Source: Candidatus Bipolaricaulota bacterium (GTDB taxonomy: Bacteria > Bipolaricaulota > Bipolaricaulia > UBA7950 > UBA9294). Taken from it: a DNA stretch of 64,000 bases. Position numbers and translations under genes: made by a program. This document shows positions 1 to 64,000 of the stretch, piece after piece (within the stretch, counting starts at the first letter, position 1; the number at the start of each line of letters is the position of its first letter). The DNA is taken from NCBI GenBank assembly GCA_028277345.1, contig JANQGM010000026.1, positions 62,001 through 126,000 of the forward strand. The letters run 5' to 3'. The notes beneath the pieces are model-generated. The model was not told the DNA's origin. It made no database searches and saw only the letters and a list, made by a program, of their open reading frames with translations.

Positions 1-297
1 CATGCCGAGCATGGCTTCAGAAACCTGGCCACGTTTGCGCACATCGACAATGTAAACCACGGGGACACTCGCTTCGTGCGCCCGTGGAAGCAGCTCGGCG
101 ATCTTCTCGCGAATGTAGACGTTGTCTACTGTAAACAGAAGGCCTCTCAGCCACACGTGCTGGACATCGATGACCAACAGCGCTGTCGTGCACGACGCCG
201 TCTGGACATCCGAAGCCACCACCGAGAGTCCTCCCAACACGATCGCTAACGCCAGGATGAGGGTCAGAAGCCCTCGAGCTGTTGATGTACGCACCAT
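1..297 (-). CDS. Exported isochorismatase-fold hydrolase (3' part off the window)
   Basis: The reverse strand has an open frame from an ATG at 297 that runs off the left edge, giving 99 residues. It begins with a basic tip and a hydrophobic segment (about residues 9-28, ending VVASD) that looks like a signal peptide. Next comes ALLVIDVQ, the strand that carries the catalytic Asp of the isochorismatase/cysteine-hydrolase fold, and then a segment VPVVYIVDV typical of the second strand. AGGAGG lies four bases before the ATG. The nucleophilic Cys would be outside the window, so substrate class and activity cannot be judged. Members of this family are usually cytoplasmic, which makes the apparent export signal unusual. 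Confidence 0.62.
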   Translation of the reverse strand, partial: MVRTSTARGLLTLILALAIVLGGLSVVASDVQTASCTTALLVIDVQHVWLRGLLFTVDNVYIREKIAELLPRAHEASVPVVYIVDVRKRGQVSEAMLGM

Positions 298-627
298 GCT
301 CCTCCTCACACCATCTCGGGATTCGTCACTTCAGGATGCCAGTGGGTTGTGAAGGACTTATGAAGCCACCCGCCTTGCATCCTCGGCATCAATCCGCTAG
401 GCTGTCCATCGGCCTCACCGGCCTTCGGGAGGTAGTAATGAGGACCCTGAGTATCTAAGCCCCTCGTGGGCCACCGACGACGACGAGCGTGCTATTGCCC
501 TCCTCGTTATCTCTGTGATTGATCCCTTGATCGAATCCGCGGATGAATCACCCATCGCAGATCACATATCTGCCTGACACCCAACCCATCGGACGACGTT
601 TCATTGACCCCAGTTGAAGGAGTCACC
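298..627. other. Divergent intergenic region without a convincing gene
   Basis: This stretch separates the minus-strand isochorismatase-like gene from the plus-strand ABC exporter. It holds the Shine-Dalgarno of the former (about 301-306) and of the latter (617-622). A GGGAGGT sits before a six-codon frame near 437-457, but nothing supports its translation. TTGATC occurs twice in close succession near 523-535 but no matching -10 is evident. I see no RNA gene. Confidence 0.5.
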
Positions 628-1485
628 ATGTGCACGACCGCACTTGATATCAAGCGCGTGCGCAAGACATTCACTCGCAAAGAACGGATGCCCCGTCCTG
701 CGGAGGCCTCCCGGTTTTCAGTTCGCCGCCGCATCAAGAAAGAAGCTGTTGTCGCCCTCAAGGACATCGACCTTCACGTTCCCAAGGGCGAGGTCTTTGG
801 CGTTCTCGGACCCAATGGATCAGGCAAATCCACGCTGATCCGCCTGGCATCGACCCTGCTGCTCCCGGATTCGGGCACGCTTGAGATCTTCGGACATGAC
901 GTCGAGAAGGATCCCTACGCCGTCAAACGTCTGATCAACCGCGTTTCCGTGGACGCCGCCTTCTTCAAGAAGTTCTCTCCCATTGAGAATCTGATGTATG
1001 CAGCACGCCTCTACGGGCTGCCGCCATCCGAAGCACGTCCGAGGATGAAGGACATCATGTGGCGTCTGGGCCTCAAGGAATCAACCTTCAGGCAGCCGAT
1101 GGAGCATATGTCGCGGGGCATGCAACAGAAGGTGGCTGTGGCAAGGGGATTTCTCACCTCGCCCATCTTGCTGTTGCTTGACGAACCGACGACGGGGCTT
1201 GATCCACACTCCAAGCGAGATGTGCAGGCCTTCGTTCATGAGATCCGACAATCGCATGACGCCACGGTACTGCTCACGACCCACGATATGGAAGAAGCCG
1301 ACCGTCTTTGCGATCGCATCGCCATCATCGATGACGGACGAATCATCGCCCTCGACACGCCCGAAGGATTGAAGACCCTCGTGCCGTCGAGCAACGGTGA
1401 AAAGACCACCATGGAGGATGTGTTCATCGAGCTAACCGGGCACTCCTTTGAGGACGCGGAAGCCGAGAACGAGGAGGGAACATGA
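628..1485 (+). CDS. ABC exporter ATP-binding subunit (DrrA/CcmA-like)
   Basis: This 285-residue nucleotide-binding protein powers the membrane subunit encoded just downstream. Visible motifs are Walker A GPNGSGKST (about 61-69), an ABC signature reading MSRGMQQ (161-167), Walker B LLLLDEP (181-187) and an H-loop TTHD near 216-219. Residues 15-42 form a basic insertion between the first strand and the Walker A region, which is longer than usual for this family. AAGGAG at 617-622 places the start at ATG 628; an in-frame TTG at 604 is upstream of that ribosome site and unlikely. The gene ends in a four-base ATGA overlap with the permease. The ABC-2 partner indicates export, but the substrate (drug, lipid or polysaccharide) is not readable. 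Confidence 0.88.
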   Translation: MCTTALDIKRVRKTFTRKERMPRPAEASRFSVRRRIKKEAVVALKDIDLHVPKGEVFGVLGPNGSGKSTLIRLASTLLLPDSGTLEIFGHDVEKDPYAVKRLINRVSVDAAFFKKFSPIENLMYAARLYGLPPSEARPRMKDIMWRLGLKESTFRQPMEHMSRGMQQKVAVARGFLTSPILLLLDEPTTGLDPHSKRDVQAFVHEIRQSHDATVLLTTHDMEEADRLCDRIAIIDDGRIIALDTPEGLKTLVPSSNGEKTTMEDVFIELTGHSFEDAEAENEEGT

Positions 1486-2312
1486 GATCCAGAGCCGTTG
1501 TGCGTGAGATGCGCGGCGCCTATGCCTTCGTCGAGCGCAACATCAACCTCATCAAGCGCTACTGGGGATGGGAATTGGTCTGGCTGATCTATTCCCTCAC
1601 CAACGCGCTGGCCATTACCTACATAGGAAACGGGATGAGCGCCATCACGGGGCAGGAAATCGATACCCAAGCCGTGGTCAAGTACCTGCTCGTCGGCGCC
1701 CTGATCTGGCAATACCTGTCCGTCATCTTCTACGCCATTTCGGAGATGATCGCCTGGGAGCGCTGGGAAGGGACGATCGAGTACACGTTCATGGCGCCGG
1801 TCTCGCGCCCCACGCATCTCGTCGGAACGACGTTGTTCGCGATCGGGTACGGTGTGATTCGAACCCTGGCCATCTTGGCCATCGTCTCGGCCTTCTTCAG
1901 GCTCGATCTGTCGAATGCCAACATCCTCGGCGCCGTGCTGATGCTGCTGGCGGGCAGTGTCTCGTTCGTCGGTCTCGGCATATGGGCCGCCGTACTGCCG
2001 CTACTCTATCCGGAGCGCGGCGCGCAGATGACCAATGCCGTTGCCGCCATCCTGCTACTCATTTCCGGTGTGTACTACCCGGTGGAGACGCTCCCGATGT
2101 GGCTTCAGCCCATTGCCAAGTCATCGCCGGCCACCTACGTGATCCAAGGCATGCGTGACTGCCTGATCGACGGCCGCGCCACGACCCAGCTGTTGCCGAC
2201 CGTCGGGCTATTGGTGGGGATCGGGCTCGTCGTCATTGCGATCGGGCTCGTCATCTTCCGGCACGTTGAGGTGTACGCGAAGCGGGCGGGACGCTTGAAG
2301 CGGAGTGGATAG
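1482..2312 (+). CDS. ABC-2 type exporter permease
   Basis: This 276-residue membrane protein has about six hydrophobic segments (roughly residues 30-50, 65-85, 110-135, 145-170, 180-200 and 235-260), the layout of ABC-2 permeases. A segment YYPVETLPMWLQPIAKSSPA near residues 192-211 matches the conserved region before the last helix of this family. The start codon overlaps the stop of the ATPase gene (ATGA) and follows GAGGAGG, so the two are translationally coupled and form one exporter. The stop codon lies in the loop of the first hairpin of the repeat array that follows. Confidence 0.86.
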   Translation: MRSRAVVREMRGAYAFVERNINLIKRYWGWELVWLIYSLTNALAITYIGNGMSAITGQEIDTQAVVKYLLVGALIWQYLSVIFYAISEMIAWERWEGTIEYTFMAPVSRPTHLVGTTLFAIGYGVIRTLAILAIVSAFFRLDLSNANILGAVLMLLAGSVSFVGLGIWAAVLPLLYPERGAQMTNAVAAILLLISGVYYPVETLPMWLQPIAKSSPATYVIQGMRDCLIDGRATTQLLPTVGLLVGIGLVVIAIGLVIFRHVEVYAKRAGRLKRSG

Positions 2313-2652
2313 CTCCGCTTCAAGCTTAAGGCTGGCCACAGAAGCGACGCTTCTGTGGCTTGGAGAATGGCGTTACGCCATTCTCTGCTGCCCAAAGAGA
2401 AAAGTGCATAGTCGTCCTCTTAGAATAGACAAAGAGTGGATAATCCCACTTCAAGCTTAAGGCTGGCCACGGAAGCGTCGCTTCCGTGGCTTGGAGAATG
2501 GCGAAACGCCATTCTCTACCGCCCAAAAAGAAGTGGATAGTCGTCTTCACTTCAAGCTTGTGGCTGGCAACAGAAGCGTCGCTTCTGTTGCTTGGAAAAC
2601 GGCAACGGAAGTCAAGCTTCCGTTGCACCGAGAATGGCGTTCAGCCGTTCTC
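2293..2652. repeat. Tandem array of covarying hairpin elements
   Basis: Three diverged copies of a unit follow one another. Each has a hairpin A around AGTGGATA, a linker CAAGCTT, a hairpin B with a GAAGCG/CGCTTC core and, in the first two units, a hairpin C GAGAATGGCG/CGCCATTCTC. Stems: A1 2293-2305/2313-2325 (13 bp), B1 2335-2359, C1 2363-2385, A2 2435-2450, B2 2466-2490, C2 2494-2516, A3 2530-2553, B3 2567-2591, an extra B-like stem 2602-2626, and C3 2630-2652. Copies differ by paired changes: CCACAG/CTGTGG, CCACGG/CCGTGG, CAACAG/CTGTTG and CAACGG/CCGTTG all keep pairing. The array fills the gap between two convergent genes. It resembles REP/BIME-like palindromic repeats, but the family is not one I recognise. 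Confidence 0.85.
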
Positions 2653-2713
2653 TGGGGCATGGTGCAAGATGGAAACACGAGGGACGGGGTGCTTCTGCGC
2701 AAACTCCCTGACA

Positions 2714-2747
2714 TAAAAAAAGACGACGTGATGAGTCACGCCGTCTT
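2714..2747 (-). terminator. Rho-independent terminator of the TatT-like operon
   Basis: Read on the minus strand, a 12-bp stem (2747-2736 with 2731-2720, one G-U pair) with a 4-nt loop is followed by a run of seven to eight T. It lies about 28 bases beyond the stop codon of the gene ending at 2775. On the plus strand the same pair is an A-C mismatch and there is no T tract, so it acts on minus-strand transcripts. Confidence 0.85.
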
Positions 2748-2774
2748 CTCGTTTGCTCGTGGTTAAGCGTCTTG

Positions 2775-3722
2775 CTACAGCTTGGATTCCACCTCGGCCA
2801 GGAACTGTTCGGCCTTCTCCAGCGAGATGGCGTTGTACAGCGGATACTTGTCCCCAAGGCCATCGGCAATCACGGAGTCGATGATGCGCTTGGCGTCCTC
2901 CCACATTTCACGCGGCATGAGGTAGAACTCGACGAAGAACATGCGGTTTTCCAAGTATTCGTGCACCGACGGATCAACCGGACCATAGTCTTCGCAGTCT
3001 TCGCACGCACCGCAAATGGTCGGCTCATCCACAATCTTGCACATGTATCCAAGAGAGCGATTCCAGTTCTTGCGGTACTTGCCTGCGGGTAGCGACGGCA
3101 GACCGCTCCAGAATGCGCCCAATGCACGATAGCCGCCGAAATGCGTGTAGCTCTCATCAAGAGCCATGCAACGCAAGGTCAGCGCTTCCGTCTTCTCAGG
3201 CATGCCCGCGAACACGGCGGCCAGCGGATCGAACTGACCGGAGCGAAGCCAGTTGGAGGACGTCCAATAAAGGCCTTCGAGGTTTTCGGAGACCTGAACG
3301 GCGGCGACGAACCCATCCGATGCTTCGGTCGCTGCGAAATTCGCATCCATTCGTAGCGACTTCAGTCCCCAATGTTTGCCTCTGAGGTAGAAGGGCTTGA
3401 CGACGGCTTCCTCTTCCCCAAGGAAAGCATCGGCAAGCACGTAGTAGGTATGGGAGAGCTGGTTGACGATGTTCAGAAGGCTGGCATCTACGTTGAATGC
3501 CATCACCGCATCTTCGTCGGTTTCATCCAGATCATCCGGGACACCCAACGCAGTCTTGAATGCCGCGATCATGTCTTCGACGATCGCCTGACTCTCCGGC
3601 GCATAGGGCACCATCAAATCGCTATCGGAGTAGTACCCGAGTGCTTCGTCCAGCGTCATGGCCATCGCGGAACACCCGATCGCCACCATCAATGCAACAG
3701 ACAACGTCAACAGCTTCCTCAT
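2775..3722 (-). CDS. Exported TatT-like (TRAP T-component/TPR) protein, copy 1
   Basis: This 315-residue protein starts with a signal peptide (hydrophobic residues 4-20; AIGC could be a weak lipobox). The body is alpha-helical and matches the pattern of the TRAP-transporter T-component family (Treponema TatT): HTYYVLADAFLG, then a GKHWGLKSLRM stretch, then GLYWTSSNW and a YRALGAFW segment. TatT proteins form TPR-like trimers that work with a periplasmic ligand-binding partner, which is not encoded here. Between the last helices lies a C-x8-C-x2-C-x2-C cluster (bases 2994-3042) shared with the neighbouring paralog. AGGAGG nine bases upstream supports the ATG at 3722 over an upstream in-frame start. 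It is second in a two-gene operon. The fold assignment is by pattern, not by a search. Confidence 0.65.
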   Translation of the reverse strand: MRKLLTLSVALMVAIGCSAMAMTLDEALGYYSDSDLMVPYAPESQAIVEDMIAAFKTALGVPDDLDETDEDAVMAFNVDASLLNIVNQLSHTYYVLADAFLGEEEAVVKPFYLRGKHWGLKSLRMDANFAATEASDGFVAAVQVSENLEGLYWTSSNWLRSGQFDPLAAVFAGMPEKTEALTLRCMALDESYTHFGGYRALGAFWSGLPSLPAGKYRKNWNRSLGYMCKIVDEPTICGACEDCEDYGPVDPSVHEYLENRMFFVEFYLMPREMWEDAKRIIDSVIADGLGDKYPLYNAISLEKAEQFLAEVESKL

Positions 3723-3825
3723 CTTCTTCGACCTCCTGTGAGGGGAATTGCGACCACTATACCGAAACCCACGAAGTTCAACAATCGGCAACCAGGAGAA
3801 GCTCGTAGGTCTATTCCCATGGTGC

Positions 3826-4770
3826 TTAAAGGTGTTCAAGCACCTCATCGAGCAAGATCTGCGCCCGCTTGACGCAATAGGCGTTGTACAACGCGAATCG
3901 TTCGCCAATGGGATCGTCAAGGATGCTTCTGAGCACTTCCTCGGCATCTTCCCAAAGCTCACTCTCCATCAGGTAGTACTCGGCGTAAATCAGGCGGTTC
4001 TCGAAATACGCGTTCACATCGTCCGCCACTGGACAGTCCACGCAGTCCGCGCACACATCCGGAGCAACGATGACGGGGCAGATGTAGGACAACGCGCGAG
4101 GCAGGTTTTGACCATAGGTAATCAGCGGAAGCGGAGGGAGTCCTCCCCAAAACGCGGCCAACGCCCGATAGGGCGCATTCGCCGAATAGCCGGGGTCGAC
4201 CTCCAAGGTACGCTCAATGAGTGCGACGAGTTTGGGAGGATCGTTGCGGGCAATGGCGCCCAGGGGATCGTATTCGTCCTTTCGCGACCAGTTCCCGTAG
4301 GTCCAAAATAGCGCCGCTACATCCGTCTCAAGGTTCACCGCATCGATGAATCCGTGCCGCAACTCCGCGGTCGCGAAGGCCGGCGACATTCGCAGACTCT
4401 TCAATCCCCAATACTGTCCGCGGATGAAGGCCGCCTTCTTTTCCCCGTCGTCTTCCAAGAACACATCAGCCAAGGTGTAGTAACCCTGAGACAGCGCAGT
4501 TACCCAGGATTTCTTCTCGACACCAATCGCCAGCGCCATGTAGGCATCTTCGTCCGTGTGGTCGAATAAAACAGTGATCCCTAACGCCGTTTCCAAGACC
4601 TCGATCGCCGATTCAAGCGCCATACGTCCCTCATCAGTCAGCGCGACATTGACATCCGCTCGATCAGGGAACAACGCCAGCGCTGCGGCAACCTCATCGT
4701 CGGCTGCCGCGAACGCGATGGCAGAACAAAGCATCAACAACAATAAAAAGAACAGCCCACGTTTGATCAT
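3826..4770 (-). CDS. Exported TatT-like (TRAP T-component/TPR) protein, copy 2
   Basis: This 314-residue paralog of the next gene has a clear signal peptide (LFFLLLLMLCSAIAFA, likely cleaved after AFA). It keeps the same order of helical motifs: QGYYTLADVFL, GQYWGLKSLRM, ALFWTYGNW and YRALAAFWGGLP. It also has the same C-x8-C-x2-C-x2-C cluster (bases 4033-4081), and the C-terminal helices align residue by residue with copy 1. The start at 4770 follows AGAAGGGGG. It is the promoter-proximal gene of the pair, 103 bases before copy 1. The function is inferred only from resemblance to TatT; a ligand-binding partner is not visible nearby. Confidence 0.65.
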   Translation of the reverse strand: MIKRGLFFLLLLMLCSAIAFAAADDEVAAALALFPDRADVNVALTDEGRMALESAIEVLETALGITVLFDHTDEDAYMALAIGVEKKSWVTALSQGYYTLADVFLEDDGEKKAAFIRGQYWGLKSLRMSPAFATAELRHGFIDAVNLETDVAALFWTYGNWSRKDEYDPLGAIARNDPPKLVALIERTLEVDPGYSANAPYRALAAFWGGLPPLPLITYGQNLPRALSYICPVIVAPDVCADCVDCPVADDVNAYFENRLIYAEYYLMESELWEDAEEVLRSILDDPIGERFALYNAYCVKRAQILLDEVLEHL

Positions 4771-4798
4771 TCTCGAACCCCCTTCTTGTCGTTCATCC

Positions 4799-4827
4799 AC
4801 TATGAGGGCTTTTCGCGGTGCATTCAA
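4799..4827 (-). promoter_or_regulatory. Candidate promoter of the TatT-like operon
   Basis: On the minus strand TTGAAT (4827-4822), a 17-base spacer and CATAGT (4804-4799) stand about 30 bases before the start codon at 4770. Four of six bases match consensus in each box, so this is moderate support. Confidence 0.4.
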
Positions 4828-4988
4828 GCCTCGTTGCTGGAGCCCTCCTCCTCGATTCAAGACGCTGCCGTGCACTGGAAGGTTGCCTCATTTCCCATAG
4901 CCTTCTCCATTTGAAGACAGTAGCTTGATCGGGGTGGATCTGATATCCTTCAGGCGAATTCCGATGGCATGGAAGGAGGGAATCGACC

Positions 4989-5165
4989 ATGGCAAGCGTA
5001 GATAAAGACCTCTGCGTCGGTTGCGGACTGTGCCCTGCAGTCTGTGCTGACGTCTTCGAAATGCAGGATGATGGCAAGGCCGGCATCATCGCGGGCGCCG
5101 ACGCGGGCGCCGCGTGTGTGCAGGACGCCGTTGATCAGTGCCCTGTCGCAGCAATTACCGCTTAA
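4989..5165 (+). CDS. fdx: Ferredoxin, single [4Fe-4S] cluster
   Basis: This 58-residue small electron carrier has the ligand pattern CVGCGLC (Cys9, 12, 15) and a fourth ligand Cys51 in CPVAAI. Two more cysteines, 19 and 43, sit where Thermotoga maritima-type ferredoxins have a disulfide, and the length (58 versus about 60) and acidic character also match. AAGGAGGG ends eight bases before the ATG, a strong ribosome site. It is monocistronic: a strong terminator follows within ten bases. Its redox partners are not identifiable from context. Confidence 0.93.
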   Translation: MASVDKDLCVGCGLCPAVCADVFEMQDDGKAGIIAGADAGAACVQDAVDQCPVAAITA

Positions 5166-5173
5166 ACTTCTTC

Positions 5174-5205
5174 GCAGGGGACGCCGCATTGTCCCCTGCT
5201 TTTTT
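5174..5205 (+). terminator. Rho-independent terminator after the ferredoxin gene
   Basis: A 9-bp perfect stem GCAGGGGAC/GTCCCCTGC (5174-5182/5191-5199) with an 8-nt loop is followed by six T. Confidence 0.92.
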
Positions 5206-5260
5206 GCCCGTTCTCCTTTCCCGGTTGTCGCTCAGCCCGCATGCACGCTAGGATTCACCG

Positions 5261-6175
5261 GTGAGTCTCTTGAACCATCCACGGATCGGTGTCGTCCTAT
5301 CGAGCGGAGGAGCGCGGGGTGCGGCTCATGTTGGCGTCTTGAAGGTCCTGGAGTCCGCCGACATCATCCCGGATGTCATCGTTGGCGCCTCCATGGGCGC
5401 CGAGCTGGGCGGCGCGTATGCCGCAGGGGTACCCCTCGATCGGCTTGAGGATCTCTGGAGAACGACATCGTTCGGACGCGTTGCCAAATCGTTATTCCCA
5501 ACGATTCCTTGGTCTGGGTGGAGTTCGGGCAATGCGATCCGCCGATTTCTTGAGAATCTGTGCGGAAATCGTGCGATCGAGAATCTGCCCATTCGGTTTG
5601 GCGCTGTCGTCACGGATTTGCAGAGCGGACGACCGGTGACGTTATCCGAAGGCTCGCTTGTCGAAGCGATCCGCGCAAGCTTGTCCGTCCCCGGCTTGTT
5701 TTCTCCCGTCTGGCTCAAGGATCGACTCTATGTTGACGGCGGCGTATCCAACCCGCTTCCCGTCGATGCAGCACGCGAGTTGGGTGCCGAATTCGTCATC
5801 GCCTGCGATGTCCTGGTGGATCCGTCTGATGTTCAGTTCTCAGGGCTTCCGTTGCGTGTCGGCTCAGGGCGCATGCTCGGCATGACTCGAAGCGAGGCGC
5901 GCATCTCCCCCGAGACACACCCGTTTGCCCCCAGCGTCTTCAACGTGTTGTTCCAGATGTCCACCATCTTCCAAAAGCGCTTGAGCGAGGCTCGATTGAC
6001 GGAGCATCCCGCCGATGTGCTCATGCAACCCGATTTTTCCTCAGATCCGCCCTGCTATCGCCGCGTCGGATGCGGCATCGAAGCCGGCGAGCGCGCTGCG
6101 ATCAACGCCCTTCCCGAGATCCTACGCCGGCTTGGACGATCCAGAGAGGATAAAACAGAGGGTGAAGGGGAATGA
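5261..6175 (+). CDS. Patatin-like phospholipase (RssA/YlbK type)
   Basis: This 304-residue protein has the complete patatin catalytic set: a glycine-rich oxyanion loop SSGGARG (14-20), a nucleophile elbow GASMG with Ser44, and the dyad Asp159 in DGGVSNPLP. Such enzymes hydrolyse acyl ester bonds of phospholipids or other lipids; bacterial single-domain forms are cytoplasmic or membrane-associated. No signal peptide is present. The start is GTG 5261 with a weak upstream AGGA. The gene overlaps the following transporter by four bases (ATGA), so co-translation is likely. Confidence 0.88.
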   Translation: MSLLNHPRIGVVLSSGGARGAAHVGVLKVLESADIIPDVIVGASMGAELGGAYAAGVPLDRLEDLWRTTSFGRVAKSLFPTIPWSGWSSGNAIRRFLENLCGNRAIENLPIRFGAVVTDLQSGRPVTLSEGSLVEAIRASLSVPGLFSPVWLKDRLYVDGGVSNPLPVDAARELGAEFVIACDVLVDPSDVQFSGLPLRVGSGRMLGMTRSEARISPETHPFAPSVFNVLFQMSTIFQKRLSEARLTEHPADVLMQPDFSSDPPCYRRVGCGIEAGERAAINALPEILRRLGRSREDKTEGEGE

Positions 6176-7050
6176 GGCAACCGGCACTCTATGCTCGCCT
6201 CGTCCTTGGCGTCATCGCCGTATCCTTTGGCGCCATCCTGGCCCGGTTCGCTTCGGAGGCCAACCCTCTTGCCATTGCCGCGTGGCGACTGACCATCGCC
6301 GCCGCCGCCTTCGTCCCCATTGCCCTGCTCCAGAAGCAGCGCACGCTCACCCCCGCAACAATCCTGCTGAGCCTGCTCTCAGGCCTCGCGTTGGCCGCTC
6401 ACTTCGTGCTTTGGATGCTATCTCTGCATTATACGTCAGTCGCCAGCTCCGTTCTTTTCGTCACGACCCACCCGTTCTTCGTCGGCATCGGAACGCTTCT
6501 TTTGACCCGTGAACGACCGGGCCGAAGCCTGTGGATCGGAATGGTGCTCGCGTTTTCCGGCATGGTGCTGATTGGCATCGGAGATCTCAGGCTTTCCGGC
6601 ACGGCCTTTCGAGGCGATCTGCTCGCGCTGGCCGGAGGACTGGCGGTTGCCGTGTACTTCCTTATCGGACGTCGGGTTCGGCGCTCGGTTCGCGCGACCG
6701 ACTATATCGCCCTCAGCTATGGGTCCGCCGCCGTTCTCGTGCTGCTGCTTTGTGCAGTGACGAAGACACCACTGGTCGGATACTCGCGCTCGACGCTGGG
6801 GTTCCTCGTTCTGCTCGGGCTCGTCCCTCAATTGATCGGACATTCGGTCTTCAACTGGGCCCTGAAGCATCTGTCCGCGCCGCACATCTCAACGCTAATC
6901 CTGGGTGAGCCGGTCGGCGCAAGCCTGCTCGCGCTCCTGTTCTTCGGCGAATTCCCATCCGGCTTGAACCTCATCGGGGCCGCCATCATACTCGTTGGCA
7001 TCACTCTCAGTCTTTGGAACAAGGAGCAAACGCATGGCCATCAACCTTGA
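6172..7050 (+). CDS. DMT-superfamily (EamA) transporter
   Basis: This 292-residue protein has ten hydrophobic segments arranged as two EamA repeats (about 5-135 and 150-285). Hallmarks are the ALAAHFVLWMLSLHYTSVAS stretch in the first repeat and the segment LGEPVGASLLALLFFGE in the second, typical of drug/metabolite exporters. It is coupled by overlap to the patatin gene before it and to the SAH-hydrolase-like gene after it (17-base overlap). The latter hints that it may move a nucleoside, amino acid or methylation-cycle product, but this is only inference. Confidence 0.88.
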   Translation: MRQPALYARLVLGVIAVSFGAILARFASEANPLAIAAWRLTIAAAAFVPIALLQKQRTLTPATILLSLLSGLALAAHFVLWMLSLHYTSVASSVLFVTTHPFFVGIGTLLLTRERPGRSLWIGMVLAFSGMVLIGIGDLRLSGTAFRGDLLALAGGLAVAVYFLIGRRVRRSVRATDYIALSYGSAAVLVLLLCAVTKTPLVGYSRSTLGFLVLLGLVPQLIGHSVFNWALKHLSAPHISTLILGEPVGASLLALLFFGEFPSGLNLIGAAIILVGITLSLWNKEQTHGHQP

Positions 7051-8254
7051 AAACGGACGCAACAAGATCGAATGGGCGACATCACGGATGCCCCTACTGA
7101 ATCAGCTACGCGAGCGCTACCGCCGCGAAACGCCGTTCGCCAATCAACGCATCTCGATGAGCATTCATCTGGAAGCAAAAACCGCCTGCCTTGCCATTCT
7201 CCTTCGCGATGGAGGAGCGCAGGTTCACGTCACCGGAAGCAATCCACTGTCGACGCAGGATGACATCGCCGGCGCCTTGGCCGAGGCGGAGGGAATCGAG
7301 GTTTTCGCCCAGCACGGGGTCAGTACAGACGACTACACCAAGCACCTCGTGCAGACGCTGGCCCACCAACCCCACCTCATCCTTGATGACGGCGGGGACC
7401 TGATCTCGCTGTTGCACGCCGACCCTCAGGAGCAGGTGCTAGGCGGATGTGAAGAGACGACCACGGGCGTGGGTCGGCTGCGCCGGCTCTCCGCGGAAGG
7501 CAAGCTGTTGTTCCCCATGTTCGCAGTCAATGATGCCCGCATGAAATCCCTGTTCGACAATCGCTACGGCACAGGACAGTCCGTTTGGGACGGCATCTTT
7601 AGATCAACCAACCTTCTGATTGCCGGCAAGAACGTGCTGGTGGTGGGGTACGGCTGGTGCGGCCGCGGCATCGCTCAGCGAGCCGACGGATTGGGCGCAC
7701 GCGTCACGGTCGCCGATGTCGATCCGGTCCGCGCTCTGGAAGCCTGGATGGAGGGATTCAACGTGGCCCCTGTCGCCAAGGCAATCCGCGAGGCCGACCT
7801 CGTGATTACGGTCACCGGATGCGCGGATGTCGTTCCAGAAGAGGCGCTACGCGCGGCCAAGGACGGCGTCGTGCTCTGCAATGCCGGACACTTCAATGTC
7901 GAGGTTCGCCCCGACACCCTGGCCGATATGGCCGCCTCTCAGCGCACGATCCGTGATGGCGTCGAGGAATACACGCTGGACGACGGCCGACGCCTGTATC
8001 TGCTCGGCGAGGGGCGGCTGGTCAATCTCGCCCTCGGCGACGGCCACCCGGTCGAGATTATGGACCTCTCGTTCGCCGTCCAAGCGCTGACCTTGGAACA
8101 CGTGCTTCGTTCTGCGCCGCTGGCTCCGGCCGTGCATGCTGTCCCTGAGGACGTTGACGACATGGTGGCGAGGATGAAGTTGAAGACGCTTGGGCTTGAA
8201 ATCGATGCCCTCACGGAAGCACAGCAAACTTATCTGGGACGCACGGCCTCCTGA
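7034..8254 (+). CDS. ahcY: S-adenosylhomocysteine hydrolase-like enzyme (archaeal/Thermotoga type)
   Basis: This 406-residue enzyme of the adenosylhomocysteinase family is expected to cleave S-adenosyl- (or S-inosyl-) homocysteine to homocysteine and a nucleoside with bound NAD. Motifs are HLEAKTA (46-52), STQDD (73-77), CEETTTG (139-145), the substrate/lysine region VNDARMKSLFDN (165-176) and the dinucleotide loop GYGWCGRG (205-212). It is shorter than eukaryotic enzymes, as in archaeal and Thermotoga homologs, some of which prefer S-inosylhomocysteine. The start at ATG 7034 is set by AAGGAG seven bases upstream and lies inside the end of the EamA gene. Confidence 0.86.
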   Translation: MAINLENGRNKIEWATSRMPLLNQLRERYRRETPFANQRISMSIHLEAKTACLAILLRDGGAQVHVTGSNPLSTQDDIAGALAEAEGIEVFAQHGVSTDDYTKHLVQTLAHQPHLILDDGGDLISLLHADPQEQVLGGCEETTTGVGRLRRLSAEGKLLFPMFAVNDARMKSLFDNRYGTGQSVWDGIFRSTNLLIAGKNVLVVGYGWCGRGIAQRADGLGARVTVADVDPVRALEAWMEGFNVAPVAKAIREADLVITVTGCADVVPEEALRAAKDGVVLCNAGHFNVEVRPDTLADMAASQRTIRDGVEEYTLDDGRRLYLLGEGRLVNLALGDGHPVEIMDLSFAVQALTLEHVLRSAPLAPAVHAVPEDVDDMVARMKLKTLGLEIDALTEAQQTYLGRTAS

Positions 8255-8312
8255 ATGTCTTCAAAAACCGCACACATCCGCGTGGTACAATCACATTGAT
8301 TGGGGTGAAAAC

Positions 8313-9485
8313 ATGAAACGACGCCGTATTCTTCGAAGAACGCTTGCCGTAACGATCCCCGCACTCCTTATTGTGCTGGCCTTTGCCGTTTCCGGAGTTC
8401 AAGACACGCCAAACGATCTATTCGAACCCGTTCTCTCTGTGTACTACTACATTAAGTACCACTTCTATCAGCCCGAGATCATCGACGATCAGAAGGCCTT
8501 GTATGGTGCCATGAAGGGCATGGTCGAGCAACTTGGCGACCCCTACAGTGAATTCTTCACCCCCGAAGAAAAGAAGCAGTTTGACGCCACCATGGACGGA
8601 GAGTTCAGCGGCGTCGGCATCGAAATCACACTCGAGAATGGCATCCCTACCGTCATCACCCCCTTGATTGGCAGCCCGGCTGAAGCTGCGGGCATGCAAG
8701 TCGGGGACAAGATCTATTCCATCGACGGCGAATCGACTGAAGGAAACACGCTCACCGAATCCGCGTTCAAGATCCGGGGAGAAATCGGCACATCCGTCAC
8801 ACTGGGCGTGCAACATGAAGACGGAACGCAGGAAGAAATCACCATCATACGCGATACGATCGTTATCGACGCCGTTGAGTACAATGCATTGGATGACGGA
8901 AACATCGCCTATATCCGCGTACTACGCTTCGAGAGTGACACAATAAGTGAGTTTGATGGGGCACTTGCTGCATTCGATCTTAAGAATATCACGGGACTTG
9001 TCCTCGACCTTCGCAACAATCCTGGAGGAAGTATGTCCGTCGCGTTTTCCATCGTCCACCGACTGGTTGATGATGGAGTCATTGTGATCACACGCGATCG
9101 CCTTAGCGGAGAGAAGAAATTCTACGCTCGAGGAAATCAGATTCGTAACTTCCCGGTCGCCGTTTTGATCAACCGAGGAAGCGCCAGTGCATCGGAAATC
9201 GCCGCCGGCGCTATCCGCGACAACGACATGGGCATTCTCATCGGCGAACAATCCTTCGGCAAGGGCGTCTATCAGACGCTCATTGACCTTGAAGACGGCT
9301 CCGCCCTCAAGCTCACCATGGGCGAGTACTTCACGCCCAAAGGCAGCGTCGTCAATGGCATCGGCTTGACCCCGGACATTGCCGCTTCCGAGGATCAAGA
9401 TCCGATCGATCTAGCCATCGAGTGGATTCATGCTAATGCTGGACGAACGATGCCCTTTGATATCCCCGCATCCATGAACCGATGA
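8313..9485 (+). CDS. Carboxyl-terminal processing protease (S41, CtpA-like)
   Basis: This 390-residue protein has an N-terminal membrane anchor or signal (about 10-28), a PDZ domain (about 95-175) and an S41 peptidase domain. The catalytic Ser292 lies in GSASASE and Lys317 in FGKG; their 25-residue spacing equals that of E. coli Tsp. It should degrade or process periplasmic proteins by their C-termini. GGGGTGA five bases upstream supports ATG 8313 over an upstream in-frame ATG. The gene overlaps gpsA by four bases (ATGA). Confidence 0.92.
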   Translation: MKRRRILRRTLAVTIPALLIVLAFAVSGVQDTPNDLFEPVLSVYYYIKYHFYQPEIIDDQKALYGAMKGMVEQLGDPYSEFFTPEEKKQFDATMDGEFSGVGIEITLENGIPTVITPLIGSPAEAAGMQVGDKIYSIDGESTEGNTLTESAFKIRGEIGTSVTLGVQHEDGTQEEITIIRDTIVIDAVEYNALDDGNIAYIRVLRFESDTISEFDGALAAFDLKNITGLVLDLRNNPGGSMSVAFSIVHRLVDDGVIVITRDRLSGEKKFYARGNQIRNFPVAVLINRGSASASEIAAGAIRDNDMGILIGEQSFGKGVYQTLIDLEDGSALKLTMGEYFTPKGSVVNGIGLTPDIAASEDQDPIDLAIEWIHANAGRTMPFDIPASMNR

Positions 9486-10471
9486 GGTTCGCTGTTCTGG
9501 GGGCAGGAGGATGGGGAACCGCCGTTGCGCGGACCCTCGCAAACCAGGGGCACGTCACGATGCTCTGGGCGCGTTGTCCGGAGCGAGCGCGGGAGATTGG
9601 ACGGTCCCGCTGCAACAGCACGTACTTGGAGCACGTTAAGCTTCCTGAGTCGCTCCGCGTGACCTCCCGCCTTCACGATGCTTCCGATGCAGATGCCGTC
9701 GTGTTGGCTGTCCCGACCATCGGCATGCCCGATCTGCTTCAGCGCATGAAGGATGTGCAACTCGAACCGAGCACGGCCATCAATCTGGCCAAGGGCATGG
9801 ATCGTGAGAGTCATCGCACCATGTCGGAGGTGATCCTCGACGCCTTCCCGAACGTGAACGTCTTCACGCTCTCCGGCCCCAGCCATGCCGAAGAAGTGGG
9901 GAGGGATAGTCCTACGGCCGTCGTGCTCGCGGGGAGAAACCTGGAACTTGGGAAATCGCTTCAACAGGCCATCGCCACGCCCCGATTCCGCGTGTACCTC
10001 TCAGAGGATATCCGTGGCGTTGAGACCTGCTCGACCATCAAGAACGTCATCGCCCTAGCGACTGGAATTTCCGACGGACTGGGCTATGGCGACAACAGCC
10101 GCGGCGCATTGATTACGCGCGGCCTTGCTGAAATGGTCCGATTCGGCCGCCAATTCGGTGTCCAAGACGCCACGTTCTTTGGACTCTCCGGATTGGGAGA
10201 TCTGGTTGCCACCTGCACCAGCCCGCACAGTCGAAACCGCGCCGTCGGCGTCCGTCTGGGACGTGGCGAGGCGCTGGCCAAAATCCTCGACGAGATGACC
10301 ATGATCGCAGAAGGGGTGTTCGCCACCGAGGTCATTTGCGCGTTGGCCGATGAGCGAGGCATCGAGATGCCAATCACCCGGGCGGTTCGTCAGCTGCTCC
10401 ACTCTGAAGCGGATCCGCTTTCGCTGGTTAATGAGATGATGACGCGCAGGCCGAAGCGCGAAGAATTCTAA
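9482..10471 (+). CDS. gpsA: Glycerol-3-phosphate dehydrogenase [NAD(P)+]
   Basis: This 329-residue enzyme reduces dihydroxyacetone phosphate to sn-glycerol-3-phosphate, the backbone of bacterial phospholipids. It shows the N-terminal nucleotide-binding loop GAGGWGTA (7-14), the LAKGMD substrate segment, LSGPSHAEE, the catalytic-lysine region IKNVIALATG and SGLGDLVATC. The length is usual. The start overlaps the protease stop (ATGA), and the next gene begins three bases after the stop, so this is part of a coupled operon. Confidence 0.95.
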   Translation: MRFAVLGAGGWGTAVARTLANQGHVTMLWARCPERAREIGRSRCNSTYLEHVKLPESLRVTSRLHDASDADAVVLAVPTIGMPDLLQRMKDVQLEPSTAINLAKGMDRESHRTMSEVILDAFPNVNVFTLSGPSHAEEVGRDSPTAVVLAGRNLELGKSLQQAIATPRFRVYLSEDIRGVETCSTIKNVIALATGISDGLGYGDNSRGALITRGLAEMVRFGRQFGVQDATFFGLSGLGDLVATCTSPHSRNRAVGVRLGRGEALAKILDEMTMIAEGVFATEVICALADERGIEMPITRAVRQLLHSEADPLSLVNEMMTRRPKREEF

Positions 10472-10474
10472 GCG

Positions 10475-11653
10475 ATGACGGAACGAACGGATATCGCCAT
10501 TATCGGAGCCGGACCCATCGGGCTCGCCACCGCACTGGCTGCGTCGCCGTCCGACCATACGATCGCCCTCTACGAACGCAACTCAGAAACCGATCGCCCG
10601 TCTTGTTGTACCGGACTCGTAAGCCCCAAAACGCTTGATGTCCTTGGCGTGTCCTCCGATTGCGTGCACCGGGAGATCCGGGCCGTCTGCTTGCATTTGC
10701 CGTCGGGCCGAACCATGGATCTTCGTTCCGAAAAGACGAAGGCGCTCGTCATCGATCGAGCGGCCTTGTCCGCAGAACTCGTTCGTCGCGTCCGCGACGC
10801 CGGAGGGGATGTTTTCTACCGGCATGCGGCCATTTCAACCGGGCCATCAGGGATTGAGATCGCATCACCGAACGGACGAAAGTGCGTTCGGTCCTCCGTT
10901 CTGATTGGAGCCGACGGACCGCACAGCGCCATGGCTCAGTGGTATGGGATGCCGCCCCCCACTGACGTTGTCTCAGCCATTCAAGTCGAAATGGAAAACC
11001 TTCCGTGCGTCGAGGATGGCGTTGACGTCTATGTCGGCGCTGACACGGCACCCGGCTTCTTTGCGTGGAAGGTGCCTGCTGAAGACGGTATCGCACGCGT
11101 CGGCCTCGGCGTTCTCGCCCCTCACTCACCGGGACCGTTCCTCGATCGATTCTTGGAGCGACACTGTTCGGAAGGGAAAGAGCGTACGCGCTCGGCCGGC
11201 CACATTCCTCTCGATATGCCCTCACGCATCGCGAAAGAAAACGTCCTTTTGGTCGGGGATGCGGCAGGTCAAACCAAGCCCCTTTCCGGAGGCGGCTTGT
11301 ACACCGGCGGCCTCTGCGCACGATTCGCGGGAGAAACCGCTCGACATATCGTAGAGGGCGCGCCCTCTGAGGAGGCCGGAGCCCACTATCGGGCAAACTG
11401 CTTGGATGCCATCGGCAAGGAACTGGCCTTCGGCCAATCGATTCGAGGCCAGCTGGCCGCCCTGTCCGATGAGGCCATCGATTCCGCCGCCGCTTCGCTG
11501 GATGATCCCCATTTTCTTCAGGTACTGGCCGACCATGCCGATATCGATGCCTTTCACCGATTGCCCGATCAACTCGCCGCCACACCGAGTCTCTGGTCGA
11601 CGCTACTGCGCGCGATCCCCTTTCTCCTCCCGCCCCGTCATGCTTCAAACTGA
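10475..11653 (+). CDS. Geranylgeranyl-reductase-like FAD oxidoreductase
   Basis: This 392-residue flavoprotein has the FAD-binding loop IIGAGPIGLA (8-17) and the second FAD motif LVGDAAGQTKPLSGGGLYTG (about 259-278). Both are diagnostic of the geranylgeranyl reductase family, which saturates prenyl chains of lipids, chlorophyll side chains or quinones. The position three bases after gpsA suggests a lipid role, but bacterial members are often uncharacterised and could reduce a quinone or a carotenoid-like lipid. It is the last gene of the run; the polymerase-like gene beyond has its own promoter. Confidence 0.78.
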   Translation: MTERTDIAIIGAGPIGLATALAASPSDHTIALYERNSETDRPSCCTGLVSPKTLDVLGVSSDCVHREIRAVCLHLPSGRTMDLRSEKTKALVIDRAALSAELVRRVRDAGGDVFYRHAAISTGPSGIEIASPNGRKCVRSSVLIGADGPHSAMAQWYGMPPPTDVVSAIQVEMENLPCVEDGVDVYVGADTAPGFFAWKVPAEDGIARVGLGVLAPHSPGPFLDRFLERHCSEGKERTRSAGHIPLDMPSRIAKENVLLVGDAAGQTKPLSGGGLYTGGLCARFAGETARHIVEGAPSEEAGAHYRANCLDAIGKELAFGQSIRGQLAALSDEAIDSAAASLDDPHFLQVLADHADIDAFHRLPDQLAATPSLWSTLLRAIPFLLPPRHASN

Positions 11654-11659
11654 GTAAGA

Positions 11660-11688
11660 TTCATCCCACCGTCAGCAGAAGCTATAAT
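11660..11688 (+). promoter_or_regulatory. Promoter giving a leaderless mRNA for polymerase-like copy 1
   Basis: A perfect TATAAT (11683-11688) lies six bases before the ATG at 11695, with TTCATC (11660-11665) 17 bases further up. Transcription would begin at or next to the A of the ATG. No Shine-Dalgarno is present. Confidence 0.65.
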
Positions 11689-11694
11689 CCGCGC

Positions 11695-13791
11695 ATGGCC
11701 AAAAAACGAAGATCCTCGTCCCAGTCATCGTCCGTTCAGATGCTTCTTGATCGCGCCCTGGTCTATGCGACCTCGCTGCTCGTGTTCTCGATTCCGTTGT
11801 TTCTGCTGACATCCATCTCGGAGTACGGCTACGGGAAGACGATCTTTGCGCTCGTAGGAATTTCCCTCCTTTCGATGCTCTGGGGCGCGCGTGGGTGGAT
11901 CGCGCGTTCACAGGAGATTCGATTCCCTTGGATTTCAGTTCCGTTTCTGGCCTTTGTCATCGCCAGCGCCCTCTCGTTGATCAACGCCATCAATGGCCGC
12001 GTCGTTATCCAAAGCTTGGTCCTTGTCGTGTTCTTCTTTCAATTGCTGCTCATCATTGCCAACGTCATCCGAGAACGAAAAGATGTCCACCTTCTGTTGT
12101 TCGCGCTGCTTGCCTCAGGGTTTATCGCCGGCCTGTACGGTCTTTTGCAGTATCTTGGCGTCGCCCCCGGTCCCTTCGGAGGCACGGGAACGGCGGAGAT
12201 GATTTCCACGCTTGGGAACAAGAATTACCTCGGAGGGTTTCTCGCCTACCTGCTTTTCCCCTCCGTGATCCTCGTGATCGCGCCAAGACGCCGAAGTTTG
12301 CGTGTTGTCGCCATGTTCATGATCGCCTTTTGCTTCGGCGTCGTCTTGCTTCTGAATCAAACCGGGGTCACCATCGCACTGATTCTGACCTTCGTTGCGC
12401 TTCTGGTCGGACTGGCCATTTTCCGTCCCATCGATGCGCTCTGTCAAAGCCGTCGATGGTTGATGATCCTTCTCGCGCTCTTGACCCTCACCTTCTTCCT
12501 CGGAGCCCCCTCCAGCCCACTAAACTCGGTTCTCGGTCTTTCCTCGGAGGGTGAACCCTCATGGATTGGGCGCATCTGGCGTGCCAACAGTGGCGACACG
12601 CGTTCCTGGGATTGGTGGATCGGTTGGGAGATGTTCACCGACGCACCCATCGTGGGGATTGGGCTCGGAAACTACAAGCTGAACTTCATGAACTACAAAG
12701 CACAGTTCCTGGCAACTCCGCGAGGGGAAGCCTACGATTTCCATATTGCTCGAGCCGCGCAAGCGCACAATGACTACGTTCAAACGCTTTCTGAGACAGG
12801 AATTCTTGGCGGAGCAGCGGTTCTGGGGGTTGTCGCCATCTTGGTCCTCTCGTTTTGGCTCCGTGTGCGACGAACCCAAGCATCGGAGCGCAAGCTGGAG
12901 CTAATCCTTCTCGCGTGCGGTGTCGTGCCCATCCTCATCCATGCCTTGGCCAGTTTCCCGGCGCATTTGCCGGCATCAAGCCTGATCTTCATCGCCATGG
13001 TCGGACTCGCTCATTCTCGATGCTACGGAGACGCCGCCATCCTCAAGATCGCACAGTCAGGGTGGAAACTGAGAGGCCGTGTCATCGCCACCGCCTGCAT
13101 CGGACTTGTCGTTTCGATCTTCGCGGTGTCTGATCTGCACGCGAACGTGCTCATGTACGAAGGGATTCAGCAATCACAACTCGGCAACAGTTTCACAGCC
13201 GAGTCCCTGCTCACCCGAAGCCTACGCTATGATTTCGCGCCTCGCCAAACCTATTTCCATCTTGCCTCGGTCCAGCTACGTCAAGGCAGGCTGGAAGAGG
13301 CTTGGGAAAACCTGGAACGATGTATGACACGATTCATCGATGAGGCCGTTCTGTTAACGTATGCGAACTTGGCCGCCAATCGCGGCGAACTCGACACAGC
13401 CCAAGCCGCCATCGACGTTCTGCTGGCCGGCCCCATGAAGGGCGCTATCGATCAACAGGCACGCTATATCGAGTCAGGGATTGCCATCCGCCGTGGGCAG
13501 ATTGAGCTTGCCATCCAGCTTCTTGAGTCCCTCACCCAGGACCATCGCAAGTACGAAACCGGCTTTCTCGCTCTGGGGGAGGTCTACGCATCCCAGGGAT
13601 TGTCCAACCTCGCCCGCGACAATCTGGATCGGGCGCTCCGAATCATCGACAGCAAACTGAGAACCGCCGACAAGAAGCTGGCAGCCGGCAACGTCATCAC
13701 CGTTGCCGAGTACGGGCAACTTCGTTCTCAAATCGATCTGCTCACTCAACAGCGATCCCTTGTTGTCGATCGGTTGGAGGGGCTTCCCTAA
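11695..13791 (+). CDS. O-antigen ligase/Wzy-like membrane protein with TPR tail, copy 1
   Basis: This 698-residue protein has about ten to twelve transmembrane helices in residues 20-475, with the large periplasmic loop of the Wzy_C/WaaL fold (about 285-365; a GDTRSWDWWIGWEMF stretch, then GIGLGNYK and AQAHNDYVQ). A soluble C-terminal region (about 480-690) carries TPR-type repeats. Members polymerise or ligate lipid-linked glycans at the outer face of the inner membrane, and TPR-tailed forms are common in deep-branching bacteria. It is the first of three tandem paralogs of nearly equal length (698, 694, 695). The donor and acceptor glycans are unknown. Confidence 0.82.
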   Translation: MAKKRRSSSQSSSVQMLLDRALVYATSLLVFSIPLFLLTSISEYGYGKTIFALVGISLLSMLWGARGWIARSQEIRFPWISVPFLAFVIASALSLINAINGRVVIQSLVLVVFFFQLLLIIANVIRERKDVHLLLFALLASGFIAGLYGLLQYLGVAPGPFGGTGTAEMISTLGNKNYLGGFLAYLLFPSVILVIAPRRRSLRVVAMFMIAFCFGVVLLLNQTGVTIALILTFVALLVGLAIFRPIDALCQSRRWLMILLALLTLTFFLGAPSSPLNSVLGLSSEGEPSWIGRIWRANSGDTRSWDWWIGWEMFTDAPIVGIGLGNYKLNFMNYKAQFLATPRGEAYDFHIARAAQAHNDYVQTLSETGILGGAAVLGVVAILVLSFWLRVRRTQASERKLELILLACGVVPILIHALASFPAHLPASSLIFIAMVGLAHSRCYGDAAILKIAQSGWKLRGRVIATACIGLVVSIFAVSDLHANVLMYEGIQQSQLGNSFTAESLLTRSLRYDFAPRQTYFHLASVQLRQGRLEEAWENLERCMTRFIDEAVLLTYANLAANRGELDTAQAAIDVLLAGPMKGAIDQQARYIESGIAIRRGQIELAIQLLESLTQDHRKYETGFLALGEVYASQGLSNLARDNLDRALRIIDSKLRTADKKLAAGNVITVAEYGQLRSQIDLLTQQRSLVVDRLEGLP

Positions 13792-13813
13792 GCCAACGAA
13801 CTTTCTCGCACTA

Positions 13814-13843
13814 TTGATCGGAACTCTTAGAATCCCCTATACT
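13814..13843 (+). promoter_or_regulatory. Promoter giving a near-leaderless mRNA for polymerase-like copy 2
   Basis: TTGATC (13814-13819), an 18-base spacer and TATACT (13838-13843) end eight bases before the ATG at 13852. No Shine-Dalgarno fits between. Confidence 0.65.
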
Positions 13844-13851
13844 TCGAGACT

Positions 13852-15936
13852 ATGCCGATTCGTTCCAAAACCAAACACCCGTCTTTGAATCGGTTCTCTT
13901 ACGTCCTCGATCGCGCGTTCCTCAACGTACTTGCTGTCACGGTCTTCTTGATTCCGCTCGTCTTCTTGCCCGGATTGACGGACTACAACTATGCCAAAAC
14001 GATCGCCAGCCTTGTCTTGATTTCCGTGCTCTTGATCCTCTGGAGCGCAACGGCGTGGGCGAAGCCGGAGTGGGAACTTCGTATCCCCGGATTGCTTTTC
14101 GGAGGCATCGGGCTTCTTTTTACCGGCGCCCTTTCATTGATCCACGCAAGCCTGCCGCCGATTGTGACCCAAAGCCTGATCCTGTTCATTTTCTTTGTGC
14201 TCTTGCTGTGGATGGTGGCTGATCGAGTTCGCAACCATCAGGACGTTCAGCGTCTGCTTGGCGCTCTTCTGGCATCTCTGTCACTCGCTTCGCTTTATGC
14301 AGTCCTACAGTATTTCGGCATTCTCGCTGGACCCGGGGGGGTAGATGGGGGCATCGGCGCCATGATCAGTACGCTGGGCAACAGGAATCATCTGGGGGGA
14401 CTGATTCTCTATGCCTTCTTTCCTTCCGTCATCCTGCTGCTGAAAGCCAGGAGGCCGTGGCAAAAAGCCCTCGTTCTTGCGGCCATGGTGGGTAGCTATA
14501 CGGTCATGTGGTTGATCGAGCAGACGGCAACACGCATCGCCTTTGTCCTTGTCGCGACAGCGTTGGGGGTTGGCTGGCTCATCTTCCAGCCCAAGATCTC
14601 TCGCCGAAGCAATCGATGGTGGCTGGTTGCCCTCGCCTGCTTCGTCATTATCATCCCCATCTTCTTCCTAACCAACTCAGAGGGCGGAGGAACGTCCCTA
14701 CAGGAGGTTTGGGAAAGAAACTCGGGAGACGTCCGCACATGGGACTGGTGGATCGCCGTTGACATGGTTCGCGATCGTCCGGTGACAGGAGCAGGACTTG
14801 GCCACTTTAAGATCGAGTTCCTGGATTCGAAGCTCGATGTGATGGCCTCGGAGCGGGGCGAGAATTTCGATTTCTACATGCCGCCGTCCGATCAGGCGCA
14901 CAATGAATATATACAGGTCGCGGCAGAGCAAGGCTCTTTGGGTGTCGTCGTCATGTTCGCAACATTGGGACTTCTCGCCCTATCGCTCTGGATTCGCCTG
15001 AAGCGTGCCGACAGCGAGCATCGAGCAGACCTTCTCTTACTTACGCTGGGGATCCTCGCATTTCTCATTCACAGCCTCGTGAGCTTTCCCGTTCACGTCG
15101 TCAGTTCCAGCCTGGCCCTCGTAGTAATCACGGGGATTGCCCTCTCAGCACCCTATGGGGAGTCGCTAACGCTCCACTCGACGCTTCGCTCATGGAAGGC
15201 CAAAGGGACGCATCTCTTGATTGCAGCCATAGCGATTGTCATCTCGGTTTTCGCGCTGTCGGATGGCCGCGCGAATTGGCTCATGGAGCGAGGAATCGAC
15301 CATATTCGGAAAGCTGAGTATTCTGAGGCAGAAAACCTGCTTCTGAAGAGCCTTCAACTCGACTTCTTTCCGCGGCAGACCTACTACTACCTCGCCGTTG
15401 CACAAACACAGATCGGGAATCTCCTCGGAGCCGAACGCAACTTCGAACGCGGCGTCCCGCGTTTCAGAAATGCGGAAGTCCTTTTACAATACGCCAGCCT
15501 TCTCATCAGAACGGGACAGTTCAGCGATGCCGCCACGCTCCTCGAAACAATTCTCGCCAGCAACCCCAAAGACAGCACAACACGATCAGCCATGCACCTG
15601 CGCGCTCAAGTGCAGAGCCAATCCGGCGACCTCGCTGACGCGATCGAAACCCTGGATACCCTCATCGCAACGTATCCGAGCTACTTCAACGCCTACGTCG
15701 ACCTTGCCGGTATCTACGTACGCCTCAGTCGCCCTGATGACGCGCGGACGCAGTACTTCCATGCCCTCGCCATTGTCGAACAGCGAATCGCCGATGTTCA
15801 GGACGAAATCAATGCGGAGAATCAGACGATGTCTGCCGATCGATTCTTCGTGCTTCGCAACGAACTTGAGGCGTTGATGAATGAGGCGTCCCGCATCGAG
15901 AGTCTCCTGAGCAGCCTTTCCTCACCCGCCCCGTGA
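13852..15936 (+). CDS. O-antigen ligase/Wzy-like membrane protein with TPR tail, copy 2
   Basis: This 694-residue second copy follows the same plan: about ten to twelve helices (25-480), the periplasmic loop with GDVRTWDWWIAVDMV then GAGLGHFK and DQAHNEYIQ, and a TPR-bearing C-terminus (about 490-690) ending in a coiled-coil-like stretch. It is closer to copy 3 than to copy 1 around the N-terminal LPGLTDYNYAKTIASL motif, which copy 3 shares almost exactly. It is separated from its neighbours by only 60 and 82 bases but carries its own promoter. Confidence 0.82.
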   Translation: MPIRSKTKHPSLNRFSYVLDRAFLNVLAVTVFLIPLVFLPGLTDYNYAKTIASLVLISVLLILWSATAWAKPEWELRIPGLLFGGIGLLFTGALSLIHASLPPIVTQSLILFIFFVLLLWMVADRVRNHQDVQRLLGALLASLSLASLYAVLQYFGILAGPGGVDGGIGAMISTLGNRNHLGGLILYAFFPSVILLLKARRPWQKALVLAAMVGSYTVMWLIEQTATRIAFVLVATALGVGWLIFQPKISRRSNRWWLVALACFVIIIPIFFLTNSEGGGTSLQEVWERNSGDVRTWDWWIAVDMVRDRPVTGAGLGHFKIEFLDSKLDVMASERGENFDFYMPPSDQAHNEYIQVAAEQGSLGVVVMFATLGLLALSLWIRLKRADSEHRADLLLLTLGILAFLIHSLVSFPVHVVSSSLALVVITGIALSAPYGESLTLHSTLRSWKAKGTHLLIAAIAIVISVFALSDGRANWLMERGIDHIRKAEYSEAENLLLKSLQLDFFPRQTYYYLAVAQTQIGNLLGAERNFERGVPRFRNAEVLLQYASLLIRTGQFSDAATLLETILASNPKDSTTRSAMHLRAQVQSQSGDLADAIETLDTLIATYPSYFNAYVDLAGIYVRLSRPDDARTQYFHALAIVEQRIADVQDEINAENQTMSADRFFVLRNELEALMNEASRIESLLSSLSSPAP

Positions 15937-15983
15937 TCCGCCGCCCGCGCCATCATCCCTAATCTTTCATAGAAAAGGTTGGA

Positions 15984-16013
15984 TTCACATTGAGAGCGCA
16001 AAGGGCGTATACT
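15984..16013 (+). promoter_or_regulatory. Promoter giving a leaderless mRNA for polymerase-like copy 3
   Basis: TTCACA (15984-15989), an 18-base spacer and TATACT (16008-16013) end five bases before the ATG at 16019. No Shine-Dalgarno is present. Confidence 0.65.
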
Positions 16014-16018
16014 GTAGC

Positions 16019-18106
16019 ATGCCAACGAAACCCGGCCTTTCCGATACGAATGGATCACGCGCCCCCGCACCCGAGAAGGTTTCCCTCCTCGCCATTGCCA
16101 TCTGCATCATCGTCCTTCCGTTGTTCCTTTGGCCCGGTTTGACCGATTACAATTACGCCAAGTCCATTTTGAGTTTGATCCTTATTCCCCTTGTCTTGGT
16201 GATCTGGAGCGTATCGTGGTGGAAGATGCCGGGGTATTCGCTCAGAGGGCATTGGCTACTTCTGCCACTCGTCGCGCTGGTCGCCGCGGGAGGCCTGTCG
16301 CTCGTTTCCGCCCAGCACGTCCGGATTGCGTTGCAGAGCCTTGCCCTGCTCTTGGTTTTTTTGAGCTTCATGTGGATCGTACTGAACGTTGTACGGAGTG
16401 AAAAAGACGTCCTTTGGCTGCTCGGTTCCCTTCTCGCCGTCGGTGTCGTCATCGCTGCGTATGGGCTGTTGCAGTACCTCGGCCTTCTCGCAGGACCCTC
16501 AGGTCTGAGGAGCAGCACCAGTTCCGCCATCTCGACCCTGGGAAACAAGAATCATGTCGGCGCATTTCTGCTCTATCTGCTTTTTCCTTCCGTGATCCTT
16601 CTCCTTCGAGCGCGGCACGTCTGGTTGAAAGCCGTGATCCTGGGATCCATCACCTTCTCCTATACGATGGTTTTGCTGCTAAGGCAAACGGGGCCACGCG
16701 TTGTGTTGGCAGGCGTCGCGATCGGATTGGTCGTCGGATGGATGATCTTCCGAACCCGACGTCCGATTCGCGCGAACCGGGGGTGGCTGATCGCACTGCT
16801 AATCGCCGCCATTGCGATTCCGGGTATCGTTCTGATCGCGACGCGCTCGGATCGCGCCTTCATCACATCCACTTCGCTCGGCGAGCTGTGGGAACGTAAC
16901 TCCGGGGATGCAAGAACCCAGGACTGGTGGATCGGCGCCGATTTGCTCCTTGAGCATCCGATCACCGGTATCGGCCTCGGCCACTACAAGGTGGAGTTCT
17001 TTCCGTCCAAGGTCACATTCCTCCAAACAGAACGTGGAGGCGTGCATGACACCTATCTTCCCATCGCGGATCAAGCGCACAATGAGTATGTCCAGGTCGC
17101 CTCGGAAATGGGAAGCATCGGCGTCTTGGCTCTGATCGCCGGGCTCGCCTGTTTGGCCGGATCCTTGTGGCGGCGGCTCCGAGCGGCAGATGAGGATCGC
17201 CGGGCCGATCTTCTGCTTATCACATCGGGGATCCTGTCCATCCTTGTGCACGGATTAATCAGCTTTCCCGTGCACCTTGTCAGCTCAAGTATGATTCTCG
17301 TCTTGCTTATCGGATTAGCGCTCTCCAGCGTCTATGGTGATGACCTCTCGTTTCGCGTCTCCCTGAGCAAACGGAGCGGGCGGATCGTCAGTGTAATTCT
17401 GGGCGTCGTCTTCCTCGCACTTGGCATCCTAGCCGTGCGGGATGCTCACGCCAATCGACTGATGGAGAGCGGGTATGCGCATTTCCAAGCCGGCCAATTC
17501 CATGAGAGCGCGCGCCTTCTCACGAAAAGCCTCGCTCTCGACTTTGCCCCTCGGCAAACCTATTACTATCTGGCCATCGCCCAGATTCAGCTTGGGAAGC
17601 TCTCCGAGGCTACGGAGAATCTAGAGAAGTGCTTGACGCGATACGTCAACGAGGCCGTCCTCCTCAACTATGCGAACGTGCTGATCAACACCGGCAACTC
17701 GCAGCGTGCCATCGACCCTCTTGCGCAACTCCTGGCCAGCCATCCTAGGAACGACATTCAGCGACGCGCCACCTATTTGCACGCCATGGCCATCAGCCAG
17801 ATCGGAAACCCTGAAGAGGCCATTGCCACGATTGAGACCCTCATCGAAGCGCACCCCACCTACGATTCCGCCTACTACGGACTGGGCGGCCTACTCGCCG
17901 GACAGGGCCGGATCGAAGAAGCCCGCGCGGTGTACCAACGCGGACTTGAGATCATCGAGCAGGAATTGATCAAGAACCGAGACAAGCTGGCCACCGGTTC
18001 CACGTCATTGTCCCCGGAGCAGATCGGTCGCGCGCAAAACCGAATCGCGAGGCTCGTTGAGCAGCGAGCGCTCTTACAAGAACAGCTCCGCCAGCTTCCG
18101 CGCTAG
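16019..18106 (+). CDS. O-antigen ligase/Wzy-like membrane protein with TPR tail, copy 3
   Basis: This 695-residue third copy begins with a short polar tail, then WPGLTDYNYAKSILSL as in copy 2. The Wzy_C signature region reads GDARTQDWWIGADLL, GIGLGHYK and DQAHNEYVQ. TPR repeats occupy about 490-680, with a charged helical end. Retention of the same signature residues in all three copies suggests that all are functional rather than decaying duplicates. The three may act on different glycans; this is inference. Confidence 0.82.
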   Translation: MPTKPGLSDTNGSRAPAPEKVSLLAIAICIIVLPLFLWPGLTDYNYAKSILSLILIPLVLVIWSVSWWKMPGYSLRGHWLLLPLVALVAAGGLSLVSAQHVRIALQSLALLLVFLSFMWIVLNVVRSEKDVLWLLGSLLAVGVVIAAYGLLQYLGLLAGPSGLRSSTSSAISTLGNKNHVGAFLLYLLFPSVILLLRARHVWLKAVILGSITFSYTMVLLLRQTGPRVVLAGVAIGLVVGWMIFRTRRPIRANRGWLIALLIAAIAIPGIVLIATRSDRAFITSTSLGELWERNSGDARTQDWWIGADLLLEHPITGIGLGHYKVEFFPSKVTFLQTERGGVHDTYLPIADQAHNEYVQVASEMGSIGVLALIAGLACLAGSLWRRLRAADEDRRADLLLITSGILSILVHGLISFPVHLVSSSMILVLLIGLALSSVYGDDLSFRVSLSKRSGRIVSVILGVVFLALGILAVRDAHANRLMESGYAHFQAGQFHESARLLTKSLALDFAPRQTYYYLAIAQIQLGKLSEATENLEKCLTRYVNEAVLLNYANVLINTGNSQRAIDPLAQLLASHPRNDIQRRATYLHAMAISQIGNPEEAIATIETLIEAHPTYDSAYYGLGGLLAGQGRIEEARAVYQRGLEIIEQELIKNRDKLATGSTSLSPEQIGRAQNRIARLVEQRALLQEQLRQLPR

Positions 18107-18116
18107 TTCGTTTCTC

Positions 18117-18144
18117 TTGAAAGCCCTCCACGGTCTCCTATACT
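18117..18144 (+). promoter_or_regulatory. secA promoter
   Basis: TTGAAA (18117-18122), a 16-base spacer and TATACT (18139-18144). Transcription would start near 18150, within or beside the AGGTGA (18148-18153) that precedes the ATG, so the leader is extremely short. Confidence 0.55.
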
Positions 18145-18158
18145 GACAGGTGATTTCC

Positions 18159-20747
18159 ATGGCCATAGAATCGATTCGACATGCTGTAGAACGTATGCTG
18201 GGACAAACCAATGCTCAGCAGCTCAAGCGATACGAGAAGGAACTGAAGGCCGTCAACGCCCTTGCGGACGCCACGGAAGCGCTGTCGGATGATGCCCTTC
18301 GCGCCAAAGCCGATGAGTTCCGGCAACGGCTTGCCAACGGCGAATCAAAAGCGTCGCTTCGTGCTGACGTCTATGCCGTCGTTCGCGAGGTCGCGTGGAG
18401 AACGATCGGCCTGCGGCCGTTCGATGTTCAGATCTTGGGCGGATTCGCGCTTGACGATCGAAAGATCGCTGAGATGCAAACCGGTGAGGGCAAGACCCTC
18501 GTTGCCACGCTGCCGGCGACGCTCAATGCCCTCGTCGGCAAGGTACATGTCGTGACGGTCAACGACTACTTGGCACGCCGAGACCGCGAATGGATGGGCC
18601 CGGTTTACGAATTTCTCGGCCTGTCCGTGGGACTCCTGCAAGACGGTATGATGCCTGAAGAACGCCAGCCCGCCTACCATGCCGACATCACATTTGGCAC
18701 CAACAACCAGTTTGGGTTTGATTATCTGCGTGACAACATGGTCCTTTCCTACGATCGAAAGGTCCAAGGCGCGCTTGACTTCGCCATCGTCGATGAAATC
18801 GACAACATCTTGATCGATGAAGCGCGCACGCCACTGATCATCTCCGGCTCGGCCGCCGACGCCCTGGACCGCTACCGAAAGTTTGCGGGCTTGGTGAAGC
18901 GGTATCGGCGCGATGAGGATTTCGAGATGGACGAAGAGTCCCGCCGACTGACACTGACGGATGAGGGCATTCGCAAGGCCGAGAACGCCTTATCGGTTGA
19001 GAATCTGTTCGCCCCCGAGCACACCGAAACGCTACACCACATCGAGACCGCCCTTCGCGCCCTTCACTTCTTCAAGAAGGAGCAGCAGTACATCGTGAAG
19101 GATGGCCGCGTCATGATCGTCGATGAGTTCACCGGCCGACTCATGCCCGACCGCCGCTACTCCGACGGCCTGCATCAAGCCATCGAGGCCAAAGAAGGAC
19201 TCAAGGTTCAGCGGGAATCGCAAACACTGGCCCAGATCACGCTGCAACATTACTTCCAACTCTATCGTGGGCTGTGTGGGATGACGGGAACCGCCAAGAC
19301 GGAAGAAGACGAGTTCAAGCAAATCTATGCCCTGCCCGTTCTTGTGATGCCGACCAATCGGCCGCTTCAGCGCGAAGCAAAGCCCGATCGGATCTTTCGA
19401 ACCCAAACCGCCAAGTATCACGCCATTGCGGATGAGGTCGATGTCATGCACCAACAGGGACGTCCTGTCCTCATCGGCACCAACTCCATCGAGATTTCGG
19501 AGAAGCTCTCGTCGCTTCTCACCAAACGGAAGCTCGAACACCATGTTCTCAACGCCAAATACCATGAGAAGGAAGCCGAGATCGTGACTCAAGCGGGCCA
19601 ACATGGCGCCATCACGGTGGCGACCAACATGGCGGGACGCGGGACCGACATCAAGCTCGGAGACGGCGTCGCCGATCTTGGCGGACTTCATGTGATCGGC
19701 TGCCAGCGCCATGAATCCCGCCGCATCGACAACCAGCTCCTCGGGAGAGCTGGAAGGCAAGGCGATCCTGGATCATCCCAGTTCTATTTGTCCATGGAAG
19801 ATGATCTGTTGCGCGTCTTCGGCGGAGATCGCATCGGCCCATTGATGGATCGGATCGGCATGGAAGAAGGCGAAGCCATTGAGCACAACCTGCTCACCAG
19901 CGCCATTCGCCGCGCGCAGAAACGCGTTGAGGGCCGGAATTTCGAGATTCGAAAGCGCTTGCTGGAATTCGACCTCGTGCTGTCCCGTCAACGCGACGCC
20001 GTCTATGCGGTCCGGGACCGCTTCCTCCTTCCCCCTCAGGATCAGGTGGCTGATCAGGTTACCGAGCTTGAAGACGATCTGGATCGCTATCTCGATCAGC
20101 TGTTTGATGAGATCGCCGCCAATCTCGTTTCGGCCTATGTCGTTCCCTCCCGCCCGCAAGACGAATGGAACCTGCACGGCCTGGCTCAAGACCTTTCCTC
20201 CTTTGGAACGATCGCTGAGTCCACATTGGATGGCTGTTCTCCCAAGGACTTGGAATCACTTGCGAGAGAGCATCTGGATGCGGCGCTGGAGAATCAGAAA
20301 CGCCGCCTTGGGAAACCCTTCCCCCTTCTTGCACGTTACATGATCCTGCATACGATTGATGAAGCCTGGCGAACGCATCTGTATACCTTGGATGACCTCA
20401 AGGGCGGTATTGGCTGGGCGGCATTCGGCGGGACCGATCCCCTCGTAGCCTTTAAACGAGAGTCATTTACCCTGTTCCAGGATATGCTCGCCCGTGCCGC
20501 CGAGAAGACGTGCCGGTCCCTGCTTAATCCCCGCTTGACGTTGACGAAGAGCCCGACCCCACGCCAACCGGAGCGTCATCTTCGCTATGTCCATCCCGCC
20601 GGTCCCTCGTCCACCGTTTCGTCAACCGCACCTCGTTCAGGGGCGCATGCCGAGGCCCCCATCTCCGCGGGCAAGGAACCCGGACGAAACGACCCCTGCC
20701 CATGCGGGTCAGGTAAGAAGTACAAGAAGTGCCACGGCGCGTCCTGA
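18159..20747 (+). CDS. secA: Protein translocase ATPase SecA
   Basis: This 862-residue motor drives preproteins through SecYEG. It has Walker A MQTGEGKT (106-113), the DEAD-like DEIDNILIDEARTPL region near 207-221, the second RecA-like domain with NMAGRGTDIKLG, the QLLGRAGRQGDPG arginine-finger motif, and a C-terminal zinc-binding tail CPCGSGKKYKKCHG. AGGTGA and ATG 18159 define the start. SecG is encoded 7.4 kb away on the opposite strand. Confidence 0.97.
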   Translation: MAIESIRHAVERMLGQTNAQQLKRYEKELKAVNALADATEALSDDALRAKADEFRQRLANGESKASLRADVYAVVREVAWRTIGLRPFDVQILGGFALDDRKIAEMQTGEGKTLVATLPATLNALVGKVHVVTVNDYLARRDREWMGPVYEFLGLSVGLLQDGMMPEERQPAYHADITFGTNNQFGFDYLRDNMVLSYDRKVQGALDFAIVDEIDNILIDEARTPLIISGSAADALDRYRKFAGLVKRYRRDEDFEMDEESRRLTLTDEGIRKAENALSVENLFAPEHTETLHHIETALRALHFFKKEQQYIVKDGRVMIVDEFTGRLMPDRRYSDGLHQAIEAKEGLKVQRESQTLAQITLQHYFQLYRGLCGMTGTAKTEEDEFKQIYALPVLVMPTNRPLQREAKPDRIFRTQTAKYHAIADEVDVMHQQGRPVLIGTNSIEISEKLSSLLTKRKLEHHVLNAKYHEKEAEIVTQAGQHGAITVATNMAGRGTDIKLGDGVADLGGLHVIGCQRHESRRIDNQLLGRAGRQGDPGSSQFYLSMEDDLLRVFGGDRIGPLMDRIGMEEGEAIEHNLLTSAIRRAQKRVEGRNFEIRKRLLEFDLVLSRQRDAVYAVRDRFLLPPQDQVADQVTELEDDLDRYLDQLFDEIAANLVSAYVVPSRPQDEWNLHGLAQDLSSFGTIAESTLDGCSPKDLESLAREHLDAALENQKRRLGKPFPLLARYMILHTIDEAWRTHLYTLDDLKGGIGWAAFGGTDPLVAFKRESFTLFQDMLARAAEKTCRSLLNPRLTLTKSPTPRQPERHLRYVHPAGPSSTVSSTAPRSGAHAEAPISAGKEPGRNDPCPCGSGKKYKKCHGAS

Positions 20748-20785
20748 AAACGGATTGGCAAGCTTTTCTCGGTGTATCGCAAGGT

Positions 20786-20814
20786 TTGACAGACTCCCAT
20801 TCACACACTACCAT
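20786..20814 (+). promoter_or_regulatory. Heat-shock operon promoter
   Basis: A perfect TTGACA (20786-20791), a 17-base spacer and TACCAT (20809-20814). The predicted start point falls within the CIRCE operator, so repressor binding would block initiation. Confidence 0.75.
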
Positions 20815-20840
20815 TAGCAGATTCATATGGAGAGTGCTAA
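20814..20840 (+). promoter_or_regulatory. CIRCE operator for HrcA
   Basis: TTAGCAGAT, nine spacer bases, then GAGTGCTAA. The right arm is a perfect CIRCE half (consensus GAGTGCTAA). The left arm matches TTAGCACTC at six of nine positions. It lies just before hrcA and over the promoter start, implying autorepression by HrcA and release on heat shock. Confidence 0.88.
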
Positions 20841-20846
20841 TACGTG

Positions 20847-21929
20847 ATGAAAGGGCTTCCCGAGCGCCAGCGCTTGATCCTCAAAGAGATCGTCGACCGC
20901 TATATCCGGCTTCATGAGCCGGTCTCTTCACGCATGATCTTGGAGGATTACGGCCTGGAAGTCAGCTCGGCCACCGTTCGAAACGATATGAACGATCTTG
21001 AGGCCGCCGGCTTCATCGCCAAGCCCTACTCATCATCCGGCCGCGTTCCCACCCAGCAGGGCTATCAGTTTTTCGTCGAATGGCTGCTCGATCTCTCCGA
21101 ACTGACGCGCGAGGACCGCGTCGAGATTGTTGAGGCCTACGAAACTCAACAGCTGGATGTCGAGCAAACGATGCGCCAGACCGCCTTTCTGCTGGGCAAC
21201 ATGACCGGCTGCGCCGGGTTTGTCATTCCTCCCCGTCCTGCGGAAACGAAGCTGGAGCGCGTCGTGCTCTTCAAGGTCGCCCATCGGCTGGCGTTTTTGC
21301 TGATCGTTTCCGACATCGGCATCGTCGAGCACGGTTACGTCAATCTCGAAGAGGACCTTTCCCCGGATGAGCTAACGCGCATCATGGCCTTGATCAACGA
21401 GACCCTGCGCGGCATCCATTTGGCGGATATTCGATCCCTGTCCTTGGAAGACAGCTTGGAAGGCTGGTACGAACGTCCCGTACGGCAAGCCATGCTCGTT
21501 CTCGGCCGGCTGCTTCAGCACCGCATGCACCGTTCGGTGCAATTCGAAGGCTTGCTCAACTTGACTGTGCCATTGCAAAACGTCGTTCCCGAGCACGCCA
21601 TGAGCCATTTTTCCCATCTCAGTCGAGCCGTTGAAGACAAATCCGCCTTCATCGACGCCCTGGCCGAAGCCCGACATCAGCGCAAAGGCATCGTGGCCAG
21701 CATCGGCGACTTCCCATTCGAGGGGATGGACGCATTCAGTGTGATTAGTTGTGACTATCGCCCACACGCCGGCATCCTCGGCATCATCGGCCCCTTGTGG
21801 ATGGATTACGGACGCGCCCTGTCGACGGCAAGTTATCTAGCGAACCGACTTGAGACGCTCCTGACGCCGTCCCACCTTCGTACTGCGGAGGATTGGATCG
21901 AATCCGATGAGGAAGCCGCACCGGCGTAG
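20847..21929 (+). CDS. hrcA: Heat-inducible transcription repressor HrcA
   Basis: This 360-residue repressor has an N-terminal winged helix (VSSATVRNDMNDLEAAGFIA, about 40-59), the family motif SSSGRVPTQQGY, and an HrcA-type C-terminal domain. HrcA binds CIRCE and is kept active by GroEL. The operator stands directly upstream, and grpE, dnaK and dnaJ follow. An in-frame GTG one codon earlier (20844) is the alternative start. Confidence 0.96.
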   Translation: MKGLPERQRLILKEIVDRYIRLHEPVSSRMILEDYGLEVSSATVRNDMNDLEAAGFIAKPYSSSGRVPTQQGYQFFVEWLLDLSELTREDRVEIVEAYETQQLDVEQTMRQTAFLLGNMTGCAGFVIPPRPAETKLERVVLFKVAHRLAFLLIVSDIGIVEHGYVNLEEDLSPDELTRIMALINETLRGIHLADIRSLSLEDSLEGWYERPVRQAMLVLGRLLQHRMHRSVQFEGLLNLTVPLQNVVPEHAMSHFSHLSRAVEDKSAFIDALAEARHQRKGIVASIGDFPFEGMDAFSVISCDYRPHAGILGIIGPLWMDYGRALSTASYLANRLETLLTPSHLRTAEDWIESDEEAAPA

Positions 21930-21950
21930 CGCGTGACAACCGGAGGAACC

Positions 21951-22490
21951 ATGTCTGCTAAAGAGAAGAAGAAAATCAAGAAAAACCCCGAGGAATCTAC
22001 CTCGACCGATATTCCCGTTGAAGGAACATCAGGGACTGAGATGGAGCTCCGCACAACCGTCGATCGGCTACAGCGATTGCAGGCTGAGTTCGAGAACTAC
22101 AAGAAGCGAGCGCAACGCGAGTCCGCGGTGTTCGCGGATCGGATCGAGGATCGTGTCATCCTCGATTTCCTTCCTCTGTATGACAACCTGCAGCGCGCAT
22201 TCCATGCCATGTCTTCAAACCACGATATGGATACATTCGTGGCCGGCATCGAGCAGATCTTCGCTCAATTTCAGCAAGTGCTCGAAGCCAAGGATGTTCG
22301 TCCCATCGATGCGATTGACCAGATCTTTAATCCGGAATGGCACGAAGCCATGCTAAGCGTGCCTTCGGATGCGGCAAAGAACACGGTTATCGAAGAGTTC
22401 ATGCCTGGGTACCTAAGAAATGAGCGCGTCCTGCGTCCCAGCAAGGTCTCCGTCAGCCAGGGCCCGCAAAGCAAGGAGGATTCCGAATGA
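21951..22490 (+). CDS. grpE: DnaK nucleotide-exchange factor GrpE
   Basis: This 179-residue protein has a lysine-rich N-terminus, a long coiled-coil (about 30-75; [19 protein letters not shown]) and the beta-domain with NPEWHEAM and [10 protein letters not shown]. It releases ADP from DnaK. GGAGG five bases upstream fixes ATG 21951. Its stop overlaps the dnaK start (ATGA). Confidence 0.95.
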
Positions 22491-24346
22491 AAGAAAAAAT
22501 CATTGGCATTGATCTGGGTACAACCAACTCTTGTGCCGCCGTCCTTGAGGGAGGGTCGCCCGAAATCATCACCAACGCGGAGGGAGAGCGCATCACGCCT
22601 TCAGTGGTCGCCTTCTCCGAGTCCGGCGAACGCCTGGTCGGCCGGCTGGCCAAGCGTCAGGCCATCACCAACCCACAGAATACGATCGCATCGATCAAAC
22701 GAGAGATGGGAACCGATCATCGCGTCAAGATCACGCTCGACGGAAAGACCTCCGACTATTCTCCCGAGCAAATCTCGGCCATGGTTCTTCAGAAGCTAAA
22801 GGCGGATGCAGAAGCCCATCTGGGAGGAAAGGTCACCAAGGCCGTCATTACGGTCCCCGCCTATTTCAACGACTCCCAACGACAAGCCACCAAGGATGCC
22901 GGCGCCATCGCGGGCCTGGAGGTCACACGCATCATCAACGAGCCCACGGCAGCCGCCCTGGCCTATGGGCTGGATAAGGATCATGAACAGACCATCCTAG
23001 TCTACGATCTCGGTGGCGGGACCTTCGATGTTTCGATCCTTGAGATCGGCGACGGCGTCTTCGACGTTCTCGCCACCGACGGCGATACGCGCCTTGGCGG
23101 AGACGATTTCGACCAACGCGTCATCGACTGGTTGGCCGAAGAGTTTCGCAAGGATACGGGCATCGATCTTTCTCAAGATGCGAGCGCCATGCAACGGTTG
23201 AAGGATGCGGCGGAATCCGCCAAAAAGGAGCTCTCCAGCCGCATGGAAACAACCATCAATCTACCGTACATCACCGCCGATGCCTCCGGTCCGAAACACA
23301 TGGAGATGAAGCTGTCCCGCGCCAAGTTCGAGGCCATGATCGATGACCTGCTCCAGCGAACGATCAACGTGGTCGATGCCACGCTCAGGGAATCCGGCAA
23401 GGACTCGACCACCATCGACCAGGTCGTCCTCGTCGGAGGCTCGACGCGCATTCCCAAGGTCCAAGAACTGATCTCCAGCCGCATTCCCGGCAAGATCAAC
23501 CGCGAGATCAACCCGGATGAAGTCGTCGCCGCCGGCGCCGCCATCCAGGGAGGCGTCTTGGCTGGCGAAGTGGACGAGATCGTTCTTCTCGATGTCACCC
23601 CGCTGACCTTGTCCATCGAAACGCTCGGAGGCATTGCCACACCGCTCATCGAGCGCAACACGACCATTCCGACCGAGAAATCGAAGACCTTCACCACGGC
23701 CGAAGACAATCAGCCCGCCGTTCAGGTACACGTCGTCCAAGGTGAGCGAAAGATGGCATCGGACAACAAGTCGCTGGGAACGTTCCAATTGGCCGGCATC
23801 CCACCGGCGCCACGCGGCATCCCACAGATCGATGTGACCTTCAACATCGACGCCGATGGAATCCTTCATGTCACCGCCAAGGACAAGGCCACCAGCAAAT
23901 CGGCCTCAATCACCATTCAAGACTCGTCTCGGTTGGATGACAGTGAGATCGAGCGTATGCGCAAGGAAGCGGAAGCCCACGCTGATGAGGACAAGGAGAA
24001 GGCTGAACTCATCGAGGTCCGCAATCAGGCCGATCAGCTCATCTATGCGGCGGAGAAAGCGCTCTCCGATCTTGGGGAGAAGGTCGACTCGGCCAAGCGG
24101 TCGGACGTCGAGGATCACGTCCGGCAACTGCGCGACAAACTGTCTCAGGACGCCGGGTTGGACGAGTTGAAGGCAGCCATGGAGAACCTGTCCAAGGTTT
24201 CGCAGGAGATCGCCCAGCAAGCCTATCAAGAGACCCAGCAGGCGAGCGGACAAGGCGAAGACGCCACAACCGCGTCGTCGACCGACGACGCTGCATCCGA
24301 GGATGACGGCGAATACATCGACGCGGAATACGACGAGCAAGCGTAG
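22487..24346 (+). CDS. dnaK: Chaperone DnaK (Hsp70)
   Basis: This 619-residue chaperone has the ATPase signatures [11 protein letters not shown] (5-15), [12 protein letters not shown] and [13 protein letters not shown], a substrate-binding domain and a Gln/Ala/acid-rich tail ending in [12 protein letters not shown]. It refolds and protects nascent and heat-damaged proteins with GrpE and DnaJ. AAGGAGG precedes the coupled start. Confidence 0.98.
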
Positions 24347-24367
24347 GACAAACCAAAAAGGGGCACC

Positions 24368-25465
24368 GTGGCCAAGAAAGACTATTACGAATCGCTCGGC
24401 ATCTCGAAAGATGCATCGGATGCCGAGATCAAGCGTGCGTACCGACAGAAAGCCAAGGAATTGCACCCGGATCGGAATCCCGAAAACCGGGCGAAGGCCG
24501 AAGAGGAGTTCAAACGCATTGCCGAGGCCTACGAAGTCCTGTCGGATACGCAAAAGCGCGCGCAATATGACCGCTATGGCCACGCGGGCCCCAGTCAGGG
24601 ATTTACGTTCGGGGACTCCGACTTCCACCGTGCGCGCGAAGCCTACAGAGAATTCGGCTTCGGCGGATTTGACGATTTGTTCGACATGTTCTTCCGTCAA
24701 GGAGGACGTGGAGGCGGCGTGCGGCAACAGCGCGTGCTGCGGGGCGAAAGCATCGAGTACAAGCTTCGCATCACGTTGGAGGATGCGGCACATGGCACCC
24801 GGATGACGATCACCGTCCCCCGAATGGTTCGCTGCGAAACGTGCTCGGGCTCGGGCATGACGCCGGGGTCATCGAAACAGTCGTGTCCAACGTGCGAAGG
24901 TCAGGGTCAGATTCAGTACCGCCAGCAAAGCCTGTTGGGAAGCTTCATCAACGTCCGCGCATGTCCCGATTGTCACGGCGCCGGTGAGATCATTGAGCAA
25001 CCGTGCCACAAGTGCCGAGGCTCGGGGCGTGCAAAGGAGAAGAGCAAGATCTCGATCTCCGTTCCCGAGGGCGTCGACAGTGGATCGCGGCTTCGCCTCA
25101 AGGGGCAGGGCAACGCAGGCATTGAAGGCGGCCCCAGCGGTGACTTGTTCATTGTGATTGAACTCATCGAACATCCATCGCTCGTTCGAGATGGACGCAA
25201 CATTCACTCCAAAGCCACCGTCAGCTATCCCGAGGCCTCGCTCGGAACGAAGATCGAGGTCGAAACGCTGTGGGGGCCGGAGACGCTGTCCATTCCTGCA
25301 GGAACGCAGCCAGGAACCACCTTCCGCTTGAAAGGAAAAGGGATCAAGAATATCCATCGAGGCGCCGGCCGCGGTGACCACTTCGTGGACATCACGGTTG
25401 AGGTTCCCCGCAAACTCTCATCCAAGCAGAAGAAGGCGCTGGAGTCCTACGCCGAAACCCTGTAG
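24368..25465 (+). CDS. dnaJ: Co-chaperone DnaJ (Hsp40)
   Basis: This 365-residue protein has a J-domain with the HPD triad (ELHPDRNP, about 34-41), a short Gly/Phe linker (about 78-120) and four zinc-binding CxxCxGxG repeats ([32 protein letters not shown]). Two C-terminal substrate-binding domains follow. It stimulates DnaK ATP hydrolysis. The GTG start follows AAAGGGG. It is the last gene of the heat-shock operon and converges on rdgB, with no obvious terminator between them. Confidence 0.96.
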
Positions 25466-25480
25466 CTCGCCGTCCTGGAC

Positions 25481-26083
25481 CTACAAGTCCCCGGAACGGA
25501 GCAAATCAGAGAGGATAAGGCGCATGCGCGATAGGGCTTTGGCGCGATGGCTGGCGCGGTTCTTCTCTTCCGACGACATCTCACCCAGTGTTCGATGTTC
25601 GCCTTCAGGGACGAATAGCGGATCGTAGCCGAATCCACCGCCCCCTCTCGGAACGCGCGCGATCGTACCGGCATACGTTCCGCTGGTCATGAACAGTCGT
25701 CCGTCCGGAAGATAGAGGCACGCGACGGTCACGAACTGAGCCGTTCGTTCATCGACTCCCTCTAGCTTCTGTAGGAGCAGGGCGTTGTTGCGCGACGCAT
25801 CCGAGGGTTGCCCGGCGAATCGTGCCGAGTAGACGCCGGGCGCACCGTTTAGGGCAGCCACTTCAAGACCCGCATCTTCCGACAACACGGGAAGCCCCGT
25901 TTCCCGTCCAATCGACGTCGCCTTCAGAATGGCGTTTTCGTAGAACGTTGTTCCCGTTTCATCGACATCGGAGAACGGAACCTCCAAAAAAGTAAGGAGC
26001 TCCAGGCCGAGCACATCGGCCAAGAGCCCCTTCGCTTCGTGCATCTTCCCCTCGTTGCGTGTGCCGAGGAGAAGCCGTGTCAT
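25481..26083 (-). CDS. rdgB: Non-canonical purine NTP pyrophosphatase (RdgB/HAM1)
   Basis: This 200-residue enzyme hydrolyses ITP, dITP and XTP to monophosphates, keeping deaminated purines out of nucleic acids. The conserved [12 protein letters not shown] (7-18), [27 protein letters not shown] and GGFGYDPLF segments are all present. The start overlaps the oppF stop (ATGA), so it closes the secG-oppD-oppF-rdgB operon. Confidence 0.95.
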
Positions 26084-27120
26084 TCGGATCGAATCGGCTG
26101 TAGATTCAGCGAGTCCGAGAAATGACAGGTTGCAAAGTGGAGATCTCCCAAGTCGCGGTAGACGGGAGCCTCAGTTTTGCAGATATCCTTCGCGTACTGG
26201 CAACGCGGATGGAAGTAGCAACCCGGAGGAGGCGCCACGGGACTGGGAACATCGCCTTCCAGCAGGATACGTTCGACGTTCCAATCCGGATCCGGTACCG
26301 GCACCGCCGACATCAACGCTTCGGTGTAGGGATGCTTGGGCGTCGTGAACAGGGCCTCGGTGGTCGCCAGTTCAGCGATCTTGCCCAAGTACATGACGGC
26401 AACGCGATCGGAGATGTGCTTCACGACGGACAGGTCGTGCGCGATAAACAGGTACGTTAGTCCGAATTCGCCCTGCAAATCTTCCAACAGGTTCAGAACC
26501 TGAGCCTGAATCGAAACATCCAGTGCGGACACCGGCTCGTCGCAGATGATGAGCTGCGGATCAAGCGCCAAGGCGCGAGCGACGCCGATGCGCTGGCGCT
26601 GACCGCCGGAGAATTCGTGCGGATAGCGCTTCATGTGGTCGGGCTTCAGTCCGACCGCCGCCAGCAGCGCCTTCACGCGATCTTCGCGTTCCGCGCCCTG
26701 AGCCAATCCATGCACAAGCAACGGCTCGCCGACGATCGCACCGACCGTCATTCGCGGATTGAGCGAGGAATAGGGGTCCTGGAAGATAATCTGCATCTCT
26801 CGGCGAAGCAGCTTCAGGCTTTTGCGCTGAGCTTGGACGACATCAACCTCTTTGTAGTCCTCGCCAGAGGCCGCCATCTTCTTGCTTTTGAAGACGATCT
26901 CGCCTTCGGTTGGCTCGATCAATCGAAGAATCGAGCGCCCGGCCGTCGTTTTTCCACAACCACTTTCCCCGACGAGGCCAAGGGTTTCGCCCTCACGGAT
27001 GAACATATCGATTCCATCCACGGCCTTGACATGAGCGACAGTTCGGCGGAAAACGCCCTTGCGTACAGGGAAGTACTTCTTCAGCCCTTTGACATCGAGC
27101 AAAATATTATCGGAAGGCAA
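26080..27120 (-). CDS. oppF: Oligopeptide/dipeptide ABC importer ATPase (OppF/DppF type)
   Basis: This 346-residue ATPase has Walker [10 protein letters not shown], the Q-loop stretch [16 protein letters not shown], signature [15 protein letters not shown], Walker [13 protein letters not shown] and a C-terminal oligo_HPY region with a Cys-rich [14 protein letters not shown] segment, which often holds a 4Fe-4S cluster. It energises peptide or nickel-type importers with OppD. The permeases and binding protein are not in this window. Confidence 0.93.
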
Positions 27121-27138
27121 ACGTAATCACCTCTTCTG

Positions 27139-28119
27139 TCATTCGTAGAGATAGCAGGCCGCCGTGTGTCCGGGGGCCACTTCTCTGAGTTCCGGCATCT
27201 TGGTCTTGCAGATTTCCATCGCATGCGGGCAGCGGGGTTCAAATCCACACCCCGGCGGCGTCTCAAACGGATCAGGGACAACGCCCTTAATCGGTTCAAG
27301 CCGTTCCTTGTCCGCAGCCAGCGACGGGATGGAATGCATCAATCCCTGCGTGTACGGATGCTTCGAATTGTGGAAGACCTCGCGTACATTGGAGGCTTCG
27401 ACAATGCGTCCCAAATACATGACGACGACATCGTCGGCCATGCCGGCGATGACGCCCAAGTCATGCGTGATGAACTGAATGGATGCTTGGAACTCTTGGC
27501 GAAGAGCATTCATGAGCTCGAGAACCTGAGCTTGAATCGTCACGTCGAGTGCCGTCGTCGGTTCGTCTGCGATCAACAGCGACGGGTTGCAAGACATCGC
27601 CATGGCGATCATGGCGCGCTGCCGCATACCACCGGAGAGTTGGTGCGGATACTCGTCCACGCGTTGTTCGGGTAGCGGAATACCAACGGCGCGAAGCATC
27701 TCAACCGCCTTGGTCTTTGCTTCCGCCTTGTTTAGCTCTTGATGGAGAATGATCGCTTCCATGATCTGGTTTCCGATGGTGTACACAGGATTGAGCGATG
27801 TCATCGGCTCCTGGAAGATCATCGCAATTTCGTTTCCACGAATGGAACGCATCTCGCGACCCTTGGGATTGAACTTGGTTAAGTCCATCACCTTGCCATC
27901 ACGATGGAAAAGAATTTCGCCGTCCTCGATCTTTCCGGGAGGCGACTGCACCAATCCCATGATCGATAGCGCCGTCACGGATTTTCCACATCCGCTTTCC
28001 CCCACGACGCCCAGCGTCTTCTCTTGTTCGATCGTGTAATCCACTCCATCTACCGCACGGACGATTCCATCTTCCGTGTAGAAGTACGTTTTGAGACCTC
28101 TAACCTCGATTAGCGGCAC
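27139..28119 (-). CDS. oppD: Oligopeptide/dipeptide ABC importer ATPase (OppD/DppD type)
   Basis: This 326-residue partner ATPase of OppF has Walker [23 protein letters not shown], signature [15 protein letters not shown], Walker [13 protein letters not shown] and the oligo_HPY C-terminus with a [14 protein letters not shown] segment. It is 18 bases upstream of oppF and 24 bases downstream of secG. A peptide-transport ATPase pair without local permeases indicates a split transporter locus. Confidence 0.93.
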
Positions 28120-28143
28120 CGGTCCAACCTCCTCGTCGCAACA

Positions 28144-28374
28144 CTAAAGGATTGATAGTACAAGACCCAATACAAAGAAAACGGCGGCCAATGCCACCGT
28201 CAATGTCCGTTTCGGATCCCTCACTTCATCGCGTCCGAAAACCGTGCTGGACATCCCTGCTCCGAACGCGCCTCCTAACCCCGAGTGTTCACTCATCTGT
28301 AGAAGGATTAATGCCATCAAAGCGAAGCAGTTCAAGAAAAACAAAACCTCAAGAATACGTTGCACGATTATCAT
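28144..28374 (-). CDS. secG: Protein translocase subunit SecG
   Basis: This 76-residue protein has two transmembrane helices (about 5-27 and 56-75) joined by the conserved cytoplasmic stretch LLQMSEHSGLGGAFGAG. It assists SecA cycling at the SecYE channel. AAGGA precedes ATG 28374 by eleven bases. It is the first gene of the minus-strand operon. Confidence 0.92.
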   Translation of the reverse strand: MIIVQRILEVLFFLNCFALMALILLQMSEHSGLGGAFGAGMSSTVFGRDEVRDPKRTLTVALAAVFFVLGLVLSIL

Positions 28375-28426
28375 CGATCGCGGGTCCTTTCTATGAATCC
28401 CTTAGAGATATCTGGAGTCGCGAACG

Positions 28427-28455
28427 ATTATAGCATAAAGAAACAGAGTGCTCAA
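28427..28455 (-). promoter_or_regulatory. secG operon promoter
   Basis: On the minus strand TTGAGC (28455-28450), a 17-base spacer and a perfect TATAAT (28432-28427). The start point would be near 28420, giving a leader of about 46 bases to secG. Confidence 0.78.
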
Positions 28456-28513
28456 TACCTTAAATGAACGAGGCTTGCGCCACTTCGGGGGGTTGCGTAA
28501 GCTATGAAAACGG

Positions 28514-30148
28514 ATGTCGAAAAGGTGGGTGTCGCAGCCAGTGCGCAAGTACATCTTCGTAACCGGGGGGGTCCTCTCAGGACTGGGCAAAGGTGTCATT
28601 TCTTCTTCTATCGGACTTCTTCTCAAGCTTCAAGGCCACGTGGTTTCACTTCAGAAGATCGACCCTTACGTGAACGTCGATGCCGGGACGATGAATCCCT
28701 ATGAGCACGGTGAGGTCTTCGTCACCCGCGACGGCAAGGAGACCGATCTTGACATCGGACGTTACGAACGCTTTCTCGATGAGGAGTTGACCGCCTCCAA
28801 CTACATCACCACCGGACAGGTCTACTGGAACGTCATCCGCAAGGAGCGAAGCGGTAAGTACTTGGGGAAGACGGTTCAGATCATTCCGCACATCACCGAC
28901 GAGATTAAGCGGCTCATCCGGCTCCCGCTCGAAGAAAACGATGCCGAAATCGGAGTCATCGAAATCGGCGGGACCGTCGGAGATATCGAAAGCCTGCCGT
29001 TCCTCGAGGCATTGCGCCAGATGAAGGACGAACTCCCACGGGAGGACACCTTCTTCGTGCACGTCACGTTGCTGCCCCGGTTGTCGACCTCCGATGAGGT
29101 AAAGACAAAGCCAACCCAGCATTCGGTCAAGGAATTGCGCGCCATCGGCATTCAGCCCAATGCCATTGTCGCACGCTGCGATCAGCCGCTTCCCGAGCCC
29201 GTGAAAGAAAAGATCGCTCTGTTTTGCGATGTCCCTTTGCAAAACGTCATCGAAGATCCCGACCTTCGCTCGATCTACCACGCCCCGCTGGCCATGTCCG
29301 ATTACCAACTTCACCATCGCGTGGCCGAAGGCCTTCAGCTTGATGTGGCCGATGCGCCGCTTCAGGAATGGACCCGACTCGTTCGACGCACAGAACATCC
29401 CGACTCCCGCGTGCGCGTGGGGCTTGTCGGGAAATACGTGGAATTGCGCGATTCCTACATTAGCGTGAGCGAAGCGCTGCTCCATGCCGGGGCCTGGGAG
29501 AACATCGGCGTCGACATCGAATGGATTTCCGCCGAAAGCCTGACGGAGGGCGGTGGGACAGCTTCTCTTGCCGAGTTGGACGGAATTCTGATTCCCGGTG
29601 GATTCGGACATCGCGGCGTCGAGGGCAAACTTGAAGCCGTCGAATTCGCGCGCGCGCAGCGGATCCCCTACTTCGGCTTGTGCCTCGGACTTCAATGTGC
29701 GGTCATTGAATTCGCACGCAACGTGCTTGGATGGGAGGGCGCGAATACCACTGAAAACGACCCCGAGACGCCCTATCCTGTGATCGCGCTACTCGAGGAG
29801 CAGATCCAGGTCACTCAAAAGGGCGGCACCATGCGGCTGGGCGTCTATGAATCGACCCTGGCCCCCGACAGCATCAGCCGCCGTTGGTATGAAACGGATA
29901 CGATTGCCGAACGGCACCGGCATCGGTATGAGTTCAACGCGGCGTTCCGCCAAGAGATGGAAGCGGCGGGGTTGCGCATTGCCGGAACCTCGGCAGACGG
30001 CCAACTGGTGGAGATCGTCGAACTGAGAGACCATCCGTGGTTCGTGTCCGTTCAGTTCCATCCCGAGTTCACGTCGCGGTTCTTGTCTCCTCACCCGCTG
30101 TTCCGTGGATTCATCCGATCATGTCTCGAACAACGCGCCTCGTCCTGA
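28514..30148 (+). CDS. pyrG: CTP synthase
   Basis: This 544-residue enzyme aminates UTP to CTP with glutamine. The N-terminal synthase domain shows YIFVTGGVLSGLGKG and the C-terminal glutaminase domain has the nucleophile in FGLCLGLQCAV and the His/Glu pair near HPEF. The ATG at 28514 gives nine extra residues before the family's usual start. A GTG at 28541 (just before the KYIF segment) would give the typical N-terminus, so the start is uncertain. The gene overlaps lptC by 28 bases. Confidence 0.95.
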   Translation: MSKRWVSQPVRKYIFVTGGVLSGLGKGVISSSIGLLLKLQGHVVSLQKIDPYVNVDAGTMNPYEHGEVFVTRDGKETDLDIGRYERFLDEELTASNYITTGQVYWNVIRKERSGKYLGKTVQIIPHITDEIKRLIRLPLEENDAEIGVIEIGGTVGDIESLPFLEALRQMKDELPREDTFFVHVTLLPRLSTSDEVKTKPTQHSVKELRAIGIQPNAIVARCDQPLPEPVKEKIALFCDVPLQNVIEDPDLRSIYHAPLAMSDYQLHHRVAEGLQLDVADAPLQEWTRLVRRTEHPDSRVRVGLVGKYVELRDSYISVSEALLHAGAWENIGVDIEWISAESLTEGGGTASLAELDGILIPGGFGHRGVEGKLEAVEFARAQRIPYFGLCLGLQCAVIEFARNVLGWEGANTTENDPETPYPVIALLEEQIQVTQKGGTMRLGVYESTLAPDSISRRWYETDTIAERHRHRYEFNAAFRQEMEAAGLRIAGTSADGQLVEIVELRDHPWFVSVQFHPEFTSRFLSPHPLFRGFIRSCLEQRASS

Positions 30149-30909
30149 TTCTCGTTCTGGTCGCCATCGGCGCCTGGGTTCTGCTCCGGCGCCCGCCACC
30201 TTCAGAAGATTCCATCCTTTCCGCTGATGGACTTGAGCTTCTCGGTCATCACGCCAACGGCACGCCGGCGTGGAGGATCTCCGCGACCTCCGGAACGTTG
30301 GATGCCCCGAACGGTATCCTCGAAGAGGTGGAACTCACGTTCTACGACGCCGGAGATGAAGCCATGCGCGTCTACGGTGATCGTCTGTCTCGCAATTCCA
30401 GCGGGAGCACGTTGTCGGGGGATGTCATCATCGAACAGCCCGGCCGATCCACGCTTCGCACGGAGCAGGCCTTTTGGGATGAAGGCCACGACATTCTCGA
30501 AGCCGGTGCGATTGAGCTTGAGTTCGAGGACGGTACCCTCGAAGCGGGGTCGTTCCATCACGACCTGTCATCGGATCGTTCGGTGCTCTCACAAGGCATC
30601 GACGTGCAACTTATTCGCGCTCAGGAAACCGTTCGGGCAACCGCGCAATCCGCGGAGTTCGAAGACCAACAGTTTCGCCTTCTCGGAGATGTCGAAGCCG
30701 TCTCCGGATCGGCGACAGAGCTTCGCGCACGTCAACTCACCTACCGCCCTTCTGACCGTTCGCTTCAGTTTACGCACGATGTCGAAGGCCGTTGGGAAAA
30801 CATGGCCTTCTCGTCGACCGAAGCGCACGTGACGGATGAGGGCTTTCAGCTTCGCGGAAACGTGATCGTCGACCTCGATCTGACTAGAATGACGTCCCAT
30901 GACTCTTGA
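30121..30909 (+). CDS. lptC: LptC-like lipopolysaccharide export protein
   Basis: This 262-residue protein has a single N-terminal membrane helix (about 6-22) followed by a beta-rich periplasmic region. A pattern of short repeats (GVIxEQP-like, WDEGHDILEAG, VRATAQSAEFED) suits the LptC/OstA jellyroll. It is longer than E. coli LptC (191), as in many non-proteobacterial forms where LptC and LptA-like segments are joined. It overlaps pyrG upstream and lptB downstream (11 bases), and the lptB partner strongly supports the call. Confidence 0.75.
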   Translation: MSRTTRLVLILVLVAIGAWVLLRRPPPSEDSILSADGLELLGHHANGTPAWRISATSGTLDAPNGILEEVELTFYDAGDEAMRVYGDRLSRNSSGSTLSGDVIIEQPGRSTLRTEQAFWDEGHDILEAGAIELEFEDGTLEAGSFHHDLSSDRSVLSQGIDVQLIRAQETVRATAQSAEFEDQQFRLLGDVEAVSGSATELRARQLTYRPSDRSLQFTHDVEGRWENMAFSSTEAHVTDEGFQLRGNVIVDLDLTRMTSHDS

Positions 30910-31636
30910 AGCACGAGGCCTCACCAAGTCGTATCGCAAACGCACCGTCGTCCAGAAACTCTCGCTGGCCGTTCATCGCGGACGGATCGTCGGGTTGCTC
31001 GGTCCGAACGGGGCGGGCAAGACAACCACGTTCTACATGATGATCGGCTTCATCTCGGCGGACGCGGGAGAAGTCCGCTTGGATGATGTAGATATTTCCG
31101 ATTTGCCGTTCTTTCAACGTGCTCGATTGGGGATCGGCTATTTGCCTCAGGAGCCGTCCGTTTTCACCAAGGCCACCGTCGCTGAGAACCTTGACCTCGC
31201 CATGGAATGGAAGGGAGAGAAACGTAGCGATCCCCGCGCACGCAATCGCTTGTTGGACGAATTCGGACTTCTCGCGCTCAGCGGCCACCGGGCGGGCACG
31301 CTGTCCTCAGGAGAACGCCGCCGCTTGGAGATCGCGCGAACGCTGGCCACAAATCCCAGCTATGTCCTCCTCGACGAGCCCTTCTCGGGCATCGACCCCA
31401 TCTCCATCGCAGATCTGCAGAATGAGATTATTGCGCTCAAAGAGCGAAACATCGGCGTCATCATCACCGACCACAATGTCCGGGATACCCTATCCATCGT
31501 CGATTCGGCACTGCTCATCGATAAGGGATGCTTGATCGCCGAAGGAACGCCGGATGAGATCATCGCCCATCCGGAAGCGCGCCGCGTTTATTTGGGCGAG
31601 GGATTTCGGCCGCTCGATCGCCGCTCCCTGACGTAG
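30899..31636 (+). CDS. lptB: LPS export ABC transporter ATPase LptB
   Basis: This 245-residue ATPase has Walker A GPNGAGKTT, the LptB-specific GYLPQEPSVF after the Q-loop, signature LSSGERRRLEIART, Walker B VLLDEPFSGIDP and an ITDHNVRDTL H-loop segment. With LptFG it extracts LPS from the inner membrane towards LptC. LptF/G are not in this window. The gene converges on lgt and the coding regions overlap by 49 bases. Confidence 0.94.
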   Translation: MTLEARGLTKSYRKRTVVQKLSLAVHRGRIVGLLGPNGAGKTTTFYMMIGFISADAGEVRLDDVDISDLPFFQRARLGIGYLPQEPSVFTKATVAENLDLAMEWKGEKRSDPRARNRLLDEFGLLALSGHRAGTLSSGERRRLEIARTLATNPSYVLLDEPFSGIDPISIADLQNEIIALKERNIGVIITDHNVRDTLSIVDSALLIDKGCLIAEGTPDEIIAHPEARRVYLGEGFRPLDRRSLT

Positions 31637-32388
31637 AGTTTCTTCGCCCAGATCATCAGCCCGAACCCCACAACAAAGACGATGCTGATGGCGTGCGCGG
31701 CGCGGATGGGGCCCAACCATAGGCTGTCAGCCCGCGTAAAACTGACGATCGACCGTGCGACCGCATAGAGGATAAAATAGAGCGCGGTTGAGAAGCCGTC
31801 CCGGTACTCCCGTTTTCGTATCACCCACAAGACCGCGAAGATCGCCAGATTCAAGATCATCTCATAGATCATGGAGGGATGCGTTGCTTGTCCCGGAAAC
31901 GCCATGCCCGCAGGGGAATCGGCGGGGAAACGGAGCCCCCAAGGCAACGTCGTCGGCAACCCATAAGCATCGCCATTGGTGAGATTGCCGATCCGCCCGA
32001 TCGCCTGCCCGAGAATAAGGCTCGGCACAATGGCATCCGTCAATGCCCAGAATCGAACCTTCTTGAATCGAGCATAGAGATAGACCACCAGGGCGCCGGC
32101 GAGCACACCCCCGTGAATGGCCAACCCCCCTTGCCAGAGTTTGAGAATATCGAGCAGCCGTGTTCCATAGTGCTCCCAATGGAACACGACATAGTACAAG
32201 CGGGCGCCGATGATGGCCGATGGCACCGTCCACAAGAGGAGATCAAGCAGGTTATCCGTGGAAAGCCCCAGGTTCTTGCGCGCAGCTTCCCGGGATAGCA
32301 GAAAGAAACCAAGGGCAATGGCAATCACATACATGAGACCGTAGTACCGAATCGTAATGGGGCCTACCTGTAGAAGAATCGGATGCAT
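31588..32388 (-). CDS. lgt: Prolipoprotein diacylglyceryl transferase
   Basis: This 266-residue inner-membrane enzyme has about seven helices and transfers diacylglycerol to the lipobox Cys of preprolipoproteins. Family motifs are YYGLMYVIA, GARLYYVVFHW, the HGGVLAG stretch (catalytic His region) and the signature GRIGNLTNGDAYG, then HPSMIYE. GAGGGGG precedes the ATG closely. The last codons overlap the end of lptB on the other strand. It is divergent from lnt, with only 33 bases between their starts. Confidence 0.95.
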   Translation of the reverse strand: MHPILLQVGPITIRYYGLMYVIAIALGFFLLSREAARKNLGLSTDNLLDLLLWTVPSAIIGARLYYVVFHWEHYGTRLLDILKLWQGGLAIHGGVLAGALVVYLYARFKKVRFWALTDAIVPSLILGQAIGRIGNLTNGDAYGLPTTLPWGLRFPADSPAGMAFPGQATHPSMIYEMILNLAIFAVLWVIRKREYRDGFSTALYFILYAVARSIVSFTRADSLWLGPIRAAHAISIVFVVGFGLMIWAKKLYVRERRSSGRNPSPK

Positions 32389-32421
32389 ACGTCCCCCTCA
32401 TTGGCAGTATGATGGCAGTAT

Positions 32422-33921
32422 ATGACGCGATTCACATGGAAAAAAGCCGCGCTGGGGTCGGCTTCGGGCGCTCTCCTTGCCCTCGCCATGCCCGGATTTG
32501 GGTTCGGCCCGCTCGTCGTCGGTGCCTTGATCCCTTTGTTCTTCGCGCTTGATGAGGAACGCGGCTTCTGGCCGGGATGGTTCTTCGGGGCCGTCTTCTT
32601 CGGCATCGACTTGCGTTGGATCGTGACCTTGGCTCGCTTTCACCCCATCGTCATTGCAGGATATCTCGCGTTGATCGTCATCTTCGGCATCGGAGGCGGC
32701 CTGTTGGGCACGATCCTGGCCTGGAAAAAACGATCCTCAATTTTGACGTGGCTTTTGCTGGCGCCGGCGGCCTTCGCGTTGGCTGAATTCATCCGCACAT
32801 TGGGACCGCTGAGCCTGGGCTTCTCCACCTTGTACAGCACCCTCTATCGAGCCCCATGGGCGATCCAGGCAGCCGCATTCCTGGGTCCTTGGTTTCTTTC
32901 CTTTACGCTCACAGGGATCAATGGCGCTCTGTATCTCGCCCTCCGGAAGCGGCGACTGGCGTACCTTGGTATCTCCGTCGGGCTGGCCGCCCTGCTGATC
33001 GGATTCCAATGGATGCCGTCAAGAAGCGAGAGCCTCTCGCCGCTCGATGTCGCGGTGGTGTCCTCCAAGGTCGATCAAAAGGTCAAGCTGGACGGACGCA
33101 ATCTCGACGCCCTGACCGAACGGTACCTCGCGTTGGGAACGAAGGCGTTGGAGTCCCAGCCCGATCTTGTTGTGTTTCCGGAATCCATCCTGCCTTCGTA
33201 CATCCTTCAGAACGAGCCGCTCAAAGATGCCTTCGCTCATCTCGCACGCGACGGAGGGATGCGCGTTCTGCTTGGAACCGGCGAGTATCGAGACCGCAGC
33301 ATCTTCAATGCCGTCGCGCTATTCTCAGAAGCTGGCGCGCTTGTGGGCACCTATCACATGGTATGGCCCGTTCCCTTTGGCGAGTACATCCCCGGACGCC
33401 GCGTGCTGGAATGGATCGGACTGGGCGGGTGGGCCCGCTCCTTCCTCCCCCTCGACCTGAGCCGCGGGGACGGCTTTGATCCGTTGGAGGACTTGGGGAC
33501 GCCCATTTGCTTCGAATCGACCTTTCCCGCGCCCTCACGCCAGTTCACGCAAAACGGCGCCCACCTGTTGATCACGGTCACCAACGACGCCTGGTTCAAC
33601 GAAAGCTCGGCCTTGCCCGCTCACTTCGCGTCCGGCGTCTTCAGGGCGGTAGAAAACCGGCGTTGGTTCATCCAATCCGCCAACGGCGGCATCTCGGGCG
33701 TCATCTCTCCTCGCGGCGAGATTGTGGCCTCACTCAACGCCGAGGGCGTTCTCATTGAGCGCGTTCATGCGCAAGCGGGCCGCTCCGTCTATACCCGGTG
33801 GGGAGACCTCCCGCTCTTGTTGGGCAGCCTCACGATCGCGCTGGGAGTTTATGCGCACCGGCTCTGGCCACTCAAACAAAAACGGGGCGAGAGGATGCCT
33901 CCCGCCCCGTCGATCTACTGA
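32422..33921 (+). CDS. lnt: Apolipoprotein N-acyltransferase (catalytic Lys apparently missing)
   Basis: This 499-residue protein has an N-terminal membrane region of about six to eight helices and a nitrilase-type domain (about 200-470). The nucleophile Cys363 (ICFES) and Glu254 (FPESILP) of the Glu-Lys-Cys triad are present. The lysine position is Met313: where homologs read Y-x-K-x-x-x-VPFGEY, this protein reads YHMVWPVPFGEY. Lnt adds the third acyl chain to lipoproteins. Either this is an unusual functional variant or a non-catalytic homolog. TATGAT at 32408-32413 ends eight bases before the ATG, so translation may be leaderless. The 3' end contains the terminator of the opposing gene. 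Confidence 0.85.
   Translation: MTRFTWKKAALGSASGALLALAMPGFGFGPLVVGALIPLFFALDEERGFWPGWFFGAVFFGIDLRWIVTLARFHPIVIAGYLALIVIFGIGGGLLGTILAWKKRSSILTWLLLAPAAFALAEFIRTLGPLSLGFSTLYSTLYRAPWAIQAAAFLGPWFLSFTLTGINGALYLALRKRRLAYLGISVGLAALLIGFQWMPSRSESLSPLDVAVVSSKVDQKVKLDGRNLDALTERYLALGTKALESQPDLVVFPESILPSYILQNEPLKDAFAHLARDGGMRVLLGTGEYRDRSIFNAVALFSEAGALVGTYHMVWPVPFGEYIPGRRVLEWIGLGGWARSFLPLDLSRGDGFDPLEDLGTPICFESTFPAPSRQFTQNGAHLLITVTNDAWFNESSALPAHFASGVFRAVENRRWFIQSANGGISGVISPRGEIVASLNAEGVLIERVHAQAGRSVYTRWGDLPLLLGSLTIALGVYAHRLWPLKQKRGERMPPAPSIY
33875..33910 (-). terminator. Terminator of the PKD lipoprotein gene, inside the 3' end of lnt
   Basis: Read on the minus strand, a 13-bp stem (33910-33898 with 33894-33882, one G-U pair) with a 3-nt loop is followed by TTTTTG and TTT. 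It starts 16 bases after the stop codon at 33926. There is no T tract in the plus direction. Confidence 0.82.
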
Positions 33922-33925
33922 TGCC

Positions 33926-35242
33926 CTAGCGTTTGGAGGTCGGTGAAACGTTGTTGCCCGTTTCCGTCAATTTCGTGATCACACCCGTCGCGAAGATCAC
34001 CTTATACACCTGGTAATCGCCGGAGCCATCGGCTTTCACGTAGCAGATGCCGCTGCCATCCTCGAGCCAATAGGGGCAGAATTCGTCATCATCCGTCGTG
34101 ATCGCCGTGTTGAGCACGCCCAGTCCGTCGACGTAGTCTTCCAGTGATTCCGGATTCAATCCATCCGCGTCCATGATGTAGATATCGAGTTCTCCCGTCG
34201 TTCGCTCGCGGGAAAAGGCGATCTTCGCGCCATCCGGAGACCATGCAGGACGTGAGAACCCAGCGCCTGCAGGAAGGTTCAGCGCCGTTGTCGGAGCTGG
34301 AGCAAAGGCCGGCGAAGGGTCGCCATCGCGTCCATCCGAGTCATACAGCTCAATGGCGGCATTCAAGGAATCGTCCCAAAGCCAGATTGAACTTCCTCCG
34401 GTCGCCGTTTCGTTGGACACGAACACGACATCGTCATTGACCGGCGAATAGGCGGGAGCGATCGCCCACGAGGGCGTCTGCGTCGTCAATTTCGTCTGGT
34501 TGCCGCCAAGCGCCGTCATCGTATAAATCTCCCACGAAGTGGTCGAGGCGCCGTTGAGTTCGTTGGAGGCATAGGCCAGTGTGCTTCCATCCGAAGACCA
34601 GCTCGGCTGGATCTGATTGGACGCGGTCTGCGTCGTCAGCGGATTGGTGCTGAGCCCTTCGACTGTCATCGTATGGATATCCCAGCTCATCCCATCTTCA
34701 GCGGCATAGGCGATCTTGTCCCGCGTGCCTCGAACGAGATCGGGGAACAACTCGTCATCCGCCGTATTGCGAACAGTCCCTTGGCTGGATCCATCCGCTT
34801 CCATGCGGTAGATGTCGTACTGAGCGACGCGATTGGCGGCAAAAGTAATCATGACCGGGCCGATCGTCAGCACGCCGTTGACCATGCCAATACGCCCGTC
34901 ATTATCCGTGACGGTTAGCAGGACCGTATACGTGCCTTGTTCGTCATACTCATGCGTGATGACATCGGCAACATCGGTTCCTGTCGCATGCGTCGATCCG
35001 TCGCCGAAATCGATATCATAGGAGACGATGGTTCCATCCGGGTCATTGGACCCGCTGATGTCAAAGGTGAATGTCACCGGCACCTCGCTGTCTCCGGCCG
35101 AATCGGCAATCAACAGTGCAATCGGCGCCTGGCCGAAGAAACCACGACAAGCGGCCAGCCCCATTGCCAGTACAGCTAGCAGGCAGACAGCGGCTGCAAG
35201 TTTCACGTTCCTTTGGCCCGCTTTGGCTCGTGTCGCGGACAT
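33926..35242 (-). CDS. Lipoprotein with PKD and TolB-like beta-propeller domains
   Basis: This 438-residue protein has a signal peptide ending in the lipobox MGLAAC (Cys32). Next comes one PKD domain (about 36-125; SNDPDGTIVSYDIDFGDGS and GTYTVLLTVTDNDG), then WD40/PD40-type repeats with the WSSDGSTLAYAS and WSPDGAKIAFSRER pattern. Such proteins sit on the envelope as binding scaffolds; no enzyme motif is evident. AAGGAGGT precedes the ATG. It is monocistronic with its own terminator. Confidence 0.8.
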   Translation of the reverse strand: MSATRAKAGQRNVKLAAAVCLLAVLAMGLAACRGFFGQAPIALLIADSAGDSEVPVTFTFDISGSNDPDGTIVSYDIDFGDGSTHATGTDVADVITHEYDEQGTYTVLLTVTDNDGRIGMVNGVLTIGPVMITFAANRVAQYDIYRMEADGSSQGTVRNTADDELFPDLVRGTRDKIAYAAEDGMSWDIHTMTVEGLSTNPLTTQTASNQIQPSWSSDGSTLAYASNELNGASTTSWEIYTMTALGGNQTKLTTQTPSWAIAPAYSPVNDDVVFVSNETATGGSSIWLWDDSLNAAIELYDSDGRDGDPSPAFAPAPTTALNLPAGAGFSRPAWSPDGAKIAFSRERTTGELDIYIMDADGLNPESLEDYVDGLGVLNTAITTDDDEFCPYWLEDGSGICYVKADGSGDYQVYKVIFATGVITKLTETGNNVSPTSKR

Positions 35243-35449
35243 GTGTTGTGACCTCCTTAAGCTACCTCATCCAAACGTTTATGGGCCTCCAACTGCGCCC
35301 GGAATAGTCTACCCACGTCTGCAACCGGGTTTGTGGAACGCCGGACCGTTGCGTTCGGGGGCTTCGTCCTGGCCGGAGGTGACCAATGTCGTCCGCGAAA
35401 CCTGTGGGAGAAAAGGGTGTATATTGGGCACACCGAGGAGGCAGTACTA

Positions 35450-35989
35450 GTGTACCGTGTGCAAGACGAGGTGAGCTTGTTGAGAGCCTCACTACAAGGA
35501 GAAACAGGAGCTTGGGGTGAAATCGTCAGCCGCTACAAAGATGCTGTGTTCGGGTTGTGCCTCGGATTCATGCGAAATCGCGCGGATGCCGAGGACATCA
35601 GCCACGACGCGTTCATTCGCGCTTACATCAATCTACGCAAGTACGACTTGGAACGCCGGTTTTCAACGTGGCTGTTCACCATTGCCGCCAACCTCTGCCG
35701 GAATCAGCTTCGATACCGCAAGAACCACCCGTCAACCGAACAACCGCTTCAGATGGCGGGAGGAACGGATCCGGCGAAGCTCGTCTCAGCGGAAGATCGG
35801 CAAGCGAAGGTACGGGGGGCCCTTAACCAGCTTCCCTACAGCTACCGAGCACCGCTTGTCCTTCGGTTCTACAACGAACTGCCGTATCAAGAAATCTCGG
35901 AGATCCTCTCGATTCCAGAAGGAACCGTTAAGACTCGCATTCATCGAGGGAAAGCTATGTTGAAAGACCTACTAGAGGAAGGGGCGTGA
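35450..35989 (+). CDS. ECF-type RNA polymerase sigma factor
   Basis: This 179-residue sigma-70 family protein has region 2 (about 22-90; AEDISHDAFIRAY then RRFSTWLFTIAANLCRNQLR) and region 4 (about 115-175; LPYQEISEILSIPEGTVKTR). The start is GTG 35450, eight bases after a strong GAGGAGG; an upstream in-frame ATG at 35333 adds residues unlike any sigma factor. It is followed six bases later by a membrane protein in the anti-sigma position, so it probably responds to an envelope signal. Confidence 0.92.
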   Translation: MYRVQDEVSLLRASLQGETGAWGEIVSRYKDAVFGLCLGFMRNRADAEDISHDAFIRAYINLRKYDLERRFSTWLFTIAANLCRNQLRYRKNHPSTEQPLQMAGGTDPAKLVSAEDRQAKVRGALNQLPYSYRAPLVLRFYNELPYQEISEILSIPEGTVKTRIHRGKAMLKDLLEEGA

Positions 35990-35995
35990 TCCAGC

Positions 35996-36583
35996 ATGAA
36001 ACATGACGATTTGGATGTCCTGTTGCAGGACACGCTACGGGCTGAGGTCGCCGCGGCATCCGATCGCATCATCGATCTGGAGGAGCGGGTCGTTATGGAG
36101 TTGGGCGATCGCCGACCACGACTGCGTTGGTTCCAGTGGCTGGGACAACTGGCCGCACCCACGCGGGCGACGCGTTGGGGCCAGATCGCCGTCGTCGGAG
36201 CCACCGCCGCGGTCTTTCTGTTCCTCGGACTGACCTTGTCGGATCGGATCGCTCCGAACACCCCCGCGCCGCAGCTTTCTCTGCAGCGACTCGGTACCGC
36301 CGACGGGATGCAGAGCGTCCTTTTTGTCTGGCCCGCGCCGTTGGAAGCCGAATCGGTCGCCGTCGTCGGGAATTTCAACGCCTGGGAAGGAACCGATCTT
36401 TCCGATCCGGATGGGGACGGTATCTGGACCGCTCAGATTCCGCTCGCTCCTGGACGTTACGAATATGCCTTTGTCGTGGATGGAAAATGGCAGGGGCATG
36501 ATCCACGCGCGGACGAAGTCATCCAATCATTTGGGCAATACAGCTCCGTCCGCTATATCGGACGAGGAGGGGATGACGCATGA
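35996..36583 (+). CDS. Putative anti-sigma factor with extracytoplasmic CBM48-like domain
   Basis: This 195-residue protein has a helical N-terminus (1-50) and one transmembrane helix (about 63-82). The C-terminal beta-sandwich (about 105-190) matches the glycogen-binding CBM48/isoamylase N-terminal family: VAVVGNFNAWEG, DGDGIWTAQIPLAPGRYEY and FVVDGKW. The zinc motif HxxxCxxC of many anti-sigma factors is absent. Position, size and topology suggest that the N-terminus holds the sigma factor and the outer domain senses a carbohydrate or another ligand. This role is inferred, not shown. Confidence 0.72.
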   Translation: MKHDDLDVLLQDTLRAEVAAASDRIIDLEERVVMELGDRRPRLRWFQWLGQLAAPTRATRWGQIAVVGATAAVFLFLGLTLSDRIAPNTPAPQLSLQRLGTADGMQSVLFVWPAPLEAESVAVVGNFNAWEGTDLSDPDGDGIWTAQIPLAPGRYEYAFVVDGKWQGHDPRADEVIQSFGQYSSVRYIGRGGDDA

Positions 36584-37275
36584 GGATGCGAACAGCACGA
36601 ACCGCAGGTGTGCTCGTATTGCTGACGGCCGTCGTAATGTGTGCGGCCTCGGCTCAGGTTTCGCTTCAGGAGTTCGAGCGGGCACTTTACTCTATTCCCG
36701 CTTCCAATCCGGAATTCCTTCTTTCCACGATCGAGCTGGGCATGACACAAGAGGACTTCCCCGCCGAGCAGCTGCTTGGCCTTATCGAACGACTGGCCGA
36801 ACACCCGGGCGAACCGTTCGAGAAGGACGCCGTTCTAAATGTGCTGGCACATGCCTTGGAAGTCGGACTTCCCATCGAAGGATTGGTAAACAAGGCCTTT
36901 GAGGGGCTGGCCCGCCGAATTCCACTTCATCAATTGGAGAGTTGGTTGTCTCAACGGATGGTGCTGCTCGCTGAGACGCGAGACCTTCTTTATTCGAAGG
37001 GCATCTTCAGCGCGCCCTCCAGAGCGCCTCAGACCGTGCCGACAGCCATTCCCATGCCGCGATTCAACCTTCTGCTGATTCATATGTCGGAAGCGATCGG
37101 CGATTTCTTGGAGGGCGGTGGAAGTCCGTTTGACGGACACGTCCTGTATCAAGAGGTTTATAACCGGCTCACGATGCTTCAGGGCGTCACGCTGGTTCCG
37201 GATGACGTTCAGCTCGTCCTTGAGCGAATCGAGCCCTCGGATTTGACACAAGTTGCATTGGCTGCTGTAAGTTAA
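36580..37275 (+). CDS. Exported helical protein of unknown function
   Basis: This 231-residue protein has a signal peptide (VLVLLTAVVMCAASA, cleavage near residue 25). The mature part is mostly helical and Leu/Glu-rich and has no motif I recognise. A low-complexity linker PSRAPQTVPTAIPMPR separates two halves. The ATGA overlap with the putative anti-sigma gene puts it in the sigma operon, and the large PKD protein follows 49 bases on. It may be a regulatory or target component of the same envelope response. Confidence 0.7.
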   Translation: MRMRTARTAGVLVLLTAVVMCAASAQVSLQEFERALYSIPASNPEFLLSTIELGMTQEDFPAEQLLGLIERLAEHPGEPFEKDAVLNVLAHALEVGLPIEGLVNKAFEGLARRIPLHQLESWLSQRMVLLAETRDLLYSKGIFSAPSRAPQTVPTAIPMPRFNLLLIHMSEAIGDFLEGGGSPFDGHVLYQEVYNRLTMLQGVTLVPDDVQLVLERIEPSDLTQVALAAVS

Positions 37276-37324
37276 GACAGATCACGTGATTTCACATAGA
37301 AGGATCAGAGCAAAGGAGGCGAAC

Positions 37325-39943
37325 ATGAAAGGAAGAACAAGCAGGCTGGCACTTGCAGCCTTATTCTTGATCGCGTTCGCTGCATTCACGAGTTTGGGTC
37401 AAGACAATGTCGCCCCCTTGGGCATCTTCCCCGCACCTCCTGAGAGCAGTGAATTGGACGTCCGCGTGTGGGTCGATCAGGCCGCCTATCAGGTCGGCGA
37501 CCCGATCGTCATTCATTTCAGCGTCAACAAGCCGGCCTATATCTACATTTGGGATATTCTTCCCGATGGAACGGCTGTTCAGATGTTCCCGAATCCCGCT
37601 CCGGGCGGATCGCAGAACTTCGTCCAAGCCGGAGAACACACCGTTCCTGGCAATTGGGTCATCGCTCCGCCGTTGGGAACGGAATACGTGCAGATCCTGG
37701 CCACAACCTCGCCCGTGGATCCCTTTTCGTTCTTCACGCCGGATCCCCTGGCATTCCAATCGCAAGTCGAAGCCCAGATTCTCGGCATCCTTCCTGCGAC
37801 GGAAACCAGCTGGGACTTCACGTCCTTTGAGATTCTCGAAGGTGCTCCGGGCTCCTATGGGACGCTGATCATCAATTCGACGCCCGCCGGGGCTTCGGTC
37901 TCCATCGATGGCGAGTACGTTGGCTATACGCCCCGGACGCTCTATGTCGCCCAAGGATTCCATCAGATTTCCGTAAGCCATCCGGGATACCTTGGCTGGC
38001 AGGCGGCAACGCTCGTCATCGGGGGGATCACGCGCACGCTCAACGTCGAACTCGTGCCCCTGTTTCCATCCAATGCCGATCCGACAGCCAACTTCACCTA
38101 CTCGCCAGTGAATCCTCCGGTCGGTGCGTGGATTCAGTTTGACGGATCGTCATCCAGCGATTCAGACGGTACGATCGCCAGCTACAGCTGGAACTTCGGC
38201 GATGGCTCGACGGATTCGGGCGTCTCCCAATGGCATCGTTTCAATGCGCCGGGCACGTACATTGTCAGCCTGACAGTGACGGATAACGACGGCGCCAGCG
38301 ACACGATGACGCAAGCGGTTCAGGTCGGATCGTCCAACCAGCCGCCAAGTGCCGTCTTTACCGCGGTGCCCACCAACCCGATGGTCAATGCGTGGGTCCA
38401 ATTCGATGCCTCCGGATCTGTGGATGCGGACGGCTCCATCGTCACGTATGCCTGGAACTTCGGCGACGGGTCGACGGAAACCGGCACCCAGGTCTGGCAT
38501 CGCTTTACTGCCGCCGGCACCTATGTCGTCACCCTGACCGTCACCGACGATGACGGCAGTACCGATTCGACGTCGCTCGCCATTCAGGTCGGCCCCTCCA
38601 ACCAATCGCCGAACGCGGCTTTCGCGTTCTCGCCCTCCGTTCCCGGTGTGAACGCCTGGGTCCAATTCGATGCCACCTCGTCTTCGGATGTCGATGGCAC
38701 CATTGCGAATGTCGCCTGGAACTTCGGGGATGGCACCACCGACATCGGCAGCGTGGTCTGGCATCGTTTCCCAGCCGCGGGCACCTACATCGTGACCCTG
38801 ACGGTGACGGACAATGATGGCGCCACCGATATCATGACACAGTCGATTCTCGTTGGCGGCTCCGCCAATTCCGCGCCATCCGCCAGCTTCTCGTTGCTGC
38901 CCGCCTCGCCATCCATTGGCGAGTGGGTCCGGTTTGACGGAACCGGGTCCTCGGACAGCGATGGTTCCATTGCCTCGTATCAGTGGTCGTTTGGCGATGG
39001 CTCAGCTCCCGTGACGGGTCCCATCGTCTACCATCAATTCACCAGTGCCGGCGTCTACTCGGTCTCGCTGACCGTGGCGGACGACGACGGCGCAAGCGAC
39101 ACGGCGTCGCAGCCCGTCAGTATCGGAACGGTTCAACAGCCTCCGGTGGCCACGTTTAACTTCTCGCCGGCCGCCCCGGCAGTGGGACAATCCGTTGCCT
39201 TTGATGCATCGAGTTCCTTCGATCCGGATGGCGTCATCGTCAGCTATCGCTGGGATCTGGATGGCAATGGCGTCGATGATGCGTTCGTTCCGACGGTGAA
39301 CGCGACCTACAATTCGCCCGGCGTCGCGATGGTTCGATTGACGGTCATTGACAATGACGGCCTGTCGTCCACATCGACCCAAGCGGTTGTGGTGTCGTCA
39401 TCGGGCGGGACGCCCGGCGTTCCCGCCATGGGAGCGACGCCCGGCATCTTCGTCTGGGGATCGGACTCCTGGCACGTCACGGTGAATGCCGGCGCCGGAT
39501 GGAGCGCGCCGCGCGCGTACCGCCTGGAACTGCGATCGGATGACTCGTTCCAGAACATCGACCAATCGTCCAGCGGTGGCGTTGTTCCGCTTGGCATTCT
39601 CCCCGCACCGACGGATGAAGGACGAACCCTCGTCTTCGAGGGCACGATCCAAGCCGGAAGCGTGGATTATGAGTTCCGAGTTCCCAATTCGAGCAGCATG
39701 TGGATGAAGCTCCAACTGGATATCGACGGAGACGGCACCCTGGATACTTCATCGAGCTTCGTCTACCTGCGCCACTCGATGGTGCGTCCGCCGACCTCTC
39801 CGTTCGTTGTTGGGTTGCCCAACGGCAGCAGCGATGAACTGACGCCGAGCATCAATTTCCGCGTCGGTTCAGCCATCTCCTATACGGAGACCAGCCGGTT
39901 CGTCTTCTGGACCACCACGATCTCCAACTTGGAGGCTCCATAA
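37325..39943 (+). CDS. Exported DUF4384-PEGA-(PKD)5 surface protein
   Basis: This 872-residue protein has, in order, a signal peptide (1-25), a DUF4384 domain (about 40-150; a VGDPIVIHFSVNKPAYIYIW stretch) and a PEGA domain (about 178-245; STPAGASVSIDGEYVGYTPR). Five PKD repeats follow (about 255-700, each near 87 residues with NFGDGS/SFGDGS and GTYxVxLTVTDNDG). Then comes a C-terminal beta-rich region. AAAGGAGG precedes the ATG. DUF4384 and PEGA often occur on envelope proteins tied to signalling or outer-membrane assembly. It is the likely output or ligand-facing member of the ECF sigma operon. The gene ends with a strong terminator. Confidence 0.83.
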   Translation: MKGRTSRLALAALFLIAFAAFTSLGQDNVAPLGIFPAPPESSELDVRVWVDQAAYQVGDPIVIHFSVNKPAYIYIWDILPDGTAVQMFPNPAPGGSQNFVQAGEHTVPGNWVIAPPLGTEYVQILATTSPVDPFSFFTPDPLAFQSQVEAQILGILPATETSWDFTSFEILEGAPGSYGTLIINSTPAGASVSIDGEYVGYTPRTLYVAQGFHQISVSHPGYLGWQAATLVIGGITRTLNVELVPLFPSNADPTANFTYSPVNPPVGAWIQFDGSSSSDSDGTIASYSWNFGDGSTDSGVSQWHRFNAPGTYIVSLTVTDNDGASDTMTQAVQVGSSNQPPSAVFTAVPTNPMVNAWVQFDASGSVDADGSIVTYAWNFGDGSTETGTQVWHRFTAAGTYVVTLTVTDDDGSTDSTSLAIQVGPSNQSPNAAFAFSPSVPGVNAWVQFDATSSSDVDGTIANVAWNFGDGTTDIGSVVWHRFPAAGTYIVTLTVTDNDGATDIMTQSILVGGSANSAPSASFSLLPASPSIGEWVRFDGTGSSDSDGSIASYQWSFGDGSAPVTGPIVYHQFTSAGVYSVSLTVADDDGASDTASQPVSIGTVQQPPVATFNFSPAAPAVGQSVAFDASSSFDPDGVIVSYRWDLDGNGVDDAFVPTVNATYNSPGVAMVRLTVIDNDGLSSTSTQAVVVSSSGGTPGVPAMGATPGIFVWGSDSWHVTVNAGAGWSAPRAYRLELRSDDSFQNIDQSSSGGVVPLGILPAPTDEGRTLVFEGTIQAGSVDYEFRVPNSSSMWMKLQLDIDGDGTLDTSSSFVYLRHSMVRPPTSPFVVGLPNGSSDELTPSINFRVGSAISYTETSRFVFWTTTISNLEAP

Positions 39944-39958
39944 CCTAGCATCAACACG

Positions 39959-39987
39959 ACGGGCCGCCTTCGGGCGGCCCGTTTTTT
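39959..39987 (+). terminator. Terminator of the ECF sigma operon
   Basis: A 10-bp GC-rich stem (39959-39968/39973-39982) capped by a TTCG tetraloop is followed by six T. Confidence 0.95.
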
Positions 39988-39988
39988 C

Positions 39989-40018
39989 TTGTCGATCCTT
40001 TCGTTCTATCAGTAAGAT
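39989..40018 (+). promoter_or_regulatory. Candidate promoter, near-leaderless
   Basis: TTGTCG (39989-39994), an 18-base spacer and TAAGAT (40013-40018) lie seven bases before the ATG at 40026. There is no Shine-Dalgarno. The promoter abuts the preceding terminator. Confidence 0.5.
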
Positions 40019-40025
40019 AAACGTC

Positions 40026-41366
40026 ATGGAAAACCGAACCCTGTCAATCCATTGGAGATTGGACCATCCGAACATTCAACGCGATACCTTCTTCGGAAGA
40101 TACGCGTTTTCCGCCTACGATGCCGTTCTCATCGATCCGCACGAGATCGACCGCCGCTGGACGGCCGAGGTCGGGCTTAGCCCGGATGGTGTTCGCCGCG
40201 TTGATGTCCAACGCGACCGGGGACTGGGACGCACCTTGACTGCGTGGATGACCAAGCGGCGAACCGAATTGGAGGACTTGCTCAAGGTTGCAGGTGGAAT
40301 CGTCGTCTGCCGCTTGCGGTCCCGCGGAGAACCGTTGGAACTCCGCTCCGGCGATGCCCCTCCCGAACATGTCGATCGCTACAGTTGGCTCCCCAGCATC
40401 TCGCTGGTCGATCGCCATCATCAGTTGGTCTTTCCGTCGAACGGCCGGTTCGTGCCCCGCCGAGGCCGCGATGTCATCGTGGAGGACTCGACCAGCCCAT
40501 TTTCCGAGTACATCGAGCAGTTTCGCGATGCCTTTGTCTACGATGCCGTTTATCAAGATTTGCTATCGACGCCGATCGACCGCTTCGCGCAGGTTCTGGC
40601 TCGCAACAAGGTCGGGGATGTCCTCGCTTTGGAGATTCCTTTTGACGAAGGACGGCTGATTCTCGTTCCTCCGATAGAAGGCGTGTCGCCCAGTCACGAG
40701 GCTGCCGTGCTATCTGATGTCATTGAACGGATGACCGAACGTCCGGCCTTTTCCGCAAGTCCGGATTGGTTGCCCAGCTATCCACTGCCAGGCGAAGATG
40801 CCCTTAACGACGAGCTGGTTCGGTTGGTGGAGCGCCGAGACGCCCTCAACGACAAGCTTCGAGAGCTAAGTGAACGGCACGAAGAAATCACTCGATACAA
40901 GCGCATGCTGTACGCACGTGGGCGGTTCGCCTTCTTGCCCGCTGTTGCCGACGGCTTCCGCGCCCTCGGATTTGATGTCGAGATCGACGAGGGGATGCTC
41001 ACGCTTCGCTCTGAACAAGGAGATGCACGAGTGGTTGCGGCAGCCGCTGAAGGCGCAACCGTACAGTTGCCCGCGTACCGGCAGCTGCTTCACGCGATCG
41101 ATCGCGCGGTCACCGATGGGGATGGCCGGCTCAAGGGCATCTTGGTTGTCAGTGGTTCACGCGAGCTGGATCCCAAACGGCGACCGACGCAGTTCTCCGA
41201 GGGCGTTCTCCGCGGCTGCACCGATCAAGGGTACTGCGTTCTGTCCAGCACGCATTTGTTCCAGCTTGTGGTGACCGCGCTTGCATCAAAACGCGCCGAT
41301 CATGCGAAGGTGCGGCGACAGCTCATTGAGACCGACGGCGAATTCCGCGGAGCCGACGCTACGTGA
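40026..41366 (+). CDS. Unknown protein with coiled coil and a nuclease-fold-like C-terminus
   Basis: This 446-residue protein has no signal peptide or membrane helix. A charged central segment (about 258-300; ELVRLVERRDALNDKLRELS) is a likely coiled coil. Residues 300-430 show an order of elements seen in some PD-(D/E)xK-like domains: a LGFDVEIDEG strand, QLLHAIDRA helix, KGILVVSG strand and a final YCVLSSTHLFQLV. The expected catalytic E-x-K reads as an alanine run (VVAAAAEG), so any nuclease activity would be lost. The stop overlaps the mraY start by four bases. I do not recognise a characterised family. Confidence 0.55.
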   Translation: MENRTLSIHWRLDHPNIQRDTFFGRYAFSAYDAVLIDPHEIDRRWTAEVGLSPDGVRRVDVQRDRGLGRTLTAWMTKRRTELEDLLKVAGGIVVCRLRSRGEPLELRSGDAPPEHVDRYSWLPSISLVDRHHQLVFPSNGRFVPRRGRDVIVEDSTSPFSEYIEQFRDAFVYDAVYQDLLSTPIDRFAQVLARNKVGDVLALEIPFDEGRLILVPPIEGVSPSHEAAVLSDVIERMTERPAFSASPDWLPSYPLPGEDALNDELVRLVERRDALNDKLRELSERHEEITRYKRMLYARGRFAFLPAVADGFRALGFDVEIDEGMLTLRSEQGDARVVAAAAEGATVQLPAYRQLLHAIDRAVTDGDGRLKGILVVSGSRELDPKRRPTQFSEGVLRGCTDQGYCVLSSTHLFQLVVTALASKRADHAKVRRQLIETDGEFRGADAT

Positions 41367-42367
41367 CGTCGATTCTGCTTCTCAGCCTTCTCCTGATTCC
41401 GACCTCCGCGCTCTGCTGCTATGGCCTTGCACATGGGCTGGCCTCGCGATCCGTAGGGCAACACATCCGTGATGTCGGTCCACAAACGCACGCCGTAAAG
41501 GCGGGGACGCCAACCATGGGTGGCCTCGTCGTCCTTTTGCTTTGGGTGGGAGGCGTCGTCTTGCTCGGCATTCTGCTGGAGTGGCCCCCGTCGTGCGGGT
41601 TTATTTTGGCGTCCGGGGTATGCTACGGAGCAATGGGCTTGCTCGACGATGCCCTCAGCTTGCGTAGAAAACGATCGATGGGCCTGGGCGGCCTTCAGAA
41701 GATCGTCCTGGGAAGCCTCATCGCCGTTGGCCTTTTCGTCGCCTTTCGAAATCAGATTCTAGTTCCTCAACGCATCCCTTTCACCCAACACCAGTTGGGC
41801 CTTCCGTGGATCGCCATGTTCTTCCTTCACTGGATTCTGTTTCTCGCCGTCACCAATAGCGCCAATCTCACGGATGGGCTCGATGGATTGGCAGGAAGCG
41901 TCTCCCTGTTGGTATTGGGCGGCTTTCTGATCATCTCCCCTTCCCTTGGGAACGCGCTGCTGTTGCTTCCCTTGATGGCCACCCTCCTTGGATTCTTGTG
42001 GCTGAACGCTTACCCTGCCGATCTCTTCCTGGGTGATGTGGGCTCCTTCGGGTTGGGTGGAATCATCGGGGCGTTCGCGCTGTCCCAAGGCTTGGCCTTT
42101 CTCTTGCCCCTACTCGCCGGCGTCTTTGTGTTGGAAGCAGGCTCCGTCATCCTCCAAGTCGGCGCGCTTCGATTGACGGGACGGCGCGCCTTCAAGATCA
42201 GCCCGCTGCATCATCACTTCGAAGATGCGCCGCGCCCCGGCGTCGATTTTATGATCCCCTCTCCTTCATGGCCGGAGACGAAAGTCACAATGCGGTTTAT
42301 CCTTCTCCAAGTTGTGTTTGTCGTGATCGCCGTATGGGCGAGCGTAGCGTGGAATGGGATGGAATGA
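41363..42367 (+). CDS. mraY: MraY-type phospho-N-acetylmuramoyl-pentapeptide transferase
   Basis: This 334-residue integral membrane protein has about ten helices and transfers phospho-MurNAc-pentapeptide to undecaprenyl phosphate. Motifs are TPTMGGLVVLL (46-56), GLLDDALSL, NLTDGLDGLA (catalytic Asp), NAYPADLFLGDVGS and HHHFED. The HHHFE loop favours MraY over WecA-type relatives. The GTG start overlaps the preceding stop. No other mur genes are adjacent, so mraY lies outside a dcw cluster here. Confidence 0.85.
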   Translation: MTSILLLSLLLIPTSALCCYGLAHGLASRSVGQHIRDVGPQTHAVKAGTPTMGGLVVLLLWVGGVVLLGILLEWPPSCGFILASGVCYGAMGLLDDALSLRRKRSMGLGGLQKIVLGSLIAVGLFVAFRNQILVPQRIPFTQHQLGLPWIAMFFLHWILFLAVTNSANLTDGLDGLAGSVSLLVLGGFLIISPSLGNALLLLPLMATLLGFLWLNAYPADLFLGDVGSFGLGGIIGAFALSQGLAFLLPLLAGVFVLEAGSVILQVGALRLTGRRAFKISPLHHHFEDAPRPGVDFMIPSPSWPETKVTMRFILLQVVFVVIAVWASVAWNGME

Positions 42368-42385
42368 GTGTGTGCGGATCCGCTT

Positions 42386-42471
42386 TGCCGGAGGTGGGAT
42401 TCGAACCCACACGAGGGGTGAACCTCACAGGATCCTGAATCCTGCGCGTCTGCCAGTTCCGCCACTCCGGC
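42386..42471 (-). tRNA. tRNA-Leu (anticodon CAG)
   Basis: An 86-base cloverleaf on the minus strand: acceptor GCCGGAG/CTCCGGC, D-arm with GGCGGAACTGGCAGAC, anticodon stem CAGGA/TCCTG with loop TTCAGGA (anticodon at 42437-42435). A long class II variable arm and the T-loop GTTCGAATC follow. The discriminator is A and CCA is not encoded. It converges on the end of mraY. Confidence 0.95.
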
Positions 42472-42789
42472 GATTCAACGAAGTTTAGGCCGACGTGCGG
42501 CCAGTTTCAAGAGCGTCCGTTATGTCTTGGCTGAGGATCGCGAACACTGAACGCCGCTGGCCCCGCAACGTCGATCGGTCAGCGTAGCAACAGCGCCTCC
42601 GATGGGATGTTCGTCCACCTCCGAATGCCTCTCATTCGATCGGCGAAAGGCGCGATTTTGGCTTGGCTTCGACTGTAATATCGGTTACACTTCTGGACGT
42701 CTGACCCCGAACTACGGGTGATGAGCGAACAGAAGCAGGGGGGACAGACGTTTCATTCTCGAGCGATGATCTCGCCAGAGGGGGTAGGT
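42472..42789 (+). other. Regulatory region upstream of the Crp/Fnr gene
   Basis: There is no gene in this stretch. Its only clear structure is the TGTAA-N6-TTACA palindrome at 42674-42689. An in-frame GTG at 42718 and ATG at 42721 could lengthen the regulator by 23-24 residues, but no ribosome site precedes them, whereas GAGGGGG precedes the ATG at 42790. Confidence 0.5.
42674..42689 (+). promoter_or_regulatory. Crp/Fnr-family operator
   Basis: TGTAA-TATCGG-TTACA is a perfect 5+5 inverted repeat with six-base spacing, the architecture bound by Crp/Fnr dimers. It lies about 100 bases before the regulator's start, suggesting autoregulation. Confidence 0.6.
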
Positions 42790-43464
42790 ATGGTCGATCT
42801 CAAGGACTTTCGCATCTTCTCAGATCTCAAAGACAAGGAATTGGCAAAACTACAGGAAACCGTTCGAACCATCAACTACGGTCGCGGAGAAATCATTTTC
42901 CAAGAAGGCGCGCCAGCTTTCGGCTTCTACCTCATTTTTGAAGGCATGGTCAAACTCGTCAAACGCAGCATGCGTGCCAAGAGCCAAATTCTAAAGATCG
43001 TGGGGCCGGGCGAGATCCTTGGGGAAACGACCCTGTTCGACAAGGGAAGCCACAACGCCTACGCCAAAACGCTGGATGCCGTCACCGTCGGTTTCGTGGA
43101 GCGCGGCGATTTCTTCTACTTCCTGGAGCGACATCCGAAGACGATCTTCCGGCTCTACGAGCGCCTGTCTGAGGAACTCAAGGCGTTCCAGAACAAGCTC
43201 GCCGAGCGATCCTACTCGTCCAGCAAAGAACGCCTGGCCCGGCTGATCCTCCACCTCGGAAAGAGCGGGGTCGAGTTGTCCCGCGCCGAGCTCGCGGAGA
43301 TGGCGGGCGTTTCGTCCAAAACGGCGATCCGCACGTTATCGGAACTCGAAAGCCGTGGCATCATTGCCATTGAGAGCCGAAAGATCAAGATCCTCCGAGA
43401 ACCGTACTTGCAGAAGATCATCGAGCCGTCTGCAGCCGGTCTCAACCCCAACTTGATCATCTGA
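42790..43464 (+). CDS. Crp/Fnr-family transcriptional regulator
   Basis: This 224-residue protein has an N-terminal cyclic-nucleotide-binding fold (about 10-120; a GRGEIIFQEGAPAFGFYLIF stretch, then GPGEILGETTLF), a dimer helix and a C-terminal winged helix (about 160-205; AELAEMAGVSSKTAIRTLSE). The Arg-Ser pair that contacts cAMP phosphate is replaced (HNAYA), and the cysteines of Fnr are absent. The effector is therefore unknown, and cAMP is unlikely. A matching palindrome stands upstream. Confidence 0.88.
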   Translation: MVDLKDFRIFSDLKDKELAKLQETVRTINYGRGEIIFQEGAPAFGFYLIFEGMVKLVKRSMRAKSQILKIVGPGEILGETTLFDKGSHNAYAKTLDAVTVGFVERGDFFYFLERHPKTIFRLYERLSEELKAFQNKLAERSYSSSKERLARLILHLGKSGVELSRAELAEMAGVSSKTAIRTLSELESRGIIAIESRKIKILREPYLQKIIEPSAAGLNPNLII

Positions 43465-43572
43465 GGCGCCAACGAACAACGTCCCGTTCACGGGTGATCG
43501 TTGTCCTTTCTCTACGTGAGCCACGTACTTATTGTCCTGCTAGGCGCACATCACACGAGCCTGCTCTGACAT

Positions 43573-45438
43573 GTGTTCAAGGACAGGTGGAAATTGGCTA
43601 GCGGACTGAATTCGACAGAACGAACGATACTGGGCAGCGTGTCCTACGTTGTCGCATTAGTTGTGAGCATTGTCATCAATCGAACCGGCATTCCGCTCAC
43701 TCCCGTGTTGTTCGCCGCCTTCGCCATCCCCTTCGTGTTCGCAACGCGCACCCTGCACATGCGAGGCGCGTTGCTCGTTTCCGCAGGCATCGCCGTGACC
43801 GGCGTCGCGTTGCTCCTGTTTTACGAGCCCGATGCCTTGCTTTCGACCCTTGCCTTTCCTCTCGTCACGATCGCGGCGGGCGGCTTGATCGGCTGGCTGA
43901 ACGAACGCCGGCATGCCAAACGCGCCATGTGGCAACAACCGCGCTCGTTGAAGGACCGCTACGATGAGGACTTGTTTGAACCGGCATTGAACATCGTGCA
44001 TTTCGTGGACCGTGAAGGAACGGTGGTCCGGCGCAATGAGGCATCAAGAACGGCTATTGGACATCCGACACGCCGGTCGCTTCAGTTGACGGAATACGTC
44101 CACCCCAGCGAAGGCACCAAGATCAAGACCGAACTGATCCGATTGTTCGACCGGGGGGAGATCCGCAGCATTCAAACCCGGTTCGTTTCCGAAGACCGAA
44201 AGAGCTTCCCCGTCGAGATTCGCGGCTCGCGCGTCAACGAACGGCTCGCCATTATCGAAGCACGGGATCGCTCCACGGAAGCGGAGCTCGAGCGGCAAAT
44301 CATGGAAACCGAGGCCCCGCATCGCCGTCTGATCGAAGATTCGATCGATACGTTGGATTCCGGCATCATCTTGACCGATCGAAAGCGTGAGGTGATTTGG
44401 GCCAATGCCACCATCGGCAAGTTCTTCGGGATCGATCGCGATCGTCTCATCGGCATCGACGCCAAGCGGGCCCTATCCCGCTATGTCGGTGCATTCGAGG
44501 ATGCCCAGAGCCTTTCCCAAGTGATGGAAGAAGCCATCGACAAGGGAGAACGTATCGAGTCCATCGTCTGCCATGTCCGCCCGACGTTGAGCCGGGCCGA
44601 GCGCATCTTGGAATATCGATCGATCCCCATTGAAACCGACCGCTACAAGGGCGGCCGCATCGATCACTATATCGACATCACCGAGCTCAAACAGTTGGAG
44701 GAAAGCCTGCGTGACAAAACGCGCAATCTGGAGCGCAGCAACGAAAAGTTGGAAGAGTTTTCCCACGTGGTGTCACACGACCTCAAGGAACCCCTGAGGA
44801 CCGTCGAAACCTTCAGCGGCTTCCTGTTGGAAGACTACGAAGATAAGCTGGATGAAGAGGGTGTGGACTATCTCAATACCCTCAAACGAACGTCGGCACG
44901 CATGCGCCAATTGATCAACGACTTGCTTTCCCTCGCCAGCATTCATATGGATACCAAGTCATTCGAACGCATCAACACCCAGCGAATGCTCGAAGAGATT
45001 CGCGAAGACCTGGAAATCCGCCTCCGTGGCGTCAACCTTCAGGTCGCCGGCGACCTGCCGCCGGTACGGGGCAGCCGGGTGCGCATCGGCGAGCTGTTCA
45101 GCAATCTCATCGTCAATGGCATCAAATACAACGACAAGGCTCTCCCCATGATCCGTGTCGGTTGGCAGAAGGACGCACGCAGCAACAACAACTCGGCAAC
45201 GTTTTTCGTAGAGGATAACGGCATCGGGATTGAAGACCGATACCAGGAACGCGTGTTCGGAATCTTCGAAAAACTCAATCCGAGGGAGGATTACGAGGGC
45301 ACAGGTGCCGGGTTGGCGATCTGCAAGCGGATCGTTGAAGAACACGGCGGAACGATTTGGGTAGAATCGGAAGTTGGCAAAGGGAGCACCTTCTACTTTA
45401 CCATCCCCCGAGCAAGAGAGGTGGAAACCCATGCATAA
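43573..45438 (+). CDS. PAS-domain membrane sensor histidine kinase
   Basis: This 621-residue kinase has four N-terminal membrane helices (about 12-115) and two PAS-like regions (about 128-235 and 245-375). A HisKA dimerisation helix carries the phosphoacceptor His402 (in EEFSHVVSHDLKEPLR), and a HATPase domain ends with GTGAGLAICKRIVEEHGG and GSTFYFTIP. The HisKA type resembles phytochrome-like kinases paired with small stand-alone receivers. The start at GTG 43573 is uncertain; a TTG at 43594 follows AGGTGG. The response regulator gene overlaps its end by eight bases. Confidence 0.9.
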   Translation: MFKDRWKLASGLNSTERTILGSVSYVVALVVSIVINRTGIPLTPVLFAAFAIPFVFATRTLHMRGALLVSAGIAVTGVALLLFYEPDALLSTLAFPLVTIAAGGLIGWLNERRHAKRAMWQQPRSLKDRYDEDLFEPALNIVHFVDREGTVVRRNEASRTAIGHPTRRSLQLTEYVHPSEGTKIKTELIRLFDRGEIRSIQTRFVSEDRKSFPVEIRGSRVNERLAIIEARDRSTEAELERQIMETEAPHRRLIEDSIDTLDSGIILTDRKREVIWANATIGKFFGIDRDRLIGIDAKRALSRYVGAFEDAQSLSQVMEEAIDKGERIESIVCHVRPTLSRAERILEYRSIPIETDRYKGGRIDHYIDITELKQLEESLRDKTRNLERSNEKLEEFSHVVSHDLKEPLRTVETFSGFLLEDYEDKLDEEGVDYLNTLKRTSARMRQLINDLLSLASIHMDTKSFERINTQRMLEEIREDLEIRLRGVNLQVAGDLPPVRGSRVRIGELFSNLIVNGIKYNDKALPMIRVGWQKDARSNNNSATFFVEDNGIGIEDRYQERVFGIFEKLNPREDYEGTGAGLAICKRIVEEHGGTIWVESEVGKGSTFYFTIPRAREVETHA

Positions 45439-45865
45439 CCTAGAAAAAATGAAAGTCCTGGTGGTTGAGGACAATCCCAATGATGTCACGATTATCAAGC
45501 GCGCCATGCGCAAGAGCGATCTAAAATGCGAGCTTTACTTCGCCGCTGACGGTGAGGAGGCCCTCGATGCCTTGGCGCAAAAGGGCGAATTCGAAGACAC
45601 CCCTCGTCCGGATCTCATCCTGCTGGATATCAACCTTCCAAAGATCAATGGCTTGGAAGTGCTGGCCAAGATCAAGGAAGACGAACGCTTGCGGCGCATC
45701 CCCGTCATCGTGTTGACCATCTCCGAACGAGAAGAAGACATGGTGAAGGCTTATGACAGCGGCGCGGCCAGCTATATGACGAAACCCGTGGACTCGAAGG
45801 ACTTCGAGCGCCTCATTCAAACCGTTCAAGACTATTGGCGCATCGCACGGCGCGCGCCCGAATAG
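45431..45865 (+). CDS. Single-domain response regulator (Rcp1-like)
   Basis: This 144-residue receiver domain has no output domain. It has acidic Glu13/Asp14, phosphoacceptor Asp66 in LILLDINLP, the conserved Thr in VLTIS and Lys in MTKPVD. The NPNDVTIIKRAMRKS helix is typical of receivers paired with phytochrome-like kinases. GAGGTGG seven bases upstream fixes ATG 45431 inside the kinase gene's end. It probably passes the signal on by protein interaction. Confidence 0.9.
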   Translation: MHNLEKMKVLVVEDNPNDVTIIKRAMRKSDLKCELYFAADGEEALDALAQKGEFEDTPRPDLILLDINLPKINGLEVLAKIKEDERLRRIPVIVLTISEREEDMVKAYDSGAASYMTKPVDSKDFERLIQTVQDYWRIARRAPE

Positions 45866-46269
45866 ACAGTTCTCACACGGCTGCTTGCCTCTCCGCGGCA
45901 GGCAGCCGATGCAAAAGACACCTGTCCCTTTTCCCACAGATCGATGACCTCTCGGAATGTCGTAAGCGCGTCGCGCTGAACAGCCCGATTCCATCCCCCC
46001 ATTCGCGGGATCAACGTATGCTCTTCGTGCTTGAGACAAGAACGTTGAGGCGCGTGCAAGCGAGGAGAAAACGATCGGAGCAATCCATCGTACCTCCTTA
46101 CCAACTTCCGCACCGTACGAGCGGTGCCTCTCCTTGCGCATGAACCTCAAAGAGCTGAAGGCTGTCCGCAGAGAAACAAGCGGAAAGAAGTGATACGAGT
46201 ACGGTAGAACAGCCAACGGTTCTTACCCCGGGAAGGCGGACTCAGCAGCCCGCCTTCCCTCCCCCCATT
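45866..46269. other. Intergenic region with a perfect hairpin, no convincing gene
   Basis: This stretch lies between the convergent response regulator and lipoprotein genes. It contains a 10-bp perfect hairpin GGGAAGGCGG/CCGCCTTCCC (46230-46239/46250-46259) with a 10-nt loop and no T tract on either side. Short frames on both strands have no recognisable protein features. An AAGGAGGTACGATG string on the minus strand near 46090-46100 leads only to a 25-codon frame with too short a spacing. The content is otherwise unexplained. Confidence 0.5.
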
Positions 46270-47010
46270 TTAGGGACGCTCCATCACGTCATGATAGACC
46301 GTCTCCGCAAGCTCCATCGCGCGGGACCGCGCAGCATCATCAAGTGGAACGCCGATCAACGCCGCCAATTCGATAATCGATTGCGACAGCTCTTCCGGCA
46401 GGAAGGCTGGCGGCTCGGACGCTTCCTCTGATCCGTAGAGGATTGATCTCAACGATGGCTCGAGCCGGCTCGTTTCACCCGCATTGAGCAGGGTTCGCAA
46501 TGAAAATGCCACCGCAAACTCCCACATCCGAACAGCGTCCGGCAGTTCTTCCAACACCGCATCCAAGGCGATCTGGAGCTCATCCTGGAGCGCGTAGATT
46601 TCCGCGAACAGCCCCTCGTCACCGGCGCGTTTGAGAACATCCAGATCGATCAACTGAAGCTGAGCAAGCGTCACGAGATTCTCCGATTGCCGCGCGCAAA
46701 ACTCCGCCAGATCCGCTCGAAGCCTCGCCAGCCGCGGGAGCCCGGCGACGACGTGCGCTCCCGTTTGCGTCAGAAGTTCGATGTGAAGAAGACCCAAGAG
46801 GGTTCCCGTGGTGGGACAGCTCGTATCAAGTCCCCCTGGAATGGCCACATCCGTTCCATAGAAGAGGTAGTCCGAATATGACCGGTGCAAGACGCCAAGT
46901 GGCGCGAACCCATCAAAGGCATCGGCGAACCGGCTTCCCAGCTCCGCGCTCGGACTGGCACATGCCGCCACCGAAAGGCTGATAACGAGAAGTCCCAGAA
47001 TGAGTTTCAT
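46270..47010 (-). CDS. Putative lipoprotein of unknown function
   Basis: This 246-residue protein has a signal peptide with lipobox SVAAC (Cys17). The mature part is helical with few charged clusters; I recognise no domain. Two further cysteines lie near residues 65 and 105. On the minus strand TATGCT (47022-47017) ends six bases before the ATG with no Shine-Dalgarno, suggesting leaderless translation. An in-frame upstream ATG would place the lipobox deep inside the protein and is rejected. Confidence 0.72.
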   Translation of the reverse strand: MKLILGLLVISLSVAACASPSAELGSRFADAFDGFAPLGVLHRSYSDYLFYGTDVAIPGGLDTSCPTTGTLLGLLHIELLTQTGAHVVAGLPRLARLRADLAEFCARQSENLVTLAQLQLIDLDVLKRAGDEGLFAEIYALQDELQIALDAVLEELPDAVRMWEFAVAFSLRTLLNAGETSRLEPSLRSILYGSEEASEPPAFLPEELSQSIIELAALIGVPLDDAARSRAMELAETVYHDVMERP

Positions 47011-47162
47011 ACGTACAGCATACGGTCTCCGCTCGGATTCGACACCGCGCCCATCAACCAGCAAGGCTGTCAGACAGAATGACAAATTCTGACAATTTCT
47101 CAATAACGCATAAACAGGACGTTTCCGCCCGCGATTTCCCACAGAGTGAGAGAGAAGAATGT

Positions 47163-47191
47163 TTGCCATGCAACTCGCATTTGACTAGAAT
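47163..47191 (+). promoter_or_regulatory. Promoter of the BMP-type ABC operon
   Basis: TTGCCA (47163-47168), a 17-base spacer and TAGAAT (47186-47191), five of six matches in each box. Transcription would start near 47198, about 58 bases before the TTG start codon. Confidence 0.7.
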
Positions 47192-47255
47192 GTCTCTACA
47201 TAAGGCGGGCACCGGAAACGGTGAGAGATTAGGTTTGCGCTTCAAGGAGGTTTCA

Positions 47256-48425
47256 TTGAAGAAGTTCTTTGCACTCACGCTCGTGCTGTTGCTGGGAATC
47301 TCGGTTCTTGGTCTAGCACAAGGAAAGATTGCGATGGTACTAGACGTTGGCGGACGAGGCGACCTCTCGTTCAACGACATGGGCTTCGCCGGCGCTGATA
47401 GGGCGGCTGAGGAATTCGGGCTTGAACTCACTGAAGTTCAGAGCGCTTCGGCAGCCGACTACCTTCCGAACTTCCGCAATCTGGCTCGAACCGGGCAGTT
47501 TGATTTGATCATCGGCGTTGGCTTCCTGCTGGGCGATGCGCTGGGAACCGTCGCTGCCGAGTTTCCTGAGCAGAAGTTCGCGATCATTGACGTAGACTGG
47601 ATCGTCGGACCCAACATTATCAACTTCGTGTTCCGAGAAAACGAAATGTCGGCCCTGATTGGCGCGCTCGCCGGTATGGCCGCTGCGGACGCTGGCTTTG
47701 CAGCCACAGGCGTTGTTCTGGGTATCCCGATCCCCGTGCTCTATCACTTCGAAGCCGGGTATCGCTTCGGTCAGGACTGGGGACTCAAGAAGTACGAAGA
47801 ACTGACGGGCAACGCCGCTGACGTGGCCATGCTCTACACCTATACCGGTACCTTTGACGACATCGCACTGGGCAAAGCAGCTTCCGAAGCCATGCTCGCC
47901 CAGGGTTCGGTCGGCATCTACAACGTCGCAGGTCCGCTGGGTACGGGCGACCACGAAGCCATCGTCGAATTCCACGATAATGCGGGAACGACCTACGGTC
48001 CTCCCTTCTACTTCGGCGTCGACGCCAATCAGGACTACTTCGGCCAGGGACAACACGCCCTCGCCAGTGGCATGAAGCGTGTTGATGTCGCCGTCTACTC
48101 CGCCGTGAAGTCCGTCATTGAGGGCACGTTCGAAGCTGGCGTCACCAGCCTCGGTCTTGCCGAGGGTGGCGTCGGAATCAGCAAGCGCGCCGACCTTGAC
48201 GCTGCGATCGAATTCGGCGTTGCTGCGGGTGTTGTCGAAGACACCCAGTCCGCTCGCAACCTGATCGTTGCCAACTGGACATCCAACCGTGCCACGGTTC
48301 CGACGTGGATTTGGCAGGCCGTCGACGAGCTCGAAGCCGGCATTCTTGACGGATCCATCGTCGTGTCCAACGCGAACAACGACGAGGAAATCGAGGCTGT
48401 TCGGGCGGAATTCCCGCTCGACTAG
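47256..48425 (+). CDS. BMP-family ABC substrate-binding protein (nucleoside type)
   Basis: This 389-residue exported protein of the BMP/PnrA family binds nucleosides or related ligands for import. It has a signal peptide ALTLVLLLGISVLGLAQG without lipobox, then GRGDLSFNDMGFAGADRAAE and a GVGFLLGDALGTVAAEFPEQ segment, both hallmarks of the family. The start codon is TTG at 47256, five bases after AAGGAGG; upstream in-frame starts lack a signal peptide at their N-terminus. A hairpin follows the gene before the ATPase and permeases. Confidence 0.88.
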   Translation: MKKFFALTLVLLLGISVLGLAQGKIAMVLDVGGRGDLSFNDMGFAGADRAAEEFGLELTEVQSASAADYLPNFRNLARTGQFDLIIGVGFLLGDALGTVAAEFPEQKFAIIDVDWIVGPNIINFVFRENEMSALIGALAGMAAADAGFAATGVVLGIPIPVLYHFEAGYRFGQDWGLKKYEELTGNAADVAMLYTYTGTFDDIALGKAASEAMLAQGSVGIYNVAGPLGTGDHEAIVEFHDNAGTTYGPPFYFGVDANQDYFGQGQHALASGMKRVDVAVYSAVKSVIEGTFEAGVTSLGLAEGGVGISKRADLDAAIEFGVAAGVVEDTQSARNLIVANWTSNRATVPTWIWQAVDELEAGILDGSIVVSNANNDEEIEAVRAEFPLD

Positions 48426-48447
48426 AAATGAGAATCGAGTAACAACG

Positions 48448-48480
48448 CGGGAGAGAGGGAGGCTCCTCTCTCCCGTTTCT
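48448..48480 (+). terminator. Intercistronic hairpin after the BMP gene
   Basis: An 11-bp perfect stem (48448-48458/48465-48475) with a 6-nt loop is followed by TTTCTTCT. It probably acts as a partial terminator or 3' stabiliser, leaving more binding protein than transporter. Confidence 0.7.
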
Positions 48481-48520
48481 TCTGTTTTCTCAGGGAATAT
48501 TTACTGGGTTGGGGGCATGA

Positions 48521-50119
48521 ATGAGTGACGAACATGCAGCACGGAACAGCGAGATGTTCCTCCGCGCCGAGAAGATCACCAAGGTCTATTCGGATGGCAC
48601 CGTAGCACTCAAGGAAGCATCCGTCGAAATCCGCTCCCATGAGATCATCGGCCTTCTGGGAGAAAACGGCGCGGGGAAGACGACGTTTACGAAAATCTTG
48701 TCCGGCCTGCTGCCGCCGACGAGCGGCCGCGTCATTTCTCCTGCTGGCCCTGTTCGATTCTCCAGTCCACGAGAAGCACTGGACTTCGGGATCGGAATGG
48801 TGCACCAGCACTTCGCCTTGGTGGGCACGTTCACGGCCGCCGAGAACGTCGCTCTGAGCTACGCTCGACCATTTTCGCGAATCCAATTGGCGAAAACGAT
48901 CGAGCAGCTCGAGGCGCTCATGGAAGAAAGCGGACTTGGGGTTCCACTGGACGTCCCTGTGGAGAAGCTCGCGGTAGGAGAACAGCAACGTGTCGAGATC
49001 CTCAAGGTCCTTTCACGAAACGTCGACCTATTGATTCTCGATGAACCCACGTCTGTTCTCACCCCCCTCGAGGTTGACGAGCTGTTCAATCTGCTTCGGC
49101 GTTTAAGAGATGCAGGCAAATCGATCATCCTGATCACGCATAAGCTCAAGGAAGTTCAAGACGTCACCAACCGCATCATCGTCTTGCGCCAAGGCGAGTT
49201 GGTGGGCGACGTTCAAACGGCCAGCGCGACAACCGAGCAACTGGCGCAGATGATGGTCGGTCAAGCCATTGAGGCAGAGGCAGGCGCCGTCGAACTCAGT
49301 GATGAAGAATTGCCTGCTTCAAGAACCTTGAAGGCCGTCAATCGGACGGTGGATAGCATTTTGCAGGTGGAGAACCTCACGATTCGAGGCAATACCGGAG
49401 AGATCGCTGTGGATGACATTTCCTTCGAGATCCACGGCGGCGAGATCTTTGGCATCGCTGGCGTTGAGGGGAACGGACAAACCGAGCTCGTCGAGTCATT
49501 GACCGGGTTGCGCGTTCCCGATTCGGGAACCGCCACGATCAACGGAACCAACATCCTGGGCGTCGATCCAAGACAGATCTATCGACTGGGCGTCGCCCAT
49601 ATTCCCGAAGATCGTTGGGAACTCGGACTGGTGCTTCCCTTCACATTAGCAGAGAACGCGATTCTCGGGGTTCATCGATGGGAACAGTTCCGCGGCGCCT
49701 TGTCGGTTCTGAAATGGGGACGCATCAATCAGCACGTCAAGCAACTCATGGAGCGCTTCGAGATCCGTGCAGCCGGGCCAGGCGCTCCAGCCAAGAGCCT
49801 GTCCGGAGGCAATCAACAGAAGCTGATCGTGGGACGGGAATTGGCCAAGAATCCGGACATTATCGTCGCATCCCAACCCACACGGGGCCTCGATATCGGA
49901 AGCGCCTACTACATTCGACAGACGTTGCTCGACATGCGCGAAAAGGGGCGAGCCATCCTCCTCGTGTCGGCCGATCTGGACGAGGTGCTCGCCCACGCCG
50001 ACCGCGTCGCCATCATGTTCGAGGGTCGATTCATGGAAGTCTGTTCGCCAGCTGATTTGACCCGAGAACGCGTCGGGATGCTCATGGGTGGCGTAACCGA
50101 AGCAAAGGAGACCGCATGA
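48521..50119 (+). CDS. Nucleoside-type ABC importer ATPase (tandem domains)
   Basis: This 532-residue protein has two ATPase domains, as in sugar/nucleoside importers (RbsA/YufO type). The N-terminal domain has a canonical Walker A GENGAGKTT and the C-terminal one a degenerate Walker A GVEGNGQTE with signature LSGGNQQK. The N-terminal domain's signature is weakened (KLAVGEQQRVEI). It energises the two permeases that follow and begins four bases of overlap with the first. Confidence 0.92.
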   Translation: MSDEHAARNSEMFLRAEKITKVYSDGTVALKEASVEIRSHEIIGLLGENGAGKTTFTKILSGLLPPTSGRVISPAGPVRFSSPREALDFGIGMVHQHFALVGTFTAAENVALSYARPFSRIQLAKTIEQLEALMEESGLGVPLDVPVEKLAVGEQQRVEILKVLSRNVDLLILDEPTSVLTPLEVDELFNLLRRLRDAGKSIILITHKLKEVQDVTNRIIVLRQGELVGDVQTASATTEQLAQMMVGQAIEAEAGAVELSDEELPASRTLKAVNRTVDSILQVENLTIRGNTGEIAVDDISFEIHGGEIFGIAGVEGNGQTELVESLTGLRVPDSGTATINGTNILGVDPRQIYRLGVAHIPEDRWELGLVLPFTLAENAILGVHRWEQFRGALSVLKWGRINQHVKQLMERFEIRAAGPGAPAKSLSGGNQQKLIVGRELAKNPDIIVASQPTRGLDIGSAYYIRQTLLDMREKGRAILLVSADLDEVLAHADRVAIMFEGRFMEVCSPADLTRERVGMLMGGVTEAKETA

Positions 50120-51264
50120 GTCCACAAGAAGCACAACGCAAATCACGCCTACTCCGCGGGATCCATCGGACGGTGACCGGCCTGCATCCGGCACTGGAAT
50201 CACTCATGGCAGCGGTCGTCGGATTGCTTGTCGGCGCAATTCTCATGAAAATCTGGGGATTCAAGCCATGGGAGGCCTATCGCGCACTCATCCAAGGTGC
50301 CTACGGCGGCGGCTACGAGCTATCAAACACCCTGGCTTGGGCCACGCCCCTCATCCTGACTGCATTGACATTCTCAATGTGCCTGCGGGCGGGCATGTTC
50401 AATATCGGGGCGGAAGGCCAGATGTATATGGGCGCGCTCGCCGCCGTGTGCATCGCCTACTTCGTGTTGCCACCGGGCATTCACCACCTCGTCGGGCTGC
50501 TGTTCGCCGCCACTGCCGGGGCGCTATGGAGCCTGGTCCCAGCTGCGCTGAAACTTCTGCGAGGGGTCAGCGAGGTCATTTCGACCATCATGTTCAACTG
50601 GATTGCCAGATGGCTGGGTCTGTATTTGACGCTCAACATTTTGGTCGACCCCATTCGTTCGGAGAAGTCCGTTTCGATCCCAACATCGGCTCGGCTACCT
50701 GTTCTGGTCGAAGGCACCAGTTTGTCTTATGGAATCTTCGTCTCCGTCGCCTTCGCCCTTGTCATCTACTTCCTGTTGTGGCATACGGCCACGGGGTACG
50801 AACTCAGAGCGGCCGGCTTGAATCCAACGGCGGCCCGCTATGGCGGCATTCGCAACAAACGTACGATGTTCTTGAGTTTTATTCTCGGTGGGATGGCCGC
50901 CGGCCTGGCCGGGGCCACCATCATGATGGGAATGCCGCCCACGTATGCGGCGTTTGGCGGATTCCCACAGATGCTGAACATGGGATTCAATGGCATGGCC
51001 GTCGCGATGGTCGGACGCAATCATCCCATCGGCATCATCATCGCCGCCATCTTCTTCGGTGGGTTGAGTTCGGGAGGGGGCTGGATGCAGATCCTGGCTG
51101 GAGTTCCGCTGGAGATGGTCAACGTTGTCATGGGTGCCATCGTGCTCACCATGTCTATTCCAGAGCTCATTCGCGTCTTCCCGGCCATCAAGAATGGAAC
51201 CTACAAGCTCATTCGATCCCTTCGCGATGGGAAGGGCAAGGCCGTTGAGGAGGGATCCACATGA
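50116..51264 (+). CDS. Nucleoside-type ABC importer permease 1
   Basis: This 382-residue protein has about ten helices and is of the BPD_transp_2 family (YufP-like). Motifs are AGMFNIGAEGQMYMGAL (about 92-108) and ATGYELRAAGLNPTAARYGG, typical of the coupling region. It pairs with the next permease and the double ATPase. Overlaps of four bases on both sides show tight translational coupling. Confidence 0.92.
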   Translation: MSPQEAQRKSRLLRGIHRTVTGLHPALESLMAAVVGLLVGAILMKIWGFKPWEAYRALIQGAYGGGYELSNTLAWATPLILTALTFSMCLRAGMFNIGAEGQMYMGALAAVCIAYFVLPPGIHHLVGLLFAATAGALWSLVPAALKLLRGVSEVISTIMFNWIARWLGLYLTLNILVDPIRSEKSVSIPTSARLPVLVEGTSLSYGIFVSVAFALVIYFLLWHTATGYELRAAGLNPTAARYGGIRNKRTMFLSFILGGMAAGLAGATIMMGMPPTYAAFGGFPQMLNMGFNGMAVAMVGRNHPIGIIIAAIFFGGLSSGGGWMQILAGVPLEMVNVVMGAIVLTMSIPELIRVFPAIKNGTYKLIRSLRDGKGKAVEEGST

Positions 51265-52154
51265 GTCTTAGCAATATCGTCGATCTTATCCGGATTGCAC
51301 TACACGCCATGGTCCCGCTTGCATTGACAGCCGTCGGCGAGATCGTGGGAGAGACAGCCGGTCTCTTCAACATCGGCTTAGAAGGCATCCTCCTTCTGAG
51401 TGCCTTTGCCGGAGCCATCGGCGCGGATTTCGGCGGCCCCTTGGTCGGATTGCTTGTTGGCATGGCCGTAGGCGGTGTTGTCTCGCTGCTCTTTGCCATT
51501 ATCAACACCTACTGGAAGGGAACGCAGATGGTGACAGGTGTCGGTATCAATCTGTTTGCCATGGGCTTTGTCGCGTTCGGGCTTATCCAGCTGGGGATCC
51601 CGGGCCATCACGTGGTCGCCGAAACCGGCCACCTGATGAAATTCCGAACACCGCTCGGCCTGTTCAGTCCCATGATCCTTGTTGCTTTGCTTCTACCTTT
51701 CGTGATCCACTGGTTCATGAAGCGCACACGCGCCGGACTGATGCTCAAAGCCGCCGGCGAAATGCCGGAAGCGGCCGATGTGGCCGGGATCAACATCAAT
51801 CGCATTCGACTGGTCGCCGCCGTCTTCGGCGGCGTCATGGCTGGACTGGCGGGCGCCTACATGAGCGTCGGCTGGCTATACATGGTCACCAAAGGCTTCG
51901 CCGCCGGACGGGGATTCATCGCCTTGGCATGCGTTGTTTTCAGCGGACTCAATCCCTTGTTGGCCTTGCTGGCCGCGTTCGTCTTCGGCTTCTTCCAGGC
52001 GCTAGCCGAGTGGGTAAAGACGCTTCCATCGAAACCCATTCCATTCGAATTCGTGTCGATGCTTCCCTACATCGTGACACTGCTCGTCGTTTCCGGTGCC
52101 ATCGGACGCGTACGGTTCCCGAAGTTCCTGGGGGTGCCTTATAAGCGTGAATAG
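51261..52154 (+). CDS. Nucleoside-type ABC importer permease 2
   Basis: This 297-residue protein is of the BPD_transp_2 family (YufQ-like) with eight to nine helices. It has ETAGLFNIGLEGILLL near the N-terminus and TRAGLMLKAAGEMPEAADVAG in the coupling loop. With permease 1 it forms the asymmetric channel. It is the last gene of the operon; the next operon has its own promoter 25 bases on. Confidence 0.92.
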   Translation: MSLSNIVDLIRIALHAMVPLALTAVGEIVGETAGLFNIGLEGILLLSAFAGAIGADFGGPLVGLLVGMAVGGVVSLLFAIINTYWKGTQMVTGVGINLFAMGFVAFGLIQLGIPGHHVVAETGHLMKFRTPLGLFSPMILVALLLPFVIHWFMKRTRAGLMLKAAGEMPEAADVAGININRIRLVAAVFGGVMAGLAGAYMSVGWLYMVTKGFAAGRGFIALACVVFSGLNPLLALLAAFVFGFFQALAEWVKTLPSKPIPFEFVSMLPYIVTLLVVSGAIGRVRFPKFLGVPYKRE

Positions 52155-52178
52155 GCGTGAAAGGACTCAAAAAACGCG

Positions 52179-52207
52179 TTGACTACGCAGAGCTATAAAC
52201 CTATGAT
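52179..52207 (+). promoter_or_regulatory. Promoter of the phosphonate-type ABC operon
   Basis: TTGACT (52179-52184), a 17-base spacer and TATGAT (52202-52207), each five of six consensus. The leader to phnD would be about 80 bases. Confidence 0.8.
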
Positions 52208-52294
52208 AGTGTTATGAGGATTACTGTGGGGAATGGGGCTGGTGCGCTCAGTCCCATTTCCCGAGGTTTCTGCTGCAACACCAGGAGGTGCACC

Positions 52295-53302
52295 ATGCGT
52301 AAGTTCTTGGCTTTGACGCTGATTGCGGTCATGGGTCTCAGCGTCATCGGTTTCGCTCAGCCCGGCTCCAGCCCGGATGAGCCGATCTACATGCTTCTCG
52401 TCCCGTCCACCGAAGGCGCAACCGTCGACCAAGTCGGCCAGGCCATCGCCGAAGCAATCTTCGATCTTACCGGCCTTTACATCGTCGCTAGCCTTCAGGC
52501 GGACTATACGGCCATGATCGAAGCGTTCGCCGCGTCCGAGGGCGACACGTTCGGAATGCCGACAACGGATCAGTACATCCGCATCTATGACCGCACCGGC
52601 GGAAACGTCAGCCCGCGGCTCGGATCGGTCCGCTACGGCTACCCGTACTACTATTCCAGCATCTACGCCCACCGCGATAGCGGAATCACAACGGTCGACG
52701 ACCTCGATGGCAAGATCTGGATCTACAATGACACCGGCTCCACGTCCGGCTATGTCTTCCCGAACATGGTGTTCGAGGATGCCGGCATCGAGTTCGCCAG
52801 CATCGTCACCACCGGTGGCCACACCAACTCGATGGTCGCTCTCATCGAGGGCCAGGGCGACTTCTGCACGGGCTACGGCTCCGCGCCTGGCGCTCCGGAT
52901 GCCTGGACCGGCCGCCGCTGGGAATACGGCGACGACCCGGAAATGTGGCTGTGGGACCGCTGGAACAACAAGCTCTTTGAAGGCGACTTCCGCGGCACCA
53001 ACTTCGACCTGCGCCGCGCCGTGCGCAACACCTACGATTGGGACACGGTCCTCACCGACATCGGTGTCGTCCTGAATATCGGCCCCATCCCGAACGACTG
53101 TCTGGCCTTCGGCCCCGACTTCCCGGTGGACCTCGCCGATCAGATCGTTGAAGCCATCAAGATCCACATCGACACCGAGGAAGGCGCCGCGCTGTGGGGC
53201 GACGAGAACTTCTACGAGTGGACGGCTGTGGCCGACATTGACGATTCGTTCTATGACGGCTACCGCGAAATCCTCGGCCTTCCTGTCCCGGACCGGAACT
53301 AG
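52295..53302 (+). CDS. phnD: Phosphonate/phosphate-type ABC substrate-binding protein (PhnD-like)
   Basis: This 335-residue exported binding protein has a signal peptide FLALTLIAVMGLSVIGFAQ. Its order of segments matches PhnD/PtxB: YMLLVPSTEG, DYTAMIEAFA, a YYYSSIYAHRDSGITTVDDL stretch and SGYVFPNMVFEDAGIEF. AGGAGG stands before the ATG at 52295. The preferred ligand (phosphonate, phosphite or another anion) cannot be decided. No C-P lyase or phosphonatase genes are in the window. Confidence 0.87.
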   Translation: MRKFLALTLIAVMGLSVIGFAQPGSSPDEPIYMLLVPSTEGATVDQVGQAIAEAIFDLTGLYIVASLQADYTAMIEAFAASEGDTFGMPTTDQYIRIYDRTGGNVSPRLGSVRYGYPYYYSSIYAHRDSGITTVDDLDGKIWIYNDTGSTSGYVFPNMVFEDAGIEFASIVTTGGHTNSMVALIEGQGDFCTGYGSAPGAPDAWTGRRWEYGDDPEMWLWDRWNNKLFEGDFRGTNFDLRRAVRNTYDWDTVLTDIGVVLNIGPIPNDCLAFGPDFPVDLADQIVEAIKIHIDTEEGAALWGDENFYEWTAVADIDDSFYDGYREILGLPVPDRN

Positions 53303-53336
53303 GTGAAGGGGTAGGGAAACAACAGAACGTAACTAC

Positions 53337-53364
53337 GCGGGAGGGGCAACCCTCCCGCCTTTTT
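53337..53364 (+). terminator. Intercistronic terminator/attenuator between phnD and phnC
   Basis: A 9-bp stem GCGGGAGGG/CCCTCCCGC (53337-53345/53350-53358) with a GCAA loop is followed by CTTTTT. It probably lowers phnC-phnE expression relative to phnD. Confidence 0.85.
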
Positions 53365-53380
53365 AAAGGTGTCTGTCATC

Positions 53381-54151
53381 ATGGAAGATCTCATACGCAT
53401 AGAAAATCTGGTCAAGATCTACGAGCGAGGCGAAGTTCTCGCACTCAACGACGTCAGCACGACCGTTCAGAAAGGCGAATTTCTCGTCCTTCTCGGTCTT
53501 TCCGGATCCGGCAAGTCCACGCTTCTGCGTTGCATCAACCGCCTCATCGAACCCACAGCGGGAACCATCGTGTTCGATGGAAAGGATGTCACCAAAGCGT
53601 CAAGCCGGCAACTGCGGCACCTTCGCCGGAGAATGGCCATGATCTTCCAGCAATTCAATCTCGTAAAACGATCGTCGGTCTTAACCAATGTGTTGTCCGG
53701 CCGACTCGGCTACGTCAACCCTGCCGCCTCCGCAATCCACAAATTCGCCAAACAGGACATTGCGGATGCCATGGCGTGCCTGGAGCGTGTGGGCATCCCC
53801 GAACAGGCCTACAAACGTGCCGATGAGCTGTCCGGCGGACAACAGCAACGCGTCGGTATTGCCCGCGCATTGATGCAGCAACCCGATCTCCTGATGGCAG
53901 ATGAGCCCGTCTCGGCTCTCGATCCGGCCACCGCGCATTCGATCATGCAGTATTTGGAGCAAATGAATCAGGAGGATGATGTCACCGTCGTGACAAGCCT
54001 TCACTTCCTTTCATTGGCCCGAAGGTACGGCGCTCGGATCCTTGCCCTGAAGGATGGAGAGATCGTTTTTGAAGGTTCGCCGGCAGAGATCGACAAGGTC
54101 AAGTTCAAGGAGATCTACGGTGAGGACGCCGAAGAAGTCGAAGTACGTTAA
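53381..54151 (+). CDS. phnC: Phosphonate-type ABC importer ATPase (PhnC-like)
   Basis: This 256-residue ATPase has Walker A GLSGSGKST, the PhnC-type Q-loop region MIFQQFNLVKRSSVLTNVL, GRLGYVN, signature LSGGQQQRVGIARAL and Walker [21 protein letters not shown] about nine bases upstream favours ATG 53381 over GTG 53369. The next gene starts inside its last 32 bases. Confidence 0.93.
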   Translation: MEDLIRIENLVKIYERGEVLALNDVSTTVQKGEFLVLLGLSGSGKSTLLRCINRLIEPTAGTIVFDGKDVTKASSRQLRHLRRRMAMIFQQFNLVKRSSVLTNVLSGRLGYVNPAASAIHKFAKQDIADAMACLERVGIPEQAYKRADELSGGQQQRVGIARALMQQPDLLMADEPVSALDPATAHSIMQYLEQMNQEDDVTVVTSLHFLSLARRYGARILALKDGEIVFEGSPAEIDKVKFKEIYGEDAEEVEVR

Positions 54152-55436
54152 GCCGCGTCCCATACGAGATCGCTTCGATGCGATCCGACCGCGGTTCTTC
54201 GCATTCATGTTGGATTGGATGATCTGGGGATACATCGCCTATGCCGTCATGTACTTCCTCCAACGATACTGGTGGCGCTACGTTGACTTCTACAATCCCT
54301 TGAAGCTCCCTGCTTGGGGATGGCCGGTCGTCATCCTGGGGACGCTAGAGATGGCCTTGCTCACCCACGCCTTTACCCAGAGTCCGGGCATGGCCGCCTT
54401 TCGTCTTCGGCTCGTTGGAACCGATTTACAGGATCCAACGTGGGCGATGCGCATCCATCGCTTTCTTCGAATGAATCTGATGCTCCTCGTGCAACCGGTC
54501 CTCTTCTTCCAATCCAAGCGCGGCCCGGAGCGGCTGATGCACGATTCCGCCGCCACGGGCATCGTGATTCCCATTGCCCTGCTCAAGGACGTCATCCCCA
54601 CCAAGAAGCCCCGCCCGTGGTTCTTGACGTACCGCGGCATCTTCATTGTGCTTCTGCTGGCGATGACCTTCTGGTTGGGTTGGCTCGTGTCGAAGATGGC
54701 GCCTTCCAAGCTCGTCTCCGGTTGGTCCTACGCGTCGCGGATCTGGGGCGAACTCTTTGACATCCGGCTCAACTACCTCTTTGCCGATGTCAATACCAAG
54801 GGATTGCTGTTCTCGATTTCCTACTACATGGCCGAAACGATCTTCATGGCCTTGTTCGCCACCGCTCTGGGAACGCTCCTCGCCTTCCCGCTGAGTTTCT
54901 TGGCGGCCCGCAACATCATGGGATTCAGCCCGCTCGGCTGGGGCATCTATCTGATCATGCGATTCCTGTTCAATGCCATCCGGTCGATCGAGTCCTTGCT
55001 CATCGCCGTCATCTTCGCTGTCTGGGTCGGCTTCGGCAATCCGTTCGCCGGATCGCTGGCGTTGCTGATTCACACGGTCGCGGCACTGGGCAAACTGTTT
55101 TCTGAACAGGTCGAATCCGTGGATCCGGGTCCCTTGGAGGCCATTGCCGCAAGCGGCGCCCGCCGGTGGCAGGTCGTCATTTATGGCGTTATTCCTCAGA
55201 TTATTCCTTCCTATCTGGCGTTCACGCTGTACCGATGGGACATCAATATCCGTATGGCCACCGTCATCGCTCTGGTTGGTGGCGGAGGAATCGGAACCTT
55301 GCTCTTCTATTGGAAGAATGAAGTCGGCCGATATGCCGATGCCTGGGGACAGGTAGCCGGCGTTGTCGTGGCGATCATTGCCGTTGTCTGGGTAATGGAC
55401 TACATCAGTGGACGCATCAGGGAGAAGATCGGATAG
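54120..55436 (+). CDS. phnE: Phosphonate-type ABC permease with N-terminal RDD domain
   Basis: This 438-residue fusion has two modules. Residues about 20-165 form an RDD-type membrane module (RFFAFMLDW, QSPGMAAFRLRLVG and RLMHDSAATG, the three family hallmarks). Residues about 215-435 form a PhnE permease (AETIFMALFATALGTLLAFP, VESVDPGPLEAIAASGARRW and YRWDINIRMATVIALVGGGG). PhnE alone is near 260 residues. The start is GTG 54120 with AAGGAG seven bases before it. The RDD part may gate or anchor the transporter; no role is established. Confidence 0.82.
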   Translation: MRTPKKSKYVKPRPIRDRFDAIRPRFFAFMLDWMIWGYIAYAVMYFLQRYWWRYVDFYNPLKLPAWGWPVVILGTLEMALLTHAFTQSPGMAAFRLRLVGTDLQDPTWAMRIHRFLRMNLMLLVQPVLFFQSKRGPERLMHDSAATGIVIPIALLKDVIPTKKPRPWFLTYRGIFIVLLLAMTFWLGWLVSKMAPSKLVSGWSYASRIWGELFDIRLNYLFADVNTKGLLFSISYYMAETIFMALFATALGTLLAFPLSFLAARNIMGFSPLGWGIYLIMRFLFNAIRSIESLLIAVIFAVWVGFGNPFAGSLALLIHTVAALGKLFSEQVESVDPGPLEAIAASGARRWQVVIYGVIPQIIPSYLAFTLYRWDINIRMATVIALVGGGGIGTLLFYWKNEVGRYADAWGQVAGVVVAIIAVVWVMDYISGRIREKIG

Positions 55437-55438
55437 AC

Positions 55439-56761
55439 ATGACCAAGACCTATCATGCTGGATTCATGAGCGATAAGCCGAACTGGGGACAGGCACTCAA
55501 ACTCTGGCGACGCGATGTGCTCGTTTTCCTGACCGATGTCGCGTGTTTGGCCGGCTTGTGGATGCTGATCACCTACGCCGCGATCTCTCCGGATCGAGGC
55601 GTCCTCGTGTTCTTGACTGTCCCGTGGTGGCTGATGCTGCTCGTAGTTGCCGTCCTCGCTGGACTATGGCAGTCGTTTGGGCTTAGTTCGGGCATGAAAC
55701 TGCTGGGGCGACGCTTGAAAGCGACCCAAGACGCCTCGGGCGCGGCGGCCTTTGCGCGGCGGCTCTTCAGAGCGCTGCTGCTCCCGTTCAGCCCGCTGCT
55801 CGTGCTTCCTGTGCTCGTCACCGCCCGGTACGTGCCTATTCACGACCGTTGGAGTGGATTTGAGACTCAGTCCGCCACCGAAGTCGTCGATCCGAAGAGT
55901 CCGTGGTACCGGCGGAGTTGGGCCGTCGCCATCGCCTTGCTTGCACTGACGGCCTTTGCCGTGTCCGTCATTTTTACACGCGTCAACCTCGTCAAGCTCT
56001 TCACAGAGTTCGACAATACGGCCAACATCCGTGCTCAGATTGCGAATCCGAACTGGGGCGTGCTGTTTGAGGGAGGACAGCTTCTGCTGGTCACCCTCTT
56101 CATGGCCTTCATGGCCACCTTGTTCGGCATCATCGTCGCCGTCCCGCTGAGCTTCGTCGCGGCGCGAAACCTGACCCAGGGCCTCGTCGGACGCGCAGTA
56201 TACACGATCGTCCGCGGCATTCTCAGCATCTTGCGTTCCATCCAACCGTTCATTTGGGTCATCGTATTGATCGTCTGGGTGAAGGCGGGCAATGCGCCGA
56301 TGGCCGGCGTGATCGCCCTGTTCATCCACTCAGTTGCCGACTTGACGAAGCTCTATGCCGAACGCTTGGAATCGATCGATCCGGGACCGGTTGAGGCCAT
56401 TCGAGCCACGGGAGCAAGCCAGTCACAGGTGATCATGTATGGCATCATCCCGCAGATCATCAATCCCTACATGTCCTTCACCATCTACCGATGGGATATC
56501 AACGTTCGCATGTCGACCATCGTCGGCATGGTGGGAGGCGGAGGGATCGGTCAGCGCTTGCTTCAGGAAATGCGCGTCAGCGACTACAGCGATGCCGTTG
56601 TACTGATGATGCTGATCATGGTGGCGGTGTGGGCGATGGATACGCTGTCGGCCAGGCTGCGCGAACGCATCGAAACCGGATCCAGCAATCCAGCGCTGCC
56701 CAGCTACGCGCTCAAGCTCAAGACCGAAATATCGAACCGCACGTTTGGCTCGCGCTGGTGA
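55439..56761 (+). CDS. phnE: Second phosphonate-type ABC permease with RDD-like N-terminus
   Basis: This 440-residue protein has the same plan as its upstream neighbour. A diverged RDD-like module (about 15-150; SSGMKLLGRRLKA and IHDRWSGFETQ) precedes a PhnE permease domain (about 205-420; LESIDPGPVEAIRATGASQS, YRWDINVRMSTIVGMVGGGG). Two PhnE-type permeases next to PhnC and PhnD give a complete heterodimeric importer. It begins two bases after the previous stop. Confidence 0.83.
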   Translation: MTKTYHAGFMSDKPNWGQALKLWRRDVLVFLTDVACLAGLWMLITYAAISPDRGVLVFLTVPWWLMLLVVAVLAGLWQSFGLSSGMKLLGRRLKATQDASGAAAFARRLFRALLLPFSPLLVLPVLVTARYVPIHDRWSGFETQSATEVVDPKSPWYRRSWAVAIALLALTAFAVSVIFTRVNLVKLFTEFDNTANIRAQIANPNWGVLFEGGQLLLVTLFMAFMATLFGIIVAVPLSFVAARNLTQGLVGRAVYTIVRGILSILRSIQPFIWVIVLIVWVKAGNAPMAGVIALFIHSVADLTKLYAERLESIDPGPVEAIRATGASQSQVIMYGIIPQIINPYMSFTIYRWDINVRMSTIVGMVGGGGIGQRLLQEMRVSDYSDAVVLMMLIMVAVWAMDTLSARLRERIETGSSNPALPSYALKLKTEISNRTFGSRW

Positions 56762-56778
56762 TCGCCCTGATAACTTGA

Positions 56779-56988
56779 TTACCGGCTCGTGAGTTCTTCG
56801 ATATAGTCTCGGATGTCGTCAAGACCGAATGTCGTCTTTAGAGCGACGCTGTCTTCGAACCAGGCATCCTTGATCGTGTCATCTCGCCGGATTTCCACGT
56901 TCTTCAGGCCGAACGAGGCGACCATCTTGCGAGCTTCTTCTTCAATCTGTCGGTCTTTGACTCGGAATAAAAATCTGGGGACGTCCAT
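56779..56988 (-). CDS. Small hypothetical protein
   Basis: A 69-residue soluble acidic/basic protein reading MDVPRFLFRVKDRQ at its start and ending YIEELTSR. A strong AAGGAGG six bases before ATG 56988 shows it is translated. The predicted pattern is a small alpha/beta fold. It has no recognisable motif and no operon partner, converging on the phosphonate operon and divergent from the GNAT gene. Confidence 0.7.
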   Translation of the reverse strand: MDVPRFLFRVKDRQIEEEARKMVASFGLKNVEIRRDDTIKDAWFEDSVALKTTFGLDDIRDYIEELTSR

Positions 56989-57075
56989 GGGATCCCTCCT
57001 TGGATGCTGAAAGTATAGCCCTCGAACCCGAACGGCGCATGGACAGGCTCTCCAAAAAGGAGTACGTTGCCTCAT

Positions 57076-57570
57076 ATGACTGAGAACCTTTCCATCCTTC
57101 TTGCCGATCGATCGCATCTGGATGATTTGTCGACGCTCCTTAAGCGCATCGAATCCGAAGATCACCCGGATGTTCCCGCTGCTGCGGAGGCTGCCCCAGC
57201 CGGCTTGCGTCAGAGCTTGGCTCGGTACGATGTCTTTGACTCGGATTCGATCTGGCTGGTACTCGCCTTCATGGGAACGAACCCGGCAGGCATCGCCATT
57301 CTGATACGTATCCCAAAACTTGACGCCCGCCAGGGATACCTGTACCTCGATGAACTGCACGTGCTCCACCCCTATCGTCGTCGCGGAGTCGGAAGGGCAC
57401 TCCTGGAGAGAAGCATCGAACTGGCCGCCGAGCACGGTCTTCGTGGCCTTCGACTTCTGACATGCATCGACAACGCCCCGGCCCGCCGATTGTACGAGTC
57501 CGTCGGATTCGCAGGAAACGAAACGTTCTTTTACCAGTTCCAATTTGATCATTCGCCTACTCAGTCCTAG
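57076..57570 (+). CDS. GNAT-family N-acetyltransferase
   Basis: This 164-residue protein has the acetyl-CoA-binding motif RRRGVGRALL (about 98-107), the preceding strand YLYLDELHVLHP and the C-terminal NAPARRLYESVGF. The substrate is unknown. The start is ambiguous: AAGGAG (57057-57062) is four bases from a TTG at 57067 and thirteen from the ATG at 57076. Its stop codon is part of the -10 box of the next gene. Confidence 0.87.
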   Translation: MTENLSILLADRSHLDDLSTLLKRIESEDHPDVPAAAEAAPAGLRQSLARYDVFDSDSIWLVLAFMGTNPAGIAILIRIPKLDARQGYLYLDELHVLHPYRRRGVGRALLERSIELAAEHGLRGLRLLTCIDNAPARRLYESVGFAGNETFFYQFQFDHSPTQS

Positions 57571-57573
57571 AAT
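57545..57573 (+). promoter_or_regulatory. Promoter giving a leaderless nucleoside-phosphorylase mRNA
   Basis: TTGATC (57545-57550), a 17-base spacer and TAGAAT (57568-57573) end six bases before the ATG at 57580. No Shine-Dalgarno is present. The promoter lies wholly inside the end of the GNAT gene. Confidence 0.72.
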
Positions 57574-57579
57574 ACTCGC

Positions 57580-58905
57580 ATGAATACTGTTGACATCATC
57601 CGCAAGAAAAGAGATGGAGACGTCCTTACGCCTGAGGAAATCCGATACTGGATCGCGGGAGTTAGCGACAAATCCATCCCGGAATACCAATCCTCGGCTC
57701 TGCTGATGGCCATCCGCCTTCAGGGCATGACGGACGAAGAAACCGCCGTGCTCACGGATGCCATGGCGCATTCCGGGAAGCTATTTACACCGGAAGACAT
57801 GGGCGGTTTTTCGGTCGACAAGCACTCAACCGGTGGCGTTGGGGATACGACAACGCTGGTTCTCATTCCCTTGCTTGCCGCCGCCGGTCTGACGGTTGGC
57901 AAGCTGTCTGGGCGCGCTCTGGGGCATACCGGAGGAACAATCGACAAGCTCGAATCGATTCCCGGATTTCGCACCGACCTGAACCTCGATGAATTCCTTA
58001 GCCTCGTTCAGGACACCCGCCTTGCCTTGGCCGATCATACCGACGATATGGTCCCAGCCGACCTCATTCTCTATGAGTTACGAGATGTCACTTCAACCGT
58101 CGATTCCTTGCCCCTCATCGTCGCATCGATCATGTCCAAGAAGATCGCCGGCGGAGCGCAGGGAATCGTCATCGACGTCAAGACGGGCGCCGGCGCCTTC
58201 CTCCCCGAGCTTGAGGATTCACGCAGATTAGCCCACTCGCTCGTTGCCATTGGCTCCAAGCTGGGCCGCCAGATGTCCGCGCTCATCACCGACATGTCTC
58301 AGCCGCTGGGCTTGATGACGGGGAATGCCCTTGAAGTCATCGAAGCCATCGACACCCTACGCGGAGAAGGCCCCTCTGACCTGGCCACCCTCTGTTGCGA
58401 GCTGGGCGCCGAATTGCTCGTCTTCGCCGGAGAGGCCGCCACGCGAGAAGAGGCCGTCCTCAAACTGGATCAACTCCTGATGAATGGAAAGGCCCTTGAC
58501 GCCTTTCGTCAATTGATCGGCCAACAGCACGGCAACACGGCCGTCATCGATGACCTTGCGTTGCTTCCTCGCGCCGCACGCAAGGTCGAGGCCCGTGCCC
58601 TCCACGCCGGCTCCGTTGCCCGTCTTGATGCGCTGGAAATCGGACGTGCCGCCAATCTGCTCGGCGCCGGACGCTTCACGAAAGAAGACGACATCGATCC
58701 GGCCGTCGGCATTCAACTCAACGTGAAGGTGGGCGATCGGGTTGAAAAGGACGACATTCTCGCCTGGCTGCACGTCAATTCCGAGGAGCATCTGGATCAG
58801 GCATGCCGGATGGTCGAAGGCGCCTATACAATCGATGCCTCAGGCGATCCGCACCAGCCTCCGGCCTTGATCGTCGAACGTATTGTGGGAACGCCCGAGG
58901 GTTAA
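57580..58905 (+). CDS. pdp: Pyrimidine-nucleoside (thymidine) phosphorylase
   Basis: This 441-residue enzyme splits thymidine, uridine or deoxyuridine with phosphate to the base and (deoxy)ribose-1-phosphate. Visible are the VDKHSTGGVGDTTTLVL signature (about 81-97), SGRALGHTGGTIDKLE and the C-terminal domain that closes over the site. The sequence is closer to Bacillus Pdp than to strict thymidine phosphorylase. It converges on cytidine deaminase, and a BMP nucleoside importer is encoded 10 kb upstream, which fits salvage. Confidence 0.95.
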   Translation: MNTVDIIRKKRDGDVLTPEEIRYWIAGVSDKSIPEYQSSALLMAIRLQGMTDEETAVLTDAMAHSGKLFTPEDMGGFSVDKHSTGGVGDTTTLVLIPLLAAAGLTVGKLSGRALGHTGGTIDKLESIPGFRTDLNLDEFLSLVQDTRLALADHTDDMVPADLILYELRDVTSTVDSLPLIVASIMSKKIAGGAQGIVIDVKTGAGAFLPELEDSRRLAHSLVAIGSKLGRQMSALITDMSQPLGLMTGNALEVIEAIDTLRGEGPSDLATLCCELGAELLVFAGEAATREEAVLKLDQLLMNGKALDAFRQLIGQQHGNTAVIDDLALLPRAARKVEARALHAGSVARLDALEIGRAANLLGAGRFTKEDDIDPAVGIQLNVKVGDRVEKDDILAWLHVNSEEHLDQACRMVEGAYTIDASGDPHQPPALIVERIVGTPEG

Positions 58906-58914
58906 CCTCGGGCG
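58892..58914. terminator. Hairpin between the convergent pdp and cdd genes
   Basis: A 9-bp perfect stem CGCCCGAGG/CCTCGGGCG (58892-58900/58906-58914) with a GTTAA loop that holds the pdp stop codon. It has no T tract in either direction, so it may be a weak bidirectional terminator or 3' stabiliser. Confidence 0.5.
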
Positions 58915-58918
58915 CTGC

Positions 58919-59326
58919 CTACGAGCAGGATTCACACTCGCCATCATCTCGAAGCGAGAAGCTCTCGGGAAGCAATTCCTTGATGGTCATCCGCTTGAAC
59001 GTTCCACTCGGATTGCCCAGCAAGATCTCGAGGTTCGGCGCATGTTCGACCATCACTTGTCGACAGACGCCACACGGGGAGCAATACGCCTTATCGCAGG
59101 TCACCGCAATCTTGACGAAATCCCGATGGCCTTCCGAAATCGCCTTGAAGAAGGCGGTTCGTTCGGCGCAGATCGAGGGTGTAAACGTGGCGCTTTCGAT
59201 GTTGATTCCAGTAATGACCGATCCATCGGCACAAAGCAGCGCCGCCCCAACCTTGAAATTGGAGTACGGGGCATAGGCTTTTTCCCGTACGTCGTTGGCC
59301 AGCTGCATCAATTGCTCGTCACTCAT
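58919..59326 (-). CDS. cdd: Cytidine deaminase
   Basis: This 135-residue tetrameric-type enzyme converts (deoxy)cytidine to (deoxy)uridine. Zinc ligands are in CAERTA (Cys and the catalytic Glu) and PCGVC. YAPYSNFKVGAALL and the NIESATFTPSICAER stretch are family signatures. The C-terminus CESCS carries two extra cysteines. The start at 59326 shares one base with the stop of the upstream gene (TGATG), so it is translationally coupled. It forms an operon with an acyl-CoA synthetase, which is an unusual combination. Confidence 0.93.
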   Translation of the reverse strand: MSDEQLMQLANDVREKAYAPYSNFKVGAALLCADGSVITGINIESATFTPSICAERTAFFKAISEGHRDFVKIAVTCDKAYCSPCGVCRQVMVEHAPNLEILLGNPSGTFKRMTIKELLPESFSLRDDGECESCS

Positions 59327-60171
59327 CAAAATCGGATCACGAATCCCAACAGGGCCGTCATCGCCCCCGGACGTATCCCCCACCATGTCTCCTGCTCGCT
59401 AAGGATGACCGACCATCGAAGTTCACCTGTGAGTCGAAGAAACGGTGGACCTATTTCCATGCCCATCATGCCATGAACGGCAAATGCAGACCAAGCAAGT
59501 TCCTCAAGATGAAGCGCCTCAAGGGCGCCCGCGATGCCTGTCTCCAACTCGCTTGGGGCATCGTACACGAGGATCGGACGAAGCCGTCCACCCGTCAGTT
59601 CAACGCCAGCGCCAACGTTGAGTGAAAGCAAGAGCAGATCGAAGCGTTTGATGACATCCGTCGAAAGCGAATACGCTGAGAACTCCAAATCCGCGCGCAC
59701 ATGCCCCTGATAATCCGCCAACTCGACAGCCGCCTCGAAAAGAGGATTCGGGATTTCTAGGCCAGCCAACGCCGCAAACGAACGCACCATGCCCCCACTC
59801 AGGAGGCCTCCGGAAAAGCGGATGCCATCGATAACGAGCAAGGGAAGTCGGAACTCAACGCCTCCTCCGATCAACGGAATCGGAATCCAACTCGGAACGT
59901 CCTCGGTGAACGCCTCGACATCGAGCACGATGTCATCCGTGATCGATCGAAACTCGTCGAGCTGAGACGGTGAGGCGCCCAGGTCTTCAGCCATCGTTTC
60001 CAAGGCAGTGAAGGAGGCACTCAGCGCGACGGGCAGACGCTCCAACGTCAGCGTGAGATCGAGCGTTTGAACAGGGAGGCCGACAACCAACCCGCCCGCA
60101 CCCGCCGATGCACTGCTCATGACAAGCACGCAGAGGATGACTGCCGTGGCGCGGACGGGTCGGGTTCTCAT
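59326..60171 (-). CDS. Exported, possibly outer-membrane protein of unknown function
   Basis: This 281-residue protein has a signal peptide (ATAVILCVLVMSSASAGA). The mature part alternates hydrophobic and polar residues, with Gly-rich turns and a C-terminal LLGFVIRF ending in Phe, as outer-membrane beta-barrels often do. The start overlaps the acyl-CoA synthetase stop (ATGA), preceded by GGGGTGGGA. No family is recognised; the barrel idea is an inference from composition. Confidence 0.65.
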   Translation of the reverse strand: MRTRPVRATAVILCVLVMSSASAGAGGLVVGLPVQTLDLTLTLERLPVALSASFTALETMAEDLGASPSQLDEFRSITDDIVLDVEAFTEDVPSWIPIPLIGGGVEFRLPLLVIDGIRFSGGLLSGGMVRSFAALAGLEIPNPLFEAAVELADYQGHVRADLEFSAYSLSTDVIKRFDLLLLSLNVGAGVELTGGRLRPILVYDAPSELETGIAGALEALHLEELAWSAFAVHGMMGMEIGPPFLRLTGELRWSVILSEQETWWGIRPGAMTALLGFVIRF

Positions 60172-61793
60172 CGTCGGTCCCACCCCGCCCATTCGCGTTG
60201 TTTTAACTCAGCGCGTTTGATCTTTCCGCTCGTCGTCTTCGGAAGCTCGGTCACGTAGTCGATGGCCCGCGGATACTTGTAGGGTGCGGTCTCCGCCTTA
60301 ACGTGATTTTGCAGCGCTTTCGTGAGTTCATCGGAGGCTTCGTATCCTTCGGCAAGAATGATGAAGGCCTTGACGATTTCGCCGCGGTCCCGGTGAGGCG
60401 ATGCCACAGCCGCCGCCTCGACAACGGCCGGATGGCTGACCAGCGCGTCTTCAACTTCAAAGGGCCCGATGCGGTAGCCGGATGTCAGGATGACGTCATC
60501 GGCGCGCCCTTCGAAAAACAAATACCCATCTTCATCCATACGAACGAGATCGCCGGTGCGATACCAGCCGCCTGAGAAGGCCTCCTTGTCGAGATCCGGC
60601 GAATTCCAGTACCCATCGAAAATGGCGGGAGAATCCGGCTTCAGCGCGATCTCACCGACTTCTCCCTTGCCAACGGGGTTGCCATCCTCATCAATCAACG
60701 TAACGCCGGGGCCCGGCGTCGGCATTCCCATGGCGCCAGGTTTAACCGGCATGCCCGGGAGGTTGCACACCAAGCACACGGATTCCGTCTGGCCGTACCC
60801 ATCCCGAATCGTAACCCCGAAGGCTCGCTTGAAGGCCTCAATCGGCTCGACGTTCAGCGGTTCTCCTGCGGACAGGGCATCCTTGAGAACGACATTGTGG
60901 TTCGCCAAATCCGGCAGCTGAGCGAACAAACGGTACTCCGTCGGCGTGCAACAGAGCTTGGTGACCTGATATTTCTCAAGCAACTCGATGTAGCGTTCCC
61001 CGTCAAAACGGCCGTTGTACATCAACTGCGTAGCTCCGGTGGTCAATGAAACGCCGACCGGGCTCCAATACCACTTGGCCCACCCGGGCGCCGTCGTTGC
61101 CCAGATGATGTCGTTCTCATCCGCACCGTACCAATATCGGGCCGTGATGCGATTGTGACAATACATCCATCGGTGCTTGTGCACGACCGGTTTCGGATTA
61201 CCCGTCGTCCCGGAGGTGAAGTTGATGGTCATCGGGTCATCCACAGAAAGCTGAACCTTCTCGACGCGCTCATCCGCTTCGGCGACAAGATCTTCGAACC
61301 GGACCCATCCTTCGCGCGGTTCAGGGCTGTTGATCAGGATAAAGGTTTCCAACGGACAGTCGCCTCGAGCGGCTTCCACCGTTTCAACGATGGAGACATC
61401 GGCCACAATAACCTTGGCCCCGCTCGCTTGAGAGCGATAGGCGATCTCCTTGGCCTTCAGCATCTCGGAACACGGCACGGCAACGCCGCCGGCCACGAAG
61501 GTGCCAAGCTGGGCCATGTGCGCTTCGGGCAAGCGGGGGAGCACATGGAGAATGGGATCTTTCTTCCGAACGCCCAACTTGATCAGCGCACTGCCGAACC
61601 GGCCGGTTCCCTCCACCAGCTCCGCGTAGGTCACCTGGCGTTCGTTCCCCTCTCCGTCTTCCCAGAAAATGGCGATTTTATCCGGGTTCTTACGGGCGTG
61701 TCCTTCGACCACATCAACAATGTTGTAGTCAGCGGGAATATCCCATACGAACTGCTCAAGTTCCTGCTGGTACAGCTCTCTGTTGTATTGCAT
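60168..61793 (-). CDS. AMP-forming acyl-CoA synthetase (medium-chain/ACSM-like)
   Basis: This 541-residue adenylate-forming ligase has the P-loop-like INFTSGTTGNPKPVVH (about 190-205), DGYGQTESVC, YRTGDLVRMDEDGY and the C-terminal catalytic lysine in PKTTSGKIKRAEL. It activates a carboxylic acid with ATP and CoA. The layout fits medium-chain or benzoate/ACSM-type enzymes more than acetyl-CoA synthetase, which is about 100 residues longer. AAGGTGG precedes the ATG. It heads an operon with the exported protein and cdd. Confidence 0.9.
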   Translation of the reverse strand: MQYNRELYQQELEQFVWDIPADYNIVDVVEGHARKNPDKIAIFWEDGEGNERQVTYAELVEGTGRFGSALIKLGVRKKDPILHVLPRLPEAHMAQLGTFVAGGVAVPCSEMLKAKEIAYRSQASGAKVIVADVSIVETVEAARGDCPLETFILINSPEPREGWVRFEDLVAEADERVEKVQLSVDDPMTINFTSGTTGNPKPVVHKHRWMYCHNRITARYWYGADENDIIWATTAPGWAKWYWSPVGVSLTTGATQLMYNGRFDGERYIELLEKYQVTKLCCTPTEYRLFAQLPDLANHNVVLKDALSAGEPLNVEPIEAFKRAFGVTIRDGYGQTESVCLVCNLPGMPVKPGAMGMPTPGPGVTLIDEDGNPVGKGEVGEIALKPDSPAIFDGYWNSPDLDKEAFSGGWYRTGDLVRMDEDGYLFFEGRADDVILTSGYRIGPFEVEDALVSHPAVVEAAAVASPHRDRGEIVKAFIILAEGYEASDELTKALQNHVKAETAPYKYPRAIDYVTELPKTTSGKIKRAELKQREWAGWDRR

Positions 61794-61882
61794 CTGTCAG
61801 ACCACCTTACTCCAGGGGTTTTGATTCGGAACGGTGCATCTTATAGCATATCGGCGAATCCCGCATCCGCACGAGGTGTCTC

Positions 61883-62638
61883 ATGAAAGCAACCGTCGTT
61901 CTCAACGCAGCCACAGCCAAGCGACTGATCGCGCAGGGCATTGCGGCACATCCTATCGTCTCGCACGCCGTCGATCGTGGAACCATCATCATCACGCTCG
62001 GAACGACCAACGGCTATGTGGCCTCGGAGCTGCTGGGCGTTCCCATCGATCAAGGCGCCTTTGCCGCCGGGCTGATCGACGACCGTTGGAACGTCAACTC
62101 GCGCCTCGGTGAAGCCTCGGATCTCGTGTTGAAGAAGGGAGTTCAAGAGCCTTTCGACGCTGAGGGCGTCCTGGATTCTCTCACCGCAGGAGACGTCATC
62201 ATCAAGGGAGGCAATGCCCTCGACCCCTTCGGCACCGTCGGCGTACTGATGGCGGCCTCCACCGGAGGAACGGTGGGACGCTATATCCCCACAGCCCTTG
62301 CACGCGGCGTCGACATCATCATCCCTATCTCTGTCGCCAAATCGATTCACACCTCGATCGCCGACCTTGCGCTCGATCTTGGAAGCCGCAAGATTGATCG
62401 ATCGATGGGCCTGCCCTGCGGCATGTACCCCTTGACCGGGCACGTCGTCACCGAACTTGAAGCCCTGGGATGGCTCGATGCGGTGGAAGCCACCCATATT
62501 TGCTCGCACGGCATGGGGGTCGGCGCCGGTAGCGTCTCGCTTCTGATCGAAGGTGACGAGGCCAATGTCCAATCGGCCTACACGCGGATTCAGGCACTGG
62601 CGAAGCTGGCGGAGGTTCCGGTCGCAGGTCGAGCATGA
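61883..62638 (+). CDS. Conserved protein of unknown function (archaeal-like)
   Basis: This 251-residue cytoplasmic protein shows ordered motifs: TLGTTNGYVASELLG, DVIIKGGNALDPFGTVGVLM, ASTGGTVGRYIP, IIIPISVAKSIH, SMGLPCGMYPL and a C-terminal GMGVGAGSVSLLIEGDE. The pattern recalls an uncharacterised family found in methanogens and some thermophiles. The glycine-rich KGGNALDP and STGGTVG loops look like a nucleotide- or phosphate-binding site. AGGTG precedes the ATG, and the stop overlaps the next gene (ATGA). Confidence 0.72.
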   Translation: MKATVVLNAATAKRLIAQGIAAHPIVSHAVDRGTIIITLGTTNGYVASELLGVPIDQGAFAAGLIDDRWNVNSRLGEASDLVLKKGVQEPFDAEGVLDSLTAGDVIIKGGNALDPFGTVGVLMAASTGGTVGRYIPTALARGVDIIIPISVAKSIHTSIADLALDLGSRKIDRSMGLPCGMYPLTGHVVTELEALGWLDAVEATHICSHGMGVGAGSVSLLIEGDEANVQSAYTRIQALAKLAEVPVAGRA

Positions 62639-63249
62639 TCGATTCTTACTTGACCCTGGTGGAACCGGTTCAGCACAAAATCACTCGCAAGAAGTCGCGG
62701 TTCCTCGCGCTCGTGTTTCCCGTTCGCACGCCGGATGCAATCGACGAGAAGCTGCGATTCGCCCGCAAGACCTATCATGACGCAACCCATCATTGTAGTG
62801 CGTACCGTCTGCTCGTCGACGACGCGCTGGTCGAGGGTTCGAACGATGATGGCGAGCCCTCAGGATCAGCTGGCCAACCGATGCTTCACCAACTCGCCGG
62901 AAGAGACCTATTGAATGTGTTGGCAGTTGTCGTTCGCTACTACGGCGGCACTAAGCTTGGCGTCGGTGGCTTGGTTCGCGCCTACGCAGACGCCGTGTCA
63001 GAGGCCCTGGACGACGTTCACATCCACGAACAGTTGCTTCTGGACCGAATCCTCATTCGTTGCCCCGCTGAGGTACACTCTAGCGTCATGTCCATTAGTC
63101 ACCGTTTCTCCGCCCAGATCATCGAACTCGCCTTCGAGGGATCCGTTCGCGTCATCACAGCGCTGCCTCCGTCGCGTACCGAGGCCTACCGGGCCGCCCT
63201 TATTGAAGGCACCGGCGCGCGTGCGTGCGTGGAGGTCCTTCATGATTGA
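62635..63249 (+). CDS. IMPACT/YigZ family protein
   Basis: This 204-residue protein has the IMPACT domain KSRFLALVFPVRTPDAIDEK, ATHHCSAYRL, SNDDGEPSGSAGQPMLHQL and VVRYYGGTKLGVGGLVRAY. The last two segments are the family signature. A C-terminal DUF1949-like ferredoxin-fold region follows (about 140-204). Bacterial YigZ proteins are linked to translation or RNA handling, but the activity is not settled. It overlaps its neighbours on both sides. Confidence 0.92.
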   Translation: MIDSYLTLVEPVQHKITRKKSRFLALVFPVRTPDAIDEKLRFARKTYHDATHHCSAYRLLVDDALVEGSNDDGEPSGSAGQPMLHQLAGRDLLNVLAVVVRYYGGTKLGVGGLVRAYADAVSEALDDVHIHEQLLLDRILIRCPAEVHSSVMSISHRFSAQIIELAFEGSVRVITALPPSRTEAYRAALIEGTGARACVEVLHD

Positions 63250-63835
63250 TGCCATCCGAGGCAGGCTGGCGGATTCGGGAGCGGACTTCGTCTGCATTGA
63301 AACCATGGGGATTACCTATCAGATCTACTGCCCCGCGGATACGGTTCGCGCGTGCCACGCCCAGCCGGAAGAGCAGCTTCTCTACACGCACCTCGTCCTT
63401 CGTGACGATGCTGTGCAGTTGTATGGTTTCGTGTCGACCACCGCTCGGGAGCTATTCAGGAAACTGTTGAGCGTGGGGCAAGTCGGACCGAAGTTGGCGC
63501 TGCAAATCCTGTCTTCCATGCCCGCTGAAGTCCTGATCGAAGCCATCTCAACCAACGATGTCCCTCGATTGACAACCATCAAGGGAATCGGACAAAAGAC
63601 GGCTCAGCGCATTCTTATCGACCTTCGAGACAAGATCGGAGACGGCACCGGAGATGGCTTGGCCGATCTGTTCTTGAAACCCGCTGAAGAAACGGCCCTC
63701 CAAGCACTGACATCCAAAGCACTCGGATTCTCCGTCCGAGAAGCGCGCCAGGCAATCACCCAATTGAGGGGGAAGACCCTGCCAGCAGAAGCGCTCGTCC
63801 GGGAAGCCCTTGCGTTGCTCGGGCGCGGACGATGA
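63242..63835 (+). CDS. ruvA: Holliday junction DNA helicase subunit RuvA
   Basis: This 197-residue protein has the N-terminal OB-fold (1-62; MGITYQIYCP), tandem helix-hairpin-helix motifs (LLSVGQVGPKLALQIL and TIKGIGQKTAQRILIDL) and a C-terminal domain that binds RuvB. It holds Holliday junctions for branch migration. The start at 63242 lies inside the IMPACT gene's end after GGAGG, and the stop overlaps ruvX. Confidence 0.95.
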   Translation: MIDAIRGRLADSGADFVCIETMGITYQIYCPADTVRACHAQPEEQLLYTHLVLRDDAVQLYGFVSTTARELFRKLLSVGQVGPKLALQILSSMPAEVLIEAISTNDVPRLTTIKGIGQKTAQRILIDLRDKIGDGTGDGLADLFLKPAEETALQALTSKALGFSVREARQAITQLRGKTLPAEALVREALALLGRGR

Positions 63836-64000
63836 GAGTTCTGGGCCTCGACTACGGGCGAAAGCGTATTGGGCTTTCGATCTCCGACGAGAACGCATGT
63901 TTAGCCAGTCCGTTGCCGTTCTACAAGCGCGTGTATCTGCGCAAGGATCTCTACGCCCTCGCCACGATCGCCAAGGAGCAGCATGCCGGCACTCTCGTGA
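63832..64000 (+). CDS. ruvX: YqgF/RuvX-type Holliday junction resolvase (5' part only)
   Basis: The frame opens at ATG 63832, overlapping the ruvA stop (ATGA), and runs off the right edge after 56 residues. MRVLGLDYGRKRIGLSISDE at the N-terminus, with Asp7 in the GLDYGxKRIG motif, and LASPLPFYKR match the RNase H-like YqgF family. This family acts in 16S rRNA maturation or junction resolution. The pairing with ruvA supports the call. Confidence 0.9.
   Translation, partial: MRVLGLDYGRKRIGLSISDENACLASPLPFYKRVYLRKDLYALATIAKEQHAGTLV

Follow-up and report, generated by a model that had tools for sequence, protein, structure and literature searches.

The E. coli RpoE-RseA-RseB operon runs in the order sigma factor, membrane anti-sigma factor, and exported protein. 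Members of the RsgI family carry an N-terminal domain of RsgI type and are partnered with SigI. In the RsgI/SigI systems of Clostridium thermocellum, membrane anti-sigma factors sense outside substrates and are cut by RseP within the membrane helix (PMC12203970). Class I ECF anti-sigma factors are often membrane-bound, their genes adjoin those of ECF sigma factors, and about 44% of the set in PMC7406223 lack the zinc motif. Herein, we report a probable variant of ECF/anti-sigma signaling with a carbohydrate-binding-type sensor. Signaling and the cell envelope of Bipolaricaulota are little known. We consider it probable that this locus encodes an ECF sigma/anti-sigma switch that spans the membrane in this phylum, senses the envelope state, and drives its own operon along with a few exported-protein genes.

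The window analyzed here is the whole 64,000-nt stretch of DNA, and the ORF list and its translations placed four forward-strand genes at 35450-39943. They are predicted to be a single operon, which a terminator-like site closes (39958-39983, forward strand). The first encodes a 179-aa sigma factor (35450..35989) from a GTG start that most relatives also use. The second encodes a 195-aa putative membrane anti-sigma factor and sensor (35996..36583), with a transmembrane segment at about 36185-36241 and an AMPK1_CBM/CBM48 stretch at 36317-36514. ORF3, an exported all-helical protein with a signal-like start by eye, follows at 36580..37275, its gene sharing 4 nt with that of the sensor. The fourth gene (37325..39943) encodes an exported protein of 872 aa, for which Pfam returned DUF4384 (4.8e-18), PEGA (1.3e-14), and PKD in five stretches. 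Its start was chosen by eye, as ATG 37325, directly preceded by AAAGGAGGCG, looked better than GTG 37286 of the mechanical ORF. The terminator scan returned 9 terminator-like sites (shuffle mean 4.0), and this one, an 11-pair stem with a T-run behind it, was the strongest. These results bear out the first-pass annotation, which had placed two exported proteins, one of them DUF4384-PEGA-PKD5, in the operon ahead of a terminator. On the reverse strand, a lipoprotein-like gene with PKD and a TolB-like propeller (33926..35242) diverges from the operon, and it is the divergent neighbor in 26 of 34 relative loci.

By its profile matches, the first protein is an ECF sigma factor (sigma70 group IV). 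Pfam matched only its regions 2 (Sigma70_r2, 1.5e-16) and 4 (Sigma70_r4_2, 5.2e-17), region 3 being absent, and it scored 94.9 bits against the 42.9-bit cut-off of the ECF superfamily model TIGR02937. SigW was its nearest NCBIfam profile, yet the match stayed under that profile's own cut-off (150.9 vs 209 bits). SigI was absent from the best 25 of the 102 NCBIfam matches.

The sensor was searched against Pfam, where AMPK1_CBM (6.9e-10, 39.4 bits, cut-off 26.8, best stretch residues 108-173) scored higher than CBM_48 (1e-5, 26.2 bits, cut-off 22.4). The hydrophobic helix begins at residue 64, and in 33 of 35 sensor proteins the 25 residues on its N-terminal side contain more K/R than those on its C-terminal side. 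This excess predicts an N-inside orientation with the AMPK/CBM48 domain outside, in agreement with the single helix and outer domain proposed at first; topology here derives from hydropathy, which flagged a second hydrophobic stretch in 3 of the 35. The zinc motif HxxxCxxC, already said to be missing, occurred in 0 of 35 sensors of the Bipolaricaulota set and 0 of 14 outgroup proteins.

Profile score assigns the sensor domain to the CBM48/AMPK1_CBM family, and alpha-glucan binding is putative. W130, which we take to occupy the AMPK W100 position of the first glucan-stacking Trp, was invariant in all 35 sensors and all 14 outgroup proteins aligned. W165, presumably the second stacking Trp as placed from AMPK-beta, was kept in 30 of 35 Bipolaricaulota sensors and missing in five. 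It was also absent from the three Desulfo-type proteins aligned, and most of the Gemmatimonadota proteins have it one position further on. Because the second Trp is not universal, polysaccharide sensing is a reading we infer. This variation, together with the overlapping genes in the order sigma factor, membrane protein, and exported protein, would also suit the same switch with the domain acting as an Ig-like protein-binding module that senses ORF3 or another envelope protein by RseA/RseB-like logic, with no sugar involved. The invariant first Trp argues against this alternative, which we hold to be possible at a rather low probability.

Whether the sensor is an anti-sigma factor was examined through its N-terminal part. 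No anti-sigma family in Pfam matched at E ≤ 1, and the N-terminal profile found no solved anti-sigma factor in the PDB at E ≤ 10, the best match being unrelated (E 0.22); this ASDI comparison covered Pfam and the PDB. Between Bipolaricaulota and outgroup sensors, the N-terminal parts matched weakly (probability 26%). A fused sigma-sensor chain model reached pTM 0.34 and mean pLDDT 62.6 with few sigma rows in its alignment (4 fused, 20 sensor, and 3 sigma rows), which starved the sigma half. The sigma rows were cut to 3 because alignments with 22-24 sigma-only rows put the sensor's first helices wrongly. The unrecognized domain and the low pTM would fit a membrane protein that is not an anti-sigma factor and that is, with ORF3, a co-regulated envelope protein while the sigma factor is controlled otherwise. 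We regard this as improbable, given the predicted single-helix, N-in topology, the sensor gene that overlaps the sigma gene or lies within 10 nt of it in 35/35 loci, and the recurrence of the same neighborhood outside the phylum. Genomic context makes the anti-sigma assignment well supported, with sigma binding putative.

Neither Pfam nor NCBIfam contained a family matching ORF3 at E ≤ 1. Against the PDB, none of 162 Foldseek matches reached E ≤ 0.001, and the best VIA-align match (Z 7.7) was a designed helical filament, which says little about its function. Relatives in other phyla share a core of 60 columns with it (hhalign E 1.4e-12).

Conservation of the locus was assessed within and beyond Bipolaricaulota. 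A search of 100 Bipolaricaulota genomes detected the sensor in 87 (88 at E ≤ 1e-8, one of them through a 682-aa frame only) and in 37 of the 38 best. The sigma factor and ORF3 accompanied it in fixed order in all 35 loci read, namely that of the window and 34 from 33 related genomes, with the sensor used to pick loci. The comparison of gene order called for by the first-pass annotation found the layout kept in these loci, and its reading of an ECF sigma factor followed by a membrane protein in the anti-sigma position was supported. Sigma and sensor genes overlapped in 28 loci and lay 0-10 nt apart in the other 7. Sensor and ORF3 genes overlapped in 26 of 29 loci; ORF3 of the other six was detected by HMM. 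Outside the phylum, in Gemmatimonadota- or Desulfo-type loci, the sigma gene adjoined the sensor gene in 17 of 18. ORF3-like genes lay near the sensor in 12 of these 18 loci (E ≤ 1e-3), which together with the shared core would also suit the protein-binding module. In 14 of the 18, the sensor HMM also matched another ORF (three were scanned with Pfam, two over the cut-off and one under), which hints at a shared ligand and speaks against the protein-binding module. Genes for CBM48 domains and for ECF sigma factors are each common, and a chance assembly of a common domain beside a common gene could be imagined. Conservation within the phylum and outside it places the layout beyond chance and already contradicts this explanation, to which we give almost no credence. 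The results point to a gene trio of sigma factor, CBM48 membrane protein, and ORF3 that occurs in at least three phyla. No description of it was found in the literature searched, a scope outside which the main ECF classification paper lies.

The sigma gene is preceded by a sequence of ECF promoter type, GAAAC-N15-GTGTATA (35397..35423, forward strand), an exact match to the conserved motif; autoregulatory transcription from it is predicted. It resembles the SigW promoter consensus. The motif stood 5' of the sigma gene in 32 of 35 loci (200 shuffles: mean 0.015 of 35, maximum 1). The first-pass annotation had proposed looking for such a motif upstream of both the operon and three polymerase genes. 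The operon part was supported and the polymerase part was not, as the strict motif occurred once in the window, at the operon, with no second strict site, a result read for the stretch as a whole. Just 5' of the promoter lies a conserved non-coding block, TTCGTC-N8-AGGTGA-N3-ATGTC (35363..35390, no strand assigned). Rfam returned one match on 35150-35560, taken as chance (E 1.9). A gene from the ATG after AGGTGACC, also 5' of the promoter, was rejected since the peptides differ. The exact motif was found in none of the 17 outgroup loci, and 17 of 61 named Bipolaricaulota-type loci lacked it, with upstream regions set by rule of thumb (for L130 this was almost the whole locus, and the motif was absent there too).

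Strict sites in the window's own genome numbered three, at the operon, a secreted subtilase gene, and the gene of a Cys-rich exported protein. A looser pattern was unspecific there (5 sites vs 3 control). Across 14 genomes, GAMAC-N15..17-GTGTATA occurred at 25 sites vs 2 for the reversed pattern; 12 were the operon's own, and of the remaining 13, 10 lie in front of genes for exported proteins. GAAAC-N15..17-TGTATA gave 58 sites vs 22 control in 36 genomes. Among those outside the operon, 17 end in GTGTATA, and 12 of these precede exported-protein genes (11 of the first 14, before the last three were added). Export was called by a simple hydropathy rule, and gene starts were set by eye for the first 14 sites. 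Sites with a non-exported gene or none were L186 (gyrA-like), L193, L198, L240, and L241, L240 being judged spurious although its short frame passed the export rule; the gene at L179 is 269 nt away. Compared with 11 of 53 window genes, 12/17 gave p 3e-4, and compared with 20 of 53 (allowing for any start within 40 residues), p 0.018. Counted by gene family, the excess was weak (7/12; p 0.014 or 0.16, respectively). Six weaker sites yielded two signal-like genes, one Tat-like by eye, and three with nothing convincing. For weaker homologues of the Cys-rich target, the site was kept (≤2 mismatches) in two of the six whose upstream region could be read, and a seventh gave no hit. Predicted targets in relatives include CARDB-CsgG and VIT-VWA proteins.

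Gene order, gene overlap, predicted topology, the conserved promoter, and the sites before exported genes are given by the sequence; for sigma inhibition, proteolysis, the role of ORF3, and the nature of the ligand, we infer the following. In the switch we favor, the cytoplasmic helices of the sensor (about 60 residues) would hold the sigma factor at the membrane. The outer domain, probably with the co-translated exported ORF3, would sense the envelope state, the most plausible ligand being an alpha-glucan-like or other envelope polysaccharide. Upon a signal, the sigma factor would be freed, probably by regulated proteolysis including a site-2 protease; the genome contains a Peptidase_M50 match (1.7e-59). 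Free sigma factor would then recognize GAAAC-N15..17-GTGTATA and transcribe its own operon as well as a few exported-protein genes, namely those of the PKD/PEGA protein, the secreted subtilase, and the Cys-rich protein, with the CARDB-CsgG and VIT-VWA genes among its targets in relatives. More tentatively, the system might perform cross-phylum surveillance of envelope glucan, a proposal we find less than even in probability. The inner-membrane anti-sigma factor and, in Gemmatimonadota and Desulfo-type genomes, a second exported CBM48 protein of the same locus (barrel-like or lipoprotein-like) would both respond to one envelope glycan, and ORF3, the helical protein with 'EGLAKGVP', would be the extracytoplasmic go-between; in Bipolaricaulota the system would be a near-universal cell-surface regulator. 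As a phylum-wide regulator, the switch we favor offers a defined promoter, a short predicted target list, and a sensor domain with a known usual ligand, and its ligand, anti-sigma function, and regulon are each testable with purified parts.

Compared with known systems, the locus resembles RsgI in having a putative membrane anti-sigma factor with an outer sensing part (PMC12203970). Unlike RsgI, the sensor showed no RsgI-type N-terminal family among its Pfam matches at E ≤ 1; unlike RsgI/SigI, the sigma factor is nearest SigW, the outer domain is of AMPK/CBM48 type, and no CAZyme was found among the predicted targets scanned. As with RsiW, RskA, and RseA of Class I, often membrane-bound like the predicted sensor, the gene lies beside that of an ECF sigma factor, and the zinc motif is optional (PMC7406223). 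The SigW-like promoter is a further shared trait. Unlike Class I anti-sigma factors, the sensor has a cytoplasmic part of about 60 residues, no recognizable anti-sigma domain match, and an outer CBM48 domain. The order of sigma factor, putative membrane anti-sigma factor, and exported protein is that of RpoE-RseA-RseB, although, unlike RseB, ORF3 is all-helical and matches no Pfam family. The sensor domain shares its family and the first glucan-stacking Trp with the glycogen-binding domain of AMPK beta and CBM48. It differs from these in residing, by prediction, outside the cytoplasm on a membrane signaling protein and in carrying Ala at what we take, from the alignment, to be the AMPK-beta K126 position.

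The coordinates that the first-pass annotation gave for the operon in this 2.76 Mb genome (G000) were borne out on re-examination: an ECF sigma factor (35450-35989), a putative membrane anti-sigma factor, hereafter the sensor (35996-36583), an exported all-helical protein, ORF3 (36580-37275), a DUF4384-PEGA-PKD gene (37325-39943) and a terminator-like stem (39958-39983). The sensor comprises about 63 residues, one hydrophobic helix and an outer domain matching Pfam AMPK1_CBM (6.9e-10) and CBM_48 (1e-5). Among solved structures, those closest to it in sequence were AMPK beta-1 domains (1.2e-4), followed by a pullulanase (1.8e-4). The sensor's nearest named relative, on 'Candidatus Bipolaricaulota' MAG contig JAGLYB010000045.1, shares 79% identity.

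The sensor was present in 34 of 40 genomes, G000 included. Across the phylum, it was matched in 88 of 100 genomes, one solely via a 682-aa frame that is perhaps a branching enzyme, and in 37 of 38 good genomes. Neighborhoods were compared in 35 loci, namely the DNA around 34 sensor hits from 33 genomes plus the window. The sigma gene lay immediately 5' of the sensor in all 35 and overlapped it in 28. Positive charge was skewed to the pre-helix side in 33 of the 35 sensor proteins, and none of the 35 carried the zinc anti-sigma motif, as had been noted for the window's own. The sensor is likely to be an anti-sigma factor, judging from its genomic context, its predicted topology and the overlap of its gene with sigma. 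A fused sigma-sensor read-through chain gave a poor fold in structure prediction. A Peptidase_M50 gene was found in G000 and likewise in 14 of 14 control genomes. ORF3 was detected by tblastn in 29 loci and by HMM in the remaining six. The DUF4384-type gene is the least fixed operon member, since it lay 3' of the core in 32/35 loci only (4.5 kb away in three of them); the other three comprised one contig edge and two 8 kb stretches without such a gene. In 26 of the 34 relative loci, as in the window (33926-35242, minus strand), the divergent neighbor of sigma was a lipoprotein-like gene with PKD and a TolB-like propeller. A 446-aa protein 3' of the operon (40026-41366, plus strand) recurred in 14 of 34 (47-81% identity), with no Pfam family above cut-off and zero NCBIfam matches; the gene after it looks MraY-like by eye.

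Regions upstream of sigma share GAAAC...GTGTATATTG. The sigma factor's predicted own promoter motif, which the first-pass annotation had suggested seeking, was found upstream of the operon (35397-35423): GAAAC-N14..19-GTATA occurred in 32/35 220-nt regions, against a mean of 0.015 and a maximum of 1 in 200 shuffles. Among the misses, the site overlaps the chosen start codon in L059, GACAC replaces GAAAC in L036, and only the GAAAC half is present in L060. The profile closest to the window sigma was SigW, whose B. subtilis promoter the motif resembles. Between the divergent genes, a conserved block, TTCGTC-N8-AGGTGA-N3-ATGTC (35363-35390), occurred in 8 of 24 genomes, one copy each and always at this locus. 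It had no credible Rfam match and is possibly an operator or second promoter.

Genome searches with forms of this motif yielded predicted targets that are mostly exported proteins; scored per gene family, the excess of exported genes is weak. Across 36 genomes, GAAACN{15,17}TGTATA matched at 58 sites and its reversed control at 22; for GAMACN{15,17}GTGTATA in 14 genomes, the corresponding numbers were 25 and 2. The operon's own accounted for 12 of these 25; ten of the other 13 lay 5' of exported-protein genes, two lacked a convincing gene and one was, by position, antisense within a PKD gene. The three G000 sites preceded the operon, a Cys-rich exported protein (C33) and a secreted S8 protease (subtilase) with a laminin-G-like domain by Pfam (C34, L194:121-2715). 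The C33 site was kept at <=2 mismatches in 9/10 close orthologues, or 6/7 new ones, as three were discovery sites; the control was 39/2000 random windows from the same loci. Predicted targets in relatives included CARDB-CsgG proteins, VIT-VWA proteins and one protein with a FlgD-Ig match under cut-off.

An alignment-based profile search of genome contigs returned 97 related places, of which 80 were kept. Sixty-two (L065-L126) are of the Bipolaricaulota kind, a few record titles differing, and are not independent of the 35-locus set, since many are the same contigs (e.g., L065 and L031). The other 18 (L127-L144) are Gemmatimonadota, Desulfo-named, Deltaproteobacteria or unidentified. The motif occurred in 44 of 61 named Bipolaricaulota-type loci and in 0 of 17 of other kinds. 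HMMs built here found sigma in 78 of 80 loci; in the remaining two (L116 and L141), the sensor sits at the contig start. ORF3-like genes were detected in 61/62 Bipolaricaulota-kind loci and, close to the sensor at E<=1e-3, in 12/18 others. Between the two groups, hhalign matched the outer domains (E 7e-35) and the ORF3 core (1.4e-12 across 60 columns), while the sensor N-terminal parts aligned weakly. An additional ORF matching the sensor HMM lay beside the sensor in 14 of the 18. In a Pfam scan of three, L133 and L136 were above the CBM cut-off and L128 below; by eye, the additional ORFs of L133 and L138 are barrel-like and that of L136 is a lipoprotein. One 401-aa open frame (L135:1897-3099) was matched by both the sigma and sensor HMMs, representing either a fusion of sigma with anti-sigma or an artefact of sequencing. 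Long Gly-rich tails were seen on Desulfo-type ORF3 relatives (L136:6551-7690, L143:6317-7372).

A sugar ligand for the sensor would be favored by its stacking Trp residues, one invariant and the other in 30/35. Against this stand Ala at the K126 position and the absence of the second stacking Trp from three aligned Desulfo-type proteins. ORF3 was modeled confidently as all-helical (pLDDT 90.9, pTM 0.83), with no clear structural relative in structure comparisons. The RseB gene follows RseA, and the like position of ORF3 after the sensor suggests that it may be a co-sensor. Anti-sigma factors sensing outside substrates are already known, as with RsgI (PMC12203970), and zinc-less ones are described as common (PMC7406223). 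The literature searched, which did not include the main ECF classification, held no description of a CBM48-type sensor with ORF3. The arrangement of sensor and ORF3 therefore appears new within an otherwise known mode of ECF/anti-sigma signaling.
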